From Spirosoma lacussanchae (GTDB taxonomy: Bacteria > Bacteroidota > Bacteroidia > Cytophagales > Spirosomataceae): DNA of 64,000 bases. Location: positions 669,639 through 733,638 of the forward strand of contig NZ_SWJG01000001.1 of the NCBI RefSeq assembly GCF_005870035.1, in the 5' to 3' direction. The notes under the pieces are model-generated. The model ran no database searches and was not told the DNA's origin. It saw only the letters and a program-made list of their open reading frames with translations. Of the stretch, positions 1 through 64,000 are shown in pieces (position 1 is the stretch's first letter; each line of letters starts with the position of its first letter). Position numbers and translations under genes: made by a program.

Positions 1-523
1 CGGCAAAAACGGCCGCTCCGATGCCGGTACCGATAAGAAACCCGGCCCGCATGAAGGCATTGACGCGGCCCCGTTCACCGTCAGGGATAACGGTAATGGC
101 CATGGCATCGACGCTGGCGTCCTGAATGGCGGCAAATACGCTTCGGGCGCAGAACAACCAGCCCAACAGGCCAATATCGGCCACCGGATTACGTACGGTC
201 AGCAAGATACAGGAAGCCAGCACCGTTATCAGCTGCGACCCCACCACCCAAGGCTTGCGACGGCCCAGGGGCGAGTGCTGAAAACGGTCGATGAGTGGCC
301 CCCAGATAAACTGAAACGCCCACGGCAAGCCGATGATGGCAATGAATGAACCAACCCGGTCCGGACTGACCCCTTCGGCCGTAAAATAGTTGGCCAGCGC
401 CGTCAGGTAGAAGCCCGACGGGATGCCCTGCATGACGTACAGATAGAAAAAAACACCGTAGCGAAGCGGTCGGCTCTGGCTGAGTGTGAGGGCATAAACA
501 GGCGGGGTGAAAGGCGAGGTCAT
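1..523 (-). CDS. MFS transporter, AmpG-like (partial, C-terminus outside window)
   Basis: The reading frame is open from an ATG at 523 down to the window edge, about 174 codons, so only the N-terminal half is present. The product has alternating hydrophobic segments. After the first helix comes the motif FYLYVMQGIPSGFY, then GPLIDRF followed by GRRKPWVVG, the loop 2-3 signature of major facilitator permeases. The stretch IQDASVDAMAI is typical of the AmpG/PAT group, which imports muropeptides or acetyl-CoA-type solutes in the inner membrane. The AmpG subfamily is inferred from these motifs; the substrate cannot be told from half a protein. It diverges from the GNAT gene at 883. Confidence 0.75.
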   Translation of the reverse strand, partial: MTSPFTPPVYALTLSQSRPLRYGVFFYLYVMQGIPSGFYLTALANYFTAEGVSPDRVGSFIAIIGLPWAFQFIWGPLIDRFQHSPLGRRKPWVVGSQLITVLASCILLTVRNPVADIGLLGWLFCARSVFAAIQDASVDAMAITVIPDGERGRVNAFMRAGFLIGTGIGAAVFA

Positions 524-882
524 TCGTAACGTTGCGAGCAGATCGGCATGATTCGTGATGCCGAGAACTAGCTGTACTCGCTGTCGTGGACTTATGTTTT
601 TGCCAGTTGCGAACTATCCTGTAAAAAAACCGTTTAATCTATTGCACGACCCGGATAATATCCCGAACATTGTCCGCGTTATTTGCGCACAACCGATGGC
701 CAAGCTCGTTTTCATACCGACCTTCTTCCATACTACGCCATTTCGGTTTAGGTCCGAAAGGACCATATAGCTCTGTCTGCCTACGTGGTGGACTCCCCTC
801 GTCTTTTTTTCTAACTTTTTTTGTAACCCCTACGGATCACACCGTCTCCGCGTTGCGGCTCATACCCGCCTGATAAACGACG
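524..882. other. Intergenic region between divergent genes, nothing specific recognised
   Basis: This stretch separates the divergent partial transporter and the GNAT gene and should hold promoters for both. Short open frames here have no recognisable protein features and I treat them as chance. I see no clear hairpin, repeat or RNA gene. Confidence 0.5.
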
Positions 883-1593
883 ATGATAACGCCCGAAATA
901 GTCAACGATCAATACATGGTGCAGGTTGCCAGCGAAAACCACCTGCAACTGGCCGAAACAATCTGCCGCGAAATGGAAGAAAGCGCCAAGGCCCGGGGAA
1001 CCGGTATCGCCAAGCGTTCGCCCATTTACGTTATGGAAAAAATGCTCGAAGGCAAGGCCATTGTGGCCACTACGCTGGCGGGCGAATGGGTTGGGTTTTG
1101 TTATATCGAAACCTGGGAACACGGTAAGTTCGTAGCCAACTCCGGCCTTATTGTTCGCCCCGAGCACCGGAAGAGCGGCATTGCTACGCGCATCAAAGCC
1201 AAGGCGTTCGAGCTGTCGCGGAGTCGCTTTCCCAACGCCAAGATCATTGGTATTACTACCAGCCTGGCCGTAATGAAGATTAATTCAGATCTTGGTTATC
1301 AGCCGGTTACGCTCAGTGAATTGCCCGGTGATGAGGCTTTCTGGAAGGGCTGCCAGACCTGCGCCAACTTCGATATTCTGACCCGTACCAACCGCAAGCA
1401 CTGCCTCTGCACGGGTATGCTCTACGATCCGGAAGAGCACAAGAAACCGGAACAGAAAACCGAAAACTGGAACTTCCTGAAAGAGTCGAAACTGTACGAG
1501 CGCTGGATGCGGATCAAAGAACGTATCCTGCTCCGGTTGCAGCACGACCGCTCCCGTTCCCGCAAAACCGAGCGTGAGCTGGAAACCGCCTGA
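883..1593 (+). CDS. GNAT-family N-acetyltransferase
   Basis: A 236-residue cytoplasmic protein. Residues about 14-150 form a GNAT acetyltransferase fold: the strand GEWVGFCYIETW is followed by NSGLIVRPEHRKSGIA, which matches the acetyl-CoA-binding motif A (V-x-P-x-x-R-x-x-G-x-A). The C-terminal 90 residues carry a Cys-containing segment (CQTCANFDIL, then KHCLCTGMLYDP) and a basic helical tail. From general knowledge, GNATs of this kind with the extra Cys region often lie next to arginine-biosynthesis genes in Bacteroidota, but no arg gene is here, so the substrate is open. The gene is monocistronic, ending in a strong terminator at 1629-1665. The ATG at 883 lies directly upstream of the conserved core. 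Confidence 0.8.
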   Translation: MITPEIVNDQYMVQVASENHLQLAETICREMEESAKARGTGIAKRSPIYVMEKMLEGKAIVATTLAGEWVGFCYIETWEHGKFVANSGLIVRPEHRKSGIATRIKAKAFELSRSRFPNAKIIGITTSLAVMKINSDLGYQPVTLSELPGDEAFWKGCQTCANFDILTRTNRKHCLCTGMLYDPEEHKKPEQKTENWNFLKESKLYERWMRIKERILLRLQHDRSRSRKTERELETA

Positions 1594-1628
1594 TCGCCAG
1601 AGCTTCATCATACCAGAAATACATTCCG

Positions 1629-1665
1629 AAAAGTCGTCTCCAGCAAGCCTGGAGACGACTTTTTT
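1629..1665 (+). terminator. Intrinsic terminator of the GNAT gene
   Basis: A 13-bp perfect stem (arms 1631-1643 and 1649-1661, AAGTCGTCTCCAG) with a 5-nt loop is followed by a T run. Confidence 0.9.
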
Positions 1666-1812
1666 GCGTTACAAAAAGCTCTAGTCAACGGCCCGTTTTT
1701 CGGTTATTCCGGTCGGAAAAATAGATGGAAAGTAGCGCATAAATTCGTATTTTAGAGTGTCAGTATAGCGCAGCAGAAAAGCGCCTTTTCTTTCTCTATT
1801 CCTAAAAAAATT

Positions 1813-2796
1813 ATGAAACGAATTTCGTTACTTGTTTACGAAGATGCGGTTTTGTCGTCGGTTTCCGGCGCTATCGACTTGCTGCTGGCTACCAATGGAT
1901 ATTTGCAGCAACTGGGTAAATCGCCGGCATTCAGTCTGGAACTGGTCAGTGAAAAATCGAAGCATATTCAATTAAACGTACCCGCTCAACTGATCTGCTA
2001 CAAAACGCTGGATGAGGTAACGGATACGGATCTTATTCTGGTGCCTGCCTTCTACGGAAACCCCGATCTGGCCCTGGCCGGGAAAGCCGGTATGCTGGAC
2101 TGGCTCCGGGCTAAACACGCAGCCGGTATCGAGATTGCCAGTCTGTGTTTGGGTAGTTATCTGCTGGCCGAAGCCGGTATCTTGTCCGGAAAAGCTTGTA
2201 CATCGCACTGGATGGCCATTGATGATATGCAGCGACGCTATACCGATGTGCAGGTTCTGGCCGATGCCGTCGTGACAGATCGGGATGGCATCTATACCAG
2301 TGGTGGGGCCTTACTGTCGTGGAACCTGATTCTGTACCTGATCGAGAAGTTCTGCGGGCACGAAGTGAGCATCGGGGTGAGCCGTATGTTCAACATCGAT
2401 CTCGACCGGTCCAGTCAGGCTTATTTTGTTGTTTTTCAGGGCCAGCGACAACATGAAGACGAGGCTATCCTGAAAGCGCAGACCTTCATCGAAAAAAATT
2501 ACCACCGGCCCATTTCCGTTGATCAGATTGCCGAACAAACCAACATGAGCAAGCGGAATTTTATTCGGCGGTTTAAAAATGCGACGCAGAATACACCGCT
2601 TGAGTATTTGCAGCGCGTCAAAATAGAATCAGCCAAAAAAGCCCTCGAAAAAAACGCGGATGATGTAACCTCACTGATGTACAACGCGGGCTATAATGAC
2701 GTAAAAACTTTCCGGAAAGTTTTTAAGCAAATTACCGGACTTACCCCACTCGAATACCGGAAAAAATACAGCCGTAGAAACGTAGCTGCCGTCTGA
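1813..2796 (+). CDS. GlxA-type AraC-family transcriptional regulator (DJ-1/PfpI + HTH)
   Basis: A 327-residue regulator. Residues about 3-190 are a DJ-1/PfpI-like amidotransferase domain with the nucleophile-elbow motif ASLCLGSYLLAEAG (Cys112). Residues about 220-325 contain two AraC-type helix-turn-helix units: ISVDQIAEQTNMSKRNFIRR, then AGYNDVKTFRKVFKQITGLT. In this family the N-terminal domain senses a ligand and the HTH pair binds DNA. The gene stands alone and converges with the acylase gene (7 nt between stops), so its target is not shown by context. Start: ATG at 1813, directly before the first beta strand (RISLLVYE). Confidence 0.9.
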   Translation: MKRISLLVYEDAVLSSVSGAIDLLLATNGYLQQLGKSPAFSLELVSEKSKHIQLNVPAQLICYKTLDEVTDTDLILVPAFYGNPDLALAGKAGMLDWLRAKHAAGIEIASLCLGSYLLAEAGILSGKACTSHWMAIDDMQRRYTDVQVLADAVVTDRDGIYTSGGALLSWNLILYLIEKFCGHEVSIGVSRMFNIDLDRSSQAYFVVFQGQRQHEDEAILKAQTFIEKNYHRPISVDQIAEQTNMSKRNFIRRFKNATQNTPLEYLQRVKIESAKKALEKNADDVTSLMYNAGYNDVKTFRKVFKQITGLTPLEYRKKYSRRNVAAV

Positions 2797-2803
2797 TGGC
2801 TCG

Positions 2804-4861
2804 TTACTGGCCGGGGTGATAGATGCGTTTGGCCGTGCGTAGTACCTCTTGCTTGTCCAGCGTCATTGGCTTGGTTTTTTGAGCCGCAAACAAGGCCATC
2901 TGGTCTGTGTAGTGCGGACTGTCGGGACGGCCCGACGCGCCGAAACAGTTAACGGTTTCGATCAGCGGCAGGCCCGTCCGGGGAAACCGCACCAGCGAAA
3001 TGTACGACTCGCCCTGGCTGCTCCGAACCTGGCCCTGCCGGTAGGGGATGGCGTATATGGAGGCCAGTACATCGGGTATTCCCCAGATCGGCAACTCGGT
3101 TTTGCCCCGAACGTGTTTCTGGTAGTCGCCCAGGGTAATGTCGGTCCGGCCGAAATGTTTCCGGAGGTAAGCCTGCACATGGCGCAGGCCGGCCGCGCAG
3201 TCGTCGGCCGTGAGTACCGTTTTTTCCGTTGTCTGTTTGCTGAGCTTATCCTGCCAGTAACGATAAAAAACCAGGAAGGCAGCCGCGCCCTGGCTGTTGA
3301 CGGTGGCCTGCCGGTTCCAGGTCCGGATGGTGTAGATCAGGTCGCGAATATCCGGATACGCATCGGGGTCCAGCTCGAAGAGGGCATTGGCGTCGGGTCC
3401 CTGGGCGTACGAGAGCCTTTTGGGGAGTTGCAGATCGTACTTTATGCGTTTGAAGTCGGCGTAGCTGAGCTTGTCATACTGGCTGATTAACTCGCCGAAC
3501 CGGATGCTGCGGTTCGTATTCCAGCGCTCATAGCCCATAGTCGGGTCAAACGCATCGGGGTCGAGATTATCGGCCGGCGCGGTAGCGTTAAAAGGGGTGT
3601 TGTTCATGTTGAAGAGGTAGCCGCCGGGTGGGTTCAGGTACTGCGGAAAGTCAGCCAGCGGCCGGAAGCGGGTCCAGAGGGTGCGTGAGGTATTGCCGGG
3701 CAAGGTGCCGCTCCAGTCGTAGTCCGGGTTTCGGTAAGGAATCTTGCCGTTGCTGACGTAATAGATCGTATCGGCATCGGCGTAAACGATGTTGAAGCCC
3801 GGAATCGCCGTCATGGTAAGCGCCTGCCGGAACTCGGAAAACGAACGGGCTTTGTTCATCCGGTACCATTGCTGCAGACCCCGCAATTCCTGATTGGCAC
3901 CGGTCCGGATGGCAAACCAGCCCCGTTTGGTTTTGATGGTAGCGCCGTACCGACTCCAGTAAGCTTTCCGGTTGATGGCTACGGGAATGCCTTTGACCCG
4001 CAGGCGAACCCGCTTCTCCTCCAGCGGCAGCCATTGCCCGTCGAAGAGATACTGGTTAGGATGGGCTTTGTCGGTCTGGAGCTGGTAAATGTCGATTTTG
4101 TCCTGGTAGTTTACGGTATGGGCCCAGCCAAGGTGCTCGTTGACCCCGTGGAAAATCGTTGCTCCGCCCGGAAATAAGCCTCCCAAGATGTTCCAGCCCT
4201 GCTCGCTGCACAAATGGGCTTCGTACCAGGCCACGGGGCCTTCGAGCGGCTGGTGGGAGTTGATAGCCAGCATGGTCTGGCCTTCGGTGGTTTTGTTTCG
4301 GTGAACAGCAATGGCGTTGGAGCCGGTATTCTTCATGAAGTCGACCAGCGGTACCTGATTGCCGTAAATGCGCTGCAGCGCCCGGTCTACGCCCGAAATG
4401 ACCGACAGCGATAAGACCGATACCTTCAGGTAATCGCTCAGCGTGACCGGAAATGACCCGCGAACCAGCACCTCGGCCGGATGCGCCCGGGCGTAATCAT
4501 TCAGGCCCTGCAGGTAGCCCGTAAGTACCGCCCTGAAGTCGGGATCGAGTGCCGTTTCGCCCCGTTCTTTCACCAGTTCAGGAGCGTGAAGCAACTCGAC
4601 CACGTAATCGGCCGTGGCCCCCTGCTTGCCCAGATGCCGCCCCAGCATGCCTTTGGCAGGGAGTACCAGCAGCTGGATGGTCTTGAAATCATCTTCCGCA
4701 TGAGCCCAGGCCAGCCCATAAGCTACTTCAGGATCGGTCTGGGCAAAAATGTGCGGTACGCCATACGCGTCGCGGGCAATGGTTACGCGGGCAGGATCGA
4801 TCTGAGCAAACAGGGCAATGGAGGTACTGAAACAGATCAGGAAAAGGGCAGGCGTTTTCAT
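2804..4861 (-). CDS. Penicillin acylase family protein (secreted Ntn-hydrolase)
   Basis: A 685-residue protein with an N-terminal signal peptide ending near Gln20. The order follows the penicillin amidase family: the alpha-chain motif VTIARDAYGVPHIFA at about residue 26, ALAWAH-like GLAWAHAEDDF near 49-60, then the autoprocessing site NTGSNAIAV, where Ser181 would become the N-terminal nucleophile of the beta chain. Next comes LAINSHQPL, another conserved beta-chain element. Family enzymes cleave amide bonds of acylated substrates (beta-lactams, acyl-homoserine lactones or other N-acyl compounds) in the periplasm. The substrate here is unknown. Its upstream region, 4862-5277, holds an inverted copy of the 11-bp-periodic repeats and could be controlled through them. 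Length is usual for the family. Confidence 0.88.
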   Translation of the reverse strand: MKTPALFLICFSTSIALFAQIDPARVTIARDAYGVPHIFAQTDPEVAYGLAWAHAEDDFKTIQLLVLPAKGMLGRHLGKQGATADYVVELLHAPELVKERGETALDPDFRAVLTGYLQGLNDYARAHPAEVLVRGSFPVTLSDYLKVSVLSLSVISGVDRALQRIYGNQVPLVDFMKNTGSNAIAVHRNKTTEGQTMLAINSHQPLEGPVAWYEAHLCSEQGWNILGGLFPGGATIFHGVNEHLGWAHTVNYQDKIDIYQLQTDKAHPNQYLFDGQWLPLEEKRVRLRVKGIPVAINRKAYWSRYGATIKTKRGWFAIRTGANQELRGLQQWYRMNKARSFSEFRQALTMTAIPGFNIVYADADTIYYVSNGKIPYRNPDYDWSGTLPGNTSRTLWTRFRPLADFPQYLNPPGGYLFNMNNTPFNATAPADNLDPDAFDPTMGYERWNTNRSIRFGELISQYDKLSYADFKRIKYDLQLPKRLSYAQGPDANALFELDPDAYPDIRDLIYTIRTWNRQATVNSQGAAAFLVFYRYWQDKLSKQTTEKTVLTADDCAAGLRHVQAYLRKHFGRTDITLGDYQKHVRGKTELPIWGIPDVLASIYAIPYRQGQVRSSQGESYISLVRFPRTGLPLIETVNCFGASGRPDSPHYTDQMALFAAQKTKPMTLDKQEVLRTAKRIYHPGQ

Positions 4862-4964
4862 GGAGGAGGGGTTGGTACCGCTAAAGATAAAGAATAGCTG
4901 TCAGCCCTCAGGGAGCACATCGTGGCTCAGGTGACTGCCCAATGCAGGCGAGCGTAGGTCTGTT

Positions 4965-5019
4965 TTACCCCAATGTTAAGCCTGTTTGACTAATTTGTTA
5001 ACATTGGGGTAACATTGGA
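4965..5019. promoter_or_regulatory. Repeat cluster 1: inverted and direct TAACATTGG sites
   Basis: The sequence TTACCCCAATGTTAA (4965-4979) is the exact reverse complement of TTAACATTGGGGTAA (4998-5012), with an 18-nt spacer. On the right side two direct TAACATTGG copies begin at 4999 and 5010, 11 bp apart. An 11-bp spacing of direct half-sites is typical of OmpR/PhoB-type response-regulator sites; this role is inferred. The cluster lies between divergent genes (acylase, minus; small secreted protein, plus). Confidence 0.6.
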
Positions 5020-5171
5020 GGACTGGTCGACTAAAAAACAGAAGCCGACTGATAGGCGTAAAACACCTTTTAGGGGCGTATGTGGGCCTCTAATTACGAA
5101 AACAGCTTTTATTTGCCTGTCCATGTAAGGATAAACTTGTTGACCACTGAAAATTTTTATTCATATTTTGA

Positions 5172-5211
5172 TAACATTGGGTTAATATTTGAGTAATATT
5201 GACATAACATT
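5172..5211 (+). promoter_or_regulatory. Repeat cluster 2: four TAAYATT half-sites at exact 11-bp spacing
   Basis: TAACATT, TAATATT, TAATATT and TAACATT begin at 5172, 5183, 5194 and 5205, so each is exactly one helical turn (11 bp) after the last. They lie about 65 bp before the start of the small secreted protein at 5278. The pattern resembles Pho-box-like tandem binding of a winged-helix response regulator; the regulator is not identified. Confidence 0.65.
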
Positions 5212-5277
5212 AGTCCTTACGACTCGGTAGAGGGATTTGGGCGACTGGGCATTGTTCATCTATAAAATAACGAAGTC

Positions 5278-5625
5278 ATGAAAAAGTCTCTTTTTCTTCT
5301 TACGCTGGTAGGCTTCCTGGCGACGCAAGCCTACGCTACGCCGACAAAAACCCGCAAAACCAAAGCTCCTAAAGTCACGATGGAGCAGCAGTTAGCGAAG
5401 TACATTTCTTATCCCGACGCGCTGAGACCAAGCCAGCGGCCGGGTGTTGTGGTGATTCAATTCCGGGTCAATGCCGACAACGAGCTGTGTCAGCTTGAGG
5501 TATTCAGCCAGAATGAGCAGATAAATAATAGTCTTGTGAAGCAGCTGACCGGTAAGAAGCTGGCAGGCTACGGTAGCGATGCCGCCGAGCTGCATACCGT
5601 TCGTCTGCGCTTCCAGCCAGAATAA
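5278..5625 (+). CDS. Small secreted protein, TonB-C-terminal-like
   Basis: A 115-residue protein with a clear signal peptide (MKKSLFLLTLVGFLATQAYA) and a basic linker (TKTRKTKAPK). The remaining part runs from YPDALRPSQRPGVVVIQFRV to VRLRFQPE. This beta-alpha-beta layout, YP-x-A followed by a G-x-V-x-V-x-F-x-V strand, is reminiscent of the TonB C-terminal fold used as a periplasmic or secreted domain in many Bacteroidota proteins. There is no transmembrane anchor beyond the signal, so it is not a working TonB. Function is unknown. It is preceded by the 11-bp-periodic repeats and followed by a hairpin terminator, so it is probably a single-gene regulated unit. Confidence 0.65.
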   Translation: MKKSLFLLTLVGFLATQAYATPTKTRKTKAPKVTMEQQLAKYISYPDALRPSQRPGVVVIQFRVNADNELCQLEVFSQNEQINNSLVKQLTGKKLAGYGSDAAELHTVRLRFQPE

Positions 5626-5646
5626 CAGCGTTACGCGCTGGTGAAT

Positions 5647-5714
5647 ACGGGTAGAATCAGTGCCACCGCAGGCCGTACAGGCCGCGCTAGGGCTCGTGAT
5701 TCTACCCGTTTTTT
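5647..5714 (+). terminator. Hairpin terminator after the small secreted protein
   Basis: Perfect 13-bp arms (ACGGGTAGAATCA at 5647-5659 and its complement at 5697-5709) with a long 37-nt loop are followed by a T run at 5709-5713. Confidence 0.75.
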
Positions 5715-5767
5715 GTCAAACATTCTAATAAAACGAGCGGTTGGCATGCCATAATCCGTCTTGTACA

Positions 5768-7075
5768 ATGCCCCAACCAATTGCCCTCTGCTGGCTCCGG
5801 CGCGACCTGCGTCTGCACGATAATGCCGCGCTTTACCACGCGCTGAGAAGTGGCTACCCCGTTCTTGTCGTATTTGTGTTTGACCGGCTGATTCTGGATC
5901 GGCTCGAAGACCGGCGCGACCGGCGGGTCGAGTTTATTCACACCGAAATTCACCGGATCAACAAGGAACTCATTGCGATGGGGTCGGGGGTGGTAGCCCG
6001 TTATGGCGAACCGCTCGACGTGTTGCAGCAGCTGACCCAGGAATATACCGTGGCGGAGGTGTACGCCAACTACGATTACGAGGTATACGCCAAAGAGCGC
6101 GACGCCCAGGTTCGTGACCGGCTGGCCGAACGGGGTATCGAGTTTTATACCAGTAAAGACCATGCGCTGCTGGATCATGACGAAGTGCTGGCCGGCAGCG
6201 GCTCGCCGTATACCGTCTTTACACCCTACAGCAATAACTGGCTGAACAAACTGGACGATTTTCAACTCCAGTCTTACCCAACTGAGTCGTACTTTCAGCA
6301 CGTTTATCGGATCGACCCACCCGAGATACCGACGCTGGAGGCTATGAATTTTAAGCCGCTCGGTGAGTCGTATCCTAAACCGACGGTTTCGGCCGAGCTG
6401 CTGCAGGCTTACCAGAAAATGCGCGATTACCCGGCCCAGGCCGGTACGAGCGAGTTAGGTATTCATCTGCGGTTCGGCACCATTAGTATCCGCGATCTGG
6501 CGCGGCAGGCCAAAGCAACGTCGCTCACGTTTCTGAAGGAGCTGGCCTGGCGTGATTTTTATTTTCAGGTGCTCGATCATTTTCCACACGTAGAAAAACA
6601 CGCTTTCCGGCGCGAGTACGACCGTATTCAGTTCCGTAACAACGAAGCGGAGTTTGAGCGGTGGTGTGCGGGCCAAACAGGGTACCCCATTGTCGACGCA
6701 GGCATGCGGCAGCTCAACGAGACGGGCTGGATGCACAACCGCGTCCGGATGATTGTAGCCAGCTTTTGTATCAAGCACCTGCTGATCGACTGGCGATGGG
6801 GCGAAGCGTACTTTGCCCGAAAACTCCGCGATTTCGATCTGGCGGCCAACAACGGTGGGTGGCAGTGGGCTGCGGGATCGGGCGTTGATGCGGCCCCTTA
6901 TTTCCGGGTGTTTAACCCTACGTTACAGGCGCAGAAGTTCGATCCCAAAGGCGAATACATTCGTAAATGGGTACCGGAATTCAACAGCTTTGGCTACCCG
7001 GCTCCCATGATTGATCATGCGTTTGCCCGGCAGCGTGCCATCGATACGTACAAACGAGAGTTAACCCGCTCCTGA
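5768..7075 (+). CDS. phrB: Deoxyribodipyrimidine photolyase / cryptochrome family
   Basis: A flavoprotein of about 435 residues that repairs UV-induced pyrimidine dimers with blue light. The N-terminal alpha/beta antenna domain begins LCWLRRDLRLHDNAAL. The C-terminal FAD domain shows ELAWRDFYFQ, GMRQLNETGWMHNRVRM and DFDLAANNGGWQWAAGSG, the classic class I CPD photolyase signatures, followed by RVFNPTLQAQKFDP. An upstream ATG at 5741 would add nine residues (MACHNPSCT) outside the family pattern, so I prefer the ATG at 5768, which puts the conserved strand at residue 5. It converges with the transglycosylase gene. The CPD photolyase assignment is strong; cryptochrome-only function is less likely. 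Confidence 0.92.
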   Translation: MPQPIALCWLRRDLRLHDNAALYHALRSGYPVLVVFVFDRLILDRLEDRRDRRVEFIHTEIHRINKELIAMGSGVVARYGEPLDVLQQLTQEYTVAEVYANYDYEVYAKERDAQVRDRLAERGIEFYTSKDHALLDHDEVLAGSGSPYTVFTPYSNNWLNKLDDFQLQSYPTESYFQHVYRIDPPEIPTLEAMNFKPLGESYPKPTVSAELLQAYQKMRDYPAQAGTSELGIHLRFGTISIRDLARQAKATSLTFLKELAWRDFYFQVLDHFPHVEKHAFRREYDRIQFRNNEAEFERWCAGQTGYPIVDAGMRQLNETGWMHNRVRMIVASFCIKHLLIDWRWGEAYFARKLRDFDLAANNGGWQWAAGSGVDAAPYFRVFNPTLQAQKFDPKGEYIRKWVPEFNSFGYPAPMIDHAFARQRAIDTYKRELTRS

Positions 7076-7101
7076 ACCAGACCCCGAATCGGGCCGTGGG
7101 G

Positions 7102-8337
7102 TTACAGTTTCCACTGAACAACCCAGCCGGGTTTAACGACCTTAGGGCAGGGAATACCGGCGAGCCCGGTGCTGGGGTTGATGGCTGTCAGCACCAGCGG
7201 AATAGGTTGCCTGGTGGCGGGTGAAATGGCTTTGGTTACCCGCAGGAATAAATTGCCCCTCGCATCAATATCATCAACGACCGCATAGAGCAAGTCGCCC
7301 GCTTTCAGTTCGTCTCCGTCGACGGTGATATCATCCAATAGGGAAAAGGCCCAGCTCTGGCCTATTTTCCGCTGCCCGGCCCGAACCAGCTTCGCCGACA
7401 CATCGCCGAGAAATACGGGTGTGGCAGCAGGCTTGTCTTTCAGTAACTGGGCCAGCACACTATCCATTACCAGGGCTTCACTGCGACTGGGCGGGGCTAT
7501 GTCCGATGTTTCGATGGGGGTGCCTACCGGTTCGGGGTCACTATCCCGTAGCCAGCCCATGCGCCGGGCTTGCTCACGTTCGGCGTCGTAGGGGTTACCG
7601 GCCGAAGCCAGCAGTAGCCCCTGGTTACCGAGTCCGTAGGCCGGGTTGGTAAACAGCTCTTTCATGGCCAGGATTCGGTACAGATAGTAACCCGTTTCGG
7701 CATTCATGGTCATCGAGTAGTAGTCGCGATGACCCACGCGGGTAATCTTGCGCTCAACCATACCGACGCCCCCGTTGTAGGCGGCAGCGACCAGCGTCCA
7801 CGACCCCAGTTTCCGGTATAGAAATTTCAGGTATTTACAGGCTGCTTCGGTCGACTTACGCAGGTCGGTACGGTCATCGTTGCCCGGGTCGATGCGCAGT
7901 CCCATGTCCAGCGCCGTCTGGTCCATAAACTGCCAGTACCCAACCGCTCCGGCCGACGATACTGCGTTGGCCTGCCAGGCACTCTCGATCAACGGCAGGT
8001 ACTTGAAATCATTCGGGATGCTGTGCTTTTTCAAAATTGGCTCAATAACCGCAAAGAAGGGGGCCGAGCGGGCTTTGAGGGCGCTTAGATGCCGGGCATA
8101 CCCCGAGCTACCGGCCAGGGCAATGGCCAGTTTGGCAGACACATCCGCCTGCTGAGTAGGTACCATTTCCCCGCAGAAGTGCGGCCGAACCAGACCCAGA
8201 GCCGGGCGGGGCTGCATAAGAGCCGTTCGGGGCGTACTTCCCTTTTTGGTAACCGCCTTCTTCTGGGCAACGGCCGCCGAAAGCGACAGCACAACAAGGA
8301 AAAAGACCGGAAAGATACGTTGTGTTGCTGGCGTCAA
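7102..8337 (-). CDS. Lytic transglycosylase (SLT domain), paralogue 1 of 3
   Basis: A 411-residue protein with a signal peptide (FPVFFLVVLSLSAAVAQ). After a short linker it has an RPHFCGEMVP motif shared by all three paralogues. The SLT domain follows: PLIESAW, with the catalytic Glu, then GAVGYWQFM and VAAAYNGG, as in MltD-type enzymes that cleave the MurNAc-GlcNAc bond of peptidoglycan to anhydro-muropeptides. The C-terminal 100 residues have no LysM repeat. They form a beta-rich domain (SFSLLDD-like segment, then AGDLLYAVVDDID, ending in a GIPCP element) that resembles the C-terminal domain of Bacteroidota conjugation protein TraM; this resemblance is my inference. It is the last gene of the tandem set. 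Confidence 0.88.
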   Translation of the reverse strand: MTPATQRIFPVFFLVVLSLSAAVAQKKAVTKKGSTPRTALMQPRPALGLVRPHFCGEMVPTQQADVSAKLAIALAGSSGYARHLSALKARSAPFFAVIEPILKKHSIPNDFKYLPLIESAWQANAVSSAGAVGYWQFMDQTALDMGLRIDPGNDDRTDLRKSTEAACKYLKFLYRKLGSWTLVAAAYNGGVGMVERKITRVGHRDYYSMTMNAETGYYLYRILAMKELFTNPAYGLGNQGLLLASAGNPYDAEREQARRMGWLRDSDPEPVGTPIETSDIAPPSRSEALVMDSVLAQLLKDKPAATPVFLGDVSAKLVRAGQRKIGQSWAFSLLDDITVDGDELKAGDLLYAVVDDIDARGNLFLRVTKAISPATRQPIPLVLTAINPSTGLAGIPCPKVVKPGWVVQWKL

Positions 8338-8400
8338 AACAGTTGAGTGATGGTATAACCCATTGACAACGAAGCGGAGCTGGGGTTTAGTTCGACCGGT

Positions 8401-9639
8401 TTATAAAGCTTTCCAGGTCAGAATCCAGCCTGACTTAATCTGATCGACATCGGGTAATTTAATGCCGATGCGTCCGGTAGAGGCATCAACGGCGCTCAGG
8501 GCAAGGTTGTAGGTATGCTTTTCGCTGGCCGAATACAGTTTGTCGGCCCGCAGGTACAGCCGGTTCGTTTTAGCATCTATATCCTCAACAACCGCGTACA
8601 AAACGTCTCCTTCTTCTACTTCTTTGCCATCGGCCATACCGTCGCGGGTCAGGTGAAACACCCAGATTTGCCCCCTGATAAGACCAGTCGATTCGACCAG
8701 ACGCGCCTTTATACCGCCCCGGAACACGTCGGCCGCGTTGGGCAGCGGGATGTCCATATCTCGCGAGCCGGCTGTTGCTGGCTGAACGGGCGTGTTCAGG
8801 GCGGTGCGTGTTGCTTCGTCAACGACAACCTCCGGAATCAGCACCTCTTCTTCTTCGCCGGTGTCGGGTATCGAGGCCTCGCTCAGGTAAGCCATCATAT
8901 CGTCCGGAATGATGGCCTGGTAAGCCTTGTAATTGGAAAACAATTCTTTAAACGCCAGAATCCGGTACAGATACTTCCCCGTTTCGGCATTCAGCCGCAG
9001 GTAATAATAATCGCGTTGCTGCTGTCGGCGGATGTTGCCGAGCAGGGCACCGATACCATTGTTGTAAGCCGCAGCCGCCAGTGTCCACGAACCCAGTCGG
9101 TTATACAGAAAGCGCAGGTATCGACAGGCTGCGTCGGTCGACTTGACGAGGTCTTGCCGCTCGTCAAAACGGCCGTCTATTTTCAGACCCAGTTCGCGGG
9201 CGGTAGCCGGCATAAACTGCCAGTACCCCACGGCCCCTTTGGGCGAAACGGCCAGTCCCGTAAGTGCACTTTCGACCAGTGGCAGATATTTGAAGTCGAG
9301 CGGCACGCGATGCCGGGCCAGAATAGGTTCGATGATTGGGAAAAAGCGGGTAGCCCGCTGCCGCATCTGGTAAATAGCCCGGTTTTGGGCGGTGTTGCGT
9401 ACCAGTGCCGAAACAAGTCGGCGGGCTACGGCTTCTTCGTGCAACGGCACTGACTCCCCGCAGAAATACACAGGCGGGAGCATTGACCGCAGGCCCGGGT
9501 CAAACGTGGGTAGTACTAGCTCATTTCTGGTGTCTGTAACGGTACTGAAACCAGAAAGTTGTGGCCGGTACACGGGATAAGACGATATACTAGCCACGAC
9601 CAGTCCGGTCGCCAGTGCAAAAGAGGCAGACAAGTTCAT
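8401..9639 (-). CDS. Lytic transglycosylase (SLT domain), paralogue 2 of 3
   Basis: A 412-residue paralogue of the neighbouring gene, with the same order of parts: a short N-terminal hydrophobic signal, PPVYFCGESVP, the SLT core with PLVESAL (catalytic Glu), GAVGYWQFMPATARELGL and AAAAYNNGIGAL, and a C-terminal TraM-like beta domain (GDVLYAVVEDIDAK to GIKLPDV). It should act on peptidoglycan in the periplasm. The region after the SLT domain includes an acidic stretch (DTGEEEEV). It lies 63 bp upstream of paralogue 1 in the same direction and may be cotranscribed with it. A terminator at 9738-9772 separates it from paralogue 3. Confidence 0.87.
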   Translation of the reverse strand: MNLSASFALATGLVVASISSYPVYRPQLSGFSTVTDTRNELVLPTFDPGLRSMLPPVYFCGESVPLHEEAVARRLVSALVRNTAQNRAIYQMRQRATRFFPIIEPILARHRVPLDFKYLPLVESALTGLAVSPKGAVGYWQFMPATARELGLKIDGRFDERQDLVKSTDAACRYLRFLYNRLGSWTLAAAAYNNGIGALLGNIRRQQQRDYYYLRLNAETGKYLYRILAFKELFSNYKAYQAIIPDDMMAYLSEASIPDTGEEEEVLIPEVVVDEATRTALNTPVQPATAGSRDMDIPLPNAADVFRGGIKARLVESTGLIRGQIWVFHLTRDGMADGKEVEEGDVLYAVVEDIDAKTNRLYLRADKLYSASEKHTYNLALSAVDASTGRIGIKLPDVDQIKSGWILTWKAL

Positions 9640-9737
9640 CGTACGGCAGGTAAAAGTGGTAACGCTCTACGGTTGTGACTTAGATTTTAGTCTAGGGTTA
9701 CACTATAGTGTTACACTTTTTTTGCTACTTATTAAAA

Positions 9738-9772
9738 CAAAAATGGTGCCATCCATACAGAAACGGCACCAT
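9738..9772 (-). terminator. Intrinsic terminator after transglycosylase paralogue 3
   Basis: Arms ATGGTGCC (9743-9750) and GGCACCAT (9765-9772), followed on the minus strand by TTTTTGTTTT. Confidence 0.85.
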
Positions 9773-9797
9773 CAGACAGGATAAAATCGGAGACTCT

Positions 9798-10853
9798 TTA
9801 GAGCCAGTCCCAGAAGTGTAACGGACGGATTCCTTCCCCTTTTTTCCACTGCAAAAAGCGGGGACGGCGGAAGCGAAGAACGGTCAGGCCCATCATCAGT
9901 TTCTTGATCGGTAGCTTGTTGCTCGTGTCTTCCAGCCCCGCATCGGGATTGGTTTTGGCCGCGGCCGCCATCGCAATGAGTTGCTGCGTATCAGACGGGG
10001 TCTGGGTCAGCGCCCGGTTGGGTCGTGGCCCCCAGGTCGGATCAGTATAATCTTCGTCGACTAGCTCGACCGTCGGGGCATCTTTGATTTTCCGCGGGGT
10101 AGCGAGCGGTTTATTCCAGCTTGGCAGCGGGCGGGTGAGCTCGGCGATGGTCGAGTTGCGAAGCAGAAGCGTATACTGACGCGGGTTACTGAGCAGCTCT
10201 TTGTAAGCCAGAATCCGGAACAGGTAGTGGCTTGTTTCGCGATGCAGCCGGAGTCGGTAAAAATTGGAGTGCCCCTGCTGTTCCATGCGGTTCTGCACGT
10301 GGGTGATACCGCCGTTATAGGCCGCGGCTACCAGGGTCCAGGAACCTAGTTCGCCGTAGAGCTGGTGCAGGTACCGGCACACCGCCACGGTTGCTTTTTG
10401 CAGATCGTTCCGTTCATCGACGCCATTGCCCACTTTCAGGCCGAGTTCGCGGGCGGTACCCGGCATCAGCTGCCAGTAGCCCGAGGCTCCTTTGGGAGAT
10501 ACGCAGTCGTTGACAAGGGCGCTTTCGGCCAGCGGCATAAAGCGGAAATCGCGGGGAATTTTGTACTTCCGGAGAATGGGATCGATGATGGGGAAGAAGG
10601 TCGATGCCCGTTTGCGAAGGTCGAACAGGCACTCCTGCTGAGCGCCGTAGGTGCGGAGGGTTTGTACCCATCGGCGCGATACGCGAGGTTCGTCGACCGG
10701 CACTTCTTCACCGCAGAAATAGATGGGGAAAACGCGCTTGGTGGAGTCGACAACCAGCAGCGAGGGGTTGTCCAGGCCGTTCGGTGACGGAAGTATTCGG
10801 CTCGTGTCTGACCCGAAAGGGGGCAAACCAACGCCCGGTTTAAGGGCGGTCAT
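9798..10853 (-). CDS. Lytic transglycosylase (SLT domain), paralogue 3 of 3, lacking the C-terminal domain
   Basis: About 351 residues. It has the shared IYFCGEEVP motif and the SLT core with PLAESAL (catalytic Glu), GASGYWQLMPGTARELGL and VAAAYNGG. In contrast to the other two it ends in an unrelated basic tail (RFRRPRFLQWKKGEG), without the TraM-like domain. The frame could be extended to a TTG at 10919, but that codon lies inside the terminator of recQ at 10918-10944, so I use the ATG at 10853. From this start there is no convincing signal peptide, which is odd for a periplasmic enzyme. The hydrophobic stretch VILIKEVGFSLL lies just upstream, so the true start is uncertain. Confidence 0.8.
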   Translation of the reverse strand: MTALKPGVGLPPFGSDTSRILPSPNGLDNPSLLVVDSTKRVFPIYFCGEEVPVDEPRVSRRWVQTLRTYGAQQECLFDLRKRASTFFPIIDPILRKYKIPRDFRFMPLAESALVNDCVSPKGASGYWQLMPGTARELGLKVGNGVDERNDLQKATVAVCRYLHQLYGELGSWTLVAAAYNGGITHVQNRMEQQGHSNFYRLRLHRETSHYLFRILAYKELLSNPRQYTLLLRNSTIAELTRPLPSWNKPLATPRKIKDAPTVELVDEDYTDPTWGPRPNRALTQTPSDTQQLIAMAAAAKTNPDAGLEDTSNKLPIKKLMMGLTVLRFRRPRFLQWKKGEGIRPLHFWDWL

Positions 10854-10917
10854 GAGCAGTGAAAAGCCAACTTCTTTTATCAAAATAACGGTATTTGTTG
10901 TGACACATAAAGACGAC

Positions 10918-10944
10918 AAAACCCGTGTGATTAGAACGGGTTTT
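10918..10944 (-). terminator. Intrinsic terminator of recQ (may be bidirectional)
   Basis: Perfect 9-bp arms AAAACCCGT (10918-10926) and ACGGGTTTT (10936-10944) with a 9-nt loop. T runs lie on both strands. Confidence 0.85.
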
Positions 10945-11036
10945 TCGGCTCGATATGTACGAAGATACCTAGTCAGAGTCTACTTGCCAAACTAGTTATC
11001 TAAGAATTATCCAACGGTCCGGCTCGAATTTGTATT

Positions 11037-13169
11037 TTATCTGCTCATAACCCCGGCTACCAGGGCCAGTTGCGTATAACTGTAACGGGCCCCGAGCGCG
11101 TCGAAAACGGCTTTTAAACGGCCTTCTGGCATACCAACCGTAGCAATAGCCTGCTCAATTTCCTGCTGTTCGGCTGGGGTTACCGCGTCGGCCAGCAGGC
11201 CGTCCAGATCGATGTCGTAACCTCCTCTGGCCAGTTGAATCAGATGGCCCGCAATCGACCCTGGCGACAGCTGACGTTCGGTAGCTATTTCATCAATACT
11301 GAGACCCCGGTTATACAAATCGAGCGTCAGCAGCTGGGTCGATCCTTTGGGCTTTTCGCCCGACTCGGCCCGGCCCCGTACGTAGCTGACAATCACGTCC
11401 AGAAACTGCCGACCAAACAGCTGAAGCTTCCGTTCACCCACTCCGCTCACGTTGCGCAGGGCATCGGGCGTTGTGGGGCGCTGGCGAGCCATATCTTCGA
11501 GGGTCGTATCGGTAAAGATGACGTAGGCCGGGACGTTCTGCTGATCGGCGAGCTGCTTCCGGATGGTGCGCAGTTGTTCGAAGAGATCGTCGCGCTGGGT
11601 TTCGGTTTTGGTCTTTGGTTTTTCGACCACAGCTTTCGGCACATCGTCGGGGCGCACCAGATTGATCTTGCGGCCCGCGTACAACACCTGGTCGGCCAGG
11701 ATGCCCCGGCGCAGCGCGTAGTGATTATCGTAGGCGATCTCGATCACACCGATGTTGATGAGCTGATGCAGGTAACTCCGCCACTCGTCGAAGCGCAGGT
11801 CGCGGCCCGCGCCGTAGGTTTTGATCTGATCATAGCCACCCTGCAGAATAGCCTGGCTGCGCGACCCCCTCAGAATATCGATCAGCAGGTTCATCGGTAC
11901 GCGTTCGCCGGTTCTGACGATGGCCGACAGCGCTTTCTGGGCCAGTACCGTGCCATCGATGGTTACGCGCGGGTCGCGGCACACGTCGCAATTGCCACAG
12001 GGTTCGGGCAGTTCTTCCGAAAAATAGGAGAGCAGGATCTGCCGGCGGCAGGTGTGGGCGTCGGCATATTGCTGCATCCGCTCCAGTTTGGCCAGCTGAA
12101 GGTTGAGGTTGGCCGGGCTGTTTTCTGACAGCATATCCTTATAAGTAGCTACGTCGGCAAAGCTGTAAAACAGGACCGTCTGCGCCGGGGCGCCGTCCCG
12201 ACCGGCCCGCCCTATTTCCTGGTAAAAACCCTCGATGTTCTTGGGCATATTATAATGAATCACCCAGCGCACGTTCGACTTGTCGATACCCATACCGAAG
12301 GCAATCGTGGCGCAGATGATGCGTACGTCGTCGCGCAGAAAGGCATCCTGCGTTTTGGCACGTTCGTCGGGCGACATGCCGGCATGGTAGAAAGCCGCTC
12401 CGAAACCTTTCTCCTGCAACTTGCCCGCCAGTGTCTCGCACGATTTCCGGCTCAGGCAGTAAATAATCCCGGACGTGTCGGGTTTTTGCCGGAGCAGTCG
12501 TATAATCTGCTGAAGTCGGTTCTGGCCAGGCAGTACCTGCAGACTCAGGTTGGTTCGGTTAAACGAAGCCAGAAAAACGGCCGGGTCGTTCATGCCGAGC
12601 CGTTGCGCAATGTCCTGCCGGGTCAGCTTGTCGGCGGTAGCGGTAAGGGCAATGGTCGGTACGTCGGGAAAGTGTTCTTTCAGTACATTCAGCTGGGTGT
12701 ATTCGGGCCGGAAGTCATGGCCCCATGACGAGATACAATGGGCTTCATCGATGGCAAATAGCGACACCCGAATGCGTTTCAGAAAGATGAAAAAGGCATC
12801 GGTCAGGAGTTTCTCGGGCGATACGTACAGCAGTTTCAGTTTACCGCTGAGGCAGTTTTCTTCAATGTCGCGCTGCTCCCGGCTGGTTTGGGTGCTGTTG
12901 ATATAGGCCGCCGGGATGCCGTTCAGGTGCAGGGCGCCAACCTGATCTTTCATGAGGGCAATCAGGGGCGAAACCACCACCGTAACGCCGGGCAGCATCA
13001 GGGCCGGTATCTGAAAACAGACCGACTTGCCGCCCCCGGTCGGCATAAGAACGACCGTATCGCGCCCGCTCAGAATAGACCGGATAATGTCTTCCTGCAT
13101 GGGCCGGAAGCGGTCGTACCCATAATAACGTTTGAGAAAATCGACGGGCGATTGGTCGGTCAGTATCAT
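11037..13169 (-). CDS. recQ: ATP-dependent DNA helicase RecQ
   Basis: A 710-residue superfamily 2 helicase acting 3' to 5' in recombination and replication-fork repair. Order: helicase core with RPMQEDII (Q-motif region), Walker A LMPTGGGKSV, DEAH box AIDEAHCISSWGHDFRPEY and motif VI QEIGRAGRDG. Next comes the RQC zinc-binding segment with Cys residues in HTCRRQILLSYF and PCGNCDVC, then a winged helix. An HRDC domain (TTLEDMARQRPTTPDALRNV, then GVGERKLQLFG) follows, and finally a helix-turn-helix tail (LYNRGLSIDEIATERQLS). A TTG at 13205 would add 12 residues unlike the family, so I choose the ATG at 13169. It is monocistronic, ending at the terminator at 10918-10944. Confidence 0.95.
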   Translation of the reverse strand: MILTDQSPVDFLKRYYGYDRFRPMQEDIIRSILSGRDTVVLMPTGGGKSVCFQIPALMLPGVTVVVSPLIALMKDQVGALHLNGIPAAYINSTQTSREQRDIEENCLSGKLKLLYVSPEKLLTDAFFIFLKRIRVSLFAIDEAHCISSWGHDFRPEYTQLNVLKEHFPDVPTIALTATADKLTRQDIAQRLGMNDPAVFLASFNRTNLSLQVLPGQNRLQQIIRLLRQKPDTSGIIYCLSRKSCETLAGKLQEKGFGAAFYHAGMSPDERAKTQDAFLRDDVRIICATIAFGMGIDKSNVRWVIHYNMPKNIEGFYQEIGRAGRDGAPAQTVLFYSFADVATYKDMLSENSPANLNLQLAKLERMQQYADAHTCRRQILLSYFSEELPEPCGNCDVCRDPRVTIDGTVLAQKALSAIVRTGERVPMNLLIDILRGSRSQAILQGGYDQIKTYGAGRDLRFDEWRSYLHQLINIGVIEIAYDNHYALRRGILADQVLYAGRKINLVRPDDVPKAVVEKPKTKTETQRDDLFEQLRTIRKQLADQQNVPAYVIFTDTTLEDMARQRPTTPDALRNVSGVGERKLQLFGRQFLDVIVSYVRGRAESGEKPKGSTQLLTLDLYNRGLSIDEIATERQLSPGSIAGHLIQLARGGYDIDLDGLLADAVTPAEQQEIEQAIATVGMPEGRLKAVFDALGARYSYTQLALVAGVMSR

Positions 13170-13290
13170 AGGAAACAGGCGCGTAGAGCTATCAAAAATA
13201 CACAAAAAAGGGCGGAAGTCGTATAGGCGAATGAACCGGGTTGATGATGACTTATATACTTTATTGAAAATAATAGGTAGTTTTCGCGTC

Positions 13291-13333
13291 GGTGGTACTG
13301 AGTACCACCGTAACGTATCAATACCACCGTAAC
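13291..13333 (+). promoter_or_regulatory. Palindrome plus direct repeat before the Lys-rich secreted protein
   Basis: GGTGGTAC and GTACCACC (13291-13298 and 13302-13309) form a palindrome with a 3-nt centre. TACCACCGTAAC occurs at 13303-13314 and again at 13322-13333, 19 bp apart. The array ends 11 nt before the ATG at 13345. It could be an operator or an mRNA leader structure; no regulator is identified. Confidence 0.5.
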
Positions 13334-13344
13334 ACTACATTCGT

Positions 13345-13833
13345 ATGAAAAAGATGCTTGCCTGCTGGAGCCTGCTGCTCTGCCTCCTGGTTGCGTACCC
13401 CGGTTCAGCTCAGGACTCCAAACCCAAGAAAGAGAGAGTCAAAAAAGAGAAGACCGAGAAAAAAGAAGAGAAACAGGAAGCGAAAGCCGACCGGAAGAAA
13501 ACCAAGGGCGACGACCTGGCCGCCAGCGAAAACAAATCTGACAAGAAAAAAGACAAGGTCGATAAGAAGGCGGATAAAGTGGATAAAAAAGCCGACAAAG
13601 CCGACAACGTAGCCACGAAAGAAGCCAAAGCCGACAACAGACTGGCCAAAAACGAATCCAAAGCGCCCAAGGCTAAGCCGCGGGAAGAGAAAGCCACGCC
13701 CGCCGATTACAAAGCTCCGGTTGATCGGAGTAGCAAAGGTCCCAACGGCGAAACCGTATATACCGGTCCCCGTGGCGGTAAGTATTACATCAATAAAAAC
13801 GGCAACAAGACCTACCTGAGTAGCTTGAAATAG
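13345..13833 (+). CDS. Secreted Lys-rich protein with C-terminal PBCV-basic-adaptor-like domain
   Basis: A 162-residue protein: a signal peptide (CWSLLLCLLVAYPGSAQ), then about 100 residues of highly charged Lys/Glu/Asp/Ala sequence with irregular KADK/KKDK repeats. It ends in a conserved tail (ETVYTGPRGGKYYINKNGN, then KTYL). The tail matches the short basic domain known from chlorovirus proteins and seen at the C-terminus of many small Bacteroidota secreted proteins. The function of that domain is not known to me; its charge suggests binding of a polyanion such as a polysaccharide or nucleic acid. The middle is probably disordered. A palindrome and direct repeats lie immediately upstream. 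Confidence 0.75.
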   Translation: MKKMLACWSLLLCLLVAYPGSAQDSKPKKERVKKEKTEKKEEKQEAKADRKKTKGDDLAASENKSDKKKDKVDKKADKVDKKADKADNVATKEAKADNRLAKNESKAPKAKPREEKATPADYKAPVDRSSKGPNGETVYTGPRGGKYYINKNGNKTYLSSLK

Positions 13834-13892
13834 GTCGTTTCCCGTGGCCATGGCCCTTTGCTGGCTGTGGTCACGGCTATTCTTTACCGAAT

Positions 13893-14825
13893 TCAATAGC
13901 CCTTCCCTAGCTCCACGGCATTCTCCAGCGGCAGACCATCCAGAAAGCGGGACAGGTTGCGCAGGAACAGGTCGACTTTACCGGCATCCTCCATGGGCTG
14001 GCCACCGGCGGTGTGCTGGGTCAGCACCACGTTGGGTAGGGTCCAGAGCGGGCTGTCGGCGGGGAGGGGCTCGGTGGCGGTTACGTCCAGAACGGCGCCC
14101 CCCAGCTGGCCGGTTTGTAAAGCCGCGATCAGCGCCGGTTCATCGACAGTACTGCCCCGGCCTACATTGGCAAAAACGCTGCCGGCTTGCATGGAGCCGA
14201 TCAGCTCGGCCGAGAAAAAACCTTTGGCCGAACCCGGCAATGTATTGATAACCAGATCGGTTGCAGGTAGAGCCGCCTTCAGCTCGTCGACCGAGTGGAG
14301 TTCGGCGGCCGGATCGGTGCGGGCCAGCAGCCGGACGCTACAGTCGAAGCCGAGCAGCATTTGCCGAACGGCCTGACCGATGGCTCCCGACCCCAGGATA
14401 ATAACCTGCTTCCGGCGCAGCAGACCGAGTTTGGCGCGCACGGCCGAGCCCGACCATTGACGCTGACTCTGCAAAATTGCCAGCTCATCGATATGCCGGT
14501 AGTGGGCCAGAATGCCCGCCACGATTGTTTCGGCACAGGGCCAGGCAAAGTAATCGCCCATGTTAGCCACCTGTGCCCGTAACCGTACCCCCTGATACCC
14601 ATCGAAACCGGCGGAGTCGAGCTGCCAGTATTGCAACTTGACCGGCGGGTTAATCCACCAGTCGGTCGGCGGGTTGCCCAGCACGATGTCGGCCGACCGG
14701 AAAGCCGGCTGATATTGTTCGGCCGATAGCTCGTTCCGGAAAATTGGTTCAACAGCCTCGGGCAACTGTTGGCGTAGCTGGCTGCGGTAGGCTTCGTTGA
14801 GATTGGTATAAACAAATGCGATCAT
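13893..14825 (-). CDS. D-2-hydroxyacid dehydrogenase (NAD(P)-dependent)
   Basis: A 310-residue cytoplasmic oxidoreductase that interconverts a 2-oxoacid and a D-2-hydroxyacid. It has the NAD-binding Rossmann motif VIILGSGAIGQAVRQML (G-x-G-x-x-G, about residue 137), then NTLPGSAKGFF, the loop NVGRGSTVDEPALIAAL containing the conserved Arg, LDVTATEPLP with the conserved Glu, and NVVLTQHTAGG with the catalytic His. It resembles the glyoxylate/hydroxypyruvate reductase (GhrA/GyaR) group, but specificity cannot be fixed from motifs. The downstream end lies about 60 bp from the stop of the convergent Lys-rich protein gene. The M23 gene lies 20 bp upstream in the same direction, so the two are probably one operon. 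Confidence 0.88.
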   Translation of the reverse strand: MIAFVYTNLNEAYRSQLRQQLPEAVEPIFRNELSAEQYQPAFRSADIVLGNPPTDWWINPPVKLQYWQLDSAGFDGYQGVRLRAQVANMGDYFAWPCAETIVAGILAHYRHIDELAILQSQRQWSGSAVRAKLGLLRRKQVIILGSGAIGQAVRQMLLGFDCSVRLLARTDPAAELHSVDELKAALPATDLVINTLPGSAKGFFSAELIGSMQAGSVFANVGRGSTVDEPALIAALQTGQLGGAVLDVTATEPLPADSPLWTLPNVVLTQHTAGGQPMEDAGKVDLFLRNLSRFLDGLPLENAVELGKGY

Positions 14826-14845
14826 GGTAGTTGGCGAATGATAGC

Positions 14846-15526
14846 TTACAATCCATTAATACCCAGAAGCAGGTTTGGGTTTGGGCACAGGGCCAGAAAT
14901 TTTGCCCGGTCGGTTTGTGTGCATACGCCGGGGAAGTCGCCCCGAAGCCCGAGCATATCGGTCATCAGCTGAAAATGCAGATGCGGAGGCCAGTCGCCAT
15001 TCTCGGGAAAGGGGCCTATTTCGGCAATTTTTTCGCCAGCCCGAATTGGTTTCCCGTCATACAGGCCGTTAAGCGAAGCCCGAGTCAGATGTCCGTACAG
15101 GCTATAAAGCGGTTTCCCGTTGAAAGCTGGCAAAACGACCTCCCGATGTTCGAGGATGATAGTAGGGCCGTAGTCGCCAAAGTTATCGTTATCCCTAAAG
15201 CTGTGCACAATACCGTCGAGCGGGGCAAAAACGGGCGTACCGGCCTCCGCCCAGAAATCAATACCCAAGTGAATCTCGCGGGGTTCGGTTTGCTGCTGAA
15301 AGTGAGGACTACGGCGGTAAATGACCCGATGTTCGTTGTAGCCGCCCACGCCCACCCGTGCGCCCGCCGTCTGTAGCTGGCCAAACACATAGTCGCTGAA
15401 ACGGGCGGTATCGGTCAGGTCGAGGGGGCGCCGGCCCGTCTGCTGGTCAGGCATCAGATCGGGGTTCGTAGCCGACAGATCAAGAATCAGGTAAGGCTCG
15501 GTCTGGAAGTCGAAGGGGAGGAGCAT
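14846..15526 (-). CDS. M23-family metallopeptidase-like protein (no signal peptide)
   Basis: A 226-residue protein with the LytM/M23 zinc-binding pattern: the first His and Asp in HLGIDFWAEAGTPVFAPLDG, the YGHLTRASL segment, and HLHFQL near the end. M23 enzymes cut peptidoglycan cross-bridges or stems, usually in the periplasm. Here no signal peptide or membrane helix is visible from the ATG at 15526 (MLLPFDFQTEPY), so it may act in the cytoplasm on a non-peptidoglycan substrate, or be exported another way. It lies 20 bp upstream of the dehydrogenase gene in the same direction, suggesting an operon. Metal ligands look complete. Confidence 0.82.
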   Translation of the reverse strand: MLLPFDFQTEPYLILDLSATNPDLMPDQQTGRRPLDLTDTARFSDYVFGQLQTAGARVGVGGYNEHRVIYRRSPHFQQQTEPREIHLGIDFWAEAGTPVFAPLDGIVHSFRDNDNFGDYGPTIILEHREVVLPAFNGKPLYSLYGHLTRASLNGLYDGKPIRAGEKIAEIGPFPENGDWPPHLHFQLMTDMLGLRGDFPGVCTQTDRAKFLALCPNPNLLLGINGL

Positions 15527-15691
15527 AGGTCTGTAGCTGCAAAAGCGCCCAAAAAGAGCACCGGGCGCAAAGATGGGACAAGCGGGTGGAATCGTGACGG
15601 CTTTTCGGGCATTGGGAGTATCTTTACAGTTATTTTTTTCGTTTACATACCTATATTATTTGGTTTATCAACCGACTTTAGACCCACTTGC

Positions 15692-17197
15692 ATGGAAGCA
15701 GTAAGTAATAAAACGGCCGGCCAGGCCACCCTTTTCGGGCATCCGATGGGGCTTTTTGTGTTGTTTTTCACCGAGATGTGGGAGCGGTTCAGCTACTACG
15801 GTATGCGGGCCATCCTGCTGCTCTTCCTGATCGACAACGTACGGGGCGGCATGGGCCTGAGCGAGCCGGAAGGGGCGGCTATCTACGGCATCTATACCGC
15901 ATCGGTGTATTTACTGTCGCTGCCCGGCGGCTGGATTGCCGACAATCTGCTGGGGCAGCGGAAATCGATCTGGTACGGTGGTATCATTATTATGCTGGGT
16001 CATATCATTCTGGCTGTACCGGCGGGGCCGGGGCTGTTTTATGCCGGTCTGTGCACGGTGGCTATCGGCACCGGCCTGCTGAAGCCGAATATCAGCAGTA
16101 TTGTGGGAGAGTTATACCCCGAAGGTGGCGCCCGTAAGGATGCCGCCTTTTCTATTTTTTACATGGGCATTAATACCGGCTCTCTGCTCGGCATCTCGAT
16201 CGTGGGGTATCTGGGCGAGAAGGTGGGCTGGCATTATGGCTTCGGCGCGGCTGCGATAGCGATGTTTCTTGGCGTTATCACCTACCGTACATTCGGGCAG
16301 CGCTACCTGGGCGATCGGGGGCAGTACGTAGCCAAGGAGCCGACCGGGGCAGGGCAGTCATCGAGTGGCAACCGGTCGATGCTGATCTTCGTGGCGGTGC
16401 TGGTAGCTCTGCTGGCCGGCCTGCAGCTGACGGGCGTGCTGGACCTGACAACGGCGCAGGGGCTGGCCAAGGCCATGGGAACCATTATCTCGCTGATTGC
16501 GCTCGGGTATTTCACGTACATTCTGGTAGCGGGCGGGCTCGATGCCACCGAGAAAAAGCGGGTAGTGGTGCTATTTGCGTTCTTTCTGGCTGCGGCCATG
16601 TACTGGGCCGGTAACGAACAGCAGGGCTCATCGCTACAGATTTTTGCAAGCCGGTATACAGACCTGAACCTGTTTGGCTGGCAGATGCCGTCGAGCTGGT
16701 TCCAGAACCTGAATCCGGCATTCATTCTCATTTTTTCGCCGGTGCTGGCCGGGCTGTGGGTATTTCTGGCTAACCGGAAGATTGACTTCTCGGTGCCGGC
16801 CAAGTTTGCTACGAGCCTCATTTTGCTGGGACTGGCCTACGTGGTCATGATTGTGGCGGCAAAGCTGGCCCTGACGGGTGTACGTACGTCGCCCCTGTAC
16901 CTAACGTCAACATATCTGTTCTTTACGTTGGGCGAGTTGTTCCTGAGCCCGGTAGGGCTGAGCGCCTTCTCCAAGCTGTCACCGAAGCGGTATACCAGCC
17001 AGCTGATGGGAATCTGGTTCGTCGGCTCGTCGCTGGGTAATCTGATTGCCGGCCTGTTTGCGGGCGGGTTCGACGAAGAAAACGTGAGCCAGATGCCGGC
17101 GCTGTTTCAGAGTGTAGCCCTGTTTACGCTGGGGGGCGGGGTCATTATGTTTCTTTTCTCGCGGGTACTGAAGAAGTGGATGGGCGGTATCGAGTAA
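15692..17197 (+). CDS. POT/PTR-family proton-dependent oligopeptide transporter
   Basis: A 501-residue inner-membrane symporter that imports di- and tripeptides with protons. The family signature FFTEMWERFSYYGMRAILLL (E-x-x-E/W-R-F-x-Y-Y-G) is at residues about 28-47, followed by GGWIADNLLGQRKSIWYGG. FSIFYMGINTGSLLG matches the second PTR2 signature. The remainder holds alternating helices, about 12-14 in all, with the late motif LFLSPVGLSAFSKLSP. The ATG at 15692 is preceded by an AT-rich promoter-like stretch (15630-15670). It ends in an intrinsic terminator. No peptidase or regulator is linked. Confidence 0.93.
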   Translation: MEAVSNKTAGQATLFGHPMGLFVLFFTEMWERFSYYGMRAILLLFLIDNVRGGMGLSEPEGAAIYGIYTASVYLLSLPGGWIADNLLGQRKSIWYGGIIIMLGHIILAVPAGPGLFYAGLCTVAIGTGLLKPNISSIVGELYPEGGARKDAAFSIFYMGINTGSLLGISIVGYLGEKVGWHYGFGAAAIAMFLGVITYRTFGQRYLGDRGQYVAKEPTGAGQSSSGNRSMLIFVAVLVALLAGLQLTGVLDLTTAQGLAKAMGTIISLIALGYFTYILVAGGLDATEKKRVVVLFAFFLAAAMYWAGNEQQGSSLQIFASRYTDLNLFGWQMPSSWFQNLNPAFILIFSPVLAGLWVFLANRKIDFSVPAKFATSLILLGLAYVVMIVAAKLALTGVRTSPLYLTSTYLFFTLGELFLSPVGLSAFSKLSPKRYTSQLMGIWFVGSSLGNLIAGLFAGGFDEENVSQMPALFQSVALFTLGGGVIMFLFSRVLKKWMGGIE

Positions 17198-17211
17198 TAG
17201 AAGCAGTGCTG

Positions 17212-17256
17212 AACGGATGCTGGTCTGGCCGGAAGGCGGGACCAGCATCCGTTTTT
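17212..17256 (+). terminator. Intrinsic terminator of the POT transporter gene
   Basis: Perfect 14-bp arms (AACGGATGCTGGTC at 17212-17225 and its complement at 17240-17253) followed by TTTTT. Confidence 0.92.
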
Positions 17257-17301
17257 ATGGAACGTCGGAAGGGGAGCTGCTGCAGAGGGAGCCGGACACA
17301 G

Positions 17302-17334
17302 AAAAACCCCCAACCCGGCTGGCGGATTGGGGGT
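17302..17334 (-). terminator. Intrinsic terminator of rpmE2
   Basis: Arms ACCCCCAA (17306-17313) and TTGGGGGT (17327-17334). On the minus strand the stem runs into TTTTT. Confidence 0.9.
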
Positions 17335-17395
17335 CTGGGTATATCAGCACAATTGACTGGTCAGTAGATGACTCGGGCCGAACGGCTGATAAACG

Positions 17396-17641
17396 TTATG
17401 CTTTGGTACCGTAACGCTTGCGGAACTTGTCCACACGGCCGGCCGTATCGAGCAGTACGTTCTTACCCGTGTAGAACGGGTGCGACTGCGAGCTAACTTC
17501 GATCTTAACGAGCGGATAGGTCTGGCCCTCGAACTCGATCGTGTCTCTGGTCTGAACCGTTGAGCGCGTCACGAATTTATAATCGCTCGACAGGTCGTGG
17601 AATACCACATCGCGGTAGTCCGGGTGAATGCCCTTTTTCAT
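17396..17641 (-). CDS. rpmE2: 50S ribosomal protein L31 type B
   Basis: An 81-residue ribosomal protein starting [16 protein letters not shown], with [29 protein letters not shown] near the end in two consecutive conserved blocks. It lacks the CxxC zinc ligands of the A-type L31, which identifies the zinc-independent type B form. In many bacteria the B form can replace the zinc form under zinc limitation; here it may simply be the only L31, which the window cannot show. Single gene with its own terminator at 17302-17334. Confidence 0.96.
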
Positions 17642-18118
17642 GATTTATTCTCAGTTTCTTGTCATCTTCTCGGTTTCCGTCCGAAAAGGATTGCAAAGGT
17701 ACGGTCTTTTCGGTAGACCCACAAACCTTTTTGCGGCTTCTTTTACGGGTTAGAAATCAATCGAATAAAGTTGATCCGTTGCCTAATAATGGCGTAACAA
17801 ACCGTTGCCTGAGTCGGGCTTTTCTTCTACCTTTCGGTACCGAATACCTCCTCTCAAGACCAGGCCCCGGCGCTGGTTCAGCCTGAAAAAATCGCTTAAT
17901 TTTGTTTTGGAAAGAAGCAGCTACCGTAACGAGTTGATAAGTATCTAGAAACGACGGCTTAACAATTTATTAACCCTGGCGGTAGATTTGAATCTTTCTG
18001 TGAAACCGAAAATCACCCGAACCTTCAGGTGTGATTTTCTGTCTATTTGAACATAACTGTACCAGCCTACTGCGCGCATTTATCATTTCTCTATAGATAA
18101 CCACTAATCCTAGAACGT
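17642..18118. other. Intergenic region upstream of nrdA: hairpin and promoter-like element
   Basis: No convincing gene in these 477 bases. TAGATTTG at 17983-17990 fits the Bacteroidota -7 consensus TAnnTTTG, although I see no good -33 TTTG at normal spacing. Downstream, GAAAATCAC (18008-18016) pairs with GTGATTTTC (18031-18039), so the nrdA leader could fold. No obvious NrdR box pair was seen. The first part serves the divergent rpmE2. Confidence 0.4.
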
Positions 18119-20599
18119 ATGTACGTAATCAAACGCGATGGCCGCCGGGAGTCGGTCAAGTTCGACAAGATTACCGCCCGCATTGAAAAGCTGTGCTATG
18201 GCCTCGACCCAGCCTATGTGCAGCCAGTTGAAGTTGCGATGAAAGTCGTGAACGGCCTCTACGACGGCGTTAAAACTACCGAACTCGATAACCTGGCCGC
18301 TGAAACAGCCGCGTCGATGACGACCAAACATCCGGACTACGCTATTCTGGCGGCCCGGATTGCCATCTCGAACCTGCACAAGGAGACCAACAAGTCATTT
18401 TCGGGAACGATTAAGCAGCTCTATCACTACGAGGACCCGAAAACAGGTGAGAACGCGTCGCTGATCTCGCGTGAGGTATATGACGTAGTACGTAACAACG
18501 CAGCCCTGCTCGACTCAACCATCATTTACGACCGCGATTACGGATATGACTATTTCGGCTACAAAACGCTCGAAAAATCGTACCTGCTGAAAATCAACGG
18601 CCGCATTGCCGAGCGCCCGCAACATATGCTGATGCGCGTAGCCGTCGGTATTCATATGGAAGACGTTGAGGCCGCCATCGAAACCTACAACCTGCTGTCG
18701 GAGAAGTGGTTCACCCACGCTACGCCTACGCTCTTCAACGCCGGTACGCCCAAGCCGCAGATGTCGAGCTGCTTCCTGCTGACCATGAAAGACGACAGCA
18801 TCGATGGCATCTACGACACCCTGAAGCAAACCGCCAAGATTTCGCAGTCGGCGGGTGGTATCGGCCTGAGCATTCATAACGTTCGGGCTACGGGTACCTA
18901 CATCAAAGGTACCAACGGCACCTCGAACGGTATTGTACCGATGCTCCGGGTTTTCAACGATACGGCTCGCTACGTTGATCAGGGGGGCGGTAAGCGGAAA
19001 GGCTCGTTCGCGATCTATCTGGAGCCCTGGCATGCCGATATTTTCGAATTCCTGGACATGAAAAAGAACTCCGGGAAAGAAGAAGCCCGCGCCCGCGATC
19101 TCTTCTATGCACTCTGGACGCCCGATCTGTTTATGAAACGGGTCGAAGACAATGACGTCTGGTCGCTGTTCTGCCCGCACGAGTGCCCCGGCCTGGCCGA
19201 TTGCCATGGCGAAGAATTTGAAGCCCTTTACGAGCGCTACGAGCGCGAAGGCCGTGCCCGCCGGACGGTGAAAGCCCAGGAGCTGTGGTACAAAATTCTG
19301 GAGTCGCAGACCGAAACCGGTACGCCCTACATGCTGTTCAAGGATTCGGCCAACAAAAAGTCGAACCAGCAGAACCTGGGTACCATCAAGTCGAGTAACC
19401 TCTGTACCGAGATCATCGAGTATACCGCTCCCGACGAGATCGCCGTCTGTAACCTGGCCTCGATTGCGTTGCCGAAATTCATCAAGCGCGATCCCGATGG
19501 TGTGATGCGTTTTGATCACCAGAAGCTGTATGAGGTAACCAAAACGGCTACGCGGAACCTCAACAAAATTATCGACATCAACTACTACCCGGTGGAAGAG
19601 GCTCGCCGGAGCAACATGCGTCACCGCCCCATTGGCCTTGGCGTACAGGGGCTGGCCGATGCGTTCATCATGCTGCGGATGCCGTTCGAGTCAGACGAAG
19701 CCCGTCGGCTGAACGAAGATATTTTCGAGACGATCTACTTTGGCGCCATGACTTCGTCGATGGAGCAGGCCAAAGAATCGGGTCCGTACGAAACCTGGAA
19801 AGGCTCGCCAATTTCGAAAGGGATCTTCCAGTTCGATATGTGGGGGGTAAAACCCAAGTCGGGTCGCTGGGACTGGGAAGGTCTGCGCAAAGAGGTTGTT
19901 GAACATGGCGTGCGGAACTCGCTGCTGCTGGCGCCTATGCCAACGGCATCGACCTCGCAGATCCTGGGCAACAACGAGTGCTTCGAGCCCTATACGAGCA
20001 ACATCTACACCCGTCGCGTGCTGTCGGGCGAGTTTGTCGTGGTGAATAAACACCTGCTCAAAGACCTCGTGAAGCTGGGCCTGTGGAACGATGCCATGAA
20101 AAACAACCTGATTCTGGCCAACGGATCGGTACAGCAAATTCCGAACATTCCGCAGCACATCAAAGATCTTTACAAAACGGTTTGGGAGATCAAGCAGAAG
20201 CACATCATCGATATGGCCGCCGACCGGGGCGCGTACATCTGCCAGTCGCAGTCGCTGAACATCCACATTCAGGATTCGAACTTCGGTAAGCTGACATCGA
20301 TGCACTTCTATGCCTGGAAAGCGGGTCTGAAAACGGGTATGTACTACCTCCGCACGAAAGCCGCTGCCGATGCTGTGAAGTTCACCGTTGTTCAACCCCA
20401 GGCCGAGCCGCAGCTGGAGCCGGTTATGGCCGAGAGCGCACCCGTTGAGAAGCCACTCGACTATGTGCAGTACGCCAAAGATCACGCGACCAACGCCCAG
20501 CCCACGCCGGTGCCGATGGTGACCGATCTTGAACAGCAGTATGCCGCTATGACCTGCTCACTCGATGACCCCGAGGGTTGCGAAATGTGTGGTTCGTAG
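18119..20599 (+). CDS. nrdA: Ribonucleoside-diphosphate reductase, alpha subunit (class Ia)
   Basis: An 826-residue large subunit that reduces ribonucleotides to deoxyribonucleotides. An N-terminal ATP-cone ([18 protein letters not shown]) carries the overall activity site. The catalytic barrel contains [19 protein letters not shown] with the first active-site Cys, NLCTEI with the radical Cys and the nearby Glu, and [17 protein letters not shown]. The C-terminal tail ends CEMCGS, the redox pair that re-reduces the active site. The beta subunit NrdB, which must supply the radical, is not encoded beside it or anywhere in this window. A 14-bp-stem terminator follows directly, so the gene is transcribed alone. 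Trx (trxA at 21861) could be a reductant. Confidence 0.96.
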
Positions 20600-20618
20600 G
20601 CCGTCTTTACTTATTGAA

Positions 20619-20657
20619 AATAAAACGCCAGATCCCACTGCGGTCTGGCGTTTTATT
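20619..20657 (+). terminator. Intrinsic terminator of nrdA
   Basis: Arms AATAAAACGCCAGA (20619-20632) and its complement (20644-20657); the stem is A-rich on the left and T-rich on the right, so it may work in both directions. Confidence 0.92.
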
Positions 20658-20996
20658 TTATGCTTGTATAGAAGAAACAGGCTGGACAGGCCACTGATAA
20701 ACGTATATGTACATCCGTTCAGATAAACACACCATCTCTATCCGTACACTAGCTAACAGCGAGTTAAGCTGATACGGGTAACCAAGCTGGAGCACGTTAC
20801 CAATTATTGCAACCGATTTGACGGTGTGCGTGAATAATATTTAAAAAGTACAACTTATTTCGAAACAATACGGTTGATTAGTAGTGGGGGGTATAAACCC
20901 ACCCGGATTGGCGGCCATCGGCGCACAGATATCTTCACCTCTCCGAAACAAGTCCCGGCGAAACACGTCGGATCATCTCATCTAATACCATCCAGA
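20658..20996 (+). other. Long leader region of the cold-shock-domain gene
   Basis: These 339 bases contain no recognised gene. An open frame runs in from 20874 and would add 41 residues to the next protein, but that part has no family similarity and is read as untranslated leader. A long leader before a cold-shock gene could form a temperature-responsive RNA structure; I could not identify a defined one. Confidence 0.35.
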
Positions 20997-21440
20997 ATGG
21001 AGACATTTAGTAAAAAGGAAAAAGAAAAAGCAAGACAGAAGAAACGCAAAGACAAAGAAGAAAAAAGAGACGAACGTCGGGCCAATGCGCAAAAAGGGCA
21101 GGGTCTCGACGAGATGATGGCTTATGTTGACGAAAACGGCAACATCACCTCAACGCCCCCCGACCCCCGTAAGAAGAGAACCATTGATGTGGAAAACATC
21201 CAGATCGGGGTGTCTAAACAGGAAGATGCAGCTCCTCAGGAGGCTGTCAGACAAGGTATAGTAACATTCTTCAACGCATCGAAAGGATACGGATTTATTC
21301 GTGACCTGCAGAGCCAGGAGAGCATATTCGTACACATGAACGGGTTGCTCGATGCGGTTAACGAACAGGATAAAGTAAGCTTCGAAGTGACGCGTACACC
21401 GAAGGGCCTTAATGCCGTTAGCGTCAGAAAAACTGCGTAG
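20997..21440 (+). CDS. Cold-shock-domain protein with Lys-rich N-terminal extension
   Basis: A 147-residue RNA-binding protein. Residues 1-35 are strongly basic and helical (KKEKEKARQKKRKDKEEKRD). Residues about 83-147 form a cold-shock domain: RQGIVTFFNASKGYGFIRDL contains the RNP1-like KGYGFI, and SIFVHMNGL is the RNP2-like strand. Proteins of this two-part build are common in Bacteroidota and are thought to act as RNA chaperones. The ATG at 20997 gives the usual length; the longer frame from 20874 is rejected. A small unknown gene lies downstream on the same strand. Confidence 0.88.
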   Translation: METFSKKEKEKARQKKRKDKEEKRDERRANAQKGQGLDEMMAYVDENGNITSTPPDPRKKRTIDVENIQIGVSKQEDAAPQEAVRQGIVTFFNASKGYGFIRDLQSQESIFVHMNGLLDAVNEQDKVSFEVTRTPKGLNAVSVRKTA

Positions 21441-21563
21441 CGTAATCCGGCCGGACCGCTCTACCAGTATCGCTGTTCTGCTGACCAGAAACAGACGTAT
21501 AACGGGTTGGCCATTCAGACACGGTGCCGCAAGGCACCCATTTTCATTCTTATCAGCTAAGTC

Positions 21564-21752
21564 ATGAGTAAACCCGTGTATACGTCCATTCCGCCTACCA
21601 CCGATACTATTTACTGGCAGCTTAAGTACTCCGACGGCAAAACCAGTATCTATATTCCTCGTGACAAAGAGCTGGATCGGCAACTGAAGGTTAAGTTTCA
21701 GGCCGAAGTAGCCGCCCGGACGTCGATCAAGCGAAAGCGGGAAAACCGATAA
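21564..21752 (+). CDS. Small hypothetical protein
   Basis: A 62-residue frame with a plausible ATG, beginning MSKPVYTSIPPTTDTIYW and ending in a basic tail (RTSIKRKRENR). I do not recognise a family. It contains no signal or membrane helix. It lies 123 bp after the cold-shock-domain gene on the same strand, and the reading frame uses codons like its neighbours. An imperfect hairpin (21781-21790 with 21802-21811) follows, which could end the transcript. Confidence 0.5.
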   Translation: MSKPVYTSIPPTTDTIYWQLKYSDGKTSIYIPRDKELDRQLKVKFQAEVAARTSIKRKRENR

Positions 21753-21860
21753 CCGTTACTCAGGTAGCGAATCATACACGGCACTGGCTATACGATATAC
21801 GTAGCCGGTGCGTACGTATATATAAGCATCAACAGCGCGCACCGGCATTATTAGTCTGAG

Positions 21861-22166
21861 CTACACGCTATGTTGCTTGACCAGCCCCTCGAGGGTATGC
21901 AGCGGCTGAACGCCCGACTGCCGCCAGACAATCTTGCCGTTTTTAAACAGAATCATGGTCGGAATGCTCCGGATCTGATACTGGTTGGCGGCAGCCTGGC
22001 TATGATCGACATTGACCTTCACCACGCGAACCTTGTCGCCTACGCGCTCGGTAAGCTGTTTCAGAATAGGGGCCTGCTGCTTGCAGGGGCCGCACCAGTC
22101 GGCGTAGAAATCGACCAGCACCGGCGTTTCGCCGTGAATGAGGTCATGAAACGATGGCTTTTTCAT
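21861..22166 (-). CDS. trxA: Thioredoxin
   Basis: A 101-residue cytoplasmic thioredoxin with the redox motif DFYADWCGPCKQQAP at about residues 20-34, the cis-Pro loop IRSIPTMILFKNGKIV and the usual length. It reduces protein disulfides and can supply electrons to ribonucleotide reductase. It lies 77 bp downstream of ribBA on the same strand; the hairpin between them at 22189-22236 may partly separate the two. Confidence 0.94.
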   Translation of the reverse strand: MKKPSFHDLIHGETPVLVDFYADWCGPCKQQAPILKQLTERVGDKVRVVKVNVDHSQAAANQYQIRSIPTMILFKNGKIVWRQSGVQPLHTLEGLVKQHSV

Positions 22167-22188
22167 GCGGTGTTGCGGTCTTGGGATT

Positions 22189-22236
22189 TGCCGGTTTCGG
22201 TCAACGCCTGTAACGAGGCTTACACCGAAACCGGCA
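22189..22236 (-). terminator. Hairpin between ribBA and trxA
   Basis: Perfect 13-bp arms TGCCGGTTTCGGT (22189-22201) and its complement (22224-22236). There is no T run on the minus strand, so termination is uncertain; the left arm lies just upstream of the trxA start. Confidence 0.45.
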
Positions 22237-22243
22237 GATTGAC

Positions 22244-23518
22244 TTATTGTTCTTCGTTTACCGGCTCGTTCATGATGGTATGGCCCATCTTGTCGCGTTT
22301 GGTTCGGAGGTAGTATTCGTTATGCGGATTGGCTGGAATCTCGATCGGGACCGTCTCAACGATTTCGAGTCCATAGCCCATCAGACCCGCCCGTTTCTTA
22401 GGGTTGTTCGAGATCAGCCGCAGTTTACGAACACCCAGGTCGCGCAGGATCTGGGCGCCAACCCCGTAGTCGCGCGCATCCATCGGCAGGCCGAGTTCCA
22501 GATTGGCTTCTACCGTATCGCGGCCCATTTCCTGGAGCTTATAGGCTTTCAGTTTGTTAAGTAGCCCGATGCCGCGTCCCTCCTGAAACATATACACCAC
22601 CACGCCTTTCCCTTCGGCCTCCACCATCTTCAGCGATGCGTGCAGCTGAGGCCCGCAGTCGCAACGGCATGAGCCGAAAATATCGCCGGTGACGCAGGAC
22701 GAGTGAACGCGCACCAGCACGGGCTCGTTCGGTTCCCAGGCTCCCTTAACCAGCGCCAGGTGGGTATCGTCGGTATTGCTTTGCTTGAAGGCGATCAGGT
22801 CAAAATGACCAAATTCGGTGGGCATATTGACACCGATCTGCCGCTGAATGAGGCTTTCGGTCCGGAGCCGGTACTCAATCAGATCCTGAATGCTGATCAG
22901 TTTCATGCCAAACCGGTCGGCCAGTACCCGGAGCTCGGGCAGGCGGGCCATGGTGCCATCTTCATTGAGCACCTCGATTAGCACACCTACCGGCGAGAGT
23001 CCCGCCAGCCGGGCCAGATCGACGGCAGCTTCGGTATGGCCAGCCCGCCGAATAACGCCCCCCTCTACGGCCCGTAGCGGGAATATGTGACCGGGCCGAC
23101 CCAGATCGTCGGGAGTTGTGGCCGGATCGACCAGCGCCTGAATGGTTTTGGACCGGTCAGAAGCCGAAATACCGGTCGTGCAGCCGTGGCCCAGCAGATC
23201 GACCGATACGGTAAATGGGGTTGTATGAACAGACGTGTTACTGCTCACCATCATATCAAGTCCCAGTTCGTCGCAGCGTTCCTGCGTGAGGGGGGCGCAC
23301 ATAAGACCGCGAGCTTCACGAACCATGAAATTGACCATCTCGGGCGTAATCATTTCGGCTGCGCAGATCATATCGCCTTCGTTTTCGCGGTCTTCATCGT
23401 CTACCACCAGCACAATTTTGCCTGCTTTGATATCCGCAATAGCCTCTTCGATGCGGTCGAGCCGGATAGGGGCTGGTTCGTTCTGGAACTCGGCAGACTT
23501 GGTACTATTATTGCTCAT
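22244..23518 (-). CDS. ribBA: Bifunctional DHBP synthase / GTP cyclohydrolase II
   Basis: A 424-residue riboflavin-biosynthesis enzyme. The N-terminal half (RibB, residues about 18-220) makes 3,4-dihydroxy-2-butanone 4-phosphate from ribulose 5-phosphate; [18 protein letters not shown] is its metal- and substrate-binding signature, and [18 protein letters not shown] is conserved. The C-terminal half (RibA) opens GTP. It shows [20 protein letters not shown] with the zinc-binding Cys residues, then [16 protein letters not shown]. Both parts look complete. No FMN riboswitch was recognised upstream (23519-23719). Confidence 0.95.
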
Positions 23519-23719
23519 CTGTTTGGTTGATGCGTGTCAGTGGAAGTATCTTTGGTAGTTGTTTTGGTATCTACTCAACGGCGGAATCGGCAGTTGTCAA
23601 TCTCAAAACTGATTTCGGGAAAGATACGTTTCGACCAACGCGAAAATGTAAGCCGGAACGTTTTTAACGCTAGACACTGCGCCATATATAGGAACGACAA
23701 AAATTTACTTTCTGTGCGA

Positions 23720-25720
23720 ATGATTCGATTGTGGCTGACCGGAGTAGAGGCAACTGTTCACACAATTTACTGGTTTTTAGCGATTGTAGTTAGCTTCATG
23801 TACCTGACTGGTTCCGGCCAGATTCAGGCCCAGAATGTCTGTATCAACCCCGGCGGTGCGGCCCAGGGCGGCTTTGCGCTTGATAAAGCGAGTGTCTGCG
23901 TAGGTACACCTATTCAGATTGTCAGTGTACCGGCTACGGTTGCCAACGTGGCGTATACCTATGAGTATGACGGCAACGGTATTCCGACTAACCGAACCGC
24001 GGCCACCACGTATACCTACAGCAAACCCGGTTCTTATACTATTCTTCAGGTTGGCAGTGGAGGGGGGCAGGCCACCGGAACCGTTGCCTGTAAAACCGTA
24101 ACCGTACTGCCTACGGGCCCCGTCAGCCTCTCCGTCAGAACCTGCTCAGACCGGCGGGCGGTTGTCGATGTCACGCTGGACGAAAACTCGAATAAATATG
24201 ATAGTTATATCATAGATTGGGGCGATGGTAACCGGCAGGAACGACCCCGCGGCTCCATAACCACACAGCAGACGCACACCTACCTGAATCCGGGAACGTA
24301 TACGGTGATCATTACCGGGCGGTATGCCGCCCTGACCGATTGCACGCCTGTGCCCGCTCGCTCGGCTCCGATCAACTTCGCCACCACAGCCCAGCCGCTG
24401 ATCACTCGACTAACTACGGTTAGCGACAACTCGATCTCTATTCAGTATCAGGTCAGTTCGGGTACAACGGTAGAGCTGTACCAGAAAGATGCGTCGGGCG
24501 TGTATGCGCCCACGGGGCAGAACGGAAATGGGTCAACTCCGTTCACGGTGCAGACCAATGCCAAAGAGGTACAATGTTTTCAGCTGGTTGCGCAGGATGC
24601 CTGCAACAGCGCCGGGGTTCGGTCTGACGAGGTATGTAGTCTGGTACTTAACGCGCAAGCTGCCAGTAAGCAGAATAACCTGAGCTGGCAGCCTTATGCG
24701 GGTACGGTTACTACCCTAAGACCCTTCCGTTCGTATCGCCTGACCCGCAATGGCGCGCCGATTGGAGGTCTGCTGACCAGCCGGTCCGCGTCATCCTACG
24801 TCGACAATAACCGCATCGAATGCGGAGTCGCTTACTGTTACACGATCGAAGCCAGCGCTGGCCCAACAACAATCACATCGGCGCCTGTCTGCGTGACGGG
24901 TATCAACGGAGACGTTCCCGGTGAATTTCGGAGCGTAACCGCTTCGATAGAGAACAACCAGCCTCGCCTGGTGGTCTCGTTGCCCGTCAGCGGCACGTCG
25001 GCTAGCTATACGCTGGTGGTAAACCGGACCGACGGAAAATCGGGCGCTATGCAGACCGTCGGGTCGGTGGTTAATCGAAACACGTTTGTCGATGAGTCGG
25101 CCAATGCATCGGCGGGTTCGTACTGCTACGAGGTTACCTACCGAAACAACTGCGGCCTGACTTCACCCCCGTCGAAGCCGGTTTGTACGGTATATCTGGC
25201 TTCGAACAGCAGCAACAGCATCGACTGGACCGCTGATTCGCCCTTCCTGACAGGACCGGTAGCCAGCTATACCGTAGAAGTCATCGATTCGCTGAACGGT
25301 ACCAAGCGCGATATCCCGGTTAGTGGTAACACGCGTTACGAACCGGACCCGAACGACCCGAACCTGCAATCGCAGCGGTATCGGATTATTGCCGTGTCGA
25401 GCGGGGCACTGGTGAGCTATTCGAACTACTTCACCTTCCGGCGCGAGGCCCGGATTCTGGTGCCCGATGCCTTTACGCCCAATGGCGATGGTACCAACGA
25501 TACGTTTGTGGTCAAAGGCATTTTTGTTGATCAGTTTCGGATGACGATCTATGACCGCTGGGGTAGCGTCATCTACAGTACAACCGATAAAAACCAGGGA
25601 TGGGACGGTACCGTTAATGGTCAGCCGGCGGCCGCGGGGCAGTATATGTACCAGATCGAGGTTCAGGACCTGACCGGGCAGAAAACTGTTCGGCCCGGTG
25701 CGTTGTTGTTAATACGCTAG
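23720..25720 (+). CDS. Large secreted adhesin-like protein with T9SS type B sorting domain
   Basis: A 666-residue exported protein. Start: the ATG at 23720 precedes an N-terminal hydrophobic segment (YWFLAIVVSFMYLTGSG) acting as signal; the frame is open further upstream to 23534 but without sense as protein. Residues about 45-200 contain two PKD-like repeats (TYTYSKPGSYTILQ and THTYLNPGTYTVIITG). Fibronectin-like beta modules follow to about 570. The last 85 residues are a CHU_C / gliding-motility-associated sorting domain: ILVPDAFTPNGDGTNDTF, then IYDRWGSVIYS and WDGTVNGQPAAAGQYMYQI. This directs secretion to the cell surface by the type IX system. The ligand is unknown. Confidence 0.9.
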   Translation: MIRLWLTGVEATVHTIYWFLAIVVSFMYLTGSGQIQAQNVCINPGGAAQGGFALDKASVCVGTPIQIVSVPATVANVAYTYEYDGNGIPTNRTAATTYTYSKPGSYTILQVGSGGGQATGTVACKTVTVLPTGPVSLSVRTCSDRRAVVDVTLDENSNKYDSYIIDWGDGNRQERPRGSITTQQTHTYLNPGTYTVIITGRYAALTDCTPVPARSAPINFATTAQPLITRLTTVSDNSISIQYQVSSGTTVELYQKDASGVYAPTGQNGNGSTPFTVQTNAKEVQCFQLVAQDACNSAGVRSDEVCSLVLNAQAASKQNNLSWQPYAGTVTTLRPFRSYRLTRNGAPIGGLLTSRSASSYVDNNRIECGVAYCYTIEASAGPTTITSAPVCVTGINGDVPGEFRSVTASIENNQPRLVVSLPVSGTSASYTLVVNRTDGKSGAMQTVGSVVNRNTFVDESANASAGSYCYEVTYRNNCGLTSPPSKPVCTVYLASNSSNSIDWTADSPFLTGPVASYTVEVIDSLNGTKRDIPVSGNTRYEPDPNDPNLQSQRYRIIAVSSGALVSYSNYFTFRREARILVPDAFTPNGDGTNDTFVVKGIFVDQFRMTIYDRWGSVIYSTTDKNQGWDGTVNGQPAAAGQYMYQIEVQDLTGQKTVRPGALLLIR

Positions 25721-25800
25721 CGGGTGCATCCGGCCGGTTACCGGCCAGGCGGTATAGCTCACGCGCGTAGACAGTACTGACCACAAGAATCGAAACTACT

Positions 25801-26136
25801 ATGAATATGATGGATATGTTCGGGAAGATGAAGGAAGTTCAGTCCCGAATGAAAGACGCTCAGGAAGGCCTGCGGAACGTAACCGAAACCGGCGAGTCGG
25901 GGGCTGGTCTGGTGAAAGTAACCGTAAACGGGCTGAAAAACGTGTTGAGCATGGAAATCGATCCCGACCTGCTAAAGTCGGCTGACGACCGCGAGATGTT
26001 GCAGGATCTGATCGTAGCGGCTACCAACAAAGCCATGCAGAACGTAGAAACCAAGGCCCGTGAACACCTGCGGCAGGCCACAGAGGGGCTTTTGCCCAAC
26101 ATACCCGGTTTGAATTTAGACGGACTCATGTCTTAA
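25801..26136 (+). CDS. ybaB: YbaB/EbfC family nucleoid-associated protein
   Basis: A 111-residue DNA-binding protein that forms a dimer and coats the nucleoid in other bacteria. It shows the family pattern: a Met-rich start (MNMMDMFGKMKEVQSRMKDA), then GLVKVTVNGLKNVLSMEIDP, and DLIVAATNKAMQNVE. It is usually linked to dnaX/recR; here it is followed by a glycosyltransferase. A very strong hairpin (26147-26190) lies directly behind its stop codon. Confidence 0.92.
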   Translation: MNMMDMFGKMKEVQSRMKDAQEGLRNVTETGESGAGLVKVTVNGLKNVLSMEIDPDLLKSADDREMLQDLIVAATNKAMQNVETKAREHLRQATEGLLPNIPGLNLDGLMS

Positions 26137-26146
26137 AAGTTGATAA

Positions 26147-26190
26147 GTTTGTAGCAGAATGGGCGGGTTGCGGCCCATTCTGCTACAAAC
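26147..26190 (+). terminator. Perfect 18-bp hairpin between ybaB and the glycosyltransferase
   Basis: Arms 26147-26164 (starting GTTTGTAGCAG) and 26173-26190 are exactly complementary, loop 8 nt. There is only a short T run behind it (26201-26204). It ends 12 nt before the glycosyltransferase start, so it could end ybaB transcription or hinder translation of the next gene. Confidence 0.7.
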
Positions 26191-26202
26191 TGCCCACCCA
26201 TT

Positions 26203-27240
26203 TTGGATTCCCTCGCACTCGTCATTCTTAATTATAACGGTCAGTCATTCTTAGCTAAGTTTCTGCCTGCCGTACTTGCCCATGCCGATGGTCATCCGGT
26301 TTACGTAGCCGACAGTGCCTCGACCGACGGTTCCGTTGCCTTTCTTCGTGCTCACTTTCCGACCGTGCGGGTTATCGAACTGGCGCGTAATGAAGGGTAT
26401 GCCGGGGGGTACAACCGGGCGCTCGACTACATCCGTGCAAACGAGGCTCCGTTCGATTACTATGCTCTCATCAATTCCGATATTGACGTAACGCCCGGCT
26501 GGCTGAGCCCGATCCTTTCCGTGATGGCATCCAGCCCGACGGTAGCGGCCTGTCAGCCTAAAATCCGATCGTACCAGCAGCGCGACCTGTTTGAGCATGC
26601 AGGAGCCGCCGGTGGGTTCGTCGACTGGCTGGGCTATGTATTTTGCCGGGGACGCGTGTTCGCCACCTTCGAAGCCGACCAGGGGCAGTATGACGACAAC
26701 CGTCCCGTATTCTGGGCAACGGGCGCCTGTCTGTTCGTGCGGGCCAGTGTTTTTCACCAGACCGGCGGTTTCGATGCCAGCTTCTTTGCCCACATGGAAG
26801 AGATTGACTGGTGCTGGCGCGTACAGCGGCTGGGCTACGAAATCTGGACCTGCGGGCAGTCGGTGGTGTACCACGTGGGGGGCGGCACGCTGCCTAAGTC
26901 AAACCCGCACAAGACCTACCTGAATTACCGCAACAGCCTGTTTATGCTGTACAAGAACTGGCCTGCCGACGGCCGACTGTGGCTGCGCATATTCCTGCGG
27001 CTGGTCCTGGATGGTCTATCGTCGCTGCTGTTTGTAAAAGTAGGGCAGTGGCGTGACGTATGGGCGATCATTCGCGCTCATTTTGCGTTCTATGCCCACC
27101 TGCCGCAGCTGAACCAACAGCGCCGGGCACTCAGGCAGCAGCAAACCCATGCCGTCGGCCTGTTTCCACGCAGCATTGTATGGAGCTATTTCGGGCAGGG
27201 CAAAAAGACCTACCGAGAAATTGTAGATAACGGGAAATAA
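26203..27240 (+). CDS. Glycosyltransferase family 2
   Basis: A 345-residue cytoplasmic, probably membrane-associated enzyme. The GT-A fold begins at residue 3 with LALVILNYNG. It continues with VADSASTDGS, YYALINSDIDVTPGW (the metal-binding D-x-D equivalent) and GFDASFFAHMEEIDWCWRVQ, the rhamnosyltransferase-like acceptor signature. C-terminal residues about 250-300 are amphipathic. The only in-frame start before the conserved first strand is TTG at 26203; upstream there is an in-frame stop at 26152, so this unusual start is forced. It likely transfers a sugar in cell-surface glycan synthesis. No other glycan genes are adjacent. Confidence 0.88.
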   Translation: MDSLALVILNYNGQSFLAKFLPAVLAHADGHPVYVADSASTDGSVAFLRAHFPTVRVIELARNEGYAGGYNRALDYIRANEAPFDYYALINSDIDVTPGWLSPILSVMASSPTVAACQPKIRSYQQRDLFEHAGAAGGFVDWLGYVFCRGRVFATFEADQGQYDDNRPVFWATGACLFVRASVFHQTGGFDASFFAHMEEIDWCWRVQRLGYEIWTCGQSVVYHVGGGTLPKSNPHKTYLNYRNSLFMLYKNWPADGRLWLRIFLRLVLDGLSSLLFVKVGQWRDVWAIIRAHFAFYAHLPQLNQQRRALRQQQTHAVGLFPRSIVWSYFGQGKKTYREIVDNGK

Positions 27241-27272
27241 AAGGTCTGATAGCCTGAACGGCCGGGGCTATA

Positions 27273-27494
27273 CTACAGCTCCCAGATAGTGGGGTGAGCG
27301 TGCCGACGCAGATGCTTGTTCATCTCCAGCCAGAACGCCAGAATCAGATACAGAACAACTGGCGACCCGAGCGTCAGGAATGACGTATAAATGAAATAAA
27401 GCCGGATGCTGCTGGCCGAGATATTCATCTTCTCGCCAAGGCGCGAACAGACACCGAAGGCCTGTTTTTCAACGAAATATCTTATCTTTTCCAT
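27273..27494 (-). CDS. PspC-domain membrane protein
   Basis: A 73-residue protein matching the PspC domain: FGVCSRLGEKMNISASSIR, then a membrane helix (LGSPVVLYLILAFWL), then a short basic tail. PspC domains act in envelope-stress sensing at the inner membrane. The frame could begin at 27617, but the extra 41 residues are unlike the family, so I choose the ATG at 27494. It diverges from the small cold-shock gene. Confidence 0.8.
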   Translation of the reverse strand: MEKIRYFVEKQAFGVCSRLGEKMNISASSIRLYFIYTSFLTLGSPVVLYLILAFWLEMNKHLRRHAHPTIWEL

Positions 27495-27833
27495 ACCGAC
27501 TACATAAGTCCGTAATACCTGTATACGTTTAACGAACGTAGCAAAAATAACGCAAAGGTGCTGTAGAATGTTTACCGATAACACAGAAATAGCGTCAGAA
27601 GCCCGTGAGAAGGGCAAAAAAATAGTTACTGGCTATTTGAAGTCGGAACATTTTTATTTTCTTTGTGTTGTAACGGGGCCGACACTTACGTGTTGTGTCG
27701 GTACTCGTGCGTAAACAAAGCCCGCTGATCCTCAACCCAGTACCCCGGCCAGTAGGCACCTTCTGGAACCTGTTTCGCGTCTTTGTTACTAACTGACCCT
27801 TTGTATGTTTAATTGTTTAATTGTTTAAGTTTT
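27495..27833. other. Divergent intergenic region: leader of the small cold-shock gene
   Basis: No gene is recognised. A hairpin CCGACAC (27679-27685) with GTGTCGG (27695-27701) lies in the probable 5' leader of the cold-shock gene. AT-rich tracts (27640-27665) may hold promoters. Long structured leaders are common for cold-shock mRNAs; that function is inferred. Confidence 0.4.
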
Positions 27834-28040
27834 ATGCAAACAGGTGTAGTAAAATTTTTCAATGAAAGTAAAGGATACGGTTTCATCGTAGAAGACGATA
27901 CCAACCGGGACATTTTCGTTCACATTACTGGTTTAAACGGAATCACCATCCGCGAGAAAGACCGGGTACAGTTTGAAGTGGTTGACGGGAAAAAGGGACT
28001 TAACGCGGTTAAGGTAAAGAAATTAGAGTCGGACTATTAA
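27834..28040 (+). CDS. Cold-shock protein (CspA family)
   Basis: A 68-residue single cold-shock domain: TGVVKFFNESKGYGFIVEDD carries RNP1 and RDIFVHITGL carries RNP2, with the usual end KGLNAVKVKKLE. It binds single-stranded RNA and DNA and melts mRNA structure. The ATG at 27834 gives the standard start MQTGVVKFF; a start at 27813 would add seven unrelated residues. It is a single gene with a long leader and its own terminator. Confidence 0.95.
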   Translation: MQTGVVKFFNESKGYGFIVEDDTNRDIFVHITGLNGITIREKDRVQFEVVDGKKGLNAVKVKKLESDY

Positions 28041-28062
28041 GCCTCTATGGCCGACCAAAAAG

Positions 28063-28094
28063 AAACCCTGCCCGGTTGCCGAGCGGGGTTTTTT
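28063..28094 (+). terminator. Intrinsic terminator of the small cold-shock gene
   Basis: GC-rich imperfect stem (AAACCCTGC at 28063-28071 facing GCGGGGTTT at 28083-28091) followed by a T run to 28094. Confidence 0.8.
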
Positions 28095-28101
28095 GTGTAT
28101 A

Positions 28102-28135
28102 AAACAGCCGGATCAGACCCGCGACCCGGCTGTTT
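28102..28135 (-). terminator. Intrinsic terminator of lysS
   Basis: Perfect 10-bp arms AAACAGCCGG (28102-28111) and CCGGCTGTTT (28126-28135), T-rich on the minus strand; lies 13 bp after the lysS stop. Confidence 0.85.
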
Positions 28136-28147
28136 CGTGTAGCCTGT

Positions 28148-29914
28148 TTATTCGGTCCAGCTCCGAACGGTAGCCAGATCCGGCATGGGCACATCCAGCT
28201 TCAGTTTCTTCCGTACACCGCCCAGGTCGTTGAAGAGCTTATTTGGGTTGGCGGCCCGCAGCTGGTCGACCGTCATGTATCCCAGTTTCTGGACGGCTGG
28301 CACCCACTCGGCCGGTACACCTGCCGCCACAAAGTCGCTCTCGTCCGACTGCTCCTGCTTTTTCTCGGGCCGCATCTGCGGGAAGAACAGGACGTCCTGA
28401 ATAGACGGCTGATTCGTCATAATCATCGTGAGCCGGTCAATACCCAGCCCAACGCCTGCCGTGGGGGGCATCCCGTATTCGAGGGCGCGCAGGAAATCTT
28501 CGTCGAGCGCCATGGCCTCTTCGTCTCCGCGTTCGGCCAGTCGGAGCTGCTCTTCGAACCGTTCGCGCTGGTCGAGCGGGTCGTTCAGCTCCGAGTAGGC
28601 GTTGGCAATTTCTTTGCCGTTACAGATGGCCTCGAACCGCTCAACCAGGCCCGGTTTGCTCCGGTGCTTTTTAGTCAGGGGCGACATCTCGACCGGATAA
28701 TCGGTGATGAATGTTGGCTGGATCAGGTTCGGTTCGCAGGCATCGCCAAACAACTCGTCGATCAGTTTCGATTTGCCCATGCTGGCGTCGGTCTTGATAC
28801 CGCGGCTTTCGGCCACCTCCCGAAGCTCGGCTTCGTCCATGGCCGATACATCGACACCGGTATATTCCTGAATGGCTTCGAACATTGTCAGGCGTTTCCA
28901 GGGGCGCTTAAAGTCGATGACGTTCTGCCCAACGGTTACTTTAGTGGTACCGGCCACGTCGAGCGCCACTTTCTCGACCATTTCTTCGATGGTATCCATC
29001 ATCCAGATGTAGTCTTTGTAGGCGACGTAGAATTCAACCTGAGTAAACTCGGGGTTGTGGGTGCGGTCCATCCCCTCGTTGCGGAAGTCCTTGGCGAACT
29101 CGAATACGCCGTCGTATCCACCTACGATCAGGCGTTTGAGGTACAGTTCGTTGGCTATCCGCAGGTACAGCGCCATATCGAGCGTGTTATGGTGCGTACG
29201 GAATGGCCGCGCAGTTGCTCCACCGTGAATGGGTTGCAGGATAGGGGTTTCCACTTCCAGGTACCCTTTCTGGCTCAGGAACTGCCGGATTGAATTGACC
29301 AGCTTGGTCCGTTTTACAAAAACATCGCGTACCTGGGGGTTTACGATCAGGTCTACATACCGTTGCCGATACCGCTGTTCCGGATCGGTAAAGGCGTCGT
29401 AGGTTTCGCGTTCACCCTGCTCGTTGATAACTTCCTTAACGACCGGTAGCGGCCGCAGGGCTTTGTTGAGCAGCTTGAATTCTTTTACATAGACCGATAA
29501 CTCGCCGGTTTTCGTGGAGAACACATGACCCCGAACGGAGATGATATCGCCAATGTCGAGCAGTTTTTTGAAGACCGTATTGTACAGCGTTTTGTCTTCG
29601 CCGGGGCAGAGGTCGTCGCGCCGGAAATACAGCTGGATGCGACCCGTTGAATCCTGTAATTCGGCAAAGGATGCGCTCCCGCTGATGCGGACGATCATCA
29701 ATCGACCGGCCAGCTGAACGTTGCCCCAGCGTTCATCGTCGGAGAAATCCATCTCGGGTTCGATATGGGTACCAGGCCCGCCTGGCTGATGGGCTGCCCG
29801 GATGTCGGCAACGGTGGTGGTAACGTCAACGAGTTCAGCGGGATAGGGGTCAATCCCCATTCGCATCAATTCTTCGCGTTTTTGTCGGCGATTTATCTCT
29901 TGTTCACTCAACAT
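28148..29914 (-). CDS. lysS: Lysine--tRNA ligase (class II)
   Basis: A 588-residue cytoplasmic enzyme that charges tRNA-Lys. The N-terminal OB-fold (residues about 65-170) contains [20 protein letters not shown]. The class II core has motif 1 around [20 protein letters not shown], motif 2 [20 protein letters not shown], and motif 3 [13 protein letters not shown]. About 75 additional residues follow motif 3 ([13 protein letters not shown] near the end), an extension seen in Bacteroidota LysRS. Two substitutions or gaps would be expected in a non-functional form, but none is seen. The upstream divergent gene is the SPFH protein. Confidence 0.96.
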
Positions 29915-30122
29915 TGTCTGAACGATGATTATCAGATTTAGATGATTTCCAGGAATCAGTCTACGAAATCAGGGTGCAAAAATAGCGAAAAGGATTGGCC
30001 TTTACAGGATGCGTTTGTAACTGACCGCTGATTGCCAGCCCCGACCGTTTGTCCCAATCTGTAGTGTTCAACAGAGTTGTGTAGTATTATTGTGATATCA
30101 AACTACTATCAATTCCTGAATC

Positions 30123-30977
30123 ATGAACGAAAAACCACTTACCTCCCTGTCTGGCTATGTATTGCTGCTGGCTGCTATCGTTTGTTTAGTCAGTTCAACG
30201 GCCGTGGCCTGGGCCAACCTGAACGTATTCGTAGCTGCGCTCCTGTTTTTGACAGCTGTCGTACTCTTTATCGGTATTACCGTTATCAACCCAAACGAGG
30301 CTGTTGTCTGCACCTTCTTTGGCGATTATGTAGGCACTATGAAGCAAAACGGCCTGCGCTGGGTGAATCCGCTCTACAGCAAGAAAAAGATCAGTCTGCG
30401 CGCCCGAAACCTCAACGGACAAACCATCAAAGTAAACGACAAAATGGGGAACCCCATCGAAATTGCGGCTGTGGTGGTCTGGCAGGTTTCCGATACTGCC
30501 AAAGCCCTGTTCGATGTCGATAATTACCAGACTTTTGTGCAGATTCAGTCCGAGGCCGCTGTGCGCTTCCTGACCAGCTCACACGCTTACGACAATATGG
30601 AAGACGAACACGAGACGGTCACCCTGCGCGACAATACGGGTCAGATCAACAAATTCCTGGAGCAGGAACTCGACGAGCGGCTGAGTCAGGCGGGCGTTCG
30701 GGTTATGGAAGCCCGCATCAGTCACCTGGCCTACGCGCCCGAAATTGCGGGAGCCATGCTCCAGCGCCAGCAGGCTACGGCGGTGGTGTCGGCCCGGAAG
30801 CAGATTGTAGAAGGAGCCGTTGGTATGGTTGAGATGGCGCTGGCCCGGCTGGCCGAAAAAGATGTGGTGCAGCTGGACGAAGAGCGGAAAGCGGCCATGG
30901 TCAGTAACCTGCTGGTTGTACTTTGCGGAGAGAAATCGGTCAGTCCGGTTGTGAATGCCGGTACACTATATAACTAA
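30123..30977 (+). CDS. SPFH / band-7 domain membrane protein
   Basis: A 284-residue protein. Two N-terminal membrane helices (residues about 12-60) are followed by the band-7/PHB domain. It begins at [19 protein letters not shown] and includes [26 protein letters not shown] and the coiled helix [21 protein letters not shown]. The C-terminus is a helical tail with [25 protein letters not shown] proteins oligomerise into membrane rings that organise membrane domains or regulate proteases; the partner here is unknown. A very long palindrome (30982-31039) sits right after the stop codon, then an Arc-like gene in the same direction. Confidence 0.9.
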
Positions 30978-30981
30978 CAGG

Positions 30982-31039
30982 AGAAACGAACCGACAGAAC
31001 GGACAGGTACATACCTGTCCGTTCTGTCGGTTCGTTTCT
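30982..31039 (+). terminator. Perfect 28-bp-arm palindromic hairpin with T tract
   Basis: Arms 30982-31009 and 31012-31039 are exactly complementary with only 2 nt (CA) between them. Behind it the sequence continues TTTTTC. It begins four bases after the SPFH stop codon and ends 15 bases before the start of the Arc-like gene. Much longer than a usual terminator stem, it may be a mobile-repeat remnant working as terminator or mRNA stabiliser. Confidence 0.8.
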
Positions 31040-31054
31040 TTTTCTTGCTTCCTT

Positions 31055-31252
31055 ATGGCATCAGAAAAAAAAGCGTTTGTATTACGGATACAGCCAGAAA
31101 CGCTGAAGGAGCTGGAACGCTGGGCGCAGGAGGAGTTTCGGAGCGTAAACGGCCAGATCGAATATCTGCTGAACGATGCGTTGCGGAAACGCCGGAAACA
31201 GAAGGCGGGCGAAACAAACGATCCGCCCGAGCCTGCCAATCGGGCCGACTGA
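31055..31252 (+). CDS. Arc-like ribbon-helix-helix DNA-binding protein
   Basis: A 65-residue protein with the Arc/MetJ pattern: a short strand KAFVLRIQPETLKELERWA, then the turn and helix FRSVNGQIEYLLNDALRKRR. Strand residues would contact the DNA major groove in a dimer. The last 20 residues are a disordered tail rich in Pro, Glu and Asn. It follows the SPFH gene and could regulate it, although the palindrome in between suggests separate transcription. No toxin gene is adjacent, so an antitoxin role has no support here. Confidence 0.8.
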   Translation: MASEKKAFVLRIQPETLKELERWAQEEFRSVNGQIEYLLNDALRKRRKQKAGETNDPPEPANRAD

Positions 31253-31253
31253 C

Positions 31254-31937
31254 TTATTCAGACCCTGGGCTGGACGTTCGGGCGGAGGCCGTTTGCTGCC
31301 CGTTTTTCGACAGGTTGTTGTACCGGTCGACCAGGATCAACTGACCCAGAATAGTACGGGCGTTCAGATTGTGGCTAAGCACAAACTCATCCAGTTCGCG
31401 ACTCTGGCTAGTCATATGCGGGTGATAGATATCCGGGAAAAACCGTTCGAATGTCAGAAACTGACCCTCATCGTAAACAAAGTAATTGAACGGCTCCTGC
31501 AGATCGGCCAGTTCGGGCGTATCAATCAGCTGTTCGGGCCGATGAAACGAGCGGCTGAGCCAGCCTCGTTGGCGTTTAAGCTGGCGAACTACCGTTAGTG
31601 AGCCGTCGAGGCATACTTCGTAGAAACCATGCGCCGTTTGCTCGTCGACACGTTTGCGGGCCAGCGAGACAAAGGTTCGTTGTTTGTGCTGGTTGGTATC
31701 GAACCAGCCAAACTGCCGGACCTGACTGGCCGAGTACGTACGAATCTGTCCGGTAGGCAACCTCAGCAGCACCATCTCTGCCGACCAGTTATAGGCTAGC
31801 TCGCCCTGCGCTGAAGCCGCATTCCAGAAGGTAAGCTGACCCGATCGCCAGACAGGCAAGGGTGGTTTTGCCAACGTTACCTGAGAGAGGAAAAGTACAA
31901 TAAATGCCAGTAAAGTTGATGCGTCATGTCGTTTCAT
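31254..31937 (-). CDS. Secreted protein of unknown function, paralogue of 32277-32930
   Basis: A protein of about 227 residues with a signal peptide (LLAFIVLFLSQVTLA). The mature part has two conserved blocks shared with the next gene: VWRSGQLTFWN to GELAYNWSAEMVLLR, then YSASQVRQFGWFDTNQHKQRTFVSL in two consecutive pieces, and later FNYFVYDEGQFLTFERFFPD. The pattern is beta-rich. I recognise no named family and give no function. An ATG at 31970 is possible but would spoil the signal peptide, so I use 31937. Its stop touches the Arc-like gene end (1 nt apart), convergent. Confidence 0.7.
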   Translation of the reverse strand: MKRHDASTLLAFIVLFLSQVTLAKPPLPVWRSGQLTFWNAASAQGELAYNWSAEMVLLRLPTGQIRTYSASQVRQFGWFDTNQHKQRTFVSLARKRVDEQTAHGFYEVCLDGSLTVVRQLKRQRGWLSRSFHRPEQLIDTPELADLQEPFNYFVYDEGQFLTFERFFPDIYHPHMTSQSRELDEFVLSHNLNARTILGQLILVDRYNNLSKNGQQTASARTSSPGSE

Positions 31938-32276
31938 AGCTGTATTCAGTTTGCGGAATGTCGGCAGCACAGATAATTACCGCGCCACGTTGATCTAAAC
32001 GAAGCTATTGAAATAAACGACAAGCTAAGTATCTTGTTAACAGGCCTTTAAATAGTCATATGCCTTGTGTTTTAATAATGTACAGACTAAATTGGACGGA
32101 TAGGAGAAATAGACATATCGATGGTATTTGTAGAAAAAACAATAGACTAAAAACCAGATAGTTAATTTACTGAGCGGTCCAAAGAATTACAGATGCAAGC
32201 CGGATGGCCTGAAAAAATACAAAAAGAGGTAACCCGTTTGTGAGTTACCTCCTGCGCAAAATCGGGTCACCGGATG
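31938..32276 (-). other. AT-rich intergenic region with terminator of the downstream paralogue
   Basis: No gene is recognised. GAGGTAAC (32226-32233) pairs with GTTACCTC (32244-32251) and is followed on the minus strand by a T-rich run, so it is the terminator of the paralogous gene ending at 32277. The rest is AT-rich and probably holds the promoter of the gene at 31937. Confidence 0.55.
32219..32251 (-). terminator. Intrinsic terminator after the secreted paralogue
   Basis: 8-bp arms (32226-32233, 32244-32251), loop 10 nt, then TTTTTGTATTTTTT on the minus strand. Confidence 0.85.
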
Positions 32277-32930
32277 TCATCGGCCCAGCGATGGCACTTC
32301 CTCCGGTTCCGTTACGGCCTGTATCTTGAGGTAGTTATAATGGTTGATCAGCAGCAGTCGGGTCAGGGTGGTATTTACATTCAGGTCGCGTTTGATGACA
32401 TACTGTTGCAGGGCCTGGCCAAACTCGTCGCACATGCGGGGCCAGAGCGTACGGCTGAAATCCCGCAAACGAACTATATCCTGTCCGTCTACCACGAAGT
32501 ACTCGAAGTTATCGATGTTTTTAACCAGTTCGGGATCGGCCTCGGTAGCGATGGAATTACCAATTTTGAGCATCTCCCGCGTAGGCCGGAGCTGCCGATA
32601 AACAGTCAGTGGCCCGGCGGTGCACTCTTCGGCAAACTGGGGTCGCACCTGCTTCGATTTGAATGGATACAGGACGGAGACAAACTTCCGAAGGGTGTTC
32701 TGATTGGTATCGAAGTACCGGAAATTGCTGACCTGAAGAGCCGAGTAGGCCTTGACAACATCGCCCTGCCGGTAGCGGACGATTTCTGCTTTCCAGTTAT
32801 AGTTGAGTTCACCTTTGAGCAAAGTGCCGTTAGCCAGTTGGAGTTCGCCCGTACTCCAGACGGGGGCTGCTATGCCGCCCGCTCCGGTCAGCATGAGTCC
32901 TGTTATTACAGAAAGAAATAAGTTTTTCAT
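32277..32930 (-). CDS. Secreted protein of unknown function, paralogue of 31254-31937
   Basis: A 217-residue protein with a signal peptide (MKNLFLSVITGLMLTGAGG). It shares with its neighbour the blocks VWSTGELQLANG, GELNYNWKAEIVRYR, YSALQVSNFRYFDTNQ, KFVSV and FEYFVVDGQDIVRL, and the end NVNTTLTRLLLINHYNYL. The order is kept throughout, so the two are clearly tandem duplicates. I know of no function. The longer frame from 33047 adds 39 residues unlike a signal, so the ATG at 32930 is preferred. Confidence 0.72.
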   Translation of the reverse strand: MKNLFLSVITGLMLTGAGGIAAPVWSTGELQLANGTLLKGELNYNWKAEIVRYRQGDVVKAYSALQVSNFRYFDTNQNTLRKFVSVLYPFKSKQVRPQFAEECTAGPLTVYRQLRPTREMLKIGNSIATEADPELVKNIDNFEYFVVDGQDIVRLRDFSRTLWPRMCDEFGQALQQYVIKRDLNVNTTLTRLLLINHYNYLKIQAVTEPEEVPSLGR

Positions 32931-33209
32931 AACGCTGTCTATCAATCGAAAGGCCCGGTATGGGGCCAGACAGCGTGCGTGTAGAAAAAACCCTGCCAGG
33001 TTGACCACTAGTCGATTACCAGCGGGGCATTGGGTCTGGTAGGTCAATAATTGTATTATTCCACTGGACCAATAGGCATTTATTTGACTTAAAACGGACT
33101 ATACAAATCCGCTCCAGTTGTTTCGGTGCAGGCTAACATTTTAGCCGAAAATTTTTTGAGTAAATGGCTCCTCAATTCTGTAGAAACGAAGACTACAGCT
33201 GCCTGACAG

Positions 33210-33986
33210 TCAGACCTGTGAAGCCGTTACGGTTTCGCCAATCAGCCGAACCCCGTCGAGTGTCAGTGAGGGGATAACGGCGGTAAACACATCTTTCAGC
33301 GACGGAATCTGACCCGACAGCCCGCCGGTAGCTACGGCTATACAGTCGTTATGCAGTTCGGCACGTATCCGCTCAACCAGCGACCGAACCAGCCCCTCGT
33401 AACCCAGCACAATGCCAGCCTGGATGGCGTGGGTGGTACTCGTGCCCAGGGCCGAGGCAGGTACCTCGATTGGCACTTCGGGCAGCTGGGCCGTATTGGC
33501 GAAGAGGGACCGGATGGCGGTTTTCAGCCCGGGTGCAATGGCTACGCCCAGTATTTTCCCTTCGGCCGACACGGTGGTGAAGGTAAGTGCGGTGCCAAAA
33601 TCGACCACAACGCAGTTTTGCCGGTAGCGGGTGTAAGCGGCCAGTGCGTTGGCAACAAGGTCGGTGCCGATCTCGTGCGGACGTAGAATCTCGAGTGGCA
33701 GCAGCGGATAAACACCAGGCCCTACCACAATCGGCTCGAAGCCGAACAGTTCGGTCAGCATGGTCCGCATGGTAGGCGTCAGGTTTGGCACCACGCTGCT
33801 GAGGACCGTTGTCTGTACAGCGCTGAGGGTAACGTTAGTTTCTAGGAGCCAGAGACGTAGCCGGGCTTCGTACGATTGAGCCGGTTCATCGATTCGGGCG
33901 GGTGTTCGCCAGACGTGCTGCCAGGAGGTTTGGTTATAAAGACCGAAAACGGCGTCGGTATTGCCGATATCAACAATGATCTGCAC
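33210..33986 (-). CDS. coaX: Type III pantothenate kinase
   Basis: A 258-residue cytoplasmic kinase that phosphorylates pantothenate in the first step of coenzyme A synthesis. It has the ASKHA fold motifs: IIVDIGNTDAVFGLY at the N-terminus (phosphate 1), GTDLVANALAAYTRY, VVVDFGTALTFTTV (phosphate 2), GVAIAPGLKTAI, and VATGGLSGQI. In this family Asp and Thr of DIGNT and GTA contact ATP and potassium is needed. It lies 77 bp downstream of the ABC exporter gene in the same direction and may receive read-through, but it is a housekeeping gene. Confidence 0.94.
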   Translation of the reverse strand: MQIIVDIGNTDAVFGLYNQTSWQHVWRTPARIDEPAQSYEARLRLWLLETNVTLSAVQTTVLSSVVPNLTPTMRTMLTELFGFEPIVVGPGVYPLLPLEILRPHEIGTDLVANALAAYTRYRQNCVVVDFGTALTFTTVSAEGKILGVAIAPGLKTAIRSLFANTAQLPEVPIEVPASALGTSTTHAIQAGIVLGYEGLVRSLVERIRAELHNDCIAVATGGLSGQIPSLKDVFTAVIPSLTLDGVRLIGETVTASQV

Positions 33987-34063
33987 GGAAACAAGGGGAG
34001 ATGGCCCGACGCAAAGTAACGCAAAAATATATCGTTTGGTGGATTGGCCTGGCTAGTCAGGCA

Positions 34064-36193
34064 TTATATGGGCAGCACTTCGCTTTCGTAGACGTGTAAA
34101 GTATGGTTAATGAGCCGATAAACCCGGTTTGCCGTAGTTGCTAGTTGTGGCTTGTGGGTAATGAGTAAAATGGCGAGCTGCGGGCGTAAATTGTCCAGCA
34201 GATTCATCACAAATTGCTCGGTGTGCTGGTCCATTGCGGATGTAGGCTCATCGAGCAGAAGAAATTGCGGGTTGCGGTACAAGGCTCGGGCCAGTGCGAC
34301 TAGCTGGCGTTGCCCGCCCGACAGGTTTACGCCATCTTCGCCAAGGCGGGTAAAATAACCCTGTGGAAATTGCTCGAAGTAGGCTGCAAAGCCATAGGTT
34401 CGGCAAAAATCAACAATATCATCGGCTTCGCCGATGGTATCTCCGAGGCAGATGTTATCCAGCAGGGTGCCGCTAAACAGCTTAATATGTTGTGGCACTA
34501 CACCCAGTCCATGCCGCCATGTTGGGGTGTCGATGCGTTCCCAATCGGTGTCGTTTACGCTTATCCGTCCCGTTTCTGGCTTGTAAAATCGCTGAATGAG
34601 TTGCAGGAGCGTACTTTTCCCACTGCCGCTTTCGCCTAATAAAGCCACCTGTTCACCTCTGTGGATGGTCAATGACACGCGATCTAAAAGCGTGGGTCGG
34701 CCCGGGAACCGGAACGATACGTCATGTAGCGTTACTGAGCTAAAGGTAAAATCGGCTTGTGGTATGGCTGCCGGGTGCTCGGGGTCAAGCTGCGCATACT
34801 CGTACATCCGCTCGAAGGCTACGTTGGCTTCCTGCAGCTGGATATTCGTTAGGGCCAGACTGGCAACGGCGGGTAGAATGGTGCCGGTCAGTGTCAGGAT
34901 GGCCATCATCTCACCCAGTTGCAGGCTTTTTTGCACCACCAGTAGCGATGTAATAGCCATCAGGCCAACAATCAGCAACGCACCGGTAACTTCTGCCAGC
35001 AGCGAGAAACGCAAACCTACCAGCCCCAGTGAGTAGGCTTTTTTCTGAAAGAAGCTGTAAACGGAAGTAGTTATCTCCTGAAAGAACGGCTCCCGATTGC
35101 TGGTTTTAATGACATCGATTCCCTGAATGGTATCGACATAATTGCTTTCTGTGTGGGCCGAAGCAGCCATCACATCGCGTTGACCGTCGAGAATTGGTTT
35201 GTGAAAAAACCAGGCTAGCCCACCATACAGGGGTATACTCACCAAACTCAGCAGGCCAATCCAGGCCGAGTAGGTGAACAGATACCCTGCCGACACCAGC
35301 AGGACCAGCGCGTTGATAACTACCACGCCCGTGATCTGATTGATGCTGCGCTGAATGCGGCTGGTATCGTTCAGGCGGGCTACCAGCTCGCCGGTTTTGC
35401 GGCTATCGAAAAACGACTTAGGCAGATAGAGCAACGCTCCGTAAAACCGGTTGACCATGCGGTTGTTAAAGTCCTGGCTTTGGCGGTTCAGCAGGAAACC
35501 ACGCAGATACCCAACAACGGCCCGCGCCACCAGCAGAAACGCCAACAGGGCCAGTCCCAGTAAAAGCCGCTTTGTGTCATGCCGGGGCAGGATTTCATCG
35601 ATCAGCTTTTGCGAGAAAATGGCGGTTGACAGGCCAAGCCCTGCGGTGACAATACCCAGCCCCGTGGCAATGGCCAGTAAGGGTATGTCGTCGCGAATTA
35701 ATCCGAGAAGCCACCGCCGTTTGGCGACCTTTTCGTCGGTTTGTTTGACGAACGATGCGTTGGGCGTCAGGGCCAGTAATATTCTGGAGGGCCAGATTGC
35801 CGTCAGCTCCTCGGTGGTGTAGTGCTCAATACCCCTTGCCGGGTCGCCGATACTGAAAATTCCAGCTATGTTATCCCAGCCGTAGCAGACCACGTAGTGC
35901 TGGAGCCTGTCATCTATCAATACGTTCAGAATAACGGGCCCGCTGACATCGGTTTTCAGGTTTTCGATGGAGTCGGCCTGTAGTCCTTCGCTTTCTAAAC
36001 CAAGTTGCTGCGCGGCCTGATGGAGTCCCAGTAAAGTGGTTCCCTGCGTATCGGTACCGCTGAGTTCGCGTAGTCGTTCGAGCCGGCTATGCCCACCGTA
36101 GTACGCCATAACTGAAGCCAGACAAGCCACACCGCAGTCAGCCTGCCCCTGCTGGCGTATCAGGGTTCGTTCCAGGTAGTTTAACGGCTTCAT
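34064..36193 (-). CDS. Peptidase-containing ABC exporter (C39 bacteriocin-type)
   Basis: A 709-residue transporter that cuts leader peptides and exports the core. Residues 1-140: C39 cysteine peptidase, with GQADCGVACL (nucleophile Cys20), LQHYVVCYG (His99) and GDPARG (Asp117), so the triad is complete. Residues about 160-440: six-helix exporter domain. Residues about 470-705: ATPase with Walker A GESGSGKSTLL, signature LSGGQRQLVALARALY, and LLLDEPTSAMD. This build (PCAT) processes double-glycine leaders, in agreement with the two precursors at 38136 and 39202. It is the last gene of the minus-strand cassette, after the accessory genes. Confidence 0.94.
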   Translation of the reverse strand: MKPLNYLERTLIRQQGQADCGVACLASVMAYYGGHSRLERLRELSGTDTQGTTLLGLHQAAQQLGLESEGLQADSIENLKTDVSGPVILNVLIDDRLQHYVVCYGWDNIAGIFSIGDPARGIEHYTTEELTAIWPSRILLALTPNASFVKQTDEKVAKRRWLLGLIRDDIPLLAIATGLGIVTAGLGLSTAIFSQKLIDEILPRHDTKRLLLGLALLAFLLVARAVVGYLRGFLLNRQSQDFNNRMVNRFYGALLYLPKSFFDSRKTGELVARLNDTSRIQRSINQITGVVVINALVLLVSAGYLFTYSAWIGLLSLVSIPLYGGLAWFFHKPILDGQRDVMAASAHTESNYVDTIQGIDVIKTSNREPFFQEITTSVYSFFQKKAYSLGLVGLRFSLLAEVTGALLIVGLMAITSLLVVQKSLQLGEMMAILTLTGTILPAVASLALTNIQLQEANVAFERMYEYAQLDPEHPAAIPQADFTFSSVTLHDVSFRFPGRPTLLDRVSLTIHRGEQVALLGESGSGKSTLLQLIQRFYKPETGRISVNDTDWERIDTPTWRHGLGVVPQHIKLFSGTLLDNICLGDTIGEADDIVDFCRTYGFAAYFEQFPQGYFTRLGEDGVNLSGGQRQLVALARALYRNPQFLLLDEPTSAMDQHTEQFVMNLLDNLRPQLAILLITHKPQLATTANRVYRLINHTLHVYESEVLPI

Positions 36194-36194
36194 G

Positions 36195-36269
36195 TCAGCA
36201 CGAGGGTTTGGTCAATTGCTCAAATAGCAGGCAAAGCAGTAGCCAGAGAACTGATATAATCTGTTCCAT
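36195..36269 (-). CDS. Possible 24-residue membrane peptide
   Basis: An ATG at 36269 opens a 24-codon frame, MEQIISVLWLLLCLLFEQLT then KPSC, ending in a TGA two nucleotides before the exporter ATG. It is one hydrophobic helix. It lies exactly in the 116-bp gap between the thioredoxin-fold gene and the exporter, in the same direction. The reading frame is too short to judge by codon use, so it may be a real small membrane peptide or chance. Confidence 0.35.
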   Translation of the reverse strand: MEQIISVLWLLLCLLFEQLTKPSC

Positions 36270-36309
36270 AGTGGTGGGTAGTAAGAATTGTGATGGCTAC
36301 AGGCCGCTT

Positions 36310-36831
36310 TTATTTGGGTAAAGGGGCTGTATAGTTTGCTATGGCTGTTACGCTGGTTTCGCCCCGAAAGCGTTTGGCCAGCGACCCGTCGGCGTGATAG
36401 ATCAGTACGTCGGGAACAGACGTAAAGCCGAAGGTGTCGTAAGCTTTTTGTTGGGTTATGTGTGCTACGTGCAGATTACTGATTGTGTCAAGCTGGTGGG
36501 TTTGGGCAAAAGCGTTTAGGGCCGTCAACGGAGCCGCCGACAGTAGCCAGACGTCGGTATGGGCCAGTTGGTGGGCGTTCTGCCGTAGTTCATCCGCTTC
36601 ACGCTGACAATGGTCGCAGTCGGGGTCGAAATAAACCAGCACCAGCGGACGGCCCGTAGCCGCCAGCCGAATCGGCCCGCCCGACAGGGGCGTAACCGCA
36701 CAGGCGGGTAGTGTATGAATGCGCTCAGCTTCTTCGCGTTTGCGGCTTAGGGCGCTGGTGAATCCCCAACCGAAGTAGGTCATCAGACCCAGCACTAGTA
36801 GGGGTAAGGCCCATTTTGCGTAGCGGTTCAT
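36310..36831 (-). CDS. Membrane-anchored thioredoxin-fold protein (CDHC motif)
   Basis: A 173-residue protein with one N-terminal membrane helix (WALPLLVLGLMTYFGWGF) and a periplasmic thioredoxin-like domain. Its strand LVLVYFDPDCDHCQREADEL holds a CxxC active site, and FGFTSVPDVLIYHADG is the cis-Pro loop. It could form or reduce disulfides outside the inner membrane. Its start codon overlaps the stop of the preceding gene (ATGA), so the two are translationally coupled. Both precursor peptides of this cassette have exactly two Cys residues, so a role in their disulfide formation is a reasonable inference. Confidence 0.75.
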   Translation of the reverse strand: MNRYAKWALPLLVLGLMTYFGWGFTSALSRKREEAERIHTLPACAVTPLSGGPIRLAATGRPLVLVYFDPDCDHCQREADELRQNAHQLAHTDVWLLSAAPLTALNAFAQTHQLDTISNLHVAHITQQKAYDTFGFTSVPDVLIYHADGSLAKRFRGETSVTAIANYTAPLPK

Positions 36832-37502
36832 GACAGGCTAACGGTTAAGAACATGACGAACATTACCCACACGAGTAGCCCTGAGCCGTACGAAGCCGCT
36901 ACCATACCCAGCCCGCGCTGCCATGACCAGCCCACCACCTCCGCCACACCGTAGGCCAGCATCAGCCAGTAAGTCAACTCAAATAAATTGAGCAGCTGCA
37001 ACGGATAAAATAGGTACGGTTCAACGGAATGAACATCGAGCAGATTGAGCAGACTAAGCGGATAAAACACCTGCAAATCCTGTAAACTGTAGTCGGTTTG
37101 TACAAACAGGAACCATAGCAGCTTTATTAGAGCGGGTAATAGCAGCACCAACTCAGCCTGTATGGCTACCCGAAAAAAGGCTTTGTAGGCCCACCGATTC
37201 GTAGCGAAGTAATAACCAAGGCTCAGACAGGACGCGACGAGAGAAAACTTTACCAAGCAGTATAGGGGCAGCAAAATATACCCAAGCCAAGCCCATTTAT
37301 GGTTTTGCGAGATAGTCTTTTCAATTTGCTCATAAGTCATCTGCTCTGCCAAAGCATTAAAATATAACCCATCGGATATAAGCAGATGATTTACCGCAAC
37401 AGCTAGAAAAACACTGACAAGAGAGGTCGCCGTATATACAAACCAAATGTTACTTTCATGGGCAGACCGCTTACGCTGTACTGGATCTGTTAAGAAATTC
37501 AT
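36828..37502 (-). CDS. Multi-pass membrane protein of the bacteriocin-type cassette
   Basis: A 224-residue protein with about five membrane helices (for example SLVSVFLAVAVNHLLI, WLGYILLPLYCLVKFSLVAS, and the C-terminal LLVWVMFVMFLTVSL). The loop between helices 3 and 4 has a repeated YPLSLLNLL / YPLQLLNLF element. I recognise no family. It overlaps the CxxC gene by four bases (ATGA) and follows the secreted protein gene by 36 bp, so it belongs to the same operon. An exporter accessory or immunity role is possible but unproved. Confidence 0.65.
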   Translation of the reverse strand: MNFLTDPVQRKRSAHESNIWFVYTATSLVSVFLAVAVNHLLISDGLYFNALAEQMTYEQIEKTISQNHKWAWLGYILLPLYCLVKFSLVASCLSLGYYFATNRWAYKAFFRVAIQAELVLLLPALIKLLWFLFVQTDYSLQDLQVFYPLSLLNLLDVHSVEPYLFYPLQLLNLFELTYWLMLAYGVAEVVGWSWQRGLGMVAASYGSGLLVWVMFVMFLTVSLS

Positions 37503-37538
37503 CGATTTATTGTGGCAAAATCAGTGAACAATTACTGC

Positions 37539-38081
37539 CTAAGAATTACCCAGCAGATAAGTCAAGCCTAAGAGCCAATAAGAACCACTATCATTATCAA
37601 TTGCTACTTTCTGAGTAAGTAGATATAACATAATCCCTGCTAGAGACTTGTCTGCAGAGTTAGCTTCAATAGTTAATTCGAAGCTTCCACGCAGTGCTTT
37701 ACTAGCTTGGTAGCGGCCTCTTACCACTCTATCTGGTCCCGTGATGCGTAAATCACGGCCTGGCGGGTAACTTAGTCTGTAGCTTTTGCCCTGGAAGAAA
37801 ATTTTCCGACCTTTTAACAAACCAATTGAATCGCCTTTTACGTTGGCGATGACTAAATACTTCTTCTTGGCAGTCAAAAAGTACTGTAATCCACCTACGT
37901 CAATAGTTAGTCGACCATAATCTGTCGGATAAATACGTGCAAAATGTTCATTGCCATCATTAACCTGAATGGAACTATTACTGAATGCACTCGACAGAAT
38001 CATGTTACCTGTGTAATTTATTTGCTGGGACTTGCCCAGTAAAGAAATACACATTGTTACTACAACTAATAGGGCTTTCAT
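37539..38081 (-). CDS. Secreted protein of unknown function in the bacteriocin-type cassette
   Basis: A 180-residue protein with a signal peptide (KALLVVVTMCISLLGKS) and a beta-rich mature part: GRLTIDVGGLQYFLTAKKKY, then DSIGLLKGRKIFFQGKSYRL and the C-terminal hydrophobic segment SYWLLGLTYLLG. I do not recognise a family. It is the first gene after the hairpin that follows peptide A, in the same direction. The coding sequence is clearly more AT-rich than the 40-60 kb part of the window, a hint of transfer. Its role (accessory factor, adhesion or immunity) is not shown. Confidence 0.6.
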   Translation of the reverse strand: MKALLVVVTMCISLLGKSQQINYTGNMILSSAFSNSSIQVNDGNEHFARIYPTDYGRLTIDVGGLQYFLTAKKKYLVIANVKGDSIGLLKGRKIFFQGKSYRLSYPPGRDLRITGPDRVVRGRYQASKALRGSFELTIEANSADKSLAGIMLYLLTQKVAIDNDSGSYWLLGLTYLLGNS

Positions 38082-38102
38082 TTTGGTAGATAACGGATAG
38101 GA

Positions 38103-38131
38103 TTACCCCCGAAAATTATTTTCGGGGGTAA
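38103..38131 (-). terminator. Perfect hairpin between peptide A and the downstream operon
   Basis: Arms TTACCCCCGAAAAT (38103-38116) and its complement (38118-38131) with a 1-nt centre. It begins right behind the stop of peptide A. It can act as a partial terminator, giving more peptide mRNA than exporter mRNA, a common arrangement in bacteriocin loci. Confidence 0.7.
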
Positions 38132-38135
38132 ATAA

Positions 38136-38306
38136 CTAACAGTGCTTGTCAACCAGTACAACACCGCCGGCTATACCAGCAGCGGCAATAGGGGGGGCAA
38201 CGGCTTCAACTGCTCCAAGAACTATCAGACCAACTCCCAGTAAACATTTCCAGAAATTGGCACCACCTTGTGTGGCTATCATCTGTGCTTCAGTCAGCTT
38301 TTTCAT
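38136..38306 (-). CDS. Bacteriocin-like precursor peptide A with double-glycine leader
   Basis: A 56-residue frame translated by hand. Leader MKKLTEAQMIATQGG (15 residues) has Leu at -12, Met at -7 and the Gly-Gly at -2/-1 recognised by C39 peptidases. The predicted core has 41 residues, starts ANFWKCLLG and ends VVLVDKHC, and is rich in Ala, Val, Gly and Leu. It holds two Cys, at core positions 6 and 41, suited to one large disulfide ring. It lies upstream of an accessory operon and a C39 exporter with a complete triad. This fits a class II bacteriocin-type or signalling peptide; activity is untested. Gene length is below usual annotation limits. Confidence 0.75.
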   Translation of the reverse strand: MKKLTEAQMIATQGGANFWKCLLGVGLIVLGAVEAVAPPIAAAGIAGGVVLVDKHC

Positions 38307-38329
38307 GTTGAAAAATATAATACACGTTC

Positions 38330-38511
38330 CCTACTCTATTTAAGGCTTTTCGGTATCCACCTTTGTCGCGCGCTTGACGAGACAAAGGTGATATACGAAC
38401 AACCCCGGCGCATGAGCAAACTTGCTCTTTTCTTGTGAGTGAACTTACCTTTTTTAGGTGGGCAACTTTACCTATTACTTACCTATAACGTAGCTAGTCG
38501 GCCAGGAGTAG
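38330..38511. repeat. Duplicated upstream block, copy A (regulatory region of peptide A)
   Basis: About 180 bp that aligns without large gaps to 39433-39614. By eye there are about 20 differences, with only six in the first 100 bases next to the peptide gene. Inside are an inverted repeat ACCTTTGTC/GACAAAGGT (38360-38388 region), the palindrome GAGCAAACTTGCTC, and AGGTAA half-sites on the minus strand, two of them 11 bp apart (AGGTAAGTAATAGGTAA). These are probably the promoter and operator of the peptide. Confidence 0.75.
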
Positions 38512-38559
38512 CGTTACTTGACGGATCACAGGAGAATTGATTCCAGCCAGACTTGTAAG
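38494..38559 (-). pseudogene. 3' remnant of a second LuxR-type regulator gene
   Basis: The minus-strand frame upstream of copy A ends TLLLAD and stop (TAG at 38494-38496). The intact regulator at 39597 ends ETLLLLLAD and stop. Before it the remnant reads LAGINSPVIRQV, similar to the last HTH helix of LuxR proteins, until a stop at 38560. This is what remains of a regulator copy that moved along with the duplicated upstream block. Confidence 0.55.
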
Positions 38560-38907
38560 TCAACGCAAACAAAGACGGCCTAAGGATTTATGTGTAGATA
38601 TAAGTTTGCCACGCCAGCGATCACTGATAATGAGGTATTGATGGCCTACTTTCTAATATCAATAGTAGGTTGTGACGAAATAATCGGCTTATTAATTACC
38701 TGTTTTTCGATACAGTAATTGGCTTGCTTGTCAATTAATTTTTCTTCGAGTATAACTGCATCCACTACCTATTTTTTTTCTTGTTAATTATCGTGAAAAC
38801 GCTACCTCGTTGCCTGTTAGGATGCTTGCAAGGAGTTGTATCTGACTTCTGCTCGACAATGAAATTTTCAACAGAAATACATGTCAACGGGTGTAAGCCT
38901 TGAAAAT
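38560..38907. other. AT-rich region, no gene recognised
   Basis: Every ATG I could find on the minus strand leads to a stop within nine codons, so no further precursor peptide is visible. Oligo-T and oligo-A tracts are frequent. It may be decayed DNA from the duplicated regulator copy. Confidence 0.4.
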
Positions 38908-39132
38908 TCAGTTTGGATTATTCAGATTGGCGTTTCTCTGTTTCAAATCTATGAGCATGGCAATACCTGTAAGATTAGTGCCTATTCCTGTGCAAAGAGC
39001 ATATACTAACTCTTTATCTTTGAGATCGCTGTATAGTGCATATCCAAAGGTTAAGCCTGAGAATGTAAACGATGTGTACATCAACACCGTTTTAAATAAT
39101 TTCTTATTCATATTAATTTTGGTTGATGACAT
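38908..39132 (-). CDS. Small two-helix membrane protein, candidate immunity protein
   Basis: A 74-residue frame (or 67 from the Met at 39111) with a basic N-terminus (MNKKLFK) and two membrane helices (TVLMYTSFTFSGLTFGYALY and LVYALCTGIGTNLTGIAMLI), ending in a polar tail. It lies 69 bp after precursor peptide B in the same direction. Bacteriocin immunity proteins are often small, basic-start membrane proteins in exactly this place. No sequence family is recognised, so the immunity role rests on position and topology. A plus-strand frame covers the same DNA, but looks less like a protein. Confidence 0.5.
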   Translation of the reverse strand: MSSTKINMNKKLFKTVLMYTSFTFSGLTFGYALYSDLKDKELVYALCTGIGTNLTGIAMLIDLKQRNANLNNPN

Positions 39133-39201
39133 CTATTTTTCTATTGAATTTACTCAGTAGAAAAATAGATGTCAGTGTCAAAATAAAGTTACTGACTTTT
39201 A

Positions 39202-39408
39202 CTAAAATTTGTTAGTAAAACAGGACATTAAACCCACCGTTCCTGCTACATATCCTTGGCTAGCTACTAGGGTAGCTGCTAAGGGCGCTCCAACTCCAGT
39301 CATAGCAAGCCCTGCTACGCCAAGAGCAAATCCTGCTACTGCTACTGCACACCCAACTTTACCACTACCTTCAATAGTAGCCATATCAATGTCAGACAAC
39401 CGCTTCAT
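39202..39408 (-). CDS. Bacteriocin-like precursor peptide B with Gly-Ser type leader
   Basis: A 68-residue peptide from the ATG at 39408 (ATGs at 39414 and 39423 are also possible). Leader MKRLSDIDMATIEGS has Leu at -12, Met at -7, Ile at -4 and Gly-Ser at -2/-1, a known variant of the double-glycine site. The predicted core of 53 residues starts GKVGCAVAVAG and ends GLMSCFTNKF. It is Ala/Gly/Val-rich with two Cys, at core positions 5 and 48. The shape (hydrophobic, Gly-rich, two terminal Cys) resembles Blp-type class II bacteriocins. It has its own copy of the duplicated upstream block and follows the LuxR gene. Confidence 0.72.
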   Translation of the reverse strand: MKRLSDIDMATIEGSGKVGCAVAVAGFALGVAGLAMTGVGAPLAATLVASQGYVAGTVGLMSCFTNKF

Positions 39409-39432
39409 ATCCATGAAATACATGATGATTAA

Positions 39433-39614
39433 CCTACTCTCTTTCAGGCTTTTCGGCATCCGCCTTTGTCGCGCGCTTGACGAGACAAAAGTGATACACG
39501 AACAACCCCGGCGCATGAGCAAACTTGCTCTTTTTCTGTGGGTAAACTTACCTTTTTTAGATGGGCAATTTTGCTTATTACTTACCCGAAACTTACTTAG
39601 TCGGCCAACAGTAG
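39433..39614. repeat. Duplicated upstream block, copy B (regulatory region of peptide B)
   Basis: The second copy of the block at 38330-38511. Its far end runs into the last codons of the LuxR-type gene (stop at 39597), which shows the direction of the duplication. The palindrome GAGCAAACTTGCTC is identical in both copies. The second AGGTAA half-site of copy A is AAGCAA here, so the two promoters may differ in strength. Confidence 0.75.
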
Positions 39615-40229
39615 TAGCAGCGTTTCGCGGTGGGCCATTACCCAGCGGGTCAGGCTGCCGGGGCCACCCGATATACCCAGCTTCTGGCTTATATTTAGTT
39701 TATGGTTATTCACTGTTTTCTGGCTGAGGCACTCGGTGTCGGCAATTTGCGGTCCCGTTTGTCCCGATGATACACCGCGCAGTACCCGGCGTTCGGCAGG
39801 GGAGAGACTGTGCCAGCCCGGAAACGGCTCGTTGATGCTATAAGTAGCTGCTGTCTGGAGCAGGGCCGATTGGAAAAACCGCCCGGCTTTTAGCGTTACT
39901 AAACAGTCGGTGAGTTCGGGAACCGTACAAAGAACATCGAACTCCAGATTGTCCAGTAGTTTCCAGAGCGGTTTTGTCATCACCGAACTGGTTTCGAGAC
40001 AAACGATCAGCAGTGTTTCGGGACTGCCCGCCCGCAGGTCAGTAAACAGCGGAGCGTCCTGCAGGTAATCCTGGGTGATTAAGGCAAAGCGTGGCTGTTC
40101 GGTACTGACTCGTTGCCGAAACACAATCGCATTGGTTTGCGGAGTGCGCCAGAGCAACGCAGCCGCGTCCGAAGCGGCCGATATCTGTAGGGTTAACAAG
40201 CGCCGGGAACATAAAGCAATCAGGGACAT
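39597..40229 (-). CDS. LuxR-type transcriptional regulator of the peptide cassette
   Basis: A 210-residue protein. Residues about 1-135 resemble a degenerate receiver domain, with no clear phosphorylatable Asp pocket found. Residues about 143-200 are a LuxR-type HTH: LSPAERRVLRGVSSGQTGPQ, then IADTECLSQKTVNNHKLNI and SQKLGISG. The regulator is the first gene of the cassette on the minus strand, and precursor B follows after 170 bp. It probably controls the duplicated promoters, which is inferred. Missing receiver residues suggest it is not activated by a classical kinase. Confidence 0.78.
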   Translation of the reverse strand: MSLIALCSRRLLTLQISAASDAAALLWRTPQTNAIVFRQRVSTEQPRFALITQDYLQDAPLFTDLRAGSPETLLIVCLETSSVMTKPLWKLLDNLEFDVLCTVPELTDCLVTLKAGRFFQSALLQTAATYSINEPFPGWHSLSPAERRVLRGVSSGQTGPQIADTECLSQKTVNNHKLNISQKLGISGGPGSLTRWVMAHRETLLLLLAD

Positions 40230-40426
40230 GAACGGTGGGGTAGAGACGTCAACAGCACGTAACTATCCTCTGACGGAGAGAGGCATTATAAGTCATGCTA
40301 ACTCACGAACATGGTTACCTAACCAACAAAATGATACCAGAATGGGCGCAGCGTTTTCTCGCGGCTGGCAGTAGCGACTTATATAGAGAAAATGTAATGT
40401 TTCTGGTGTCGATAAGTAGCTTGCGG

Positions 40427-41143
40427 TCAAGCTATTGCCCGCCTGGGCTGGGTCGTCATGAACTCTTTGAGATAGAACGGCTCGAAGGTAGCCGGGTCTT
40501 CAAACTGGCCGCTAGCGAAGGCCTTGGTGGCGAGTTGACCAACCGTCCGGGCCGAGGGGATGATGAGCTGGTCGAGGAATAGAGCGTTGGCGTGGTGCCC
40601 CAGCGTGGGCTGACATTTGGCGGCTCCGTCGCCGAAAAAGAGCACCCGGCTACTGGCCAGCAGGTCGGCAAAGGAGTCGGGCGTGATGATTTCAGCCGCC
40701 GTGGGCCTAATTTCCCGGCCGGTTATGTCGTAAAACGCGCAGTATACCTCCATACGCCGGGCGTCGATCATGGGACAGAACAGTACGGGCTGTTCCGAGG
40801 ACAGGGTGGCGTACTGGCGCACCTGTTCGGTCATAGCCTGTAAGGTATTGATCGCCAGCAGCGGTTTGTCGAGGGCGAAACAAAGCCCTTTGGCCGTTGA
40901 GACGCCGATGCGCAGGCCGGTATACGAGCCGGGGCCTTTGCTGATCGCTATCGCATCGAGCTGGGCCAGTTCATGCCCCGTATGCCGCACCACATCACCG
41001 ATCAGGGTGGTGAGCATAGCCGCCGAGGTACGCTCGGTGAAGAGTTCGTAACAACCCAGCAAGGTAGCCGCATCCGGGCCGTTGCCCCCGTGTACAGCTA
41101 CCGAACAGGACGCCGTGGACGTATCGATGGAAAGAAGAAGCAT
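40427..41143 (-). CDS. tsaB: tRNA threonylcarbamoyladenosine biosynthesis protein TsaB
   Basis: A 238-residue partner of TsaD in making the universal t6A37 modification of ANN-reading tRNAs. It has the ASKHA N-terminal strand LLLSIDTSTASCSVAV, then AISKGPGSYTGLRIGVSTAK, the family signature, and PLLAINTLQAM. The C-terminal part is shorter than in TsaD and lacks its metal ligands, as expected for TsaB. It lies 80 bp downstream of the S41 protease gene, in the same direction, with a long inverted repeat in between. Confidence 0.92.
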   Translation of the reverse strand: MLLLSIDTSTASCSVAVHGGNGPDAATLLGCYELFTERTSAAMLTTLIGDVVRHTGHELAQLDAIAISKGPGSYTGLRIGVSTAKGLCFALDKPLLAINTLQAMTEQVRQYATLSSEQPVLFCPMIDARRMEVYCAFYDITGREIRPTAAEIITPDSFADLLASSRVLFFGDGAAKCQPTLGHHANALFLDQLIIPSARTVGQLATKAFASGQFEDPATFEPFYLKEFMTTQPRRAIA

Positions 41144-41157
41144 TCAGTAAAAAGTGC

Positions 41158-41219
41158 TGAGCGATGAGTGCTGAGCGATGAGTGCTGTCAGTTGCTCATC
41201 GCTCAGCACTCATCGCTCA
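41158..41219. repeat. Inverted repeat with 25-bp perfect arms
   Basis: Arms 41158-41182 and 41195-41219 are exact complements, with a 12-nt loop. Each arm has a tandem inner repeat (TGAGCGATGAGTGC twice). It fills the gap between tsaB and the protease gene. The composition, an 8-mer family GAGCGATG/CATCGCTC, looks like a dispersed genomic repeat; it could also work as a terminator or mRNA stabiliser. Confidence 0.8.
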
Positions 41220-41222
41220 TCG

Positions 41223-42890
41223 TTATTTTGATTTGGTGCCTTTGAGGATGGCGGTGTAGCGACCCATGTCTTTGAAGACGTCGAGGGCGGCTTTCAGTTC
41301 GGGGTCGGTCGCAAAAGAGGCTTCCTTGATGCCATGCTGGAGGTAATAGTGACCCGCAATTTCCTGTTCGAGCAGCGTTTTAAGCTCGTTCTTGAACGTC
41401 ATCAGGTCGGCGTCTTTGCTGTGCGACACTTTGGTTTTCAGGGCTTTGAGCTGATCCTGAATCTGATCGAAGTATTTTTCTTTTTTGGCCGATGCTTCGA
41501 GCGTGCCGAGATCTTTCTCGACCTGGGTGGTATAATCATACTCTTTATCGGCTACCCATTTGGTAAAGTCGGCATACTCGGCATCGGTCAGGCGAAACTC
41601 GCGGGCCGGTTTGATAGTCGCATGTTCGCTCCGGTACTTGACCGCATAGTCGAAGATCAGCCCTTTGTTGGTCAGGCTCAATGCAATGGGGGTTGGTGTC
41701 TGAGCTTCTACGACCACATCGGGCAATACGCCACCGCCGTCGTACACAACCCGGCCAGCCTTGGTTTTGAACGCCGTTTTGAGCGAATCGGGCACTTTAC
41801 CAACGCTACCGTCGGGGTTGCGGTGGCTGTAGTCGATGGCCTGGATACAGCGCCCGCTCGGAATATAGTATTTGGCCGTGGTGATTTTCAGCTTGGTATT
41901 GAACGACAGCTCGCGGGTGGTTTGTACCAGCCCCTTGCCAAACGTCCGCTGGCCAACCAGTACGCCCCGGTCATAATCCTGAATAACGCCCGATACGATC
42001 TCGGCGGCCGACGCACTGCGGCTGTTGGTCAGTACGATGATGGGCATATCGAGGTCGAGGGGAGGGTTGAGGGCCGTGTAGGTTTTGTTCCACTCGGTTA
42101 CCTTGCCTTTGGTCGTTACGACCTCCGAATCTTTCGGAATAAAAATGTTCGAGATGTCGATGGCCATGTTCAACAGACCGCCGGGGTTTTCGCGGACGTC
42201 GAGAATCAGCTTTTTCATGCCTTTCCCTTTCAGCTCCTGAAACGCGGTTTTTACCTCGCGCGAAGCTGTGGCGGTGAAGTCTTTCAGGTCGATATAGCCC
42301 ACCTCGTCGTTGATCATGCCGTAGTACGGCACGTTGGTCATCTTCACCACATCGCGGGTAACGCTCACGTCGACGGGGTCTTTCTGGCCAAACCGGCGAA
42401 CTGTCAGTTTAACGGCCGTATTGTTCTGCCCCTTCAGCAGTTTGCCGGGGTCGGCATCTTTGCGGCTTTTGAGGTCGATCCCGTCGATCTTCACGATTTC
42501 GTCGCCGATCTGCAGCCCCGACTTTTCGGCCGGTGTACCTTCGTAGATCATCAGCACGATGCTTTTACCCTGCCGCTGGCCAACGAGCGCCCCAATGCCG
42601 TTGTAGCGGCCGGTTGTCATGGTCATGTAATCTTCAATTTCATCTTCGGCGAAGAAATTGGTATACGGGTCGAGGGCTTTCAGCATGGCATCGATGCTGG
42701 TCTTGACCATGCGGTTGGGATTCACCTCATCTACGTAATACAAATTCAGCTCTTTGAAGAGCGTAGCGTAGATGTCGAGGTTACGGGCAATCTCGAAGAA
42801 CCGGTCGTCGGTTTTGAACGAGAAGAACCCGATACCGCCTGCCACAAGGACCGAGGAGGCAAGGAGCGTAAAACGTTTGGGAAGGCGCAT
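41223..42890 (-). CDS. S41-family C-terminal processing protease
   Basis: A 555-residue periplasmic protease. It has an N-terminal hydrophobic anchor or signal (FTLLASSVLVAGGIGFFSF), a PDZ domain at residues about 85-170 (MIYEGTPAEKSGLQIGDEIV), and the S41 core: LILDVRENPGGLLNMAIDIS, then NSRSASAAEIVSG with the catalytic Ser and VGQRTFGKGLVQ with the catalytic Lys, followed by YYIPSGRCIQ. C-terminal residues about 420-555 are helical. Enzymes of this family trim C-termini of periplasmic proteins. It is flanked upstream by rnpA, and tsaB follows. Confidence 0.93.
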   Translation of the reverse strand: MRLPKRFTLLASSVLVAGGIGFFSFKTDDRFFEIARNLDIYATLFKELNLYYVDEVNPNRMVKTSIDAMLKALDPYTNFFAEDEIEDYMTMTTGRYNGIGALVGQRQGKSIVLMIYEGTPAEKSGLQIGDEIVKIDGIDLKSRKDADPGKLLKGQNNTAVKLTVRRFGQKDPVDVSVTRDVVKMTNVPYYGMINDEVGYIDLKDFTATASREVKTAFQELKGKGMKKLILDVRENPGGLLNMAIDISNIFIPKDSEVVTTKGKVTEWNKTYTALNPPLDLDMPIIVLTNSRSASAAEIVSGVIQDYDRGVLVGQRTFGKGLVQTTRELSFNTKLKITTAKYYIPSGRCIQAIDYSHRNPDGSVGKVPDSLKTAFKTKAGRVVYDGGGVLPDVVVEAQTPTPIALSLTNKGLIFDYAVKYRSEHATIKPAREFRLTDAEYADFTKWVADKEYDYTTQVEKDLGTLEASAKKEKYFDQIQDQLKALKTKVSHSKDADLMTFKNELKTLLEQEIAGHYYLQHGIKEASFATDPELKAALDVFKDMGRYTAILKGTKSK

Positions 42891-42955
42891 AAGTCAGTTG
42901 ACAGTCAGTAGTCGTAAGCCGTTCGGAAACAGCACTCAGCAGGACTAACTGATGG

Positions 42956-43381
42956 CTATCGGCTCACGACTTTTGGTAGTACTAATTTCATACCTTTTTC
43001 TATCTCTTCAAACGAAATAATCTGTTTGGCGGTATAAAGAAAGGCAATGGCCGTAGGGCGCGCCTGGCCGGGTGCCGGGCTAAACCAGTCGGCCCGGCTG
43101 CTGAGCAGCGCTTTGTTGAGCCGGTAGGCTTCCCGTACGCGTCGTCGAATGAGGTTTCGGTCAACGGCGCGCTTGAAGCCGCGCTTGGGAACGGTGATCA
43201 CAATGGCCGGCAGAGGAGGGGGGGCATCGGGCGGGGCGGGTGCCGACAGATAGAGCACCCGAAACGGAAAAAGGTAGAACGTCTGGACCGACGCGCTACC
43301 TTTCTTAAACAATTCGCCCAGAATTTTTTTGCTGCAAAGCCGCTCGGATTTGGTGAAGGTTTGCTGCATCATTCGGTTCAT
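42956..43381 (-). CDS. rnpA: Ribonuclease P protein component
   Basis: A 141-residue basic protein that assists the RNase P RNA in cutting tRNA 5' ends. It has the family core FTKSERLCSKKILGELFKKG at the N-terminus and the RNR motif in VPKRGFKRAVDRNLIRRRVREAYR. A Pro/Ala-rich insertion (APAPPDAPPPLPA) lies before the RNR motif. ATGs at 43381, 43372 and 43369 are possible; I use the first. It follows rpmH in the usual bacterial order (rpmH-rnpA). Confidence 0.94.
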   Translation of the reverse strand: MNRMMQQTFTKSERLCSKKILGELFKKGSASVQTFYLFPFRVLYLSAPAPPDAPPPLPAIVITVPKRGFKRAVDRNLIRRRVREAYRLNKALLSSRADWFSPAPGQARPTAIAFLYTAKQIISFEEIEKGMKLVLPKVVSR

Positions 43382-43389
43382 AGTTTATA

Positions 43390-43431
43390 GTTTTCTGTCA
43401 GTTTACTCCCGAGAAGCAGCAGACAGAAAAC
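43390..43431 (-). repeat. Hairpin between rpmH and rnpA
   Basis: GTTTTCTGTC (43390-43399) pairs with GACAGAAAAC (43422-43431), a 10-bp perfect stem. It may lower rnpA expression relative to rpmH, since L34 is needed in greater amounts. Confidence 0.5.
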
Positions 43432-43441
43432 CACAAACTCA

Positions 43442-43609
43442 TTAAACTTTGAACCGCTCGCCTTTTTTCTCGTCAGAAACGGTCAGTTTCCAGCGACCTT
43501 TGGCACGACGGCGGGCCAGCACCTGGCGGCCGTTGGCGGTTGACATCCGCTCGCGGAAGCCGTGCTTGTTTTTCCGCTTGCGGTTCGATGGTTGGTATGT
43601 TCTTTTCAT
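43442..43609 (-). CDS. rpmH: 50S ribosomal protein L34
   Basis: A 55-residue protein translated by hand: it starts [20 protein letters not shown] and carries [19 protein letters not shown], the complete L34 family signature, then a short Lys-rich end (ERFKV). It is a component of the large ribosomal subunit. It precedes rnpA by 60 bp in the same direction, as in most bacteria. Confidence 0.96.
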
Positions 43610-43782
43610 GATCTATGTTGCCTTAAAACCCTTGGTTCCAAATGAGTCCGCAAAGATAGCGGAACCAGCACAGTTTACCAAGCCCGATTTCGAAAAACGA
43701 ATTGTCATTATTTGTGTTGGTAGTTAACAGGATAGCCGGGCTGCCTCGGCTATCCTGATCGACTGTACTTACTTGCCGAACT

Positions 43783-45366
43783 ATGCATTACCGCCTGTCT
43801 GCCGACCAAAACGCCGGAACGCCCAATCCGCAGCACTATATTGCCGTTGAAGCCCATCTTACGGATATTACCAGCAGCTACGTAGAGCTTCAGCTACCCG
43901 CCTGGCGACCCGGCCGGTATGAACTGCAGCCTTTTGCCAAACATATTCAGCGCTTTACGGTGGTTGATGCCGATGGGCAGCCGCTGCCGTTTCAAAAAGT
44001 GACCAAAGACCGTTGGCGGGTACAGACCAACGGTACTACGGCGCTTACGGTGCTTTACAACTACTACGCCCTGCTGCCGACGCCTAATCTGCTCAACGCG
44101 GGCAGCAGCTTTATCAGCGACACCTTGCTGTACGTAAATCCGGTCAATCTGTGCGTCTATGCCGACGGCCGGATCGATGAGCCCTGTACGCTCGAACTGG
44201 CTATTCCGGAGCGATGGATGGTAGCCTGTGGCCTGTCGTCGGCGGGGGGCGACACCCGGACGCTGGTCGCGCGCGATTTTTACGAACTCGTAGACGGACC
44301 GCTCATGGCCGCGCCGGTCATGCAGCATATTCAGTACGCGGTGCGTGGCGTTCAGTTCAACGTCTGGATACAGGGTGGACGCCGGACCGACGGCACCCCA
44401 ACGTTCGACCCGGATCGGCTTGTGCGTGATTTCAGCCGGTTCTCGGAAGCGCAATTGGCGCTGTTCGGTGAGTTTCCCGAACCCGATTATCACTTTCTGA
44501 CCCTGGTTTTACCGGTTGCGCATTACCACGGCGTAGAGCATCGCAACTCGACCATGCTGGTGCTCGGCCCCAACGACGAAGGGGAAGGATTGTACCAGGA
44601 TCTACTGGGAGTAGCTTCGCACGAGTTGTATCATGCCTGGAATATCATCCGCATCCGACCCGCCGAACTGCTGCCCTACGATTTTACCCGCGAAAACTAC
44701 TTCACAACCTGTTTCGTTGCGGAAGGCGTCACTACCTATTATGGCGACCTGATGCTGCGCCGGTCGGGCGTGTTCGACGACGAAGCGTACCTGAAAGAGT
44801 TGCAGGTGTTGCTGAAGCGCCATTTCGAAAACAATGGTCAGGCGGCCCAGTCGCTGGTCGAGTCGTCGTGGGATTTGTGGCTCGACGGCTACGAGAAAGG
44901 TGTCCCCGATCGAAAGGTGTCGGTTTATCATAAAGGAGCCATTGCCGCGCTGATGCTGGATTTGCATATCCGTCGGCTATCCGATCATGCCCGTTCGCTG
45001 GATGACGTGATGCGCCAGCTGTGGGAGCGGTTCGGCCGGCCGTTTGTGGGATATACCCTGGCCGATTATCGGGCCATCACCGAAGCCGTAGCGGGCGAAT
45101 CGCTGGACTGGTACTACGACCTATGCATTTTCGGTAACGAACCGCTCGACGCGAAGCTAAACGAGTACCTGGCCTGGGTAGGTTTGCAGCTGATTGACGA
45201 GCCGCCCGGCCTGCCCGACCACCCGGGCGGCATCCGGCTGATGGAGCTGGACGATGCTGCCGGAACCGGCCAACGGACCCGCTGGTTTGGCGGCCCGCTT
45301 ACCGACGAGCGGCATGAAGGCATAATTGACGAGAAAACGATTGGCAAGAACGTGGTTGCCAGGTAA
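43783..45366 (+). CDS. M61-family peptidase (glycyl aminopeptidase-like)
   Basis: A 527-residue metallopeptidase. Residues 1-230: beta-rich N-terminal domain, starting MHYRLSADQNAGTPNPQHY, with LQLPAWRPGRYELQPFAKHI. Residues about 280-310: zinc site HELYHAWNIIRIRP (HExxH), followed by FVAEGVTTYYGDLMLRR, where Glu is the third ligand. Family members cut N-terminal Gly or Ala. There is no signal peptide, and the usual C-terminal PDZ domain seems missing or reduced, since the protein ends soon after the helical region (KLNEYLAWVGLQLIDEPPG). It is therefore shorter than typical M61 proteins of about 580-620 residues. Confidence 0.87.
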   Translation: MHYRLSADQNAGTPNPQHYIAVEAHLTDITSSYVELQLPAWRPGRYELQPFAKHIQRFTVVDADGQPLPFQKVTKDRWRVQTNGTTALTVLYNYYALLPTPNLLNAGSSFISDTLLYVNPVNLCVYADGRIDEPCTLELAIPERWMVACGLSSAGGDTRTLVARDFYELVDGPLMAAPVMQHIQYAVRGVQFNVWIQGGRRTDGTPTFDPDRLVRDFSRFSEAQLALFGEFPEPDYHFLTLVLPVAHYHGVEHRNSTMLVLGPNDEGEGLYQDLLGVASHELYHAWNIIRIRPAELLPYDFTRENYFTTCFVAEGVTTYYGDLMLRRSGVFDDEAYLKELQVLLKRHFENNGQAAQSLVESSWDLWLDGYEKGVPDRKVSVYHKGAIAALMLDLHIRRLSDHARSLDDVMRQLWERFGRPFVGYTLADYRAITEAVAGESLDWYYDLCIFGNEPLDAKLNEYLAWVGLQLIDEPPGLPDHPGGIRLMELDDAAGTGQRTRWFGGPLTDERHEGIIDEKTIGKNVVAR

Positions 45367-45383
45367 AAGAACAACCGCCAGAG

Positions 45384-46658
45384 TTAGGTGAATTGGGCTA
45401 GCAGCCGATCGAGCCGGGCCATAGACTGGATAACCGCGCGTACGGTATGGTAATTGATCTTCCAGGAATGACCCATGTGCGTCCAGATGGGTTGTCCTTC
45501 GCGGGTCATGAGCGGCCACCATTCGCCTACTTCAGCGTTTACCATTTTGTCGAGCACGAAACGATGCACGTTCTCGTAGGCCCGCCAGTAGTCGTGATTC
45601 TCCGTAATCCGGTAGGCGTCAAGAAAGCCAATCAGTAGTTCGGCCTGCTGCCAGAATTCTTTTTCGCGGTCATAAACGGTTCCACTGTGTGAGCCTTCTA
45701 CAAAAACACCGCCATATTCCCAGTCTACCCCGTAGTTCAGGGCGTGGCTCAGGGCTTTTTCGAAGACAGCGCGGTAGGTATCGTAGGGCAACTGCAGAAC
45801 GTCGAGGGCGTGTAGCAGCAGCCAGCCGAACTCGCCGTTATGGCCATAGTTGGTGTTATCGTCGGCCGTTTGTTTGATGCCGCCTTCGGCAAACCGGTCC
45901 CAGCCCCAGATCACGTCGAATTTAATTTGGGGCGCTACCCGCCAGTCGGCCCAGAACTGCGGCAGACCCGTTCCGTAGGCGGGGTGCAAGATCCGCTGAA
46001 CAAGCAGATCGATTACTTCGAGCAGCTTTCGACGGTGCAGAGGATGCTGGCTGGCTTCGTAGAGCGTAGTAAAAGCCTCCATCAGGTGCATGTGTACGTC
46101 GAGGGTTTTGCGATCCCCACCGCCGGGGCCGGGGCCTTTCAGCGTCCAGTCGCGGGAAAACATCTCGAAATAGCCGCCATAATGCGTATCGGCCGCGTGG
46201 ATTTGCAGCAGGTCGAACACCCGTTGGGCGTAGTCCAGCCCCCGCGGGTCGCCGGTGGCGAGCGTATATTCGCTCAGGCAGTAGATGGCGAAACTCTGTC
46301 CATAGGCGATTTTCTGGTCGTTGAGCACGTCACCCTGCCGATTGGTCATCCAGTAGAAACCACCATACTGCGCGTCCCACATCCGATTGATAAGGTAGTC
46401 GACACCATGTCGCGCGAGCTCGGCCAGTTCGGGTCCGCCGTAGCCCGCCCGATGGGCCGACGCGTAGGTATAGATCGAACGGGTTTGCGAAATCAGCGAT
46501 TTCTCGTCAGTGCCGGTGTCGTGCCCATGCTGATCGAAGTGGGTGATAAAACCGCCGTTCACGCGGTCGGCGCTACGGCTTACCCAGAACGGAAGAAGTT
46601 GATGGGTCAGGTGATGATGCAGTTCCTGACGATGCTGCTGAAGGGATTGGCGGTTCAT
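45384..46658 (-). CDS. AGE-family epimerase/isomerase (possible cellobiose 2-epimerase)
   Basis: A 424-residue alpha6/alpha6-barrel enzyme. Family motifs: LLPFWVSRSADRVNGGFITH at the N-terminus, QTRSIYTYASAH, YGGFYWMTNRQGD, FAIYCLSEY, HMHLMEAFT and the late NYHTVRAVI, with His residues for acid/base catalysis. This set resembles cellobiose/mannobiose 2-epimerases more than N-acetylglucosamine 2-epimerases. The start overlaps the end of the PfkB gene by 86 nt, in another frame, so coupling is likely. Substrate is inferred only. Confidence 0.85.
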   Translation of the reverse strand: MNRQSLQQHRQELHHHLTHQLLPFWVSRSADRVNGGFITHFDQHGHDTGTDEKSLISQTRSIYTYASAHRAGYGGPELAELARHGVDYLINRMWDAQYGGFYWMTNRQGDVLNDQKIAYGQSFAIYCLSEYTLATGDPRGLDYAQRVFDLLQIHAADTHYGGYFEMFSRDWTLKGPGPGGGDRKTLDVHMHLMEAFTTLYEASQHPLHRRKLLEVIDLLVQRILHPAYGTGLPQFWADWRVAPQIKFDVIWGWDRFAEGGIKQTADDNTNYGHNGEFGWLLLHALDVLQLPYDTYRAVFEKALSHALNYGVDWEYGGVFVEGSHSGTVYDREKEFWQQAELLIGFLDAYRITENHDYWRAYENVHRFVLDKMVNAEVGEWWPLMTREGQPIWTHMGHSWKINYHTVRAVIQSMARLDRLLAQFT

Positions 46659-47694
46659 GGGGCGTGTAGGTCGTGGCCAGTTGATACAATTCGTCGGGTG
46701 TAGCGGTGCCGGTCTGGCCGAGTTTCTGTACGGTAACGGCTGCGGCCAGGTTAGCGATAGTCAGGGCCTGCGGGGGGAGCGCACCGGCGCTCAGGCTGGC
46801 CGCCAGAGCCGCTACAACCGTATCGCCCGCTCCCACCGTATCGAGCGGACCCGATACCTCAAGGCCGTCGATCGACCAGATGTCGTCATCCCGGACGTAG
46901 AGCATACCGGCCTCGCCCCGCGTAACGACCAGCGGTCCGCCCAACTCCTGGTTTAGTAGCCGGGCGTGTTCAATACACCAGTCGAGGTCGGGATGGCTGG
47001 GGAGAGTCACCTTTCGGCAACGGGCCAGCTCGGCCGTATTTACTTTGAGCGTGGCTCCCCGAATCAGCAGTCCCGAATGCCGCAGATCGGCCAGACAACA
47101 CACCGCCGGGTGCTGACGAATGCGTTCATTCAGAGCCGGAAGCCGGGCTTCGGTCAGGAGCGGACACGGAAACTGCTGGTTGATGACCAGCACATCGAGC
47201 TGGGGCAGGAGCTGAGCCAGGCCGTTGAGCAGCTGGTCGAAGTCATGGTCAGGTAGTTTGTTCTGGCTGCCAAAATCGATCCGGTTCGCTTCAGCCTGTT
47301 GCTGCATCGGCTTCGTATACACACAGGTATCCCAGCCGGTCGGGGCCGTCAGCAGGTGATCGGTGTTGACACCCCGTTCCTGCATCAGCTGTCGCATGGC
47401 ATGGCCAAACAGATCGGCGCCAACTACACCGACGGCCCAGACCTGGCCGACGCCCAGCGCCAGCAGGTTCTGTATAACATTGCCCGCGGCTCCGAGCGAC
47501 GCTTTGGGCCGACTGCCCCAGTAAACCGGCCGGTTGGTTTCGAGTGAGTACTCGCCCGTTTCGGTGTTGAGCTGGTAATACAGGTCGAGCGCAAAATCGC
47601 CGATGACGCCTACGTTCAGCGTTGCCATGCGACCAAACAGGGCGGGCATGGCGTCAGACCAGGCAGCGGTAGGCGAAAGGGGCAGGATACGCAT
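46573..47694 (-). CDS. PfkB-family carbohydrate kinase (HldE/RfaE-type N-terminal domain)
   Basis: A kinase of about 373 residues. It begins near MATLNVGVIGDFALDLYYQL, has ASLGAAGNVIQNLLALG, the sugar-binding motif typical of heptose-7-phosphate kinases and PfkB proteins, and GPLDTVGAGDTVVAALAASL with the catalytic Asp. The tail after the fold is low in complexity (SAASSGTASSPDPSTSS) and overlaps the start of the epimerase gene by 86 nt. A start at 47802 would add 36 atypical residues and leave 2 nt to the divergent GH130 gene, so I prefer 47694. The sugar substrate is unknown; no ADP-heptose nucleotidyltransferase part is attached. Confidence 0.83.
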   Translation of the reverse strand: MRILPLSPTAAWSDAMPALFGRMATLNVGVIGDFALDLYYQLNTETGEYSLETNRPVYWGSRPKASLGAAGNVIQNLLALGVGQVWAVGVVGADLFGHAMRQLMQERGVNTDHLLTAPTGWDTCVYTKPMQQQAEANRIDFGSQNKLPDHDFDQLLNGLAQLLPQLDVLVINQQFPCPLLTEARLPALNERIRQHPAVCCLADLRHSGLLIRGATLKVNTAELARCRKVTLPSHPDLDWCIEHARLLNQELGGPLVVTRGEAGMLYVRDDDIWSIDGLEVSGPLDTVGAGDTVVAALAASLSAGALPPQALTIANLAAAVTVQKLGQTGTATPDELYQLATTYTPHEPPIPSAASSGTASSPDPSTSSVLGKP

Positions 47695-47804
47695 GCGAAC
47701 AATGTAGTGAGCAGACTGCGTCAGTACAAACCAACCACCTGCTGCTTTCTTTACCGGATTGCATTGCTGATCAAACTGTCCTGCCGGGCCAAATCTACTC
47801 ATCT

Positions 47805-48920
47805 ATGGTGTTGACTTACCATTGTCGTTTTGTTGCCATTGTCCTCGTTATGTGGGGATTATCTGCGCTGGCTGGGGCGCAGTCGGTGCCCGAAAAGCCG
47901 TGGATGCTGGGCCCTTTCGTCAAACAGAATGCCGTTAACCCGATTCTGAATGCTCAGGCTACGACTACCTTTCTCTGCCCCGTCTCCCGAAAAACGGTAC
48001 GCTGGGAAGAAAAAGACGTGTATAACCCGGCTACTGTCGTGCGCAACAAGCGGGTATATATGCTCTACCGGGCCGAAGATACGGTTCGGCGGGTGGGCGG
48101 AACCTCGCGGCTGGGGCTGGCCGTCAGCCGGGATGGGCTGCATTTTAAACGGCTGCCGAAGCCGGTATTTTATCCCGATCAGGACGCGATGAAAACCTAC
48201 GAATGGGCCGGGGGCTGCGAAGACCCGAGGGTCGTTGAAAGCCCCAACGGCGTTTACGTGATGACCTATACGGCCTACGACGGCGACAAAGCCCGGCTCT
48301 GCGTGGCTACCTCGAAAGACCTGCTAAGCTGGAAAAAACACGGATTGGCCTTCGATCAGTATGCCAACGGAAAATACCGCAATGCCTGGTCGAAGTCGGG
48401 CGCTATCGTGTGCAAACGCGTTGGAGACCGGATCGTGGCCCAGCGAATCAACGGAACCTACTGGATGTACTGGGGCGACCAGCCCGACCTGCGCCTGGCC
48501 GTATCGACGGATCTCCTTCACTGGACACCGCTCGAGAACAGGCAGGGGAAACCGATACCAGCCGCCGAGTCGCGCCGGGGTACCTACGACGCCCGCCTGA
48601 TCGAACCCGGCCCGTACGCCCTGCTGACGCCAGCTGGCATCCTGCTGATCTACAATGGTATGAACGAACCCAAAACCGGCGATCCCAACCTGCCCGATCA
48701 TGCGTATACCGGCGGTCAGCTGCTGTTCGACGCCAGCGACCCGGCCCGGCTGATCGATCGCTCGGAGACGTACTTCATCCGTCCCGATCAACCCTACGAA
48801 CTCGAAGGACAGGTCAACCAGGTGGTTTTTCTGGAAGGGATGGTGCCGTTTCGGGGGCGGTGGTTTCTGTATTACGGCACGGCTGATTCCAAGATCGGGG
48901 TAGCCGTAGCGGAGCAGTAG
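47805..48920 (+). CDS. Secreted GH130-like beta-mannoside hydrolase or phosphorylase
   Basis: A 371-residue protein with a signal peptide (VLVMWGLSALAGAQS). The five-bladed propeller has GH130-like motifs: DVYNPATVVRNKRVYMLYR, SRLGLAVSRDGLHFKRL, GGCEDPRVVE (the conserved EDPR) and MTYTAYDG. It also has YDARLIEPGPYALLTP and the end FLYYGTADSKIGVAVAE. GH130 enzymes act on beta-mannosides, by phosphorolysis in the cytoplasm or by hydrolysis if secreted; the signal peptide favours a secreted hydrolase. It diverges from the kinase/epimerase pair. Together the three may serve beta-mannan breakdown, which is inferred. Confidence 0.85.
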   Translation: MVLTYHCRFVAIVLVMWGLSALAGAQSVPEKPWMLGPFVKQNAVNPILNAQATTTFLCPVSRKTVRWEEKDVYNPATVVRNKRVYMLYRAEDTVRRVGGTSRLGLAVSRDGLHFKRLPKPVFYPDQDAMKTYEWAGGCEDPRVVESPNGVYVMTYTAYDGDKARLCVATSKDLLSWKKHGLAFDQYANGKYRNAWSKSGAIVCKRVGDRIVAQRINGTYWMYWGDQPDLRLAVSTDLLHWTPLENRQGKPIPAAESRRGTYDARLIEPGPYALLTPAGILLIYNGMNEPKTGDPNLPDHAYTGGQLLFDASDPARLIDRSETYFIRPDQPYELEGQVNQVVFLEGMVPFRGRWFLYYGTADSKIGVAVAEQ

Positions 48921-48928
48921 CCAGGGGG

Positions 48929-49855
48929 TCAGGCTACCGGTCGGCGGTGGTGGAAAAAACGCTGTTTGCTGCCGAAAACCAGCAGGCACGAGACCAGAAT
49001 CAACAGAATATCGAAGCCGAACCGCTGAAGTCCCTGTTCCGCCAGATCATACCGGCCACTAGCCAGCCCGATCCCGATCATTGCCGCTGCGTTGATGATA
49101 ACCATAGCAATAAGAGCACCGGCAATAATACTCTTCCGGAACGAAGACATAATGATAGCCCCGGCCAGGGTTCCGCACACAGACAGCAGGGTGTCGCTCG
49201 TGCTGGGGTTCGCCAGGTGATAGACCTCTTCACTGCGGGTAAAATCGGTTAAGCTGACCTCGCCGGTAGTTTGCAGGAACCAGTAGGTAAGTGCTGAAGT
49301 CAGAATCAGGGTTATGTAGCCAACTACCGACGATTGAATAGCCCGCCAGAGCACCTGCCATCGGCGCAGCACGACCGACAGGGCAATACCAGCCAGTGGC
49401 TCGAAACCCGGGGCGATAACGGCGGCTGCTACAAATGGCATGATCTGACGCGTTGGTGCCGATACGAGGCCGATGGTTGCCATAACGCCCCCCAGCGCCA
49501 TGAGCAGGACAAAGTTGGGGGTTATCCGTCCCTGGTGCCGCATGCCAGTCTCTATTTCTTCCCAAATGGCTTCGTCGGCATCATTTTCGAGTTTGTCGGC
49601 CTGATCAGGTTCGATGATACTCTCGGTAAGCGACGTGCTGACCAGGTAGGGGGCATCGCCACAGCGGTTGGCAATGGCTTTTAAAACTCGGTCCGACCCT
49701 TTGTTGAGCAGTTGAACGGAAAGAGCGTCGCCAACGGGTTTGTGGGAGTTGTCGGGGTAGAGCGCCACGCCGATTACCTCATCGAACTGGAGGAGGTCGG
49801 CCATCAGGGCGGTTGTTTTATCGGCAGGGAGCTGAATCTGGAAGGTACGATGCAT
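48929..49855 (-). CDS. DUF389-family membrane protein
   Basis: A 308-residue inner-membrane protein. Residues 1-90: small cytoplasmic ferredoxin-like domain (TFQIQLPADKTTALMADLL). Residues about 115-300: six membrane helices with FVLLMALGGVMATIGLV, PFVAAAVIAPGFEPLAGIAL (the DUF389 hallmark), and ISMSSFRKS-like IIMSSFRKSIIAGALIAMVI. Function of the family is unknown. It converges with the GH130 gene (8 nt between stops). Confidence 0.88.
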   Translation of the reverse strand: MHRTFQIQLPADKTTALMADLLQFDEVIGVALYPDNSHKPVGDALSVQLLNKGSDRVLKAIANRCGDAPYLVSTSLTESIIEPDQADKLENDADEAIWEEIETGMRHQGRITPNFVLLMALGGVMATIGLVSAPTRQIMPFVAAAVIAPGFEPLAGIALSVVLRRWQVLWRAIQSSVVGYITLILTSALTYWFLQTTGEVSLTDFTRSEEVYHLANPSTSDTLLSVCGTLAGAIIMSSFRKSIIAGALIAMVIINAAAMIGIGLASGRYDLAEQGLQRFGFDILLILVSCLLVFGSKQRFFHHRRPVA

Positions 49856-49957
49856 ATGGCTGAGTAATCAGGAAACTAACCGTCATGTGGGGTAAGTGTT
49901 TGCGGATGAGCGGAATTGGTTGGGTCCGGAACCGTACTATATTTGACGAAATGAATC

Positions 49958-51478
49958 ATGGCTATGCCCACTCCCGCAACCCAATCTATACCATTCAGCG
50001 ATTACGCCCGATACGACGCCACGGGACTGGCCGAGCTGGTCCGTCGGTCCGAGGTGTCACCCGTCGAACTGCTGGAGACAGCAATTGCCCGCGCTGAAGC
50101 GGTCAATCCGTCCCTCAATGCTATCGTAACACCCCTGTATGAGCAGGGGCGCACCCTGACCAGTCGGCTTCCTGAAGCTGGACCGTTTCGGGGTGTCCCG
50201 TTTTTGATCAAGGATCTGGAGCTGGAATGGGCCGGTACCCCGATGAAGTCGGGCTGCCGGGCCTACGCCAGCTACGTATCCCCGATAGACAGTGAGGTGA
50301 TCAGCCGCCTGAAGGCGGCCGGTTTGGTGTTCTTCGGCAAAACCAACACGCCGGAGTTTGGCCTGACGCCGTATACCGAATCGAAGCTATATGGCCCGGC
50401 CCGAAATCCCTGGAAACCGACGCATTCGCCCGGTGGCAGCAGCGGTGGGTCGGCGGTAGCGGTAGCGGCTGGTATCGTACCGGCAGCCACGGCCTCCGAC
50501 GGGGGGGGCTCGATCCGGATTCCGGCCTCCTGCTGTGGGTTGTTTGGGCTGAAGCCATCGCGCGGACGGATGACGCTCGGGCCGCGCTATGGTGAGCTTT
50601 GGAACGGGGCCGTAATTGGGCACGCGCTGACCCGCTCTGTGCGCGACAGTGCGGGACTGCTGGATGCGGTAGCAGGCCCTATGGCGGGCGATCCGTACCT
50701 GATTACCCCGCCCGAACGTCCGTTTGCCGATGAAGTGGGTCGCGATCCGGGTCGGCTTCGTATTGCTTTCTCCGCAGCCTCGCTCATGCCCTCGATGACG
50801 ATTGACCCGGAATGTATCAAAGCGGTTCAGGAAACGGTACGCCTGCTCGAACGACTTGGCCATACGGTAGAGGAGGTGCCCCTGCCGTACGAGAAAACCA
50901 TCCTGACTGAAGCGTTCTTTGTGTCGGTGCTGAGCGAGACGGCAGCTACCCTGCGCGAACTGAGTAGTTACCTGGGTCGGCCGGTTCGGTCGGGCGATGT
51001 AGAGCTGAACACCTGGGCGCTGGCCCGCCTGGCAGACGGGTTTTCGGCCGCTGATGTCGCTTACCAGAAACGACGCTGGAATACGCTGAACCGGGCTATG
51101 GGGCAGCTGCACGAAACGTATGACCTGTTTCTGACGCCAACGCTGCCCCGGCTGCCCATCGAAATCGGTACGTTTCAGAATAGGGCGTCAGAAGAGCGAC
51201 TCCTGAAGCTGGTCGACGCCGTGGGAGGGCTGAAATACCTGAAAGGCAGCAGAACCATCGACGATCTCGCCGAACGCTCGCTGGGTTATATTTCGTACAC
51301 TGTCATCACAAATATGACCGGGCAGCCGTCTATGTCGGTGCCGTTGCACTGGTCGGCCGATGGGTTACCGGTCGGCGTTATGCTGGCGGCCCGGCTCGGC
51401 GACGAGGCCACCCTCTTCAGGCTGGCGGGGCAGCTCGAACAGGCCCAGCCCTGGTTCATGAAACGGCCTCCCCTGTAG
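49958..51478 (+). CDS. Amidase (amidase-signature family)
   Basis: A 506-residue hydrolase of amide bonds using a Ser-cisSer-Lys triad. Lys of GVPFLIKDLELEWAG, and the signature HSPGGSSGGSAVAVAAGIVP followed by ATASDGGGSIRIPASCCGLF, hold all catalytic residues. It is closest in pattern to 6-aminohexanoate-cyclic-dimer hydrolase-type amidases rather than GatA: it lacks an associated GatC/GatB. No signal peptide. A tandem repeat lies directly behind the stop (51510-51578). Confidence 0.9.
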   Translation: MAMPTPATQSIPFSDYARYDATGLAELVRRSEVSPVELLETAIARAEAVNPSLNAIVTPLYEQGRTLTSRLPEAGPFRGVPFLIKDLELEWAGTPMKSGCRAYASYVSPIDSEVISRLKAAGLVFFGKTNTPEFGLTPYTESKLYGPARNPWKPTHSPGGSSGGSAVAVAAGIVPAATASDGGGSIRIPASCCGLFGLKPSRGRMTLGPRYGELWNGAVIGHALTRSVRDSAGLLDAVAGPMAGDPYLITPPERPFADEVGRDPGRLRIAFSAASLMPSMTIDPECIKAVQETVRLLERLGHTVEEVPLPYEKTILTEAFFVSVLSETAATLRELSSYLGRPVRSGDVELNTWALARLADGFSAADVAYQKRRWNTLNRAMGQLHETYDLFLTPTLPRLPIEIGTFQNRASEERLLKLVDAVGGLKYLKGSRTIDDLAERSLGYISYTVITNMTGQPSMSVPLHWSADGLPVGVMLAARLGDEATLFRLAGQLEQAQPWFMKRPPL

Positions 51479-51592
51479 AGACGCAATGGCCGGGTAGTGT
51501 GGACTTTCTGCTGGCGCATGTGAGAGGTAATGGCTGGCGCATGTGAGACGCAATGGCTGGCGCATGTGAGACGCAATGGGTTGCGTCTCTAC
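51475..51592. repeat. Three tandem 23-bp units inside an inverted repeat
   Basis: A unit beginning GCTGGCGCATGTGAG is repeated at 51510-51532, 51533-51555 and 51556-51578; the last two are identical and the first has three differences near its end. GTAGAGACGCAA (51475-51486) and TTGCGTCTCTAC (51581-51592) flank them as a 12-bp inverted repeat. The block spans the end of the amidase gene and the end of the MFS gene. It looks like a dispersed repeat element of the chromosome. Confidence 0.85.
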
Positions 51593-52824
51593 TCGGCGTA
51601 ATCGAGGTCTTTGCCGAATGTTTCGTCGATGGTGAGAACGGCCCAGAAGCCGAGGGCGAAACAGACGGCGGCTACTACGGCTGCCGAGCCGATTACGCCC
51701 AGGCTGGGCTTCAGCAGCTGGAATGCCGGAATGGTCAGCAGCGTTGTGGCCCGCACGTTGTTGGCTACGGAGGTAGTTGCCGTAGCCCGGAGGTTGGTGC
51801 CGAACGTTTCGGCAGTGACGGTCAGGAACATGGCTATATACCCGATGCTGAACCCCATGCCGACGCAAACCGAATAAAAGGCATCCGCACTACGTAACCC
51901 GCCAAACAGATAGATGCCCACGAACAGAAAGTTCAGACCCATCATGAGCCCGATAGCCTGGCGACGGGATTTCAGCCACTGGCTGAGCGGTCCACTGAAC
52001 AAATCCCCCACAACCATACCGACGTAGGTGAACATGACGCACTGACCGGGCTGGATTGGTTCGGCAATGCCCAGCGCCTTCCCAAACTCGTTGGCAAACG
52101 TCGCCAGGATGCCAATGACCAGGTAGGTCGGTACGGCCAGGCCCATACAGCGGATGTAGCGCGACAAGCGCTCACTATGGCTGAACAGCGCCCAGAAGTT
52201 GCCACGGCTTACGCCCGTTTGCTGCACGCGCCGGAACATACCCGACTCCAGTGCGCTCACCCGCAAAATCAACAGTCCTAGTCCTAATGCTCCACCGATG
52301 AAGTAGGTCGTACGCCAGTCGAACAGCGTTACCGTGAAATAAGCGACTACGGCACCCAGCAGTCCCACACCGGCTACCAGCGACGAGCCATAACCCCGCA
52401 GTTCTTTGGGCAGAATTTCGCTGACGAGCGTAATGCCCGCCCCCAGCTCCCCCGCCAGGCCCAGCCCCGCCACAAACCGGAGAAGAGCGTAGGTGGTGGG
52501 GCTTTCAACGAATCCGCAGGCTATGTTGGCCAATGAGTAGGTGAGGATGCTGCCGAACAGGACCGACAACCGACCGCGTTTGTCGCCGAGAATACCCCAC
52601 AGAATGCCACCCAGCAGCAACCCCGCCTGTTGCACGTTCAGAATCTGGCCACCCGTCAGCGAAATTTCGGTTTCCGACAGCCCCAGATCCTTCAGGCTGG
52701 GCACCCGGACAATGTTGAACAACAGCAGGTCATATACATCGACAAAATACCCCAGCGCAGCCACAATGACCGGCAGGGTGAACAGGGGGCGGAGCGAAAC
52801 AGGAGAAGGTGGAGTAGTCGTCAT
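51589..52824 (-). CDS. MFS transporter, paralogue 1 of 3
   Basis: A 411-residue, 12-helix permease. It opens LPVIVAALGYFVDVYDLLLF and then NIVRVPSLKDLGLSETE, a signature shared with the two paralogues at 55342 and 56619. Loop 2-3 has GDKRGRLSVLFGS, and GLGLAGELGAGITLVSEILP lies in the middle. The pattern fits the metabolite:proton symporter type of MFS (12 helices), substrate unknown. I choose the ATG at 52824; the longer frame to 52905 runs into an inverted repeat and reads as non-family. The last MFS helix ends LDYAE. Confidence 0.86.
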   Translation of the reverse strand: MTTTPPSPVSLRPLFTLPVIVAALGYFVDVYDLLLFNIVRVPSLKDLGLSETEISLTGGQILNVQQAGLLLGGILWGILGDKRGRLSVLFGSILTYSLANIACGFVESPTTYALLRFVAGLGLAGELGAGITLVSEILPKELRGYGSSLVAGVGLLGAVVAYFTVTLFDWRTTYFIGGALGLGLLILRVSALESGMFRRVQQTGVSRGNFWALFSHSERLSRYIRCMGLAVPTYLVIGILATFANEFGKALGIAEPIQPGQCVMFTYVGMVVGDLFSGPLSQWLKSRRQAIGLMMGLNFLFVGIYLFGGLRSADAFYSVCVGMGFSIGYIAMFLTVTAETFGTNLRATATTSVANNVRATTLLTIPAFQLLKPSLGVIGSAAVVAAVCFALGFWAVLTIDETFGKDLDYAE

Positions 52825-52862
52825 AGGGGAGGGTGGGTCAGCATCTATTGCCATCAAAACGA

Positions 52863-52948
52863 AGCGTGGTCCGTCCTGATGACACAAAAAGCACAGAGAA
52901 AACAATAGTTACCTCTTTACTCGCTGTGTCGTCACGACGGACCACGCT
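52863..52948. repeat. Imperfect inverted repeat with 24-bp arms
   Basis: Arms at 52863-52886 and 52925-52948 (starting AGCGTGGTCCGTC) match at 22 of 24 positions. It lies in the gap between the sodium/sugar symporter and MFS paralogue 1. It may be a dispersed repeat or an mRNA hairpin; no terminator T run is apparent. Confidence 0.7.
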
Positions 52949-52963
52949 ACCTGCCGAAAAGGA

Positions 52964-54661
52964 TTACCAGAACCGGACGTAAATGGCTGAAATCAGCAGC
53001 ACAATAACCGCGATCAGGGCTGTAGTCGACGGAGCCAGGCGGAACATTTTGGAGTCGATCTCGAACGCTTTCGGGCTAACGGCCGGACCGGCCAGGCTGA
53101 TAGCAACCATGACCACTACCGTAAAGAAGAACGACCAGCCCATACAGATCAGGAATGGGATCTCGTAGCCGCCGTTTCCGTTCGGGAAAGCCGTGTAGAT
53201 CAGCGTTTCGTTGCCTAGTACCGTAGGCGCGTAGTGGTTAAAGAATACGGCCAGGGCAAAACCCAGCAGAATACCGACCACCGCTGCCGTACCCGTTGTC
53301 CGTTTCCAGAAGAAGCCCAGCAGGAAGACGGCAAAGATACCGGGGCTGATGTAACCCGTATACTTCTGGATAAATGTAAAGCCACCTTCGCGACCGATAC
53401 CGAGCGTATCCTGCCAGGTCAGGGCAATAGCCAGCGCCATAGCCATGAAAATAGCGATACGGCCTACCCAGACCAGCTGCCCTTCGTTGGCGTCTTTCTT
53501 GATGTACTTCTGGTAGATATCCAGGGTGAAAATAGTCGAAATGGAGTTGGCTTTACCGGCCAGGGAGGCTACGATAGCTGCGGTCAGAGCCGCCATCGAT
53601 AGTCCTTTCAGCCCGTTAGGCAGAAAAGACAGAATAGCCGAGTAGGCGTTGTCGGCCAGGAGCCGGCCACCCGGAGCCATCTCGCTTTGTAGACTGCCGT
53701 TCTTATAAAGGACGTAGGCCGCAATACCCGGCAGCATAACGATCAGCGGCATGAAAATTTTCAGCAGCGCAGCAAACAGGATACCGGTGCGGGCGGTGTG
53801 CAGGTCAGCGCCGAGCGCGCGCTGTGTGATGTACTGGTTACAACCCCAGTAGTTCAGGTTTACGATCCACTGACCGGCAAAATACATGGCAATACCTGGG
53901 AGGGTCAGGTACTTGTTGATCTCTACCTGCGACGCGTTGGGGCCCGGCTTCTCGAAGATCAGGTGGAAGTGGTCATCCGCGTCGCGCATCATGGCGCCGA
54001 AACCCGCCAGTACGTCGTTGCCCAGGCCGAACTTCTGGCTTACCAGCGTCAGCGCCAGGTAGGTCGTAACCAGCCCACCAATGATCAAGACTACTACCTG
54101 GATAACGTCAGTATACCCGATCACCTTCATACCACCCAGGGTGATAACCAGCGCGAACAAACACAGGCCAATAATGATAGCATGGAAGTAATCGGCACCG
54201 ACCAGCGTGCTGATGGCCAGCGCGCCCAGGAACAGAATAGAGGTCAGGTTAACGAAAATGTACAGGAACAACCAGAAAACGGCCATGATCAGGGAGACCG
54301 TTTCATTATACCGCGTCTTCAGAAACTGCGGCATGGTGTAGATATGATTCTTGAGGTAGATGGGCATGAACCAGACTGCCACAATAATCAGCGAGATGGC
54401 GGCCAGCCACTCGTATACGGCAATGGCCACCCCGAACTGGAAGCCGTTTCCCGACATCCCGATAAACTGCTCGGCCGAGATGTTCGATGCGATTAATGAC
54501 GCGCCAATGGCCCACCAGGTGAGGGACCCTTCGGCCAGGAAAAAGTCTTTGGTGTCGAGATTGGTCTTTTGTTTTCGCTTGTAAATCCAGTATCCGTAGG
54601 AGGAGACACCAATGAAGTACAGGAGGAAGATAATGTAATCTAACTGGTTTAGCTGGTTCAT
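52964..54661 (-). CDS. Sodium/solute symporter (SSS family, SGLT-like)
   Basis: A 565-residue inner-membrane symporter with about 14 helices that uses the sodium gradient to import a sugar or similar solute. Family motifs: DYIIFLLYFIGVSSYGYWIY, SLTWWAIGASLIASNISAEQ followed by FIGMSGNGF, and GRIAIFMAMALAIALTW. The pattern GLCLFALVITLGGMKVIGYT and the loop NYWGCNQYITQRALGA are typical of the SGLT/PutP group. It is upstream of MFS paralogue 1 in the same direction. The substrate is not shown; a uronic acid, sugar or inositol is possible. Confidence 0.9.
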   Translation of the reverse strand: MNQLNQLDYIIFLLYFIGVSSYGYWIYKRKQKTNLDTKDFFLAEGSLTWWAIGASLIASNISAEQFIGMSGNGFQFGVAIAVYEWLAAISLIIVAVWFMPIYLKNHIYTMPQFLKTRYNETVSLIMAVFWLFLYIFVNLTSILFLGALAISTLVGADYFHAIIIGLCLFALVITLGGMKVIGYTDVIQVVVLIIGGLVTTYLALTLVSQKFGLGNDVLAGFGAMMRDADDHFHLIFEKPGPNASQVEINKYLTLPGIAMYFAGQWIVNLNYWGCNQYITQRALGADLHTARTGILFAALLKIFMPLIVMLPGIAAYVLYKNGSLQSEMAPGGRLLADNAYSAILSFLPNGLKGLSMAALTAAIVASLAGKANSISTIFTLDIYQKYIKKDANEGQLVWVGRIAIFMAMALAIALTWQDTLGIGREGGFTFIQKYTGYISPGIFAVFLLGFFWKRTTGTAAVVGILLGFALAVFFNHYAPTVLGNETLIYTAFPNGNGGYEIPFLICMGWSFFFTVVVMVAISLAGPAVSPKAFEIDSKMFRLAPSTTALIAVIVLLISAIYVRFW

Positions 54662-54763
54662 TACGGCACGCAGTGAAAAGGGTTAGCTGATTAGCGCGTA
54701 AAAAAGCAATTTATTCTTGAAATAGGCTTTATCGTTTACATAAAATCATTGCACAAATAACAG

Positions 54764-54790
54764 AAAAGGCACAAAGTCATGCTTTGTGCC
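54764..54790 (-). terminator. Intrinsic terminator after the secreted protein at 54815
   Basis: Perfect 9-bp arms GGCACAAAG (54768-54776) and CTTTGTGCC (54782-54790), followed on the minus strand by TTTTC. Confidence 0.88.
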
Positions 54791-54814
54791 CCTATAAAGC
54801 GGATAAAACAACTA

Positions 54815-55231
54815 TCATTTCATGGAAACAAGTCGGGTCGGTAGCCGCTGGGTAACGGTTGGCGTCGACAGGCGGAACGAGAACTCCTCGGACTGAAATC
54901 CGGCCGTATAGACCCGGAAGGTGTAGTTTCCATCTTCTACATCGCTCAGGTCGAACATCTGTCTGAACCGGTTGCTTTTGCCGCCCTTACCCGGCAGAGT
55001 CTCCCGGAACAGAACATTGCCTTTCTGATCGATCAGTTCTACGTTTACCTTAAACTGGGGTAATGATTTTTCCAGAGCGAGCCACACTTTGGAAGAGGCC
55101 GCGGCCGGATACATAGCGGCCTGGAAAGCTCTCTTCTCTGGATTGCCGGTCTGGATCGTTTCCGCAAGCGATATCGATGCGGTCAGTGTCAGCAATATTA
55201 GGCTGACAATCAGGGTGATGCGAGTTTTCAT
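54815..55231 (-). CDS. Small secreted protein with immunoglobulin-like domain
   Basis: A 138-residue protein with a signal peptide (ITLIVSLILLTLTASISLA) and a beta-sandwich-like mature part: KVWLALEKSLPQFKVNVELI, then QKGNVLFRETLPGKGG, FDLSDVEDGNYTFRVYTAGF and SEEFSFRLSTP. The D-x-E-D-G-x-Y-x-F pattern is typical of small immunoglobulin-like domains at the end of many Bacteroidota proteins. Function is unknown. A start at 55399 is rejected because it would precede the signal peptide by 56 residues. It is followed by its own terminator. Confidence 0.68.
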   Translation of the reverse strand: MKTRITLIVSLILLTLTASISLAETIQTGNPEKRAFQAAMYPAAASSKVWLALEKSLPQFKVNVELIDQKGNVLFRETLPGKGGKSNRFRQMFDLSDVEDGNYTFRVYTAGFQSEEFSFRLSTPTVTQRLPTRLVSMK

Positions 55232-55341
55232 TGAGTCGAATGGATTAAGTGAATAATCAACCCAATGATGCAGGCAGACGGCCGGGCCGCTGCGGTTCTG
55301 GAGCAGCGGCTTAGAAAAAGGATGAATGGCAGCAGCGCAGC

Positions 55342-56592
55342 TTACTCGACAAAATCGAGGTCTTTGCCGAACGTTTCGTCCAGACGGCTCAGCGACCAAA
55401 ACGCCAGTCCATACACAACGAGGCCGAGCAGGCCGGCCCCCACCAGCGTACCAACGGCGGGCTTGATGGCCTGAAACGCGAGGGTCATCGGAATCAGCGT
55501 ACCGCGTACCACGCTCGGTACGGACGTCGTGGCTGTGTTGCGGAGGTTGGTTCCGTACCGTTCGGCTACCGTAGTGAGGTACATAGCAATGTAGCCGGTG
55601 CAGAAACCCGCCAGCAGAAAAACGGTATACACCCCCTCGGCTGTGTCAATGCCGCCGAACAGCAGAATTCCGCAGAGGGTCATGCTGAGCAGGAGCAGAC
55701 TCGTAATAGCCTTTATACGCGACCGAAGCCACTGGCTCAGCGGACCGCTTAGCAGGTCGCCACCGGCCAGCCCCACGTAGAGCAGCATAACGCAGCGGCC
55801 GGGCTTGACCAGTTCTGTCAGTCCCAGTGCCTGACCAAATTCGTTGGCAAACGTGGCCAGAATACCGACAACGAACCAGGTAGGCATGCCAACCGCTACG
55901 CACTGGAGGTATTTGCGGGTAGAGGCCCATGTTCGAAAAAACTGCCCAAAATTGCCCCGACTAACGCCTTTGTGCTCAGCTTTGAAGCGGCTGAACAGTC
56001 CCGATTCGAAAACACTGACCCGCAGCAGCAGCAGCGCCAGGCCCATGCCGCCCCCTACGAAGAAGGCCGTTCGCCAGTTGAAGTACTCAACGGTTAGGTA
56101 CGCCACGCCCGCGCCAAGGTAGCCGATACCGGCCACAACCGCCGAGCCGTAGCCCCGAATTTCTTTCGGTAGTATTTCGGCTACCAGCACCATAGCCGCC
56201 CCGATCTCGCCCGACAGGCCGATACCCGCCAGAAAGCGCAGCACCGCGTATGTGTTGACATCCTGTACGAATCCACAGGCAATGTTGGTCAGGGAGTAGG
56301 TAACAATGCTGCCAAATAAGACCGACATACGACCTCGTTTGTCGCCCAGTACGCCCCACAGGATACCGCCCAGCACCAGACCGGCCTGCTGGCAGTTGAG
56401 GATGAACGTTCCTGCCGTTGATACGGCGCCTTCGGTCAGCCCTAACGATTGCAGACTCGGCACCCGCACGATGCTGAAAATCAGCATGTCATAGACGTCG
56501 ACGAAGAAGCCGAGGGCCGATACAATGACCGGTAATGCCAGTAAGGGCCGCAGCGACGGGCGCGCTGCGGGCAGGGGCGTGAGCGTTTGCAT
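55342..56592 (-). CDS. MFS transporter, paralogue 2 of 3
   Basis: A 416-residue, 12-helix permease of the same family as its neighbours. It begins LALPVIVSALGFFVDVYDML, then IFSIVRVPSLQSLGLTE. The loop GDKRGRMSVLFGS, the helix GIGLSGEIGAAMVLVAEILP, and the end WSLSRLDETFGKDLDFVE are all close to paralogue 3. It is followed by the small secreted gene, and lies 26 bp downstream of paralogue 3, so the two MFS genes may be cotranscribed. Substrate unknown. Confidence 0.87.
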   Translation of the reverse strand: MQTLTPLPAARPSLRPLLALPVIVSALGFFVDVYDMLIFSIVRVPSLQSLGLTEGAVSTAGTFILNCQQAGLVLGGILWGVLGDKRGRMSVLFGSIVTYSLTNIACGFVQDVNTYAVLRFLAGIGLSGEIGAAMVLVAEILPKEIRGYGSAVVAGIGYLGAGVAYLTVEYFNWRTAFFVGGGMGLALLLLRVSVFESGLFSRFKAEHKGVSRGNFGQFFRTWASTRKYLQCVAVGMPTWFVVGILATFANEFGQALGLTELVKPGRCVMLLYVGLAGGDLLSGPLSQWLRSRIKAITSLLLLSMTLCGILLFGGIDTAEGVYTVFLLAGFCTGYIAMYLTTVAERYGTNLRNTATTSVPSVVRGTLIPMTLAFQAIKPAVGTLVGAGLLGLVVYGLAFWSLSRLDETFGKDLDFVE

Positions 56593-56618
56593 AAGGTGGG
56601 TATCGTTCGGGCAGGCCG

Positions 56619-57887
56619 TTACTCCTCCAGGTAATCGAGGTCTTTACCGTGCGTCTCCGGAATGGTCAGGATGGAATAGAACCCAATCACGAAGCTGATC
56701 AGCCCGACAACGGCCCCCGCGTTGATCGTCTCCAGCGAAGGCTTCAGGGCCTGGTAGGTAAGTGTCATCGGAATAACCAGACCACGCACCATATTGGGAA
56801 CCGTCGTGGCCGCCGTGGCCCGCAAGTTCGTACCAAACTGTTCGGCGCCAATAGTCACGAACATGGCCCAGTAACCAATGCCGAACCCCATGGCCAGGCA
56901 GAGCCCATACAGGGCCGTTGCCGACGTGATGCCGGTGTAGAGATAAACCAGGCTGAACAGCAGCGCTATGCCCATCAGCAGCGCAACCCCTTTTTTGCGG
57001 GATGCCAGCGCCTGACTGATGAAGCCGCTGGCCAGATCGCCGGCCGCCAGACCCACATAACACCACATGATGGCCAGCCCCGGCTGTATTTCTTCCGCTA
57101 TGCCGAATGCTTTCCCGAATTCGTTGCTGAACGTAGCCAGAATACCGATGACAAACCAGGTGGGCAGTCCAATACCGATGCATTTCAGGTAGCGGCTGAG
57201 CCGGTTGGCGTTTGTGAAAAACGACAGAAAATCGCCCCGGTTTACGTGCGTCTGCTCCGTAACAGTAGTGAACATACCCGACTCCACAACACCTACCCGC
57301 AGCAGTAGCAGCCCGAACCCCAGGCCCCCCCCCACGAAGAAGGCTGTTTGCCAGTCGAACAGTTTAACCGTAAAGTAGGCTACTACGGCCCCAAAGAGGC
57401 CAATGCCGGCCACCAGCGACGTACCGATCGCGCGTTTTTCTTTCGGAAGCACCTCACTGACCAGGGTGATGCCCGCGCCCAGTTCGCCCGCCAGGCCGAT
57501 GCCGGCAATGAACCGCATGAGTGCATAATACAGCGTCGGCTCCATGAAGGTGACGTTATCGACAAATCCGCAGGCTACGTTGGCAATAGAGTAGGTAATG
57601 ATACTGCCGAACAAGACCGACAGCCGCCCCCGTTTGTCGCCCAGTACGCCCCACAGGATGCCGCCTAGTAATAAACCACCCATCTGCCAGTTCAGAATAC
57701 TGGCGCCAACCGTCGAGATTTCATCTGGAGTTAGGCCAAGGTCTTTCAGGCTGGGCACGCGAACAATGCCGAATAGTAGCAGGTCATAAATGTCAACGAA
57801 GTAACCGAGGGCAGCAACGATGACGGGTAGACTGAAGAGGCCTGCCGGAGCAGCCTGCGTTTCTTTAGGAAGGGTTGGAACAGCCAT
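56619..57887 (-). CDS. MFS transporter, paralogue 3 of 3
   Basis: A 422-residue, 12-helix permease, the first of the MFS pair. It begins FSLPVIVAALGYFVDIYDLL and then LFGIVRVPSLKDLGLTPDE; the loop GDKRGRLSVLFGS and GIGLAGELGAGITLVSEVLP follow. The end is LTIPETHGKDLDYLEE. ATG at 57887 is used, as the frame start at 57917 adds ten residues without family match. The three paralogues are closely related but not identical, so they are likely old duplicates with separate substrates. Confidence 0.87.
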   Translation of the reverse strand: MAVPTLPKETQAAPAGLFSLPVIVAALGYFVDIYDLLLFGIVRVPSLKDLGLTPDEISTVGASILNWQMGGLLLGGILWGVLGDKRGRLSVLFGSIITYSIANVACGFVDNVTFMEPTLYYALMRFIAGIGLAGELGAGITLVSEVLPKEKRAIGTSLVAGIGLFGAVVAYFTVKLFDWQTAFFVGGGLGFGLLLLRVGVVESGMFTTVTEQTHVNRGDFLSFFTNANRLSRYLKCIGIGLPTWFVIGILATFSNEFGKAFGIAEEIQPGLAIMWCYVGLAAGDLASGFISQALASRKKGVALLMGIALLFSLVYLYTGITSATALYGLCLAMGFGIGYWAMFVTIGAEQFGTNLRATAATTVPNMVRGLVIPMTLTYQALKPSLETINAGAVVGLISFVIGFYSILTIPETHGKDLDYLEE

Positions 57888-58193
57888 ACGGCGAAAGCAG
57901 AGAGATTGATTCTGCAATAATACGAAATGGCCAAAGAAGATTAACGCCTGCTGGCAGTATTGGCAAATAGATGATAATGAGGGTGGGAGAGCCGACTTAC
58001 GGTTTGTCCAGTCTGATACGAGTTGAGCCCTCCCATAATGCGCCCCTTGTCGTAGTTATAAGTCGACTCCACGCGTCTTGATCCGGACTGGGGTGCCTAT
58101 GTCAGACAACTACCTCATAGCAGGACGAGAAGCCCGAAAGGCAGGTTCGTAAGAATTGGATTAGGTGGCAGATGACAGGTTCGGAACACGGTA
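57888..58193. other. Intergenic region, nothing recognised
   Basis: These 306 bases separate the membrane protein gene ending at 58194 and the upstream end of MFS paralogue 3. I see no hairpin with a T tract, no repeat and no RNA gene. It should contain the MFS promoter. Confidence 0.45.
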
Positions 58194-59120
58194 CTAATAC
58201 GGATCAGGCTGGCCGGGCTGGATCACGGTCAGGTCAGCCTGGCTCGGCAGAACGGTCCGTACCGGTGCTGGGAGGGACAGATACACCTGGTAAGCGGTAC
58301 CGAGTGCCCAGGCCTTCAGCGCGGTTCGGGCCAGCACGAGCGCCTGCTGTACCAGAAACATCAGCAGAATAGTAGGCGTATTCCGCATAGGAATTAGCCC
58401 ATCGATCAAAAAGTAGAGCCCGAACAGCGCGGCCCCTATACCAATAAACAGCCAGTACAAACCGTAGGTACGGGGCAGGTTCCGCATGACCAGCCGCCCC
58501 GCCCGGCCAAACGCCCGGAACGCGTTCGGCTCATCGTCGCGGAACATAATCACTTTGGCATAATCGCCTATGCAGAACAGCAGGGTGGCGGTGAGGGCAA
58601 ACAGGCTGAAGAAACCCAGGCCTACCCAGAATAAGCCCCGCTCAGTCAGCGTATCGCTGAGCACGATGCCGACCAGCAGACCGGCAACCAGCCAGAGGCC
58701 CGCCCCCACCAGCAGAAACAGGGTTGTTACGCCCAGCAGCTGTAGAAAACGACCAAAATAGGCCGTACATACCTGCCAGAACAGACCGGCGTCGAACCGG
58801 CGCGAGGGCTGCGCAAAGATGTTCAGGATGCCGCCCGCCAGAAAAACGCTGAGAAAGACAAACAAAACCCCAAGCCAGCGGCCAACGCTCAATAGTGGAT
58901 CGATGACCCGCTCGCTGCGCTGCATGAAATCAGCATAAACGGTATAATCGAAACCGTCGAGCAGGTTTAGAAAGGCACGCGAGTCCTGATCTTCGGCCTG
59001 AAGGGTACTATAAAACGGCAGGGCGACCAGCAGCCCCAGCACGAGCGTAATGCCGTACAGCAACCCGATGAGCCGGGTCGACCGGAGCAGGTGGCGGAGC
59101 GACAGGAGTAAAGCGTTCAC
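58194..59120 (-). CDS. Multi-pass membrane protein of unknown function
   Basis: A 308-residue protein with about six membrane helices (for example LIGLLYGITLVLGLLVALPF, WLGVLFVFLSVFLAGGILNI, VTTLFLLVGAGLWLVAGLLV, LYWLFIGIGAALFGLYFLI). The middle carries a cytoplasmic-looking loop FRDDEPNAFRAFGRAGRLVM. I do not recognise a family. It follows nuoB by 90 bp on the same strand; a link with complex I is not supported by anything I see beyond position. Confidence 0.65.
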   Translation of the reverse strand: MNALLLSLRHLLRSTRLIGLLYGITLVLGLLVALPFYSTLQAEDQDSRAFLNLLDGFDYTVYADFMQRSERVIDPLLSVGRWLGVLFVFLSVFLAGGILNIFAQPSRRFDAGLFWQVCTAYFGRFLQLLGVTTLFLLVGAGLWLVAGLLVGIVLSDTLTERGLFWVGLGFFSLFALTATLLFCIGDYAKVIMFRDDEPNAFRAFGRAGRLVMRNLPRTYGLYWLFIGIGAALFGLYFLIDGLIPMRNTPTILLMFLVQQALVLARTALKAWALGTAYQVYLSLPAPVRTVLPSQADLTVIQPGQPDPY

Positions 59121-59210
59121 GAATGGTTCAGGTTAAGCGTAAACGGGCCAGCCGCAATCGGTTCGTCGGCCAACCCGGTATTGGGCAATTAATCTGAACT
59201 AAAAGTACAT

Positions 59211-59693
<483 letters not shown>

Positions 59694-59721
59694 ATCGGTT
59701 AGAGATCGGTTGGTGAGCTGG

Positions 59722-60210
59722 TCAGGCCTGCGAGGGAGCCGAGGCCGACCGGTACTTGTCGTTCACCCGGTCGTACAGATGCGGGGGTATATGCGTGGGG
59801 GCGGTAGGTAGTTTAGGCTGGGGTTTGACCCAGTCGAGATACCCTTTGGCCCAGACATAGGCAAGGCCCAGCCCCAGAATTGCCACGAACAGAAACGCTT
59901 CGGTGAGTGCAAACCAGCCCCAGAGCCCACCAGAAGCCCGGATCAGGCTCGCCTGCCCGAATACCGTTGCCCACGGAAACAGAAAGACCAGTTCCACATC
60001 GAATAGTACAAAAACCAGCGCCACCACGTAGAACCGGATGTTGAACTGCACATTCGCATTGCCGATGGGTTCTTCGCCCGATTCGTAGGTGCTGTTTTTC
60101 TCCACGTTCGGGCGGTTCGGGCGAAGAAGCCGGGCCGCAAACAGCACAACGGCTATGAACGCAAACGCACCCAGGATGAACAGCAGCAGCACACCGAAGT
60201 CAGAGAGCAT
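59722..60210 (-). CDS. nuoA: NADH-quinone oxidoreductase subunit A
   Basis: A 162-residue membrane subunit of complex I with three helices: [20 protein letters not shown], then [20 protein letters not shown] (the conserved FDVE with the acidic residue), then [20 protein letters not shown]. The preceding loop has the conserved [22 protein letters not shown]-terminal extension of about 40 residues ([20 protein letters not shown]) is longer than in E. coli. It precedes nuoB by 28 bp. Confidence 0.94.
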
Positions 60211-60291
60211 GGCAGGGAGAGTAACGGACGGTTGGCGATGTGGTCAGGTTGGAAAGACTGGCTGCGTTGCCGCGAAGCCAATGATCGACCC

Positions 60292-60897
60292 TTATTTTTT
60301 CTTCTTGTTGTAGAGATTATACACTATAGCCACCTGAAGATTCCGGTTCCGGTACGTAGCCAGGGGCTCGGGCGATACGTCGCTCAGGCCGTAGACGTAG
60401 CGAACGTGCAGGCTGAACTTGTCGAGCATGTCCAGAAAATCGTAGTGAGCACCGACCACAAGGCCCAGGTCATTACGGGGGCCGGGGCCGGTTGTGGTGT
60501 TGGTGCTGAGGGCATAGCTGAACTCAGGACCGGCCTGAAGCGTCAGACCTTCGGTTGGGATATACCCCAGCAGAATTGGCACGCTGGCGTAGTAGTACTG
60601 GGCGCGGCTGGTTGACCGTCCGCCCACCCGCTCGATTTGAAAAGTGCCTCCTTTGATGGCCAGCAGCGCTTCGGGCTGAATCACAAACCGCTGATACCGA
60701 TACCGATACATGACGCCGAAATGAGGCTGTAACGCCTGTTTCGGAATATTGGCGCTGATTCCTGATACGTTGACACGCGTTAACGAAGCCCCTACCTTGA
60801 GCCCGAAATGACCGCCAACGGGGTTATTACTTTGGGCCTGAGAAAGAGCGGGGAGGAGCAGTGTGAAAGCAAAAAAAAGTAATCGGTACGTGCGCAT
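60292..60897 (-). CDS. Outer-membrane beta-barrel protein (PorT-like)
   Basis: A 201-residue protein with a signal peptide (LLFFAFTLLLPALSQAQ). The mature part has alternating amphipathic strands: GGHFGLKVGASLTRVNVSG, FGVMYRYRYQRFVIQPEALL, GLTLQAGPEFSYALS, and an end with an aromatic strand (LQVAIVYNLY). The pattern matches the porin-family, outer-membrane beta-barrel (PF13568-type) proteins of Bacteroidota. Function unknown; possibly adhesion or envelope assembly. ATG at 60897 rather than 60924, to place the signal at the N-terminus. Confidence 0.8.
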   Translation of the reverse strand: MRTYRLLFFAFTLLLPALSQAQSNNPVGGHFGLKVGASLTRVNVSGISANIPKQALQPHFGVMYRYRYQRFVIQPEALLAIKGGTFQIERVGGRSTSRAQYYYASVPILLGYIPTEGLTLQAGPEFSYALSTNTTTGPGPRNDLGLVVGAHYDFLDMLDKFSLHVRYVYGLSDVSPEPLATYRNRNLQVAIVYNLYNKKKK

Positions 60898-60980
60898 ACA
60901 GGAATGAGGATGGAGTATAACCACCCTATAACGGTTGATCAGGCCACAAAATTGGTTAAAAAAAGTTAAGATCAGGCCGC

Positions 60981-61541
60981 TTAATTCAGACGGGGATCAA
61001 CGGGGTAGTGCGCAATCGACTTATACTCGCCCCCCATCCGCTTAAGAACCCCCCGCCAGAACTCGCTGGCGGGTGTGTCGAAGAGGAAGTCGGCATCAGT
61101 ACGGCTGACGATCCAGGCTTTCTGGTTCAGCTCAGCATCCAGCTGACCTTCGCTCCAGCCCGAGTAGCCAATAAAGAAACGGGCGTCGCGATCGGTGAGG
61201 GTACCCAGATTAACGGCCTGCTTTACCTGCTCAAAGTCGCCACTCCAGTACAGGCCGCTCAGTACCCGAATGGAGTTCTCAATCAGGTCGGGTCGACGAT
61301 GGATGAAATGCAGGGTGTTGTGCTGAACAGGGCCGCCGACAAACAAAGGCAGGTCGACCGAAATGTCTTCGATTACATCGCTGAGGTGAATATCGGTGGG
61401 CTGATTCAGCACGAGTCCAAACGTACCGGCCGGGCTATGTTCGCAAACCAGTACTACGCTCCGCTCGAAGTTTGTATCGCCCATAAAAGGCTCGGCAATG
61501 AGGAGATTTCCGTTGGCGACAGACGGTATATTGGCGTTCAT
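60981..61541 (-). CDS. YqgE/AlgH family protein
   Basis: A 186-residue cytoplasmic protein of the UPF0301 family: NGNLLIAEPFMGDTNFERSV, then LVCEHSPAGTFGLVLNQPT, LFVGGPVQHNTLHFIHRRPD and RFFIGYSGWSEGQLDAELNQ. Function unknown. It lies 83 bp upstream of the beta-barrel gene on the same strand, and 149 bp after the DUF4230 gene. Confidence 0.93.
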   Translation of the reverse strand: MNANIPSVANGNLLIAEPFMGDTNFERSVVLVCEHSPAGTFGLVLNQPTDIHLSDVIEDISVDLPLFVGGPVQHNTLHFIHRRPDLIENSIRVLSGLYWSGDFEQVKQAVNLGTLTDRDARFFIGYSGWSEGQLDAELNQKAWIVSRTDADFLFDTPASEFWRGVLKRMGGEYKSIAHYPVDPRLN

Positions 61542-61690
61542 AGGCAGTTGGTGCGTTAACGGGGTTTATCCTCTAAACGACGGGAAAGTGGCCTATGTTA
61601 CTCAAAAATAAACGTATTGGGTAAAAACGATCAACATTTTTGATTACCATACGGCAGGCGCCGGGCTAACCCGACTCGCAGCGGGCCCGC

Positions 61691-62272
61691 TTAGTCGTGA
61701 AAGGTAATGCCTACGCTCCGGCCCGACAGCTGGGTAAGTAAGGGACGCAGCATCCGGTCGGCGTTTTCGCGGGTTTGAGTCAGTATGCCTCCGTCCAGGG
61801 CCGACTGCCGGATCTGCCGTTCGGCTTTGCGGTACGCATCGCTCACCAGCTGCGACTGGTCAAGAAACGAAAACCGGGTATCGTAGACCCGCGACCGGTC
61901 ATGGTTGATTTTCCAGCCACATAGTTCGGGCTTAGGCAACCGGATGGTTACAGAGTCCTCGCTGGTCAGGATGTCGGACGGACCCACCCGGCTGAGGTCG
62001 ATGCAGCCGACGGCCTCGCCCTCGACGATCAAAACCGCGTTGGCGTTGGGCAAAAACGTATTGGGCTGCTCGTATTCGATTATGTCTTTGAAGGTGTAGC
62101 GCACAAGCTCCAGCTTGCCCAGGGCTGTTACCTCTTTCAGGACAATGCTTTGCGTAGCCTGATCGCCCCGGCGAAACCGGCTCAACGCGCTACTGCCGCG
62201 AATCTGCTCCCAGACGGCGATCAGACCCGCTACCAACAGAACAAAAACAAACAGGCGAAGAATGGTTTTCAT
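61691..62272 (-). CDS. DUF4230 domain protein
   Basis: A 193-residue protein with one N-terminal hydrophobic helix (LRLFVFVLLVAGLIAVWEQI) as anchor. The extracytoplasmic domain has ATQSIVLKEVTALGKLELVR, AVLIVEGEAVGCIDLSRVGP, the beta strand DSVTIRLPKPEL, then a coiled-coil-like helix SDAYRKAERQIRQSALDGGI. These are typical of DUF4230, function unknown. ATG at 62272 is used; the frame runs on to 62341 without family match. It is separated from hemA by a hairpin. Confidence 0.85.
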   Translation of the reverse strand: MKTILRLFVFVLLVAGLIAVWEQIRGSSALSRFRRGDQATQSIVLKEVTALGKLELVRYTFKDIIEYEQPNTFLPNANAVLIVEGEAVGCIDLSRVGPSDILTSEDSVTIRLPKPELCGWKINHDRSRVYDTRFSFLDQSQLVSDAYRKAERQIRQSALDGGILTQTRENADRMLRPLLTQLSGRSVGITFHD

Positions 62273-62360
62273 AGTGTAAAGCGGGTTAAGCGTATGCGTG
62301 GGCTTGGCCTGATCGGTACGCTGTAGTGAGGGAAAGAGCACCTGGCTGGCTCGAAAAAGG

Positions 62361-62392
62361 AAACTCCCAAACCGTTGCCGATCTGGGAGTTT
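62361..62392 (-). terminator. Intrinsic terminator of hemA
   Basis: Perfect 9-bp arms AAACTCCCA (62361-62369) and TGGGAGTTT (62384-62392). On the minus strand it is followed by CCTTTTTC. It lies 20 bp after the hemA stop. Confidence 0.85.
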
Positions 62393-62411
62393 AGGTAATG
62401 GTACATATGGC

Positions 62412-63704
62412 TTACTGAAGCCGACTCGGCTCGTCGGCCGTATGATTTTCCAGATCGAACAAGTCGTTCAGCACGTCGATGAGGGTCTCGGCCTCACCGC
62501 GTTTGCAGGCGGCTTTGAGCTGAAGTACCGGCAGCTTGATAATCTTCTGCATGATACCCCGGGTAATTTTTTCAACCTTCTCCGACTCGTCGGGCGTGAG
62601 GTGCTTCAGGTGGCGGGCAATTTCGTCCTTGCGAATCTGCTCCAGGGCATTTTTCAGTTTGTTGATCGTTGGCGAAACGATCATTTCTTTCGACCAGTCG
62701 CCGAATTCGGTTACGGCCTGATCAATGATGGCTTCTACTTTCGGGATGGCCGCCAGCCGCTGGTTCAGAGCCTCGTCGGCCCGGTTGCGGATGTGATCTA
62801 TGTTATAAACCAGCACACCCGGAATCTGCTCAACAGCGGTATCGACGCTGCGGGGAACCGATAAATCGAGGAAGTATTTGTAGGTAAGCACCGTTACGCC
62901 CTGCAGCAGCGTGGGCGTAATGAGCGGCTCGTCGCGCATGACGGACGAAATAATCACATCGGCCTGGCGAATCTCGTCGGTCAGGTTGGCGAAGTCGGCA
63001 ATGCGAAACCCGTACTGTTCGGCCAGCACTTCCGTTTTAGCCTGGGTGCGGTTGCAGAGCGTAATGTTCTTCACGTTCCGGTCGGCCAGGTTCCGGCAAA
63101 CGTCGGTACCGATTTCGCCCAGGCCGATAACGAGTACGTTGGGGTCCTGCCGGTCGCCTACCAGTTCGTCGATCAGTTCAACCGCTGCGTAGGATACTGA
63201 AGCGGCTCCATCGCGGAAGGCCGTTTCCTGCGCCACGCGCTTGTTGGTGAAGAAGATGGTATGCATCAGCCGGTGCAGGAAAGGGCCGGCCATGTCCAGA
63301 TCGGCCGACCACTGGTACGCCTGCTTCACCTGATTCGGAATCTGCATGTCGCCCACCACCTGCGAGTGGAGCCCTACGCATACCTCGAACAGATGCCGAA
63401 CGGCCTCCTCATGCCGGGCAAAAAACTGAAAATAAGGCAAATACTGATCTGTATCGGTCAGTCCTTTCTCAATCAGCAACAGCCTGACAATGTCGGCGTT
63501 CAGGTTCGCTCCGCCCTGCTCCGATGCGTAGTAAACCTCGGTGCGGTTGCAGGTTGAGATGATAAGCAGGTCTGACAAACCGAAGAAGTCGCGCAGCCGC
63601 AGCATGAGCCGCTTGGCTTCTTCTTCGCTGAGTGCAATTAATTCGCGCACATGAAGCGGTGCCGTTTTGTGCGATAAACTAATTGAGTTGAAAGTATCTA
63701 ACAT
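62412..63704 (-). CDS. hemA: Glutamyl-tRNA reductase
   Basis: A 430-residue enzyme that reduces glutamyl-tRNA to glutamate-1-semialdehyde, the first committed step of tetrapyrrole synthesis by the C5 route. The N-terminal domain has SLSHKTAPLHVRELIALSEE and LLIISTCNRTEVYYAS, with the catalytic Cys in STCNRTE. The NADPH-binding domain has VLVIGLGEIGTDVCRNLAD and ITLCNRTQAKTEVLAEQYGF. The C-terminal helix region dimerises. Length is normal. The hem pathway neighbours (hemC, hemB) are not adjacent. It diverges from the gene at 63934. Confidence 0.95.
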   Translation of the reverse strand: MLDTFNSISLSHKTAPLHVRELIALSEEEAKRLMLRLRDFFGLSDLLIISTCNRTEVYYASEQGGANLNADIVRLLLIEKGLTDTDQYLPYFQFFARHEEAVRHLFEVCVGLHSQVVGDMQIPNQVKQAYQWSADLDMAGPFLHRLMHTIFFTNKRVAQETAFRDGAASVSYAAVELIDELVGDRQDPNVLVIGLGEIGTDVCRNLADRNVKNITLCNRTQAKTEVLAEQYGFRIADFANLTDEIRQADVIISSVMRDEPLITPTLLQGVTVLTYKYFLDLSVPRSVDTAVEQIPGVLVYNIDHIRNRADEALNQRLAAIPKVEAIIDQAVTEFGDWSKEMIVSPTINKLKNALEQIRKDEIARHLKHLTPDESEKVEKITRGIMQKIIKLPVLQLKAACKRGEAETLIDVLNDLFDLENHTADEPSRLQ

Positions 63705-63933
63705 TGCCGAAAAAACACGCTATATGACCACGGGTCAACACAAAATTACGACACAATCGCCGGACCTTGAAACAGCTTTCGTAATCGGTTTATTTATTTA
63801 GAATGTGTCCAGATAAGTAGGCCAACTTCTTTCTTGAGTCCTATTTAAATAGAAACAGAACCGGCCCGGCAGACGTTCTCTTTTGTACCATCATTTGCAA
63901 TTTTTCGTTTAGTCGAAGGGGAATTCATTATCC

Positions 63934-64000
63934 ATGCTCAAGTCATTCGATATATATAATCAGAATAATATTCTGAAGATTATTGTAGCGCTGAACCTGC
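63934..64000 (+). CDS. Start of an unknown gene (partial)
   Basis: An ATG at 63934 opens a frame to the window end, starting MLKSFDIYNQNNILKII, then a hydrophobic beginning VALNL. It could be the N-terminal membrane helix of a sensor-type protein, but 22 residues are too few to call a family. It diverges from hemA, separated by 229 bp. Confidence 0.45.
   Translation, partial: MLKSFDIYNQNNILKIIVALNL

What the first reader, a model, noticed from the sequence alone, without database searches (positions are those of the whole stretch)
34064..40229. A bacteriocin-type peptide secretion cassette with two precursors and a duplicated control region
In one minus-strand block lie a LuxR-type regulator, precursor peptide B, a two-helix membrane protein, and precursor peptide A. 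A secreted protein, a multi-pass membrane protein, a CxxC thioredoxin-fold protein, a tiny membrane frame and a C39-peptidase ABC exporter with Cys20, His99 and Asp117 follow. The link between leader peptides and C39 exporters is established knowledge. The particular combination, with a redox protein and a duplicated promoter and peptide unit, is not one I recognise as described in Cytophagales.
Basis: partly seen in the sequence, partly recalled or inferred. Interest (0 to 1): 0.85.

Follow-up and report, generated by a model that had tools for sequence, protein, structure and literature searches.

The report
Spirosoma bacteriocin cassette with swappable toxins
A Spirosoma bacterium carries a compact gene cassette that very probably makes, cuts and exports small disulfide-bonded antibacterial peptides; the export machine is a known kind, but the toxin genes differ between species behind a repeated genetic switch that ends in a small RNA of unknown function.

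Summary
The export half (five-helix membrane protein, CxxC thioredoxin-like protein, C39 ABC exporter) is not new: it is the bacteroidetocin chassis published in 2019 (PMC6671954), with all three genes together in 30 of 36 named loci. What I did not find described is the front end of the Spirosoma version. Each control unit has palindromes, a promoter-like box in the same register (30 nt from the third palindrome centre, 9 of 9 units), and the orphan Rfam RNA DUF805b, which occurs over its cut-off only twice in this genome, both here. Palindrome sequence changes with the LuxR recognition helix. Against a sister species, DNA identity stops at the 3' end of DUF805b and resumes inside the membrane-protein gene, so the toxin cargo differs in between. 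DUF805b shows strong covariation for a pseudoknot. The tiny frame is exactly 24 codons in 7 of 7 LuxR-type Spirosoma cassettes. Killing, immunity, disulfide formation and LuxR binding are inferred, not shown. Verdict: new variant of a known kind.

The parts
39597..40229 (-). LuxR/GerE-type regulator, 210 aa, recognition helix KTVNNHK
   Evidence: Pfam GerE 1.3e-10; 7-row alignment; in 8 of 36 Spirosoma genomes. DNA binding not tested.
39433..39614 (-). Control unit 1 (first copy of the 182-nt repeat): three palindrome-like sites centred near 39570, 39547 and 39524, box CACTTTTG at 39493-39486, then DUF805b
39431..39466 (-). DUF805b RNA, copy 1; pseudoknot 3 of 3 pairs (one G-U)
   Evidence: RF02914, 46.1 bits, gathering 35.6; pairs
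39202..39408 (-). Precursor B, 68 aa, leader MKRLSDIDMATIEGS, core 53 aa with Cys 5 and 48
   Evidence: start chosen by leader length and by the distance from DUF805b; an in-frame ATG lies upstream
39127..39174 (.). Inverted repeat, 21-nt arms, 95% complementary, between precursor B and the two-helix gene
   Evidence: role unknown
38908..39132 (-). Small two-helix protein, 74 aa (or 67 aa from ATG at 39111), candidate immunity protein of B
   Evidence: no family match; function inferred from position
38330..38511 (-). Control unit 2 (second copy): sites near 38468, 38444 and 38421, box CACCTTTG at 38390-38383, then DUF805b
38328..38363 (-). DUF805b RNA, copy 2; pseudoknot only 2 of 3 pairs
   Evidence: RF02914, 46.0 bits; pairs
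38136..38306 (-). Precursor A, 56 aa, leader MKKLTEAQMIATQGG, core 41 aa with Cys 6 and 41
37539..38081 (-). Secreted protein of 180 aa, no relative in 35 other Spirosoma genomes; candidate immunity or accessory gene of A
   Evidence: 1 of 36, its own; no family match
36828..37502 (-). Five-helix membrane protein, counterpart of the bacteroidetocin TM protein
   Evidence: model pLDDT 93.1, pTM 0.85; weak Yip1 match in 4 of 45 relatives
36310..36831 (-). Membrane-anchored thioredoxin-like protein, CDHC
   Evidence: AhpC-TSA 1.9e-06; Cys invariant in 14 of 14
36195..36269 (-). 24-residue membrane micro-ORF
   Evidence: same length, start and place in 7 of 7 LuxR-type Spirosoma cassettes; not found in 4 of 4 other chassis loci of that set or in 22 of 22 named loci scanned
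34064..36193 (-). C39 peptidase ABC exporter, 709 aa, intact

Best explanation
It is a bacteroidetocin-type bacteriocin cassette with exchangeable cargo. The C39 exporter cuts the 15-residue GG or GS leaders from two hydrophobic, two-cysteine precursors and moves the cores out of the cytoplasm; the CDHC protein, helped by the five-helix membrane protein, closes one disulfide in each core. Each core travels with its own small neighbour gene, probably immunity. The LuxR-type protein binds palindromes ahead of each precursor and activates a promoter whose transcript carries DUF805b, a pseudoknotted 5' leader about 20 nt before the start codon. Shown here: gene order, catalytic residues, conservation, DUF805b, covariation of palindrome and helix, covariation of the pseudoknot, different cargo at a sharp boundary. 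Inferred: killing, disulfide, immunity, LuxR binding, transcription start, release through the outer membrane.
For: All three chassis genes together in 30 of 36 named loci, thioredoxin-like gene in 33 of 36. The chassis matches the published bacteroidetocin four-gene region, where TM protein, oxidoreductase and peptide genes were needed for full activity. 40 of 51 GG-leader ORFs in 41 chassis loci have exactly two Cys. A small TM ORF follows the first precursor in 25 of 34 loci. Window against S. sordidisoli: identity ends at 39433 and resumes at 37396. Box and third site in the same register in 9 of 9 units. GYAA half-sites with KTVNNHK, GKGA with KTVENHK.
Against: No activity, expression or mass data. 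Neither precursor nor candidate immunity protein matches a curated family. Bacteroidetocin producers had no immunity gene. Precursor B ends its leader in GS and its core (53 aa) is longer than the 35-50 aa given for bacteroidetocins. No outer-membrane exit gene was seen in the block. Related exporters are interrupted in 4 of 17 fetched loci (own second copy L051, S. fluviale L041, L045, L046; mutation or assembly error). By symmetry score alone the third site is among the six best dyads in only 6 of 9 units. The two KTVENHK regulators are close relatives, so the helix change may be one event.
Confidence: 0.78

Rival explanations
1. The peptides are signals rather than toxins: exported, oxidised and sensed so that the LuxR regulator induces its regulon.
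For: A dedicated regulator with its own operators; in G016 the regulator stands before a different, lipoprotein gene.
Against: Precursors differ completely between species with 97% identical exporters while the regulator stays 96% identical; a signal should evolve with its receiver. No receptor or kinase seen in the block.
Confidence: 0.13
2. A and B are the two halves of one two-peptide bacteriocin and act only together.
For: Two precursors in tandem behind one control unit in L039 and L040; two-precursor loci also in L152, L170, L176.
Against: In the window each has its own control unit and neighbour gene; the sister cassette L036 has one precursor; most loci have one.
Confidence: 0.2
3. A decaying remnant without function.
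For: Interrupted exporters in 4 of 17 fetched relatives, one of them the second copy in the same genome.
Against: All window frames are open and catalytic residues kept; the micro-ORF stays open in 7 of 7.
Confidence: 0.05
4. DUF805b here is only an incidental leader, part of a generic strong promoter, with no link to antagonism or cargo exchange.
For: It precedes very different genes across the phylum: first ORFs behind 114 elements were 20 GG-type, 44 signal-peptide-like, 45 other, 5 none by crude rules, no background computed.
Against: Only two copies in this genome, both at precursors; over cut-off ahead of precursors also in L048, L049, L158 and L167 outside Spirosoma.
Confidence: 0.45

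Closest known systems
Bacteroidetocins (proposed class IIf), Coyne et al. 2019, PMC6671954 (passages read, not the whole text)
   Same: GG-type leader of 15 aa, short core with at least two Cys, neighbouring five-TM protein, thiol oxidoreductase and C39 ABC exporter
   Different: Two-Cys, more hydrophobic cores, one of 53 aa; two precursors; candidate immunity genes; dedicated LuxR regulator; DUF805b control units; a 24-residue micro-ORF. Sequence similarity to bacteroidetocins A and B could not be tested (sequences not in the held text)
Class IIa/IIb bacteriocins of Gram-positive bacteria (recalled)
   Same: Double-glycine leader, C39 exporter, small immunity gene next to the precursor
   Different: No YGNGV motif; host and membrane architecture differ; no family model matched the precursors
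DUF805b RNA, RF02914
   Same: Both control units exceed the gathering score; short distance to the start codon
   Different: Here ahead of bacteriocin precursors; a loop-tail pseudoknot is supported that the structure line does not show (Infernal drops pseudoknots, so the original drawing may have it; that paper was not held)

Membership tests
Bacteroidetocin-type locus | Leader of 15-16 aa with GG cleavage site | tested here: met
   A: 15 aa, GG; B: 15 aa from MKRL but GS instead of GG
Bacteroidetocin-type locus | Core of 35-50 aa with at least two Cys | tested here: inconclusive
   A 41 aa with 2 Cys; B 53 aa with 2 Cys, slightly long
Bacteroidetocin-type locus | Five-TM protein encoded nearby | tested here: met
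   Five long hydrophobic helices in a confident model; relatives on chassis with four-Cys cargo. Direct homology to the published TM protein not tested, sequence not held
Bacteroidetocin-type locus | Thiol oxidoreductase encoded nearby (most regions) | tested here: met
   CDHC, AhpC-TSA match
Bacteroidetocin-type locus | C39 ABC exporter encoded nearby | tested here: met
Bacteroidetocin-type locus | Peptide sequence similarity to bacteroidetocins A/B | not testable with these tools
   Sequences are in figures and a supplement that were not readable
Bacteroidetocin-type locus | Killing of Bacteroidota | not testable with these tools
   needs a bench test
DUF805b RNA (RF02914) | Score at or above gathering cut-off with stem P1 | tested here: met
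   46.1 and 46.0 bits against 35.6
DUF805b RNA (RF02914) | Cis-regulatory function | not testable with these tools
   Rfam type Cis-reg; no expression data
LuxR/NarL-type regulator | GerE helix-turn-helix | tested here: met
LuxR/NarL-type regulator | Phosphorylatable receiver domain (response regulators) | tested here: inconclusive
   No receiver-domain match in Pfam; no invariant acidic residue where a phospho-Asp would be expected, judged by eye

The most novel reading that the evidence does not exclude
LuxR operators plus the DUF805b pseudoknot are a portable switch-and-dock module: it drives whatever toxin unit lies behind it and supplies the homology along which toxin units are swapped or duplicated; DUF805b, found across Bacteroidota ahead of many peptide or exported products, is a tiny sensor or stabiliser RNA that gates antagonism and secretome genes.
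Probability: 0.28. Interest if true: 0.82.

Novelty: new variant of a known kind. Interest (0 to 1): 0.6.

Why it matters
It extends bacteroidetocin-type loci to Spirosoma with two-cysteine cores and linked candidate immunity genes, and gives cores short enough to synthesize and test. It puts an orphan RNA motif into a concrete setting, with a supported pseudoknot, in a genome that has only two copies, so its function can be tested by simple genetics. It gives a case in which toxin cargo differs between sister species at a sharply defined boundary.

Tried and rejected
Fold relatives of the membrane protein: Foldseek against PDB gave 0 matches at E <= 0.001; hmmsearch against PDB sequences gave 0; Yip1 matched 4 of 45 relatives, best E 1.4e-4, kept only as a hint. 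DUF805b as a bacteriocin-only element: rejected. The tiny frame as chance: rejected because length and place are constant in 7 of 7 although 19 of 21 pairs differ by 6-14 amino acids. The alternative fold seen in single-sequence folding: not preferred, because stem P1 and the loop-tail pair each covary on their own. Known bacteriocin family models: none matched. A stop inside the membrane protein of the second chassis copy, which the 'stops inside' column suggested: dropped, because the frame is open and the TAA is its end. Paludibacter as a host of the chassis: dropped, because that MAG contig (L165) has the same precursor and identities as Flavobacterium frigoris (L166) and is probably misbinned.

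Rows dropped or limits: one search read 119 loci (L058 and L059, below cut-off, left out beforehand) and kept 114 distinct elements; re-parsed 6; one search used 106 of 114. One search missed window precursor B through its start-codon rule and counts near-duplicates (L042/L150, L165/L166). One search's classes are crude both ways (some signal peptides counted as GG, some likely precursors as other). One search used stricter filters and lists only part of its matches; and searched the genus only.
Full report
WHAT IS THERE. The window lies in a 6.33-Mb genome of the genus Spirosoma: same-genus genomes G009, G026 and G025 have contigs of the same lengths as named records of Spirosoma sordidisoli TY50 (L147), S. 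fluviale (L148) and a Spirosoma MAG (L149). On the minus strand, in order of transcription: a LuxR/GerE regulator (39597-40229), control unit 1, precursor B (39202-39408), a small two-helix protein (38908-39132), control unit 2, precursor A (38136-38306), a secreted protein (37539-38081), a five-helix membrane protein (36828-37502), a CDHC thioredoxin-like protein (36310-36831), a 24-residue membrane frame (36195-36269) and a C39 ABC exporter (34064-36193). The outer neighbours read as CoaX and TsaB (names recalled, from the ORFs); of the 20 stretches searched only S. sordidisoli has the cassette between the same neighbours.

THE EXPORT CHASSIS IS KNOWN. Bacteroidetocin regions hold a protein with five TM regions, a GG bacteriocin, a thiol oxidoreductase and a C39 ABC exporter; deletion of the TM, oxidoreductase or peptide gene attenuated activity, the four genes sufficed in E. 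coli, no immunity gene was found, and release through the outer membrane was left open (PMC6671954, passages read). The word Spirosoma does not occur in its held main text; its supplement was not readable. A scan of named genomes with an alignment of the membrane protein gave 36 loci: 33 also have the thioredoxin-like gene and 30 all three genes, in Spirosoma, other Cytophagales MAGs, Flavobacteriaceae and two Bacteroidales MAGs. In an even sample of the phylum the membrane protein occurs in 28 of 395 genomes. So two-Cys and four-Cys cargo use one kind of machine.

THE CARGO. In 41 chassis loci examined, 34 have a GG-leader ORF within 4.2 kb upstream of the membrane protein; of the 7 without, 6 have less than 2 kb of upstream sequence. 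Of 51 such ORFs 40 have exactly two Cys in the core, 4 one, 3 three, 3 none, 1 four; a small TM ORF follows the first precursor in 25 of 34 (near-duplicate loci included, window precursor B missed by the rule). Window cores have one Cys towards each end (A: 6 and 41 of 41; B: 5 and 48 of 53). The 180-aa secreted protein was found in 1 of 36 Spirosoma genomes, its own.

CARGO DIFFERS AT A SHARP BOUNDARY. Against S. sordidisoli (L036, exporter 97% identical) DNA identity is 94% from window 45000 to 39433 and 93% from 37396 to 31334; between these points only the second control unit aligns (38508-38330, 90%, to the same stretch of L036). Identity thus ends at the 3' end of DUF805b (39431) and resumes inside the membrane-protein gene, and a different precursor with different neighbour genes fills the slot. 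The two control units in the window are most simply explained as a duplicated copy of this boundary, one per toxin unit (inference). GC of the cargo stretch is 0.34-0.50 against 0.55 for the window.

THE SWITCH. In 9 of 9 control units from seven genomes a CAMYTTTG box, resembling the Bacteroidota -7 element (recalled), stands in the same register, 30 nt from the centre of the third site, which in all nine ends in TCATG; two further sites lie about 23 bp apart upstream in most units. By symmetry score alone the centre at 30 nt is among the six best dyads in 6 of 9 units, and another dyad scores higher or as high in several; the claim rests on register as well as symmetry. If transcription starts about 4 nt after the box, the third centre lies near -41.5, a classical activator position (inference). 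Half-sites are GYAA where the LuxR helix reads KTVNNHK (GYAA 2-8, GKGA 0-2 in seven units plus the G016 unit) and GKGA where it reads KTVENHK (GKGA 5-6, GYAA 0-1 in two units). The latter two regulators are close relatives, so this may be one event. The regulator is found in 8 of 36 Spirosoma genomes: the seven with this cassette form and G016. In G016 it stands, with degenerate palindromes, before its own DUF805b and a 315-aa Cys-rich lipoprotein, away from the G016 cassette.

DUF805b. Both units match RF02914 at 46.1 and 46.0 bits (gathering 35.6); these are the only matches over cut-off in the genome. Over cut-off it is in 18 of 36 Spirosoma genomes (25 of 36 at E <= 0.001), in 76 of 395 phylum genomes (118 at E <= 0.001) and in 0 of 14 control genomes. 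In chassis loci it is over cut-off in L036, L037, L038, L040, L041 (twice) and L043 and in L046, L048, L049, L158 and L167; L039 falls just short at 35.4 bits. L158 is Aquimarina and L167 Winogradskyella, so the link with precursors is not confined to Spirosoma; and one search also searched L042, L044, L045, L152, L163, L164 and L168 and found none over cut-off there. One L041 copy precedes a lipoprotein gene whose product ends in a core-like stretch (by eye). The first ATG lies most often 20-21 nt after the element (31 of 114). I find covariation for a pseudoknot: the loop triplet before GAAAA pairs with the triplet after GAGTA. The outer pair is Watson-Crick in 100 of 114 distinct elements, G-U in 6 and neither in 8; none of 10,000 shuffles reached this (mean 0.42, highest 0.57; shuffles ignore relatedness). 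Corrected mutual information ranks this pair second of all column pairs, between pairs of the known stem (106 elements). Changes at the other two pairs are also compensated (L075, L076, L191, L196). In the window, copy 1 forms 3 of 3 pairs and copy 2 only 2 of 3.

THE MICRO-ORF. Seven of seven LuxR-type Spirosoma cassettes keep a frame of exactly 24 codons beginning MEQ, with one hydrophobic stretch, between the thioredoxin-like gene and the exporter; 19 of 21 pairs differ by 6-14 amino acids, and nonsynonymous codon differences outnumber synonymous ones in most pairs, so conservation is of length, place and hydrophobicity rather than of sequence. It was not found in 4 other loci of that set or in 22 named loci scanned. 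Small subunits of membrane complexes such as CydX or AcrZ are the analogy (recalled).

NOT IN PRINT, AS FAR AS SEARCHED. 'DUF805b' 0 papers; 'RF02914' 1 paper, on machine classification of RNAs (listing); 'DUF805' with RNA-motif terms, 31 papers of which 20 were listed, none on this by title; Spirosoma with bacteriocin, 15 papers, none on such a cassette by title and start of abstract; a search with LuxR, bacteriocin and C39 terms, 1 unrelated paper. The original motif paper (recalled as NAR 2017) is not held.

VERDICT.

Noticed in passing
L041 reverse strand 7358-8074 (S. fluviale, G026): A 238-aa predicted lipoprotein behind its own palindromes and DUF805b ends in a Gly/Ala-rich, Cys-containing stretch that looks like a bacteriocin core.
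   Followed up: partly
L252 reverse strand 3332-5663 (G016:C1, about 57 kb): The same LuxR type stands before a control unit with DUF805b, a 315-aa Cys-rich lipoprotein and a 155-aa membrane protein, without the export chassis.
   Followed up: partly
G000:C2:1-14500 (L051): A second membrane-protein, thioredoxin-like, exporter set in the same genome; the exporter match falls into two pieces in different frames and no two-Cys GG precursor was found.
   Followed up: partly
L088, L099, L100, L116, L195, L196, L241: DUF805b elements also precede genes that look, by eye, like a rhodopsin (L099), DUF2589-like proteins, phage-tail-collar-like proteins and a muramidase.
   Followed up: no
window 39127-39174: A near-perfect 21-bp inverted repeat between precursor B and the two-helix gene, covering one possible start codon of the latter.
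   Followed up: no
window 41149-41228: A 34-nt, 88% inverted repeat between the TsaB-like and CtpA-like genes.
   Followed up: no
G000:C1:213092-215134, G000:C18:319070-321139, G000:C21:8448-8834: Three further C39 exporters in the genome with other surroundings; near the first is a short GG-leader ORF with one Cys.
   Followed up: no
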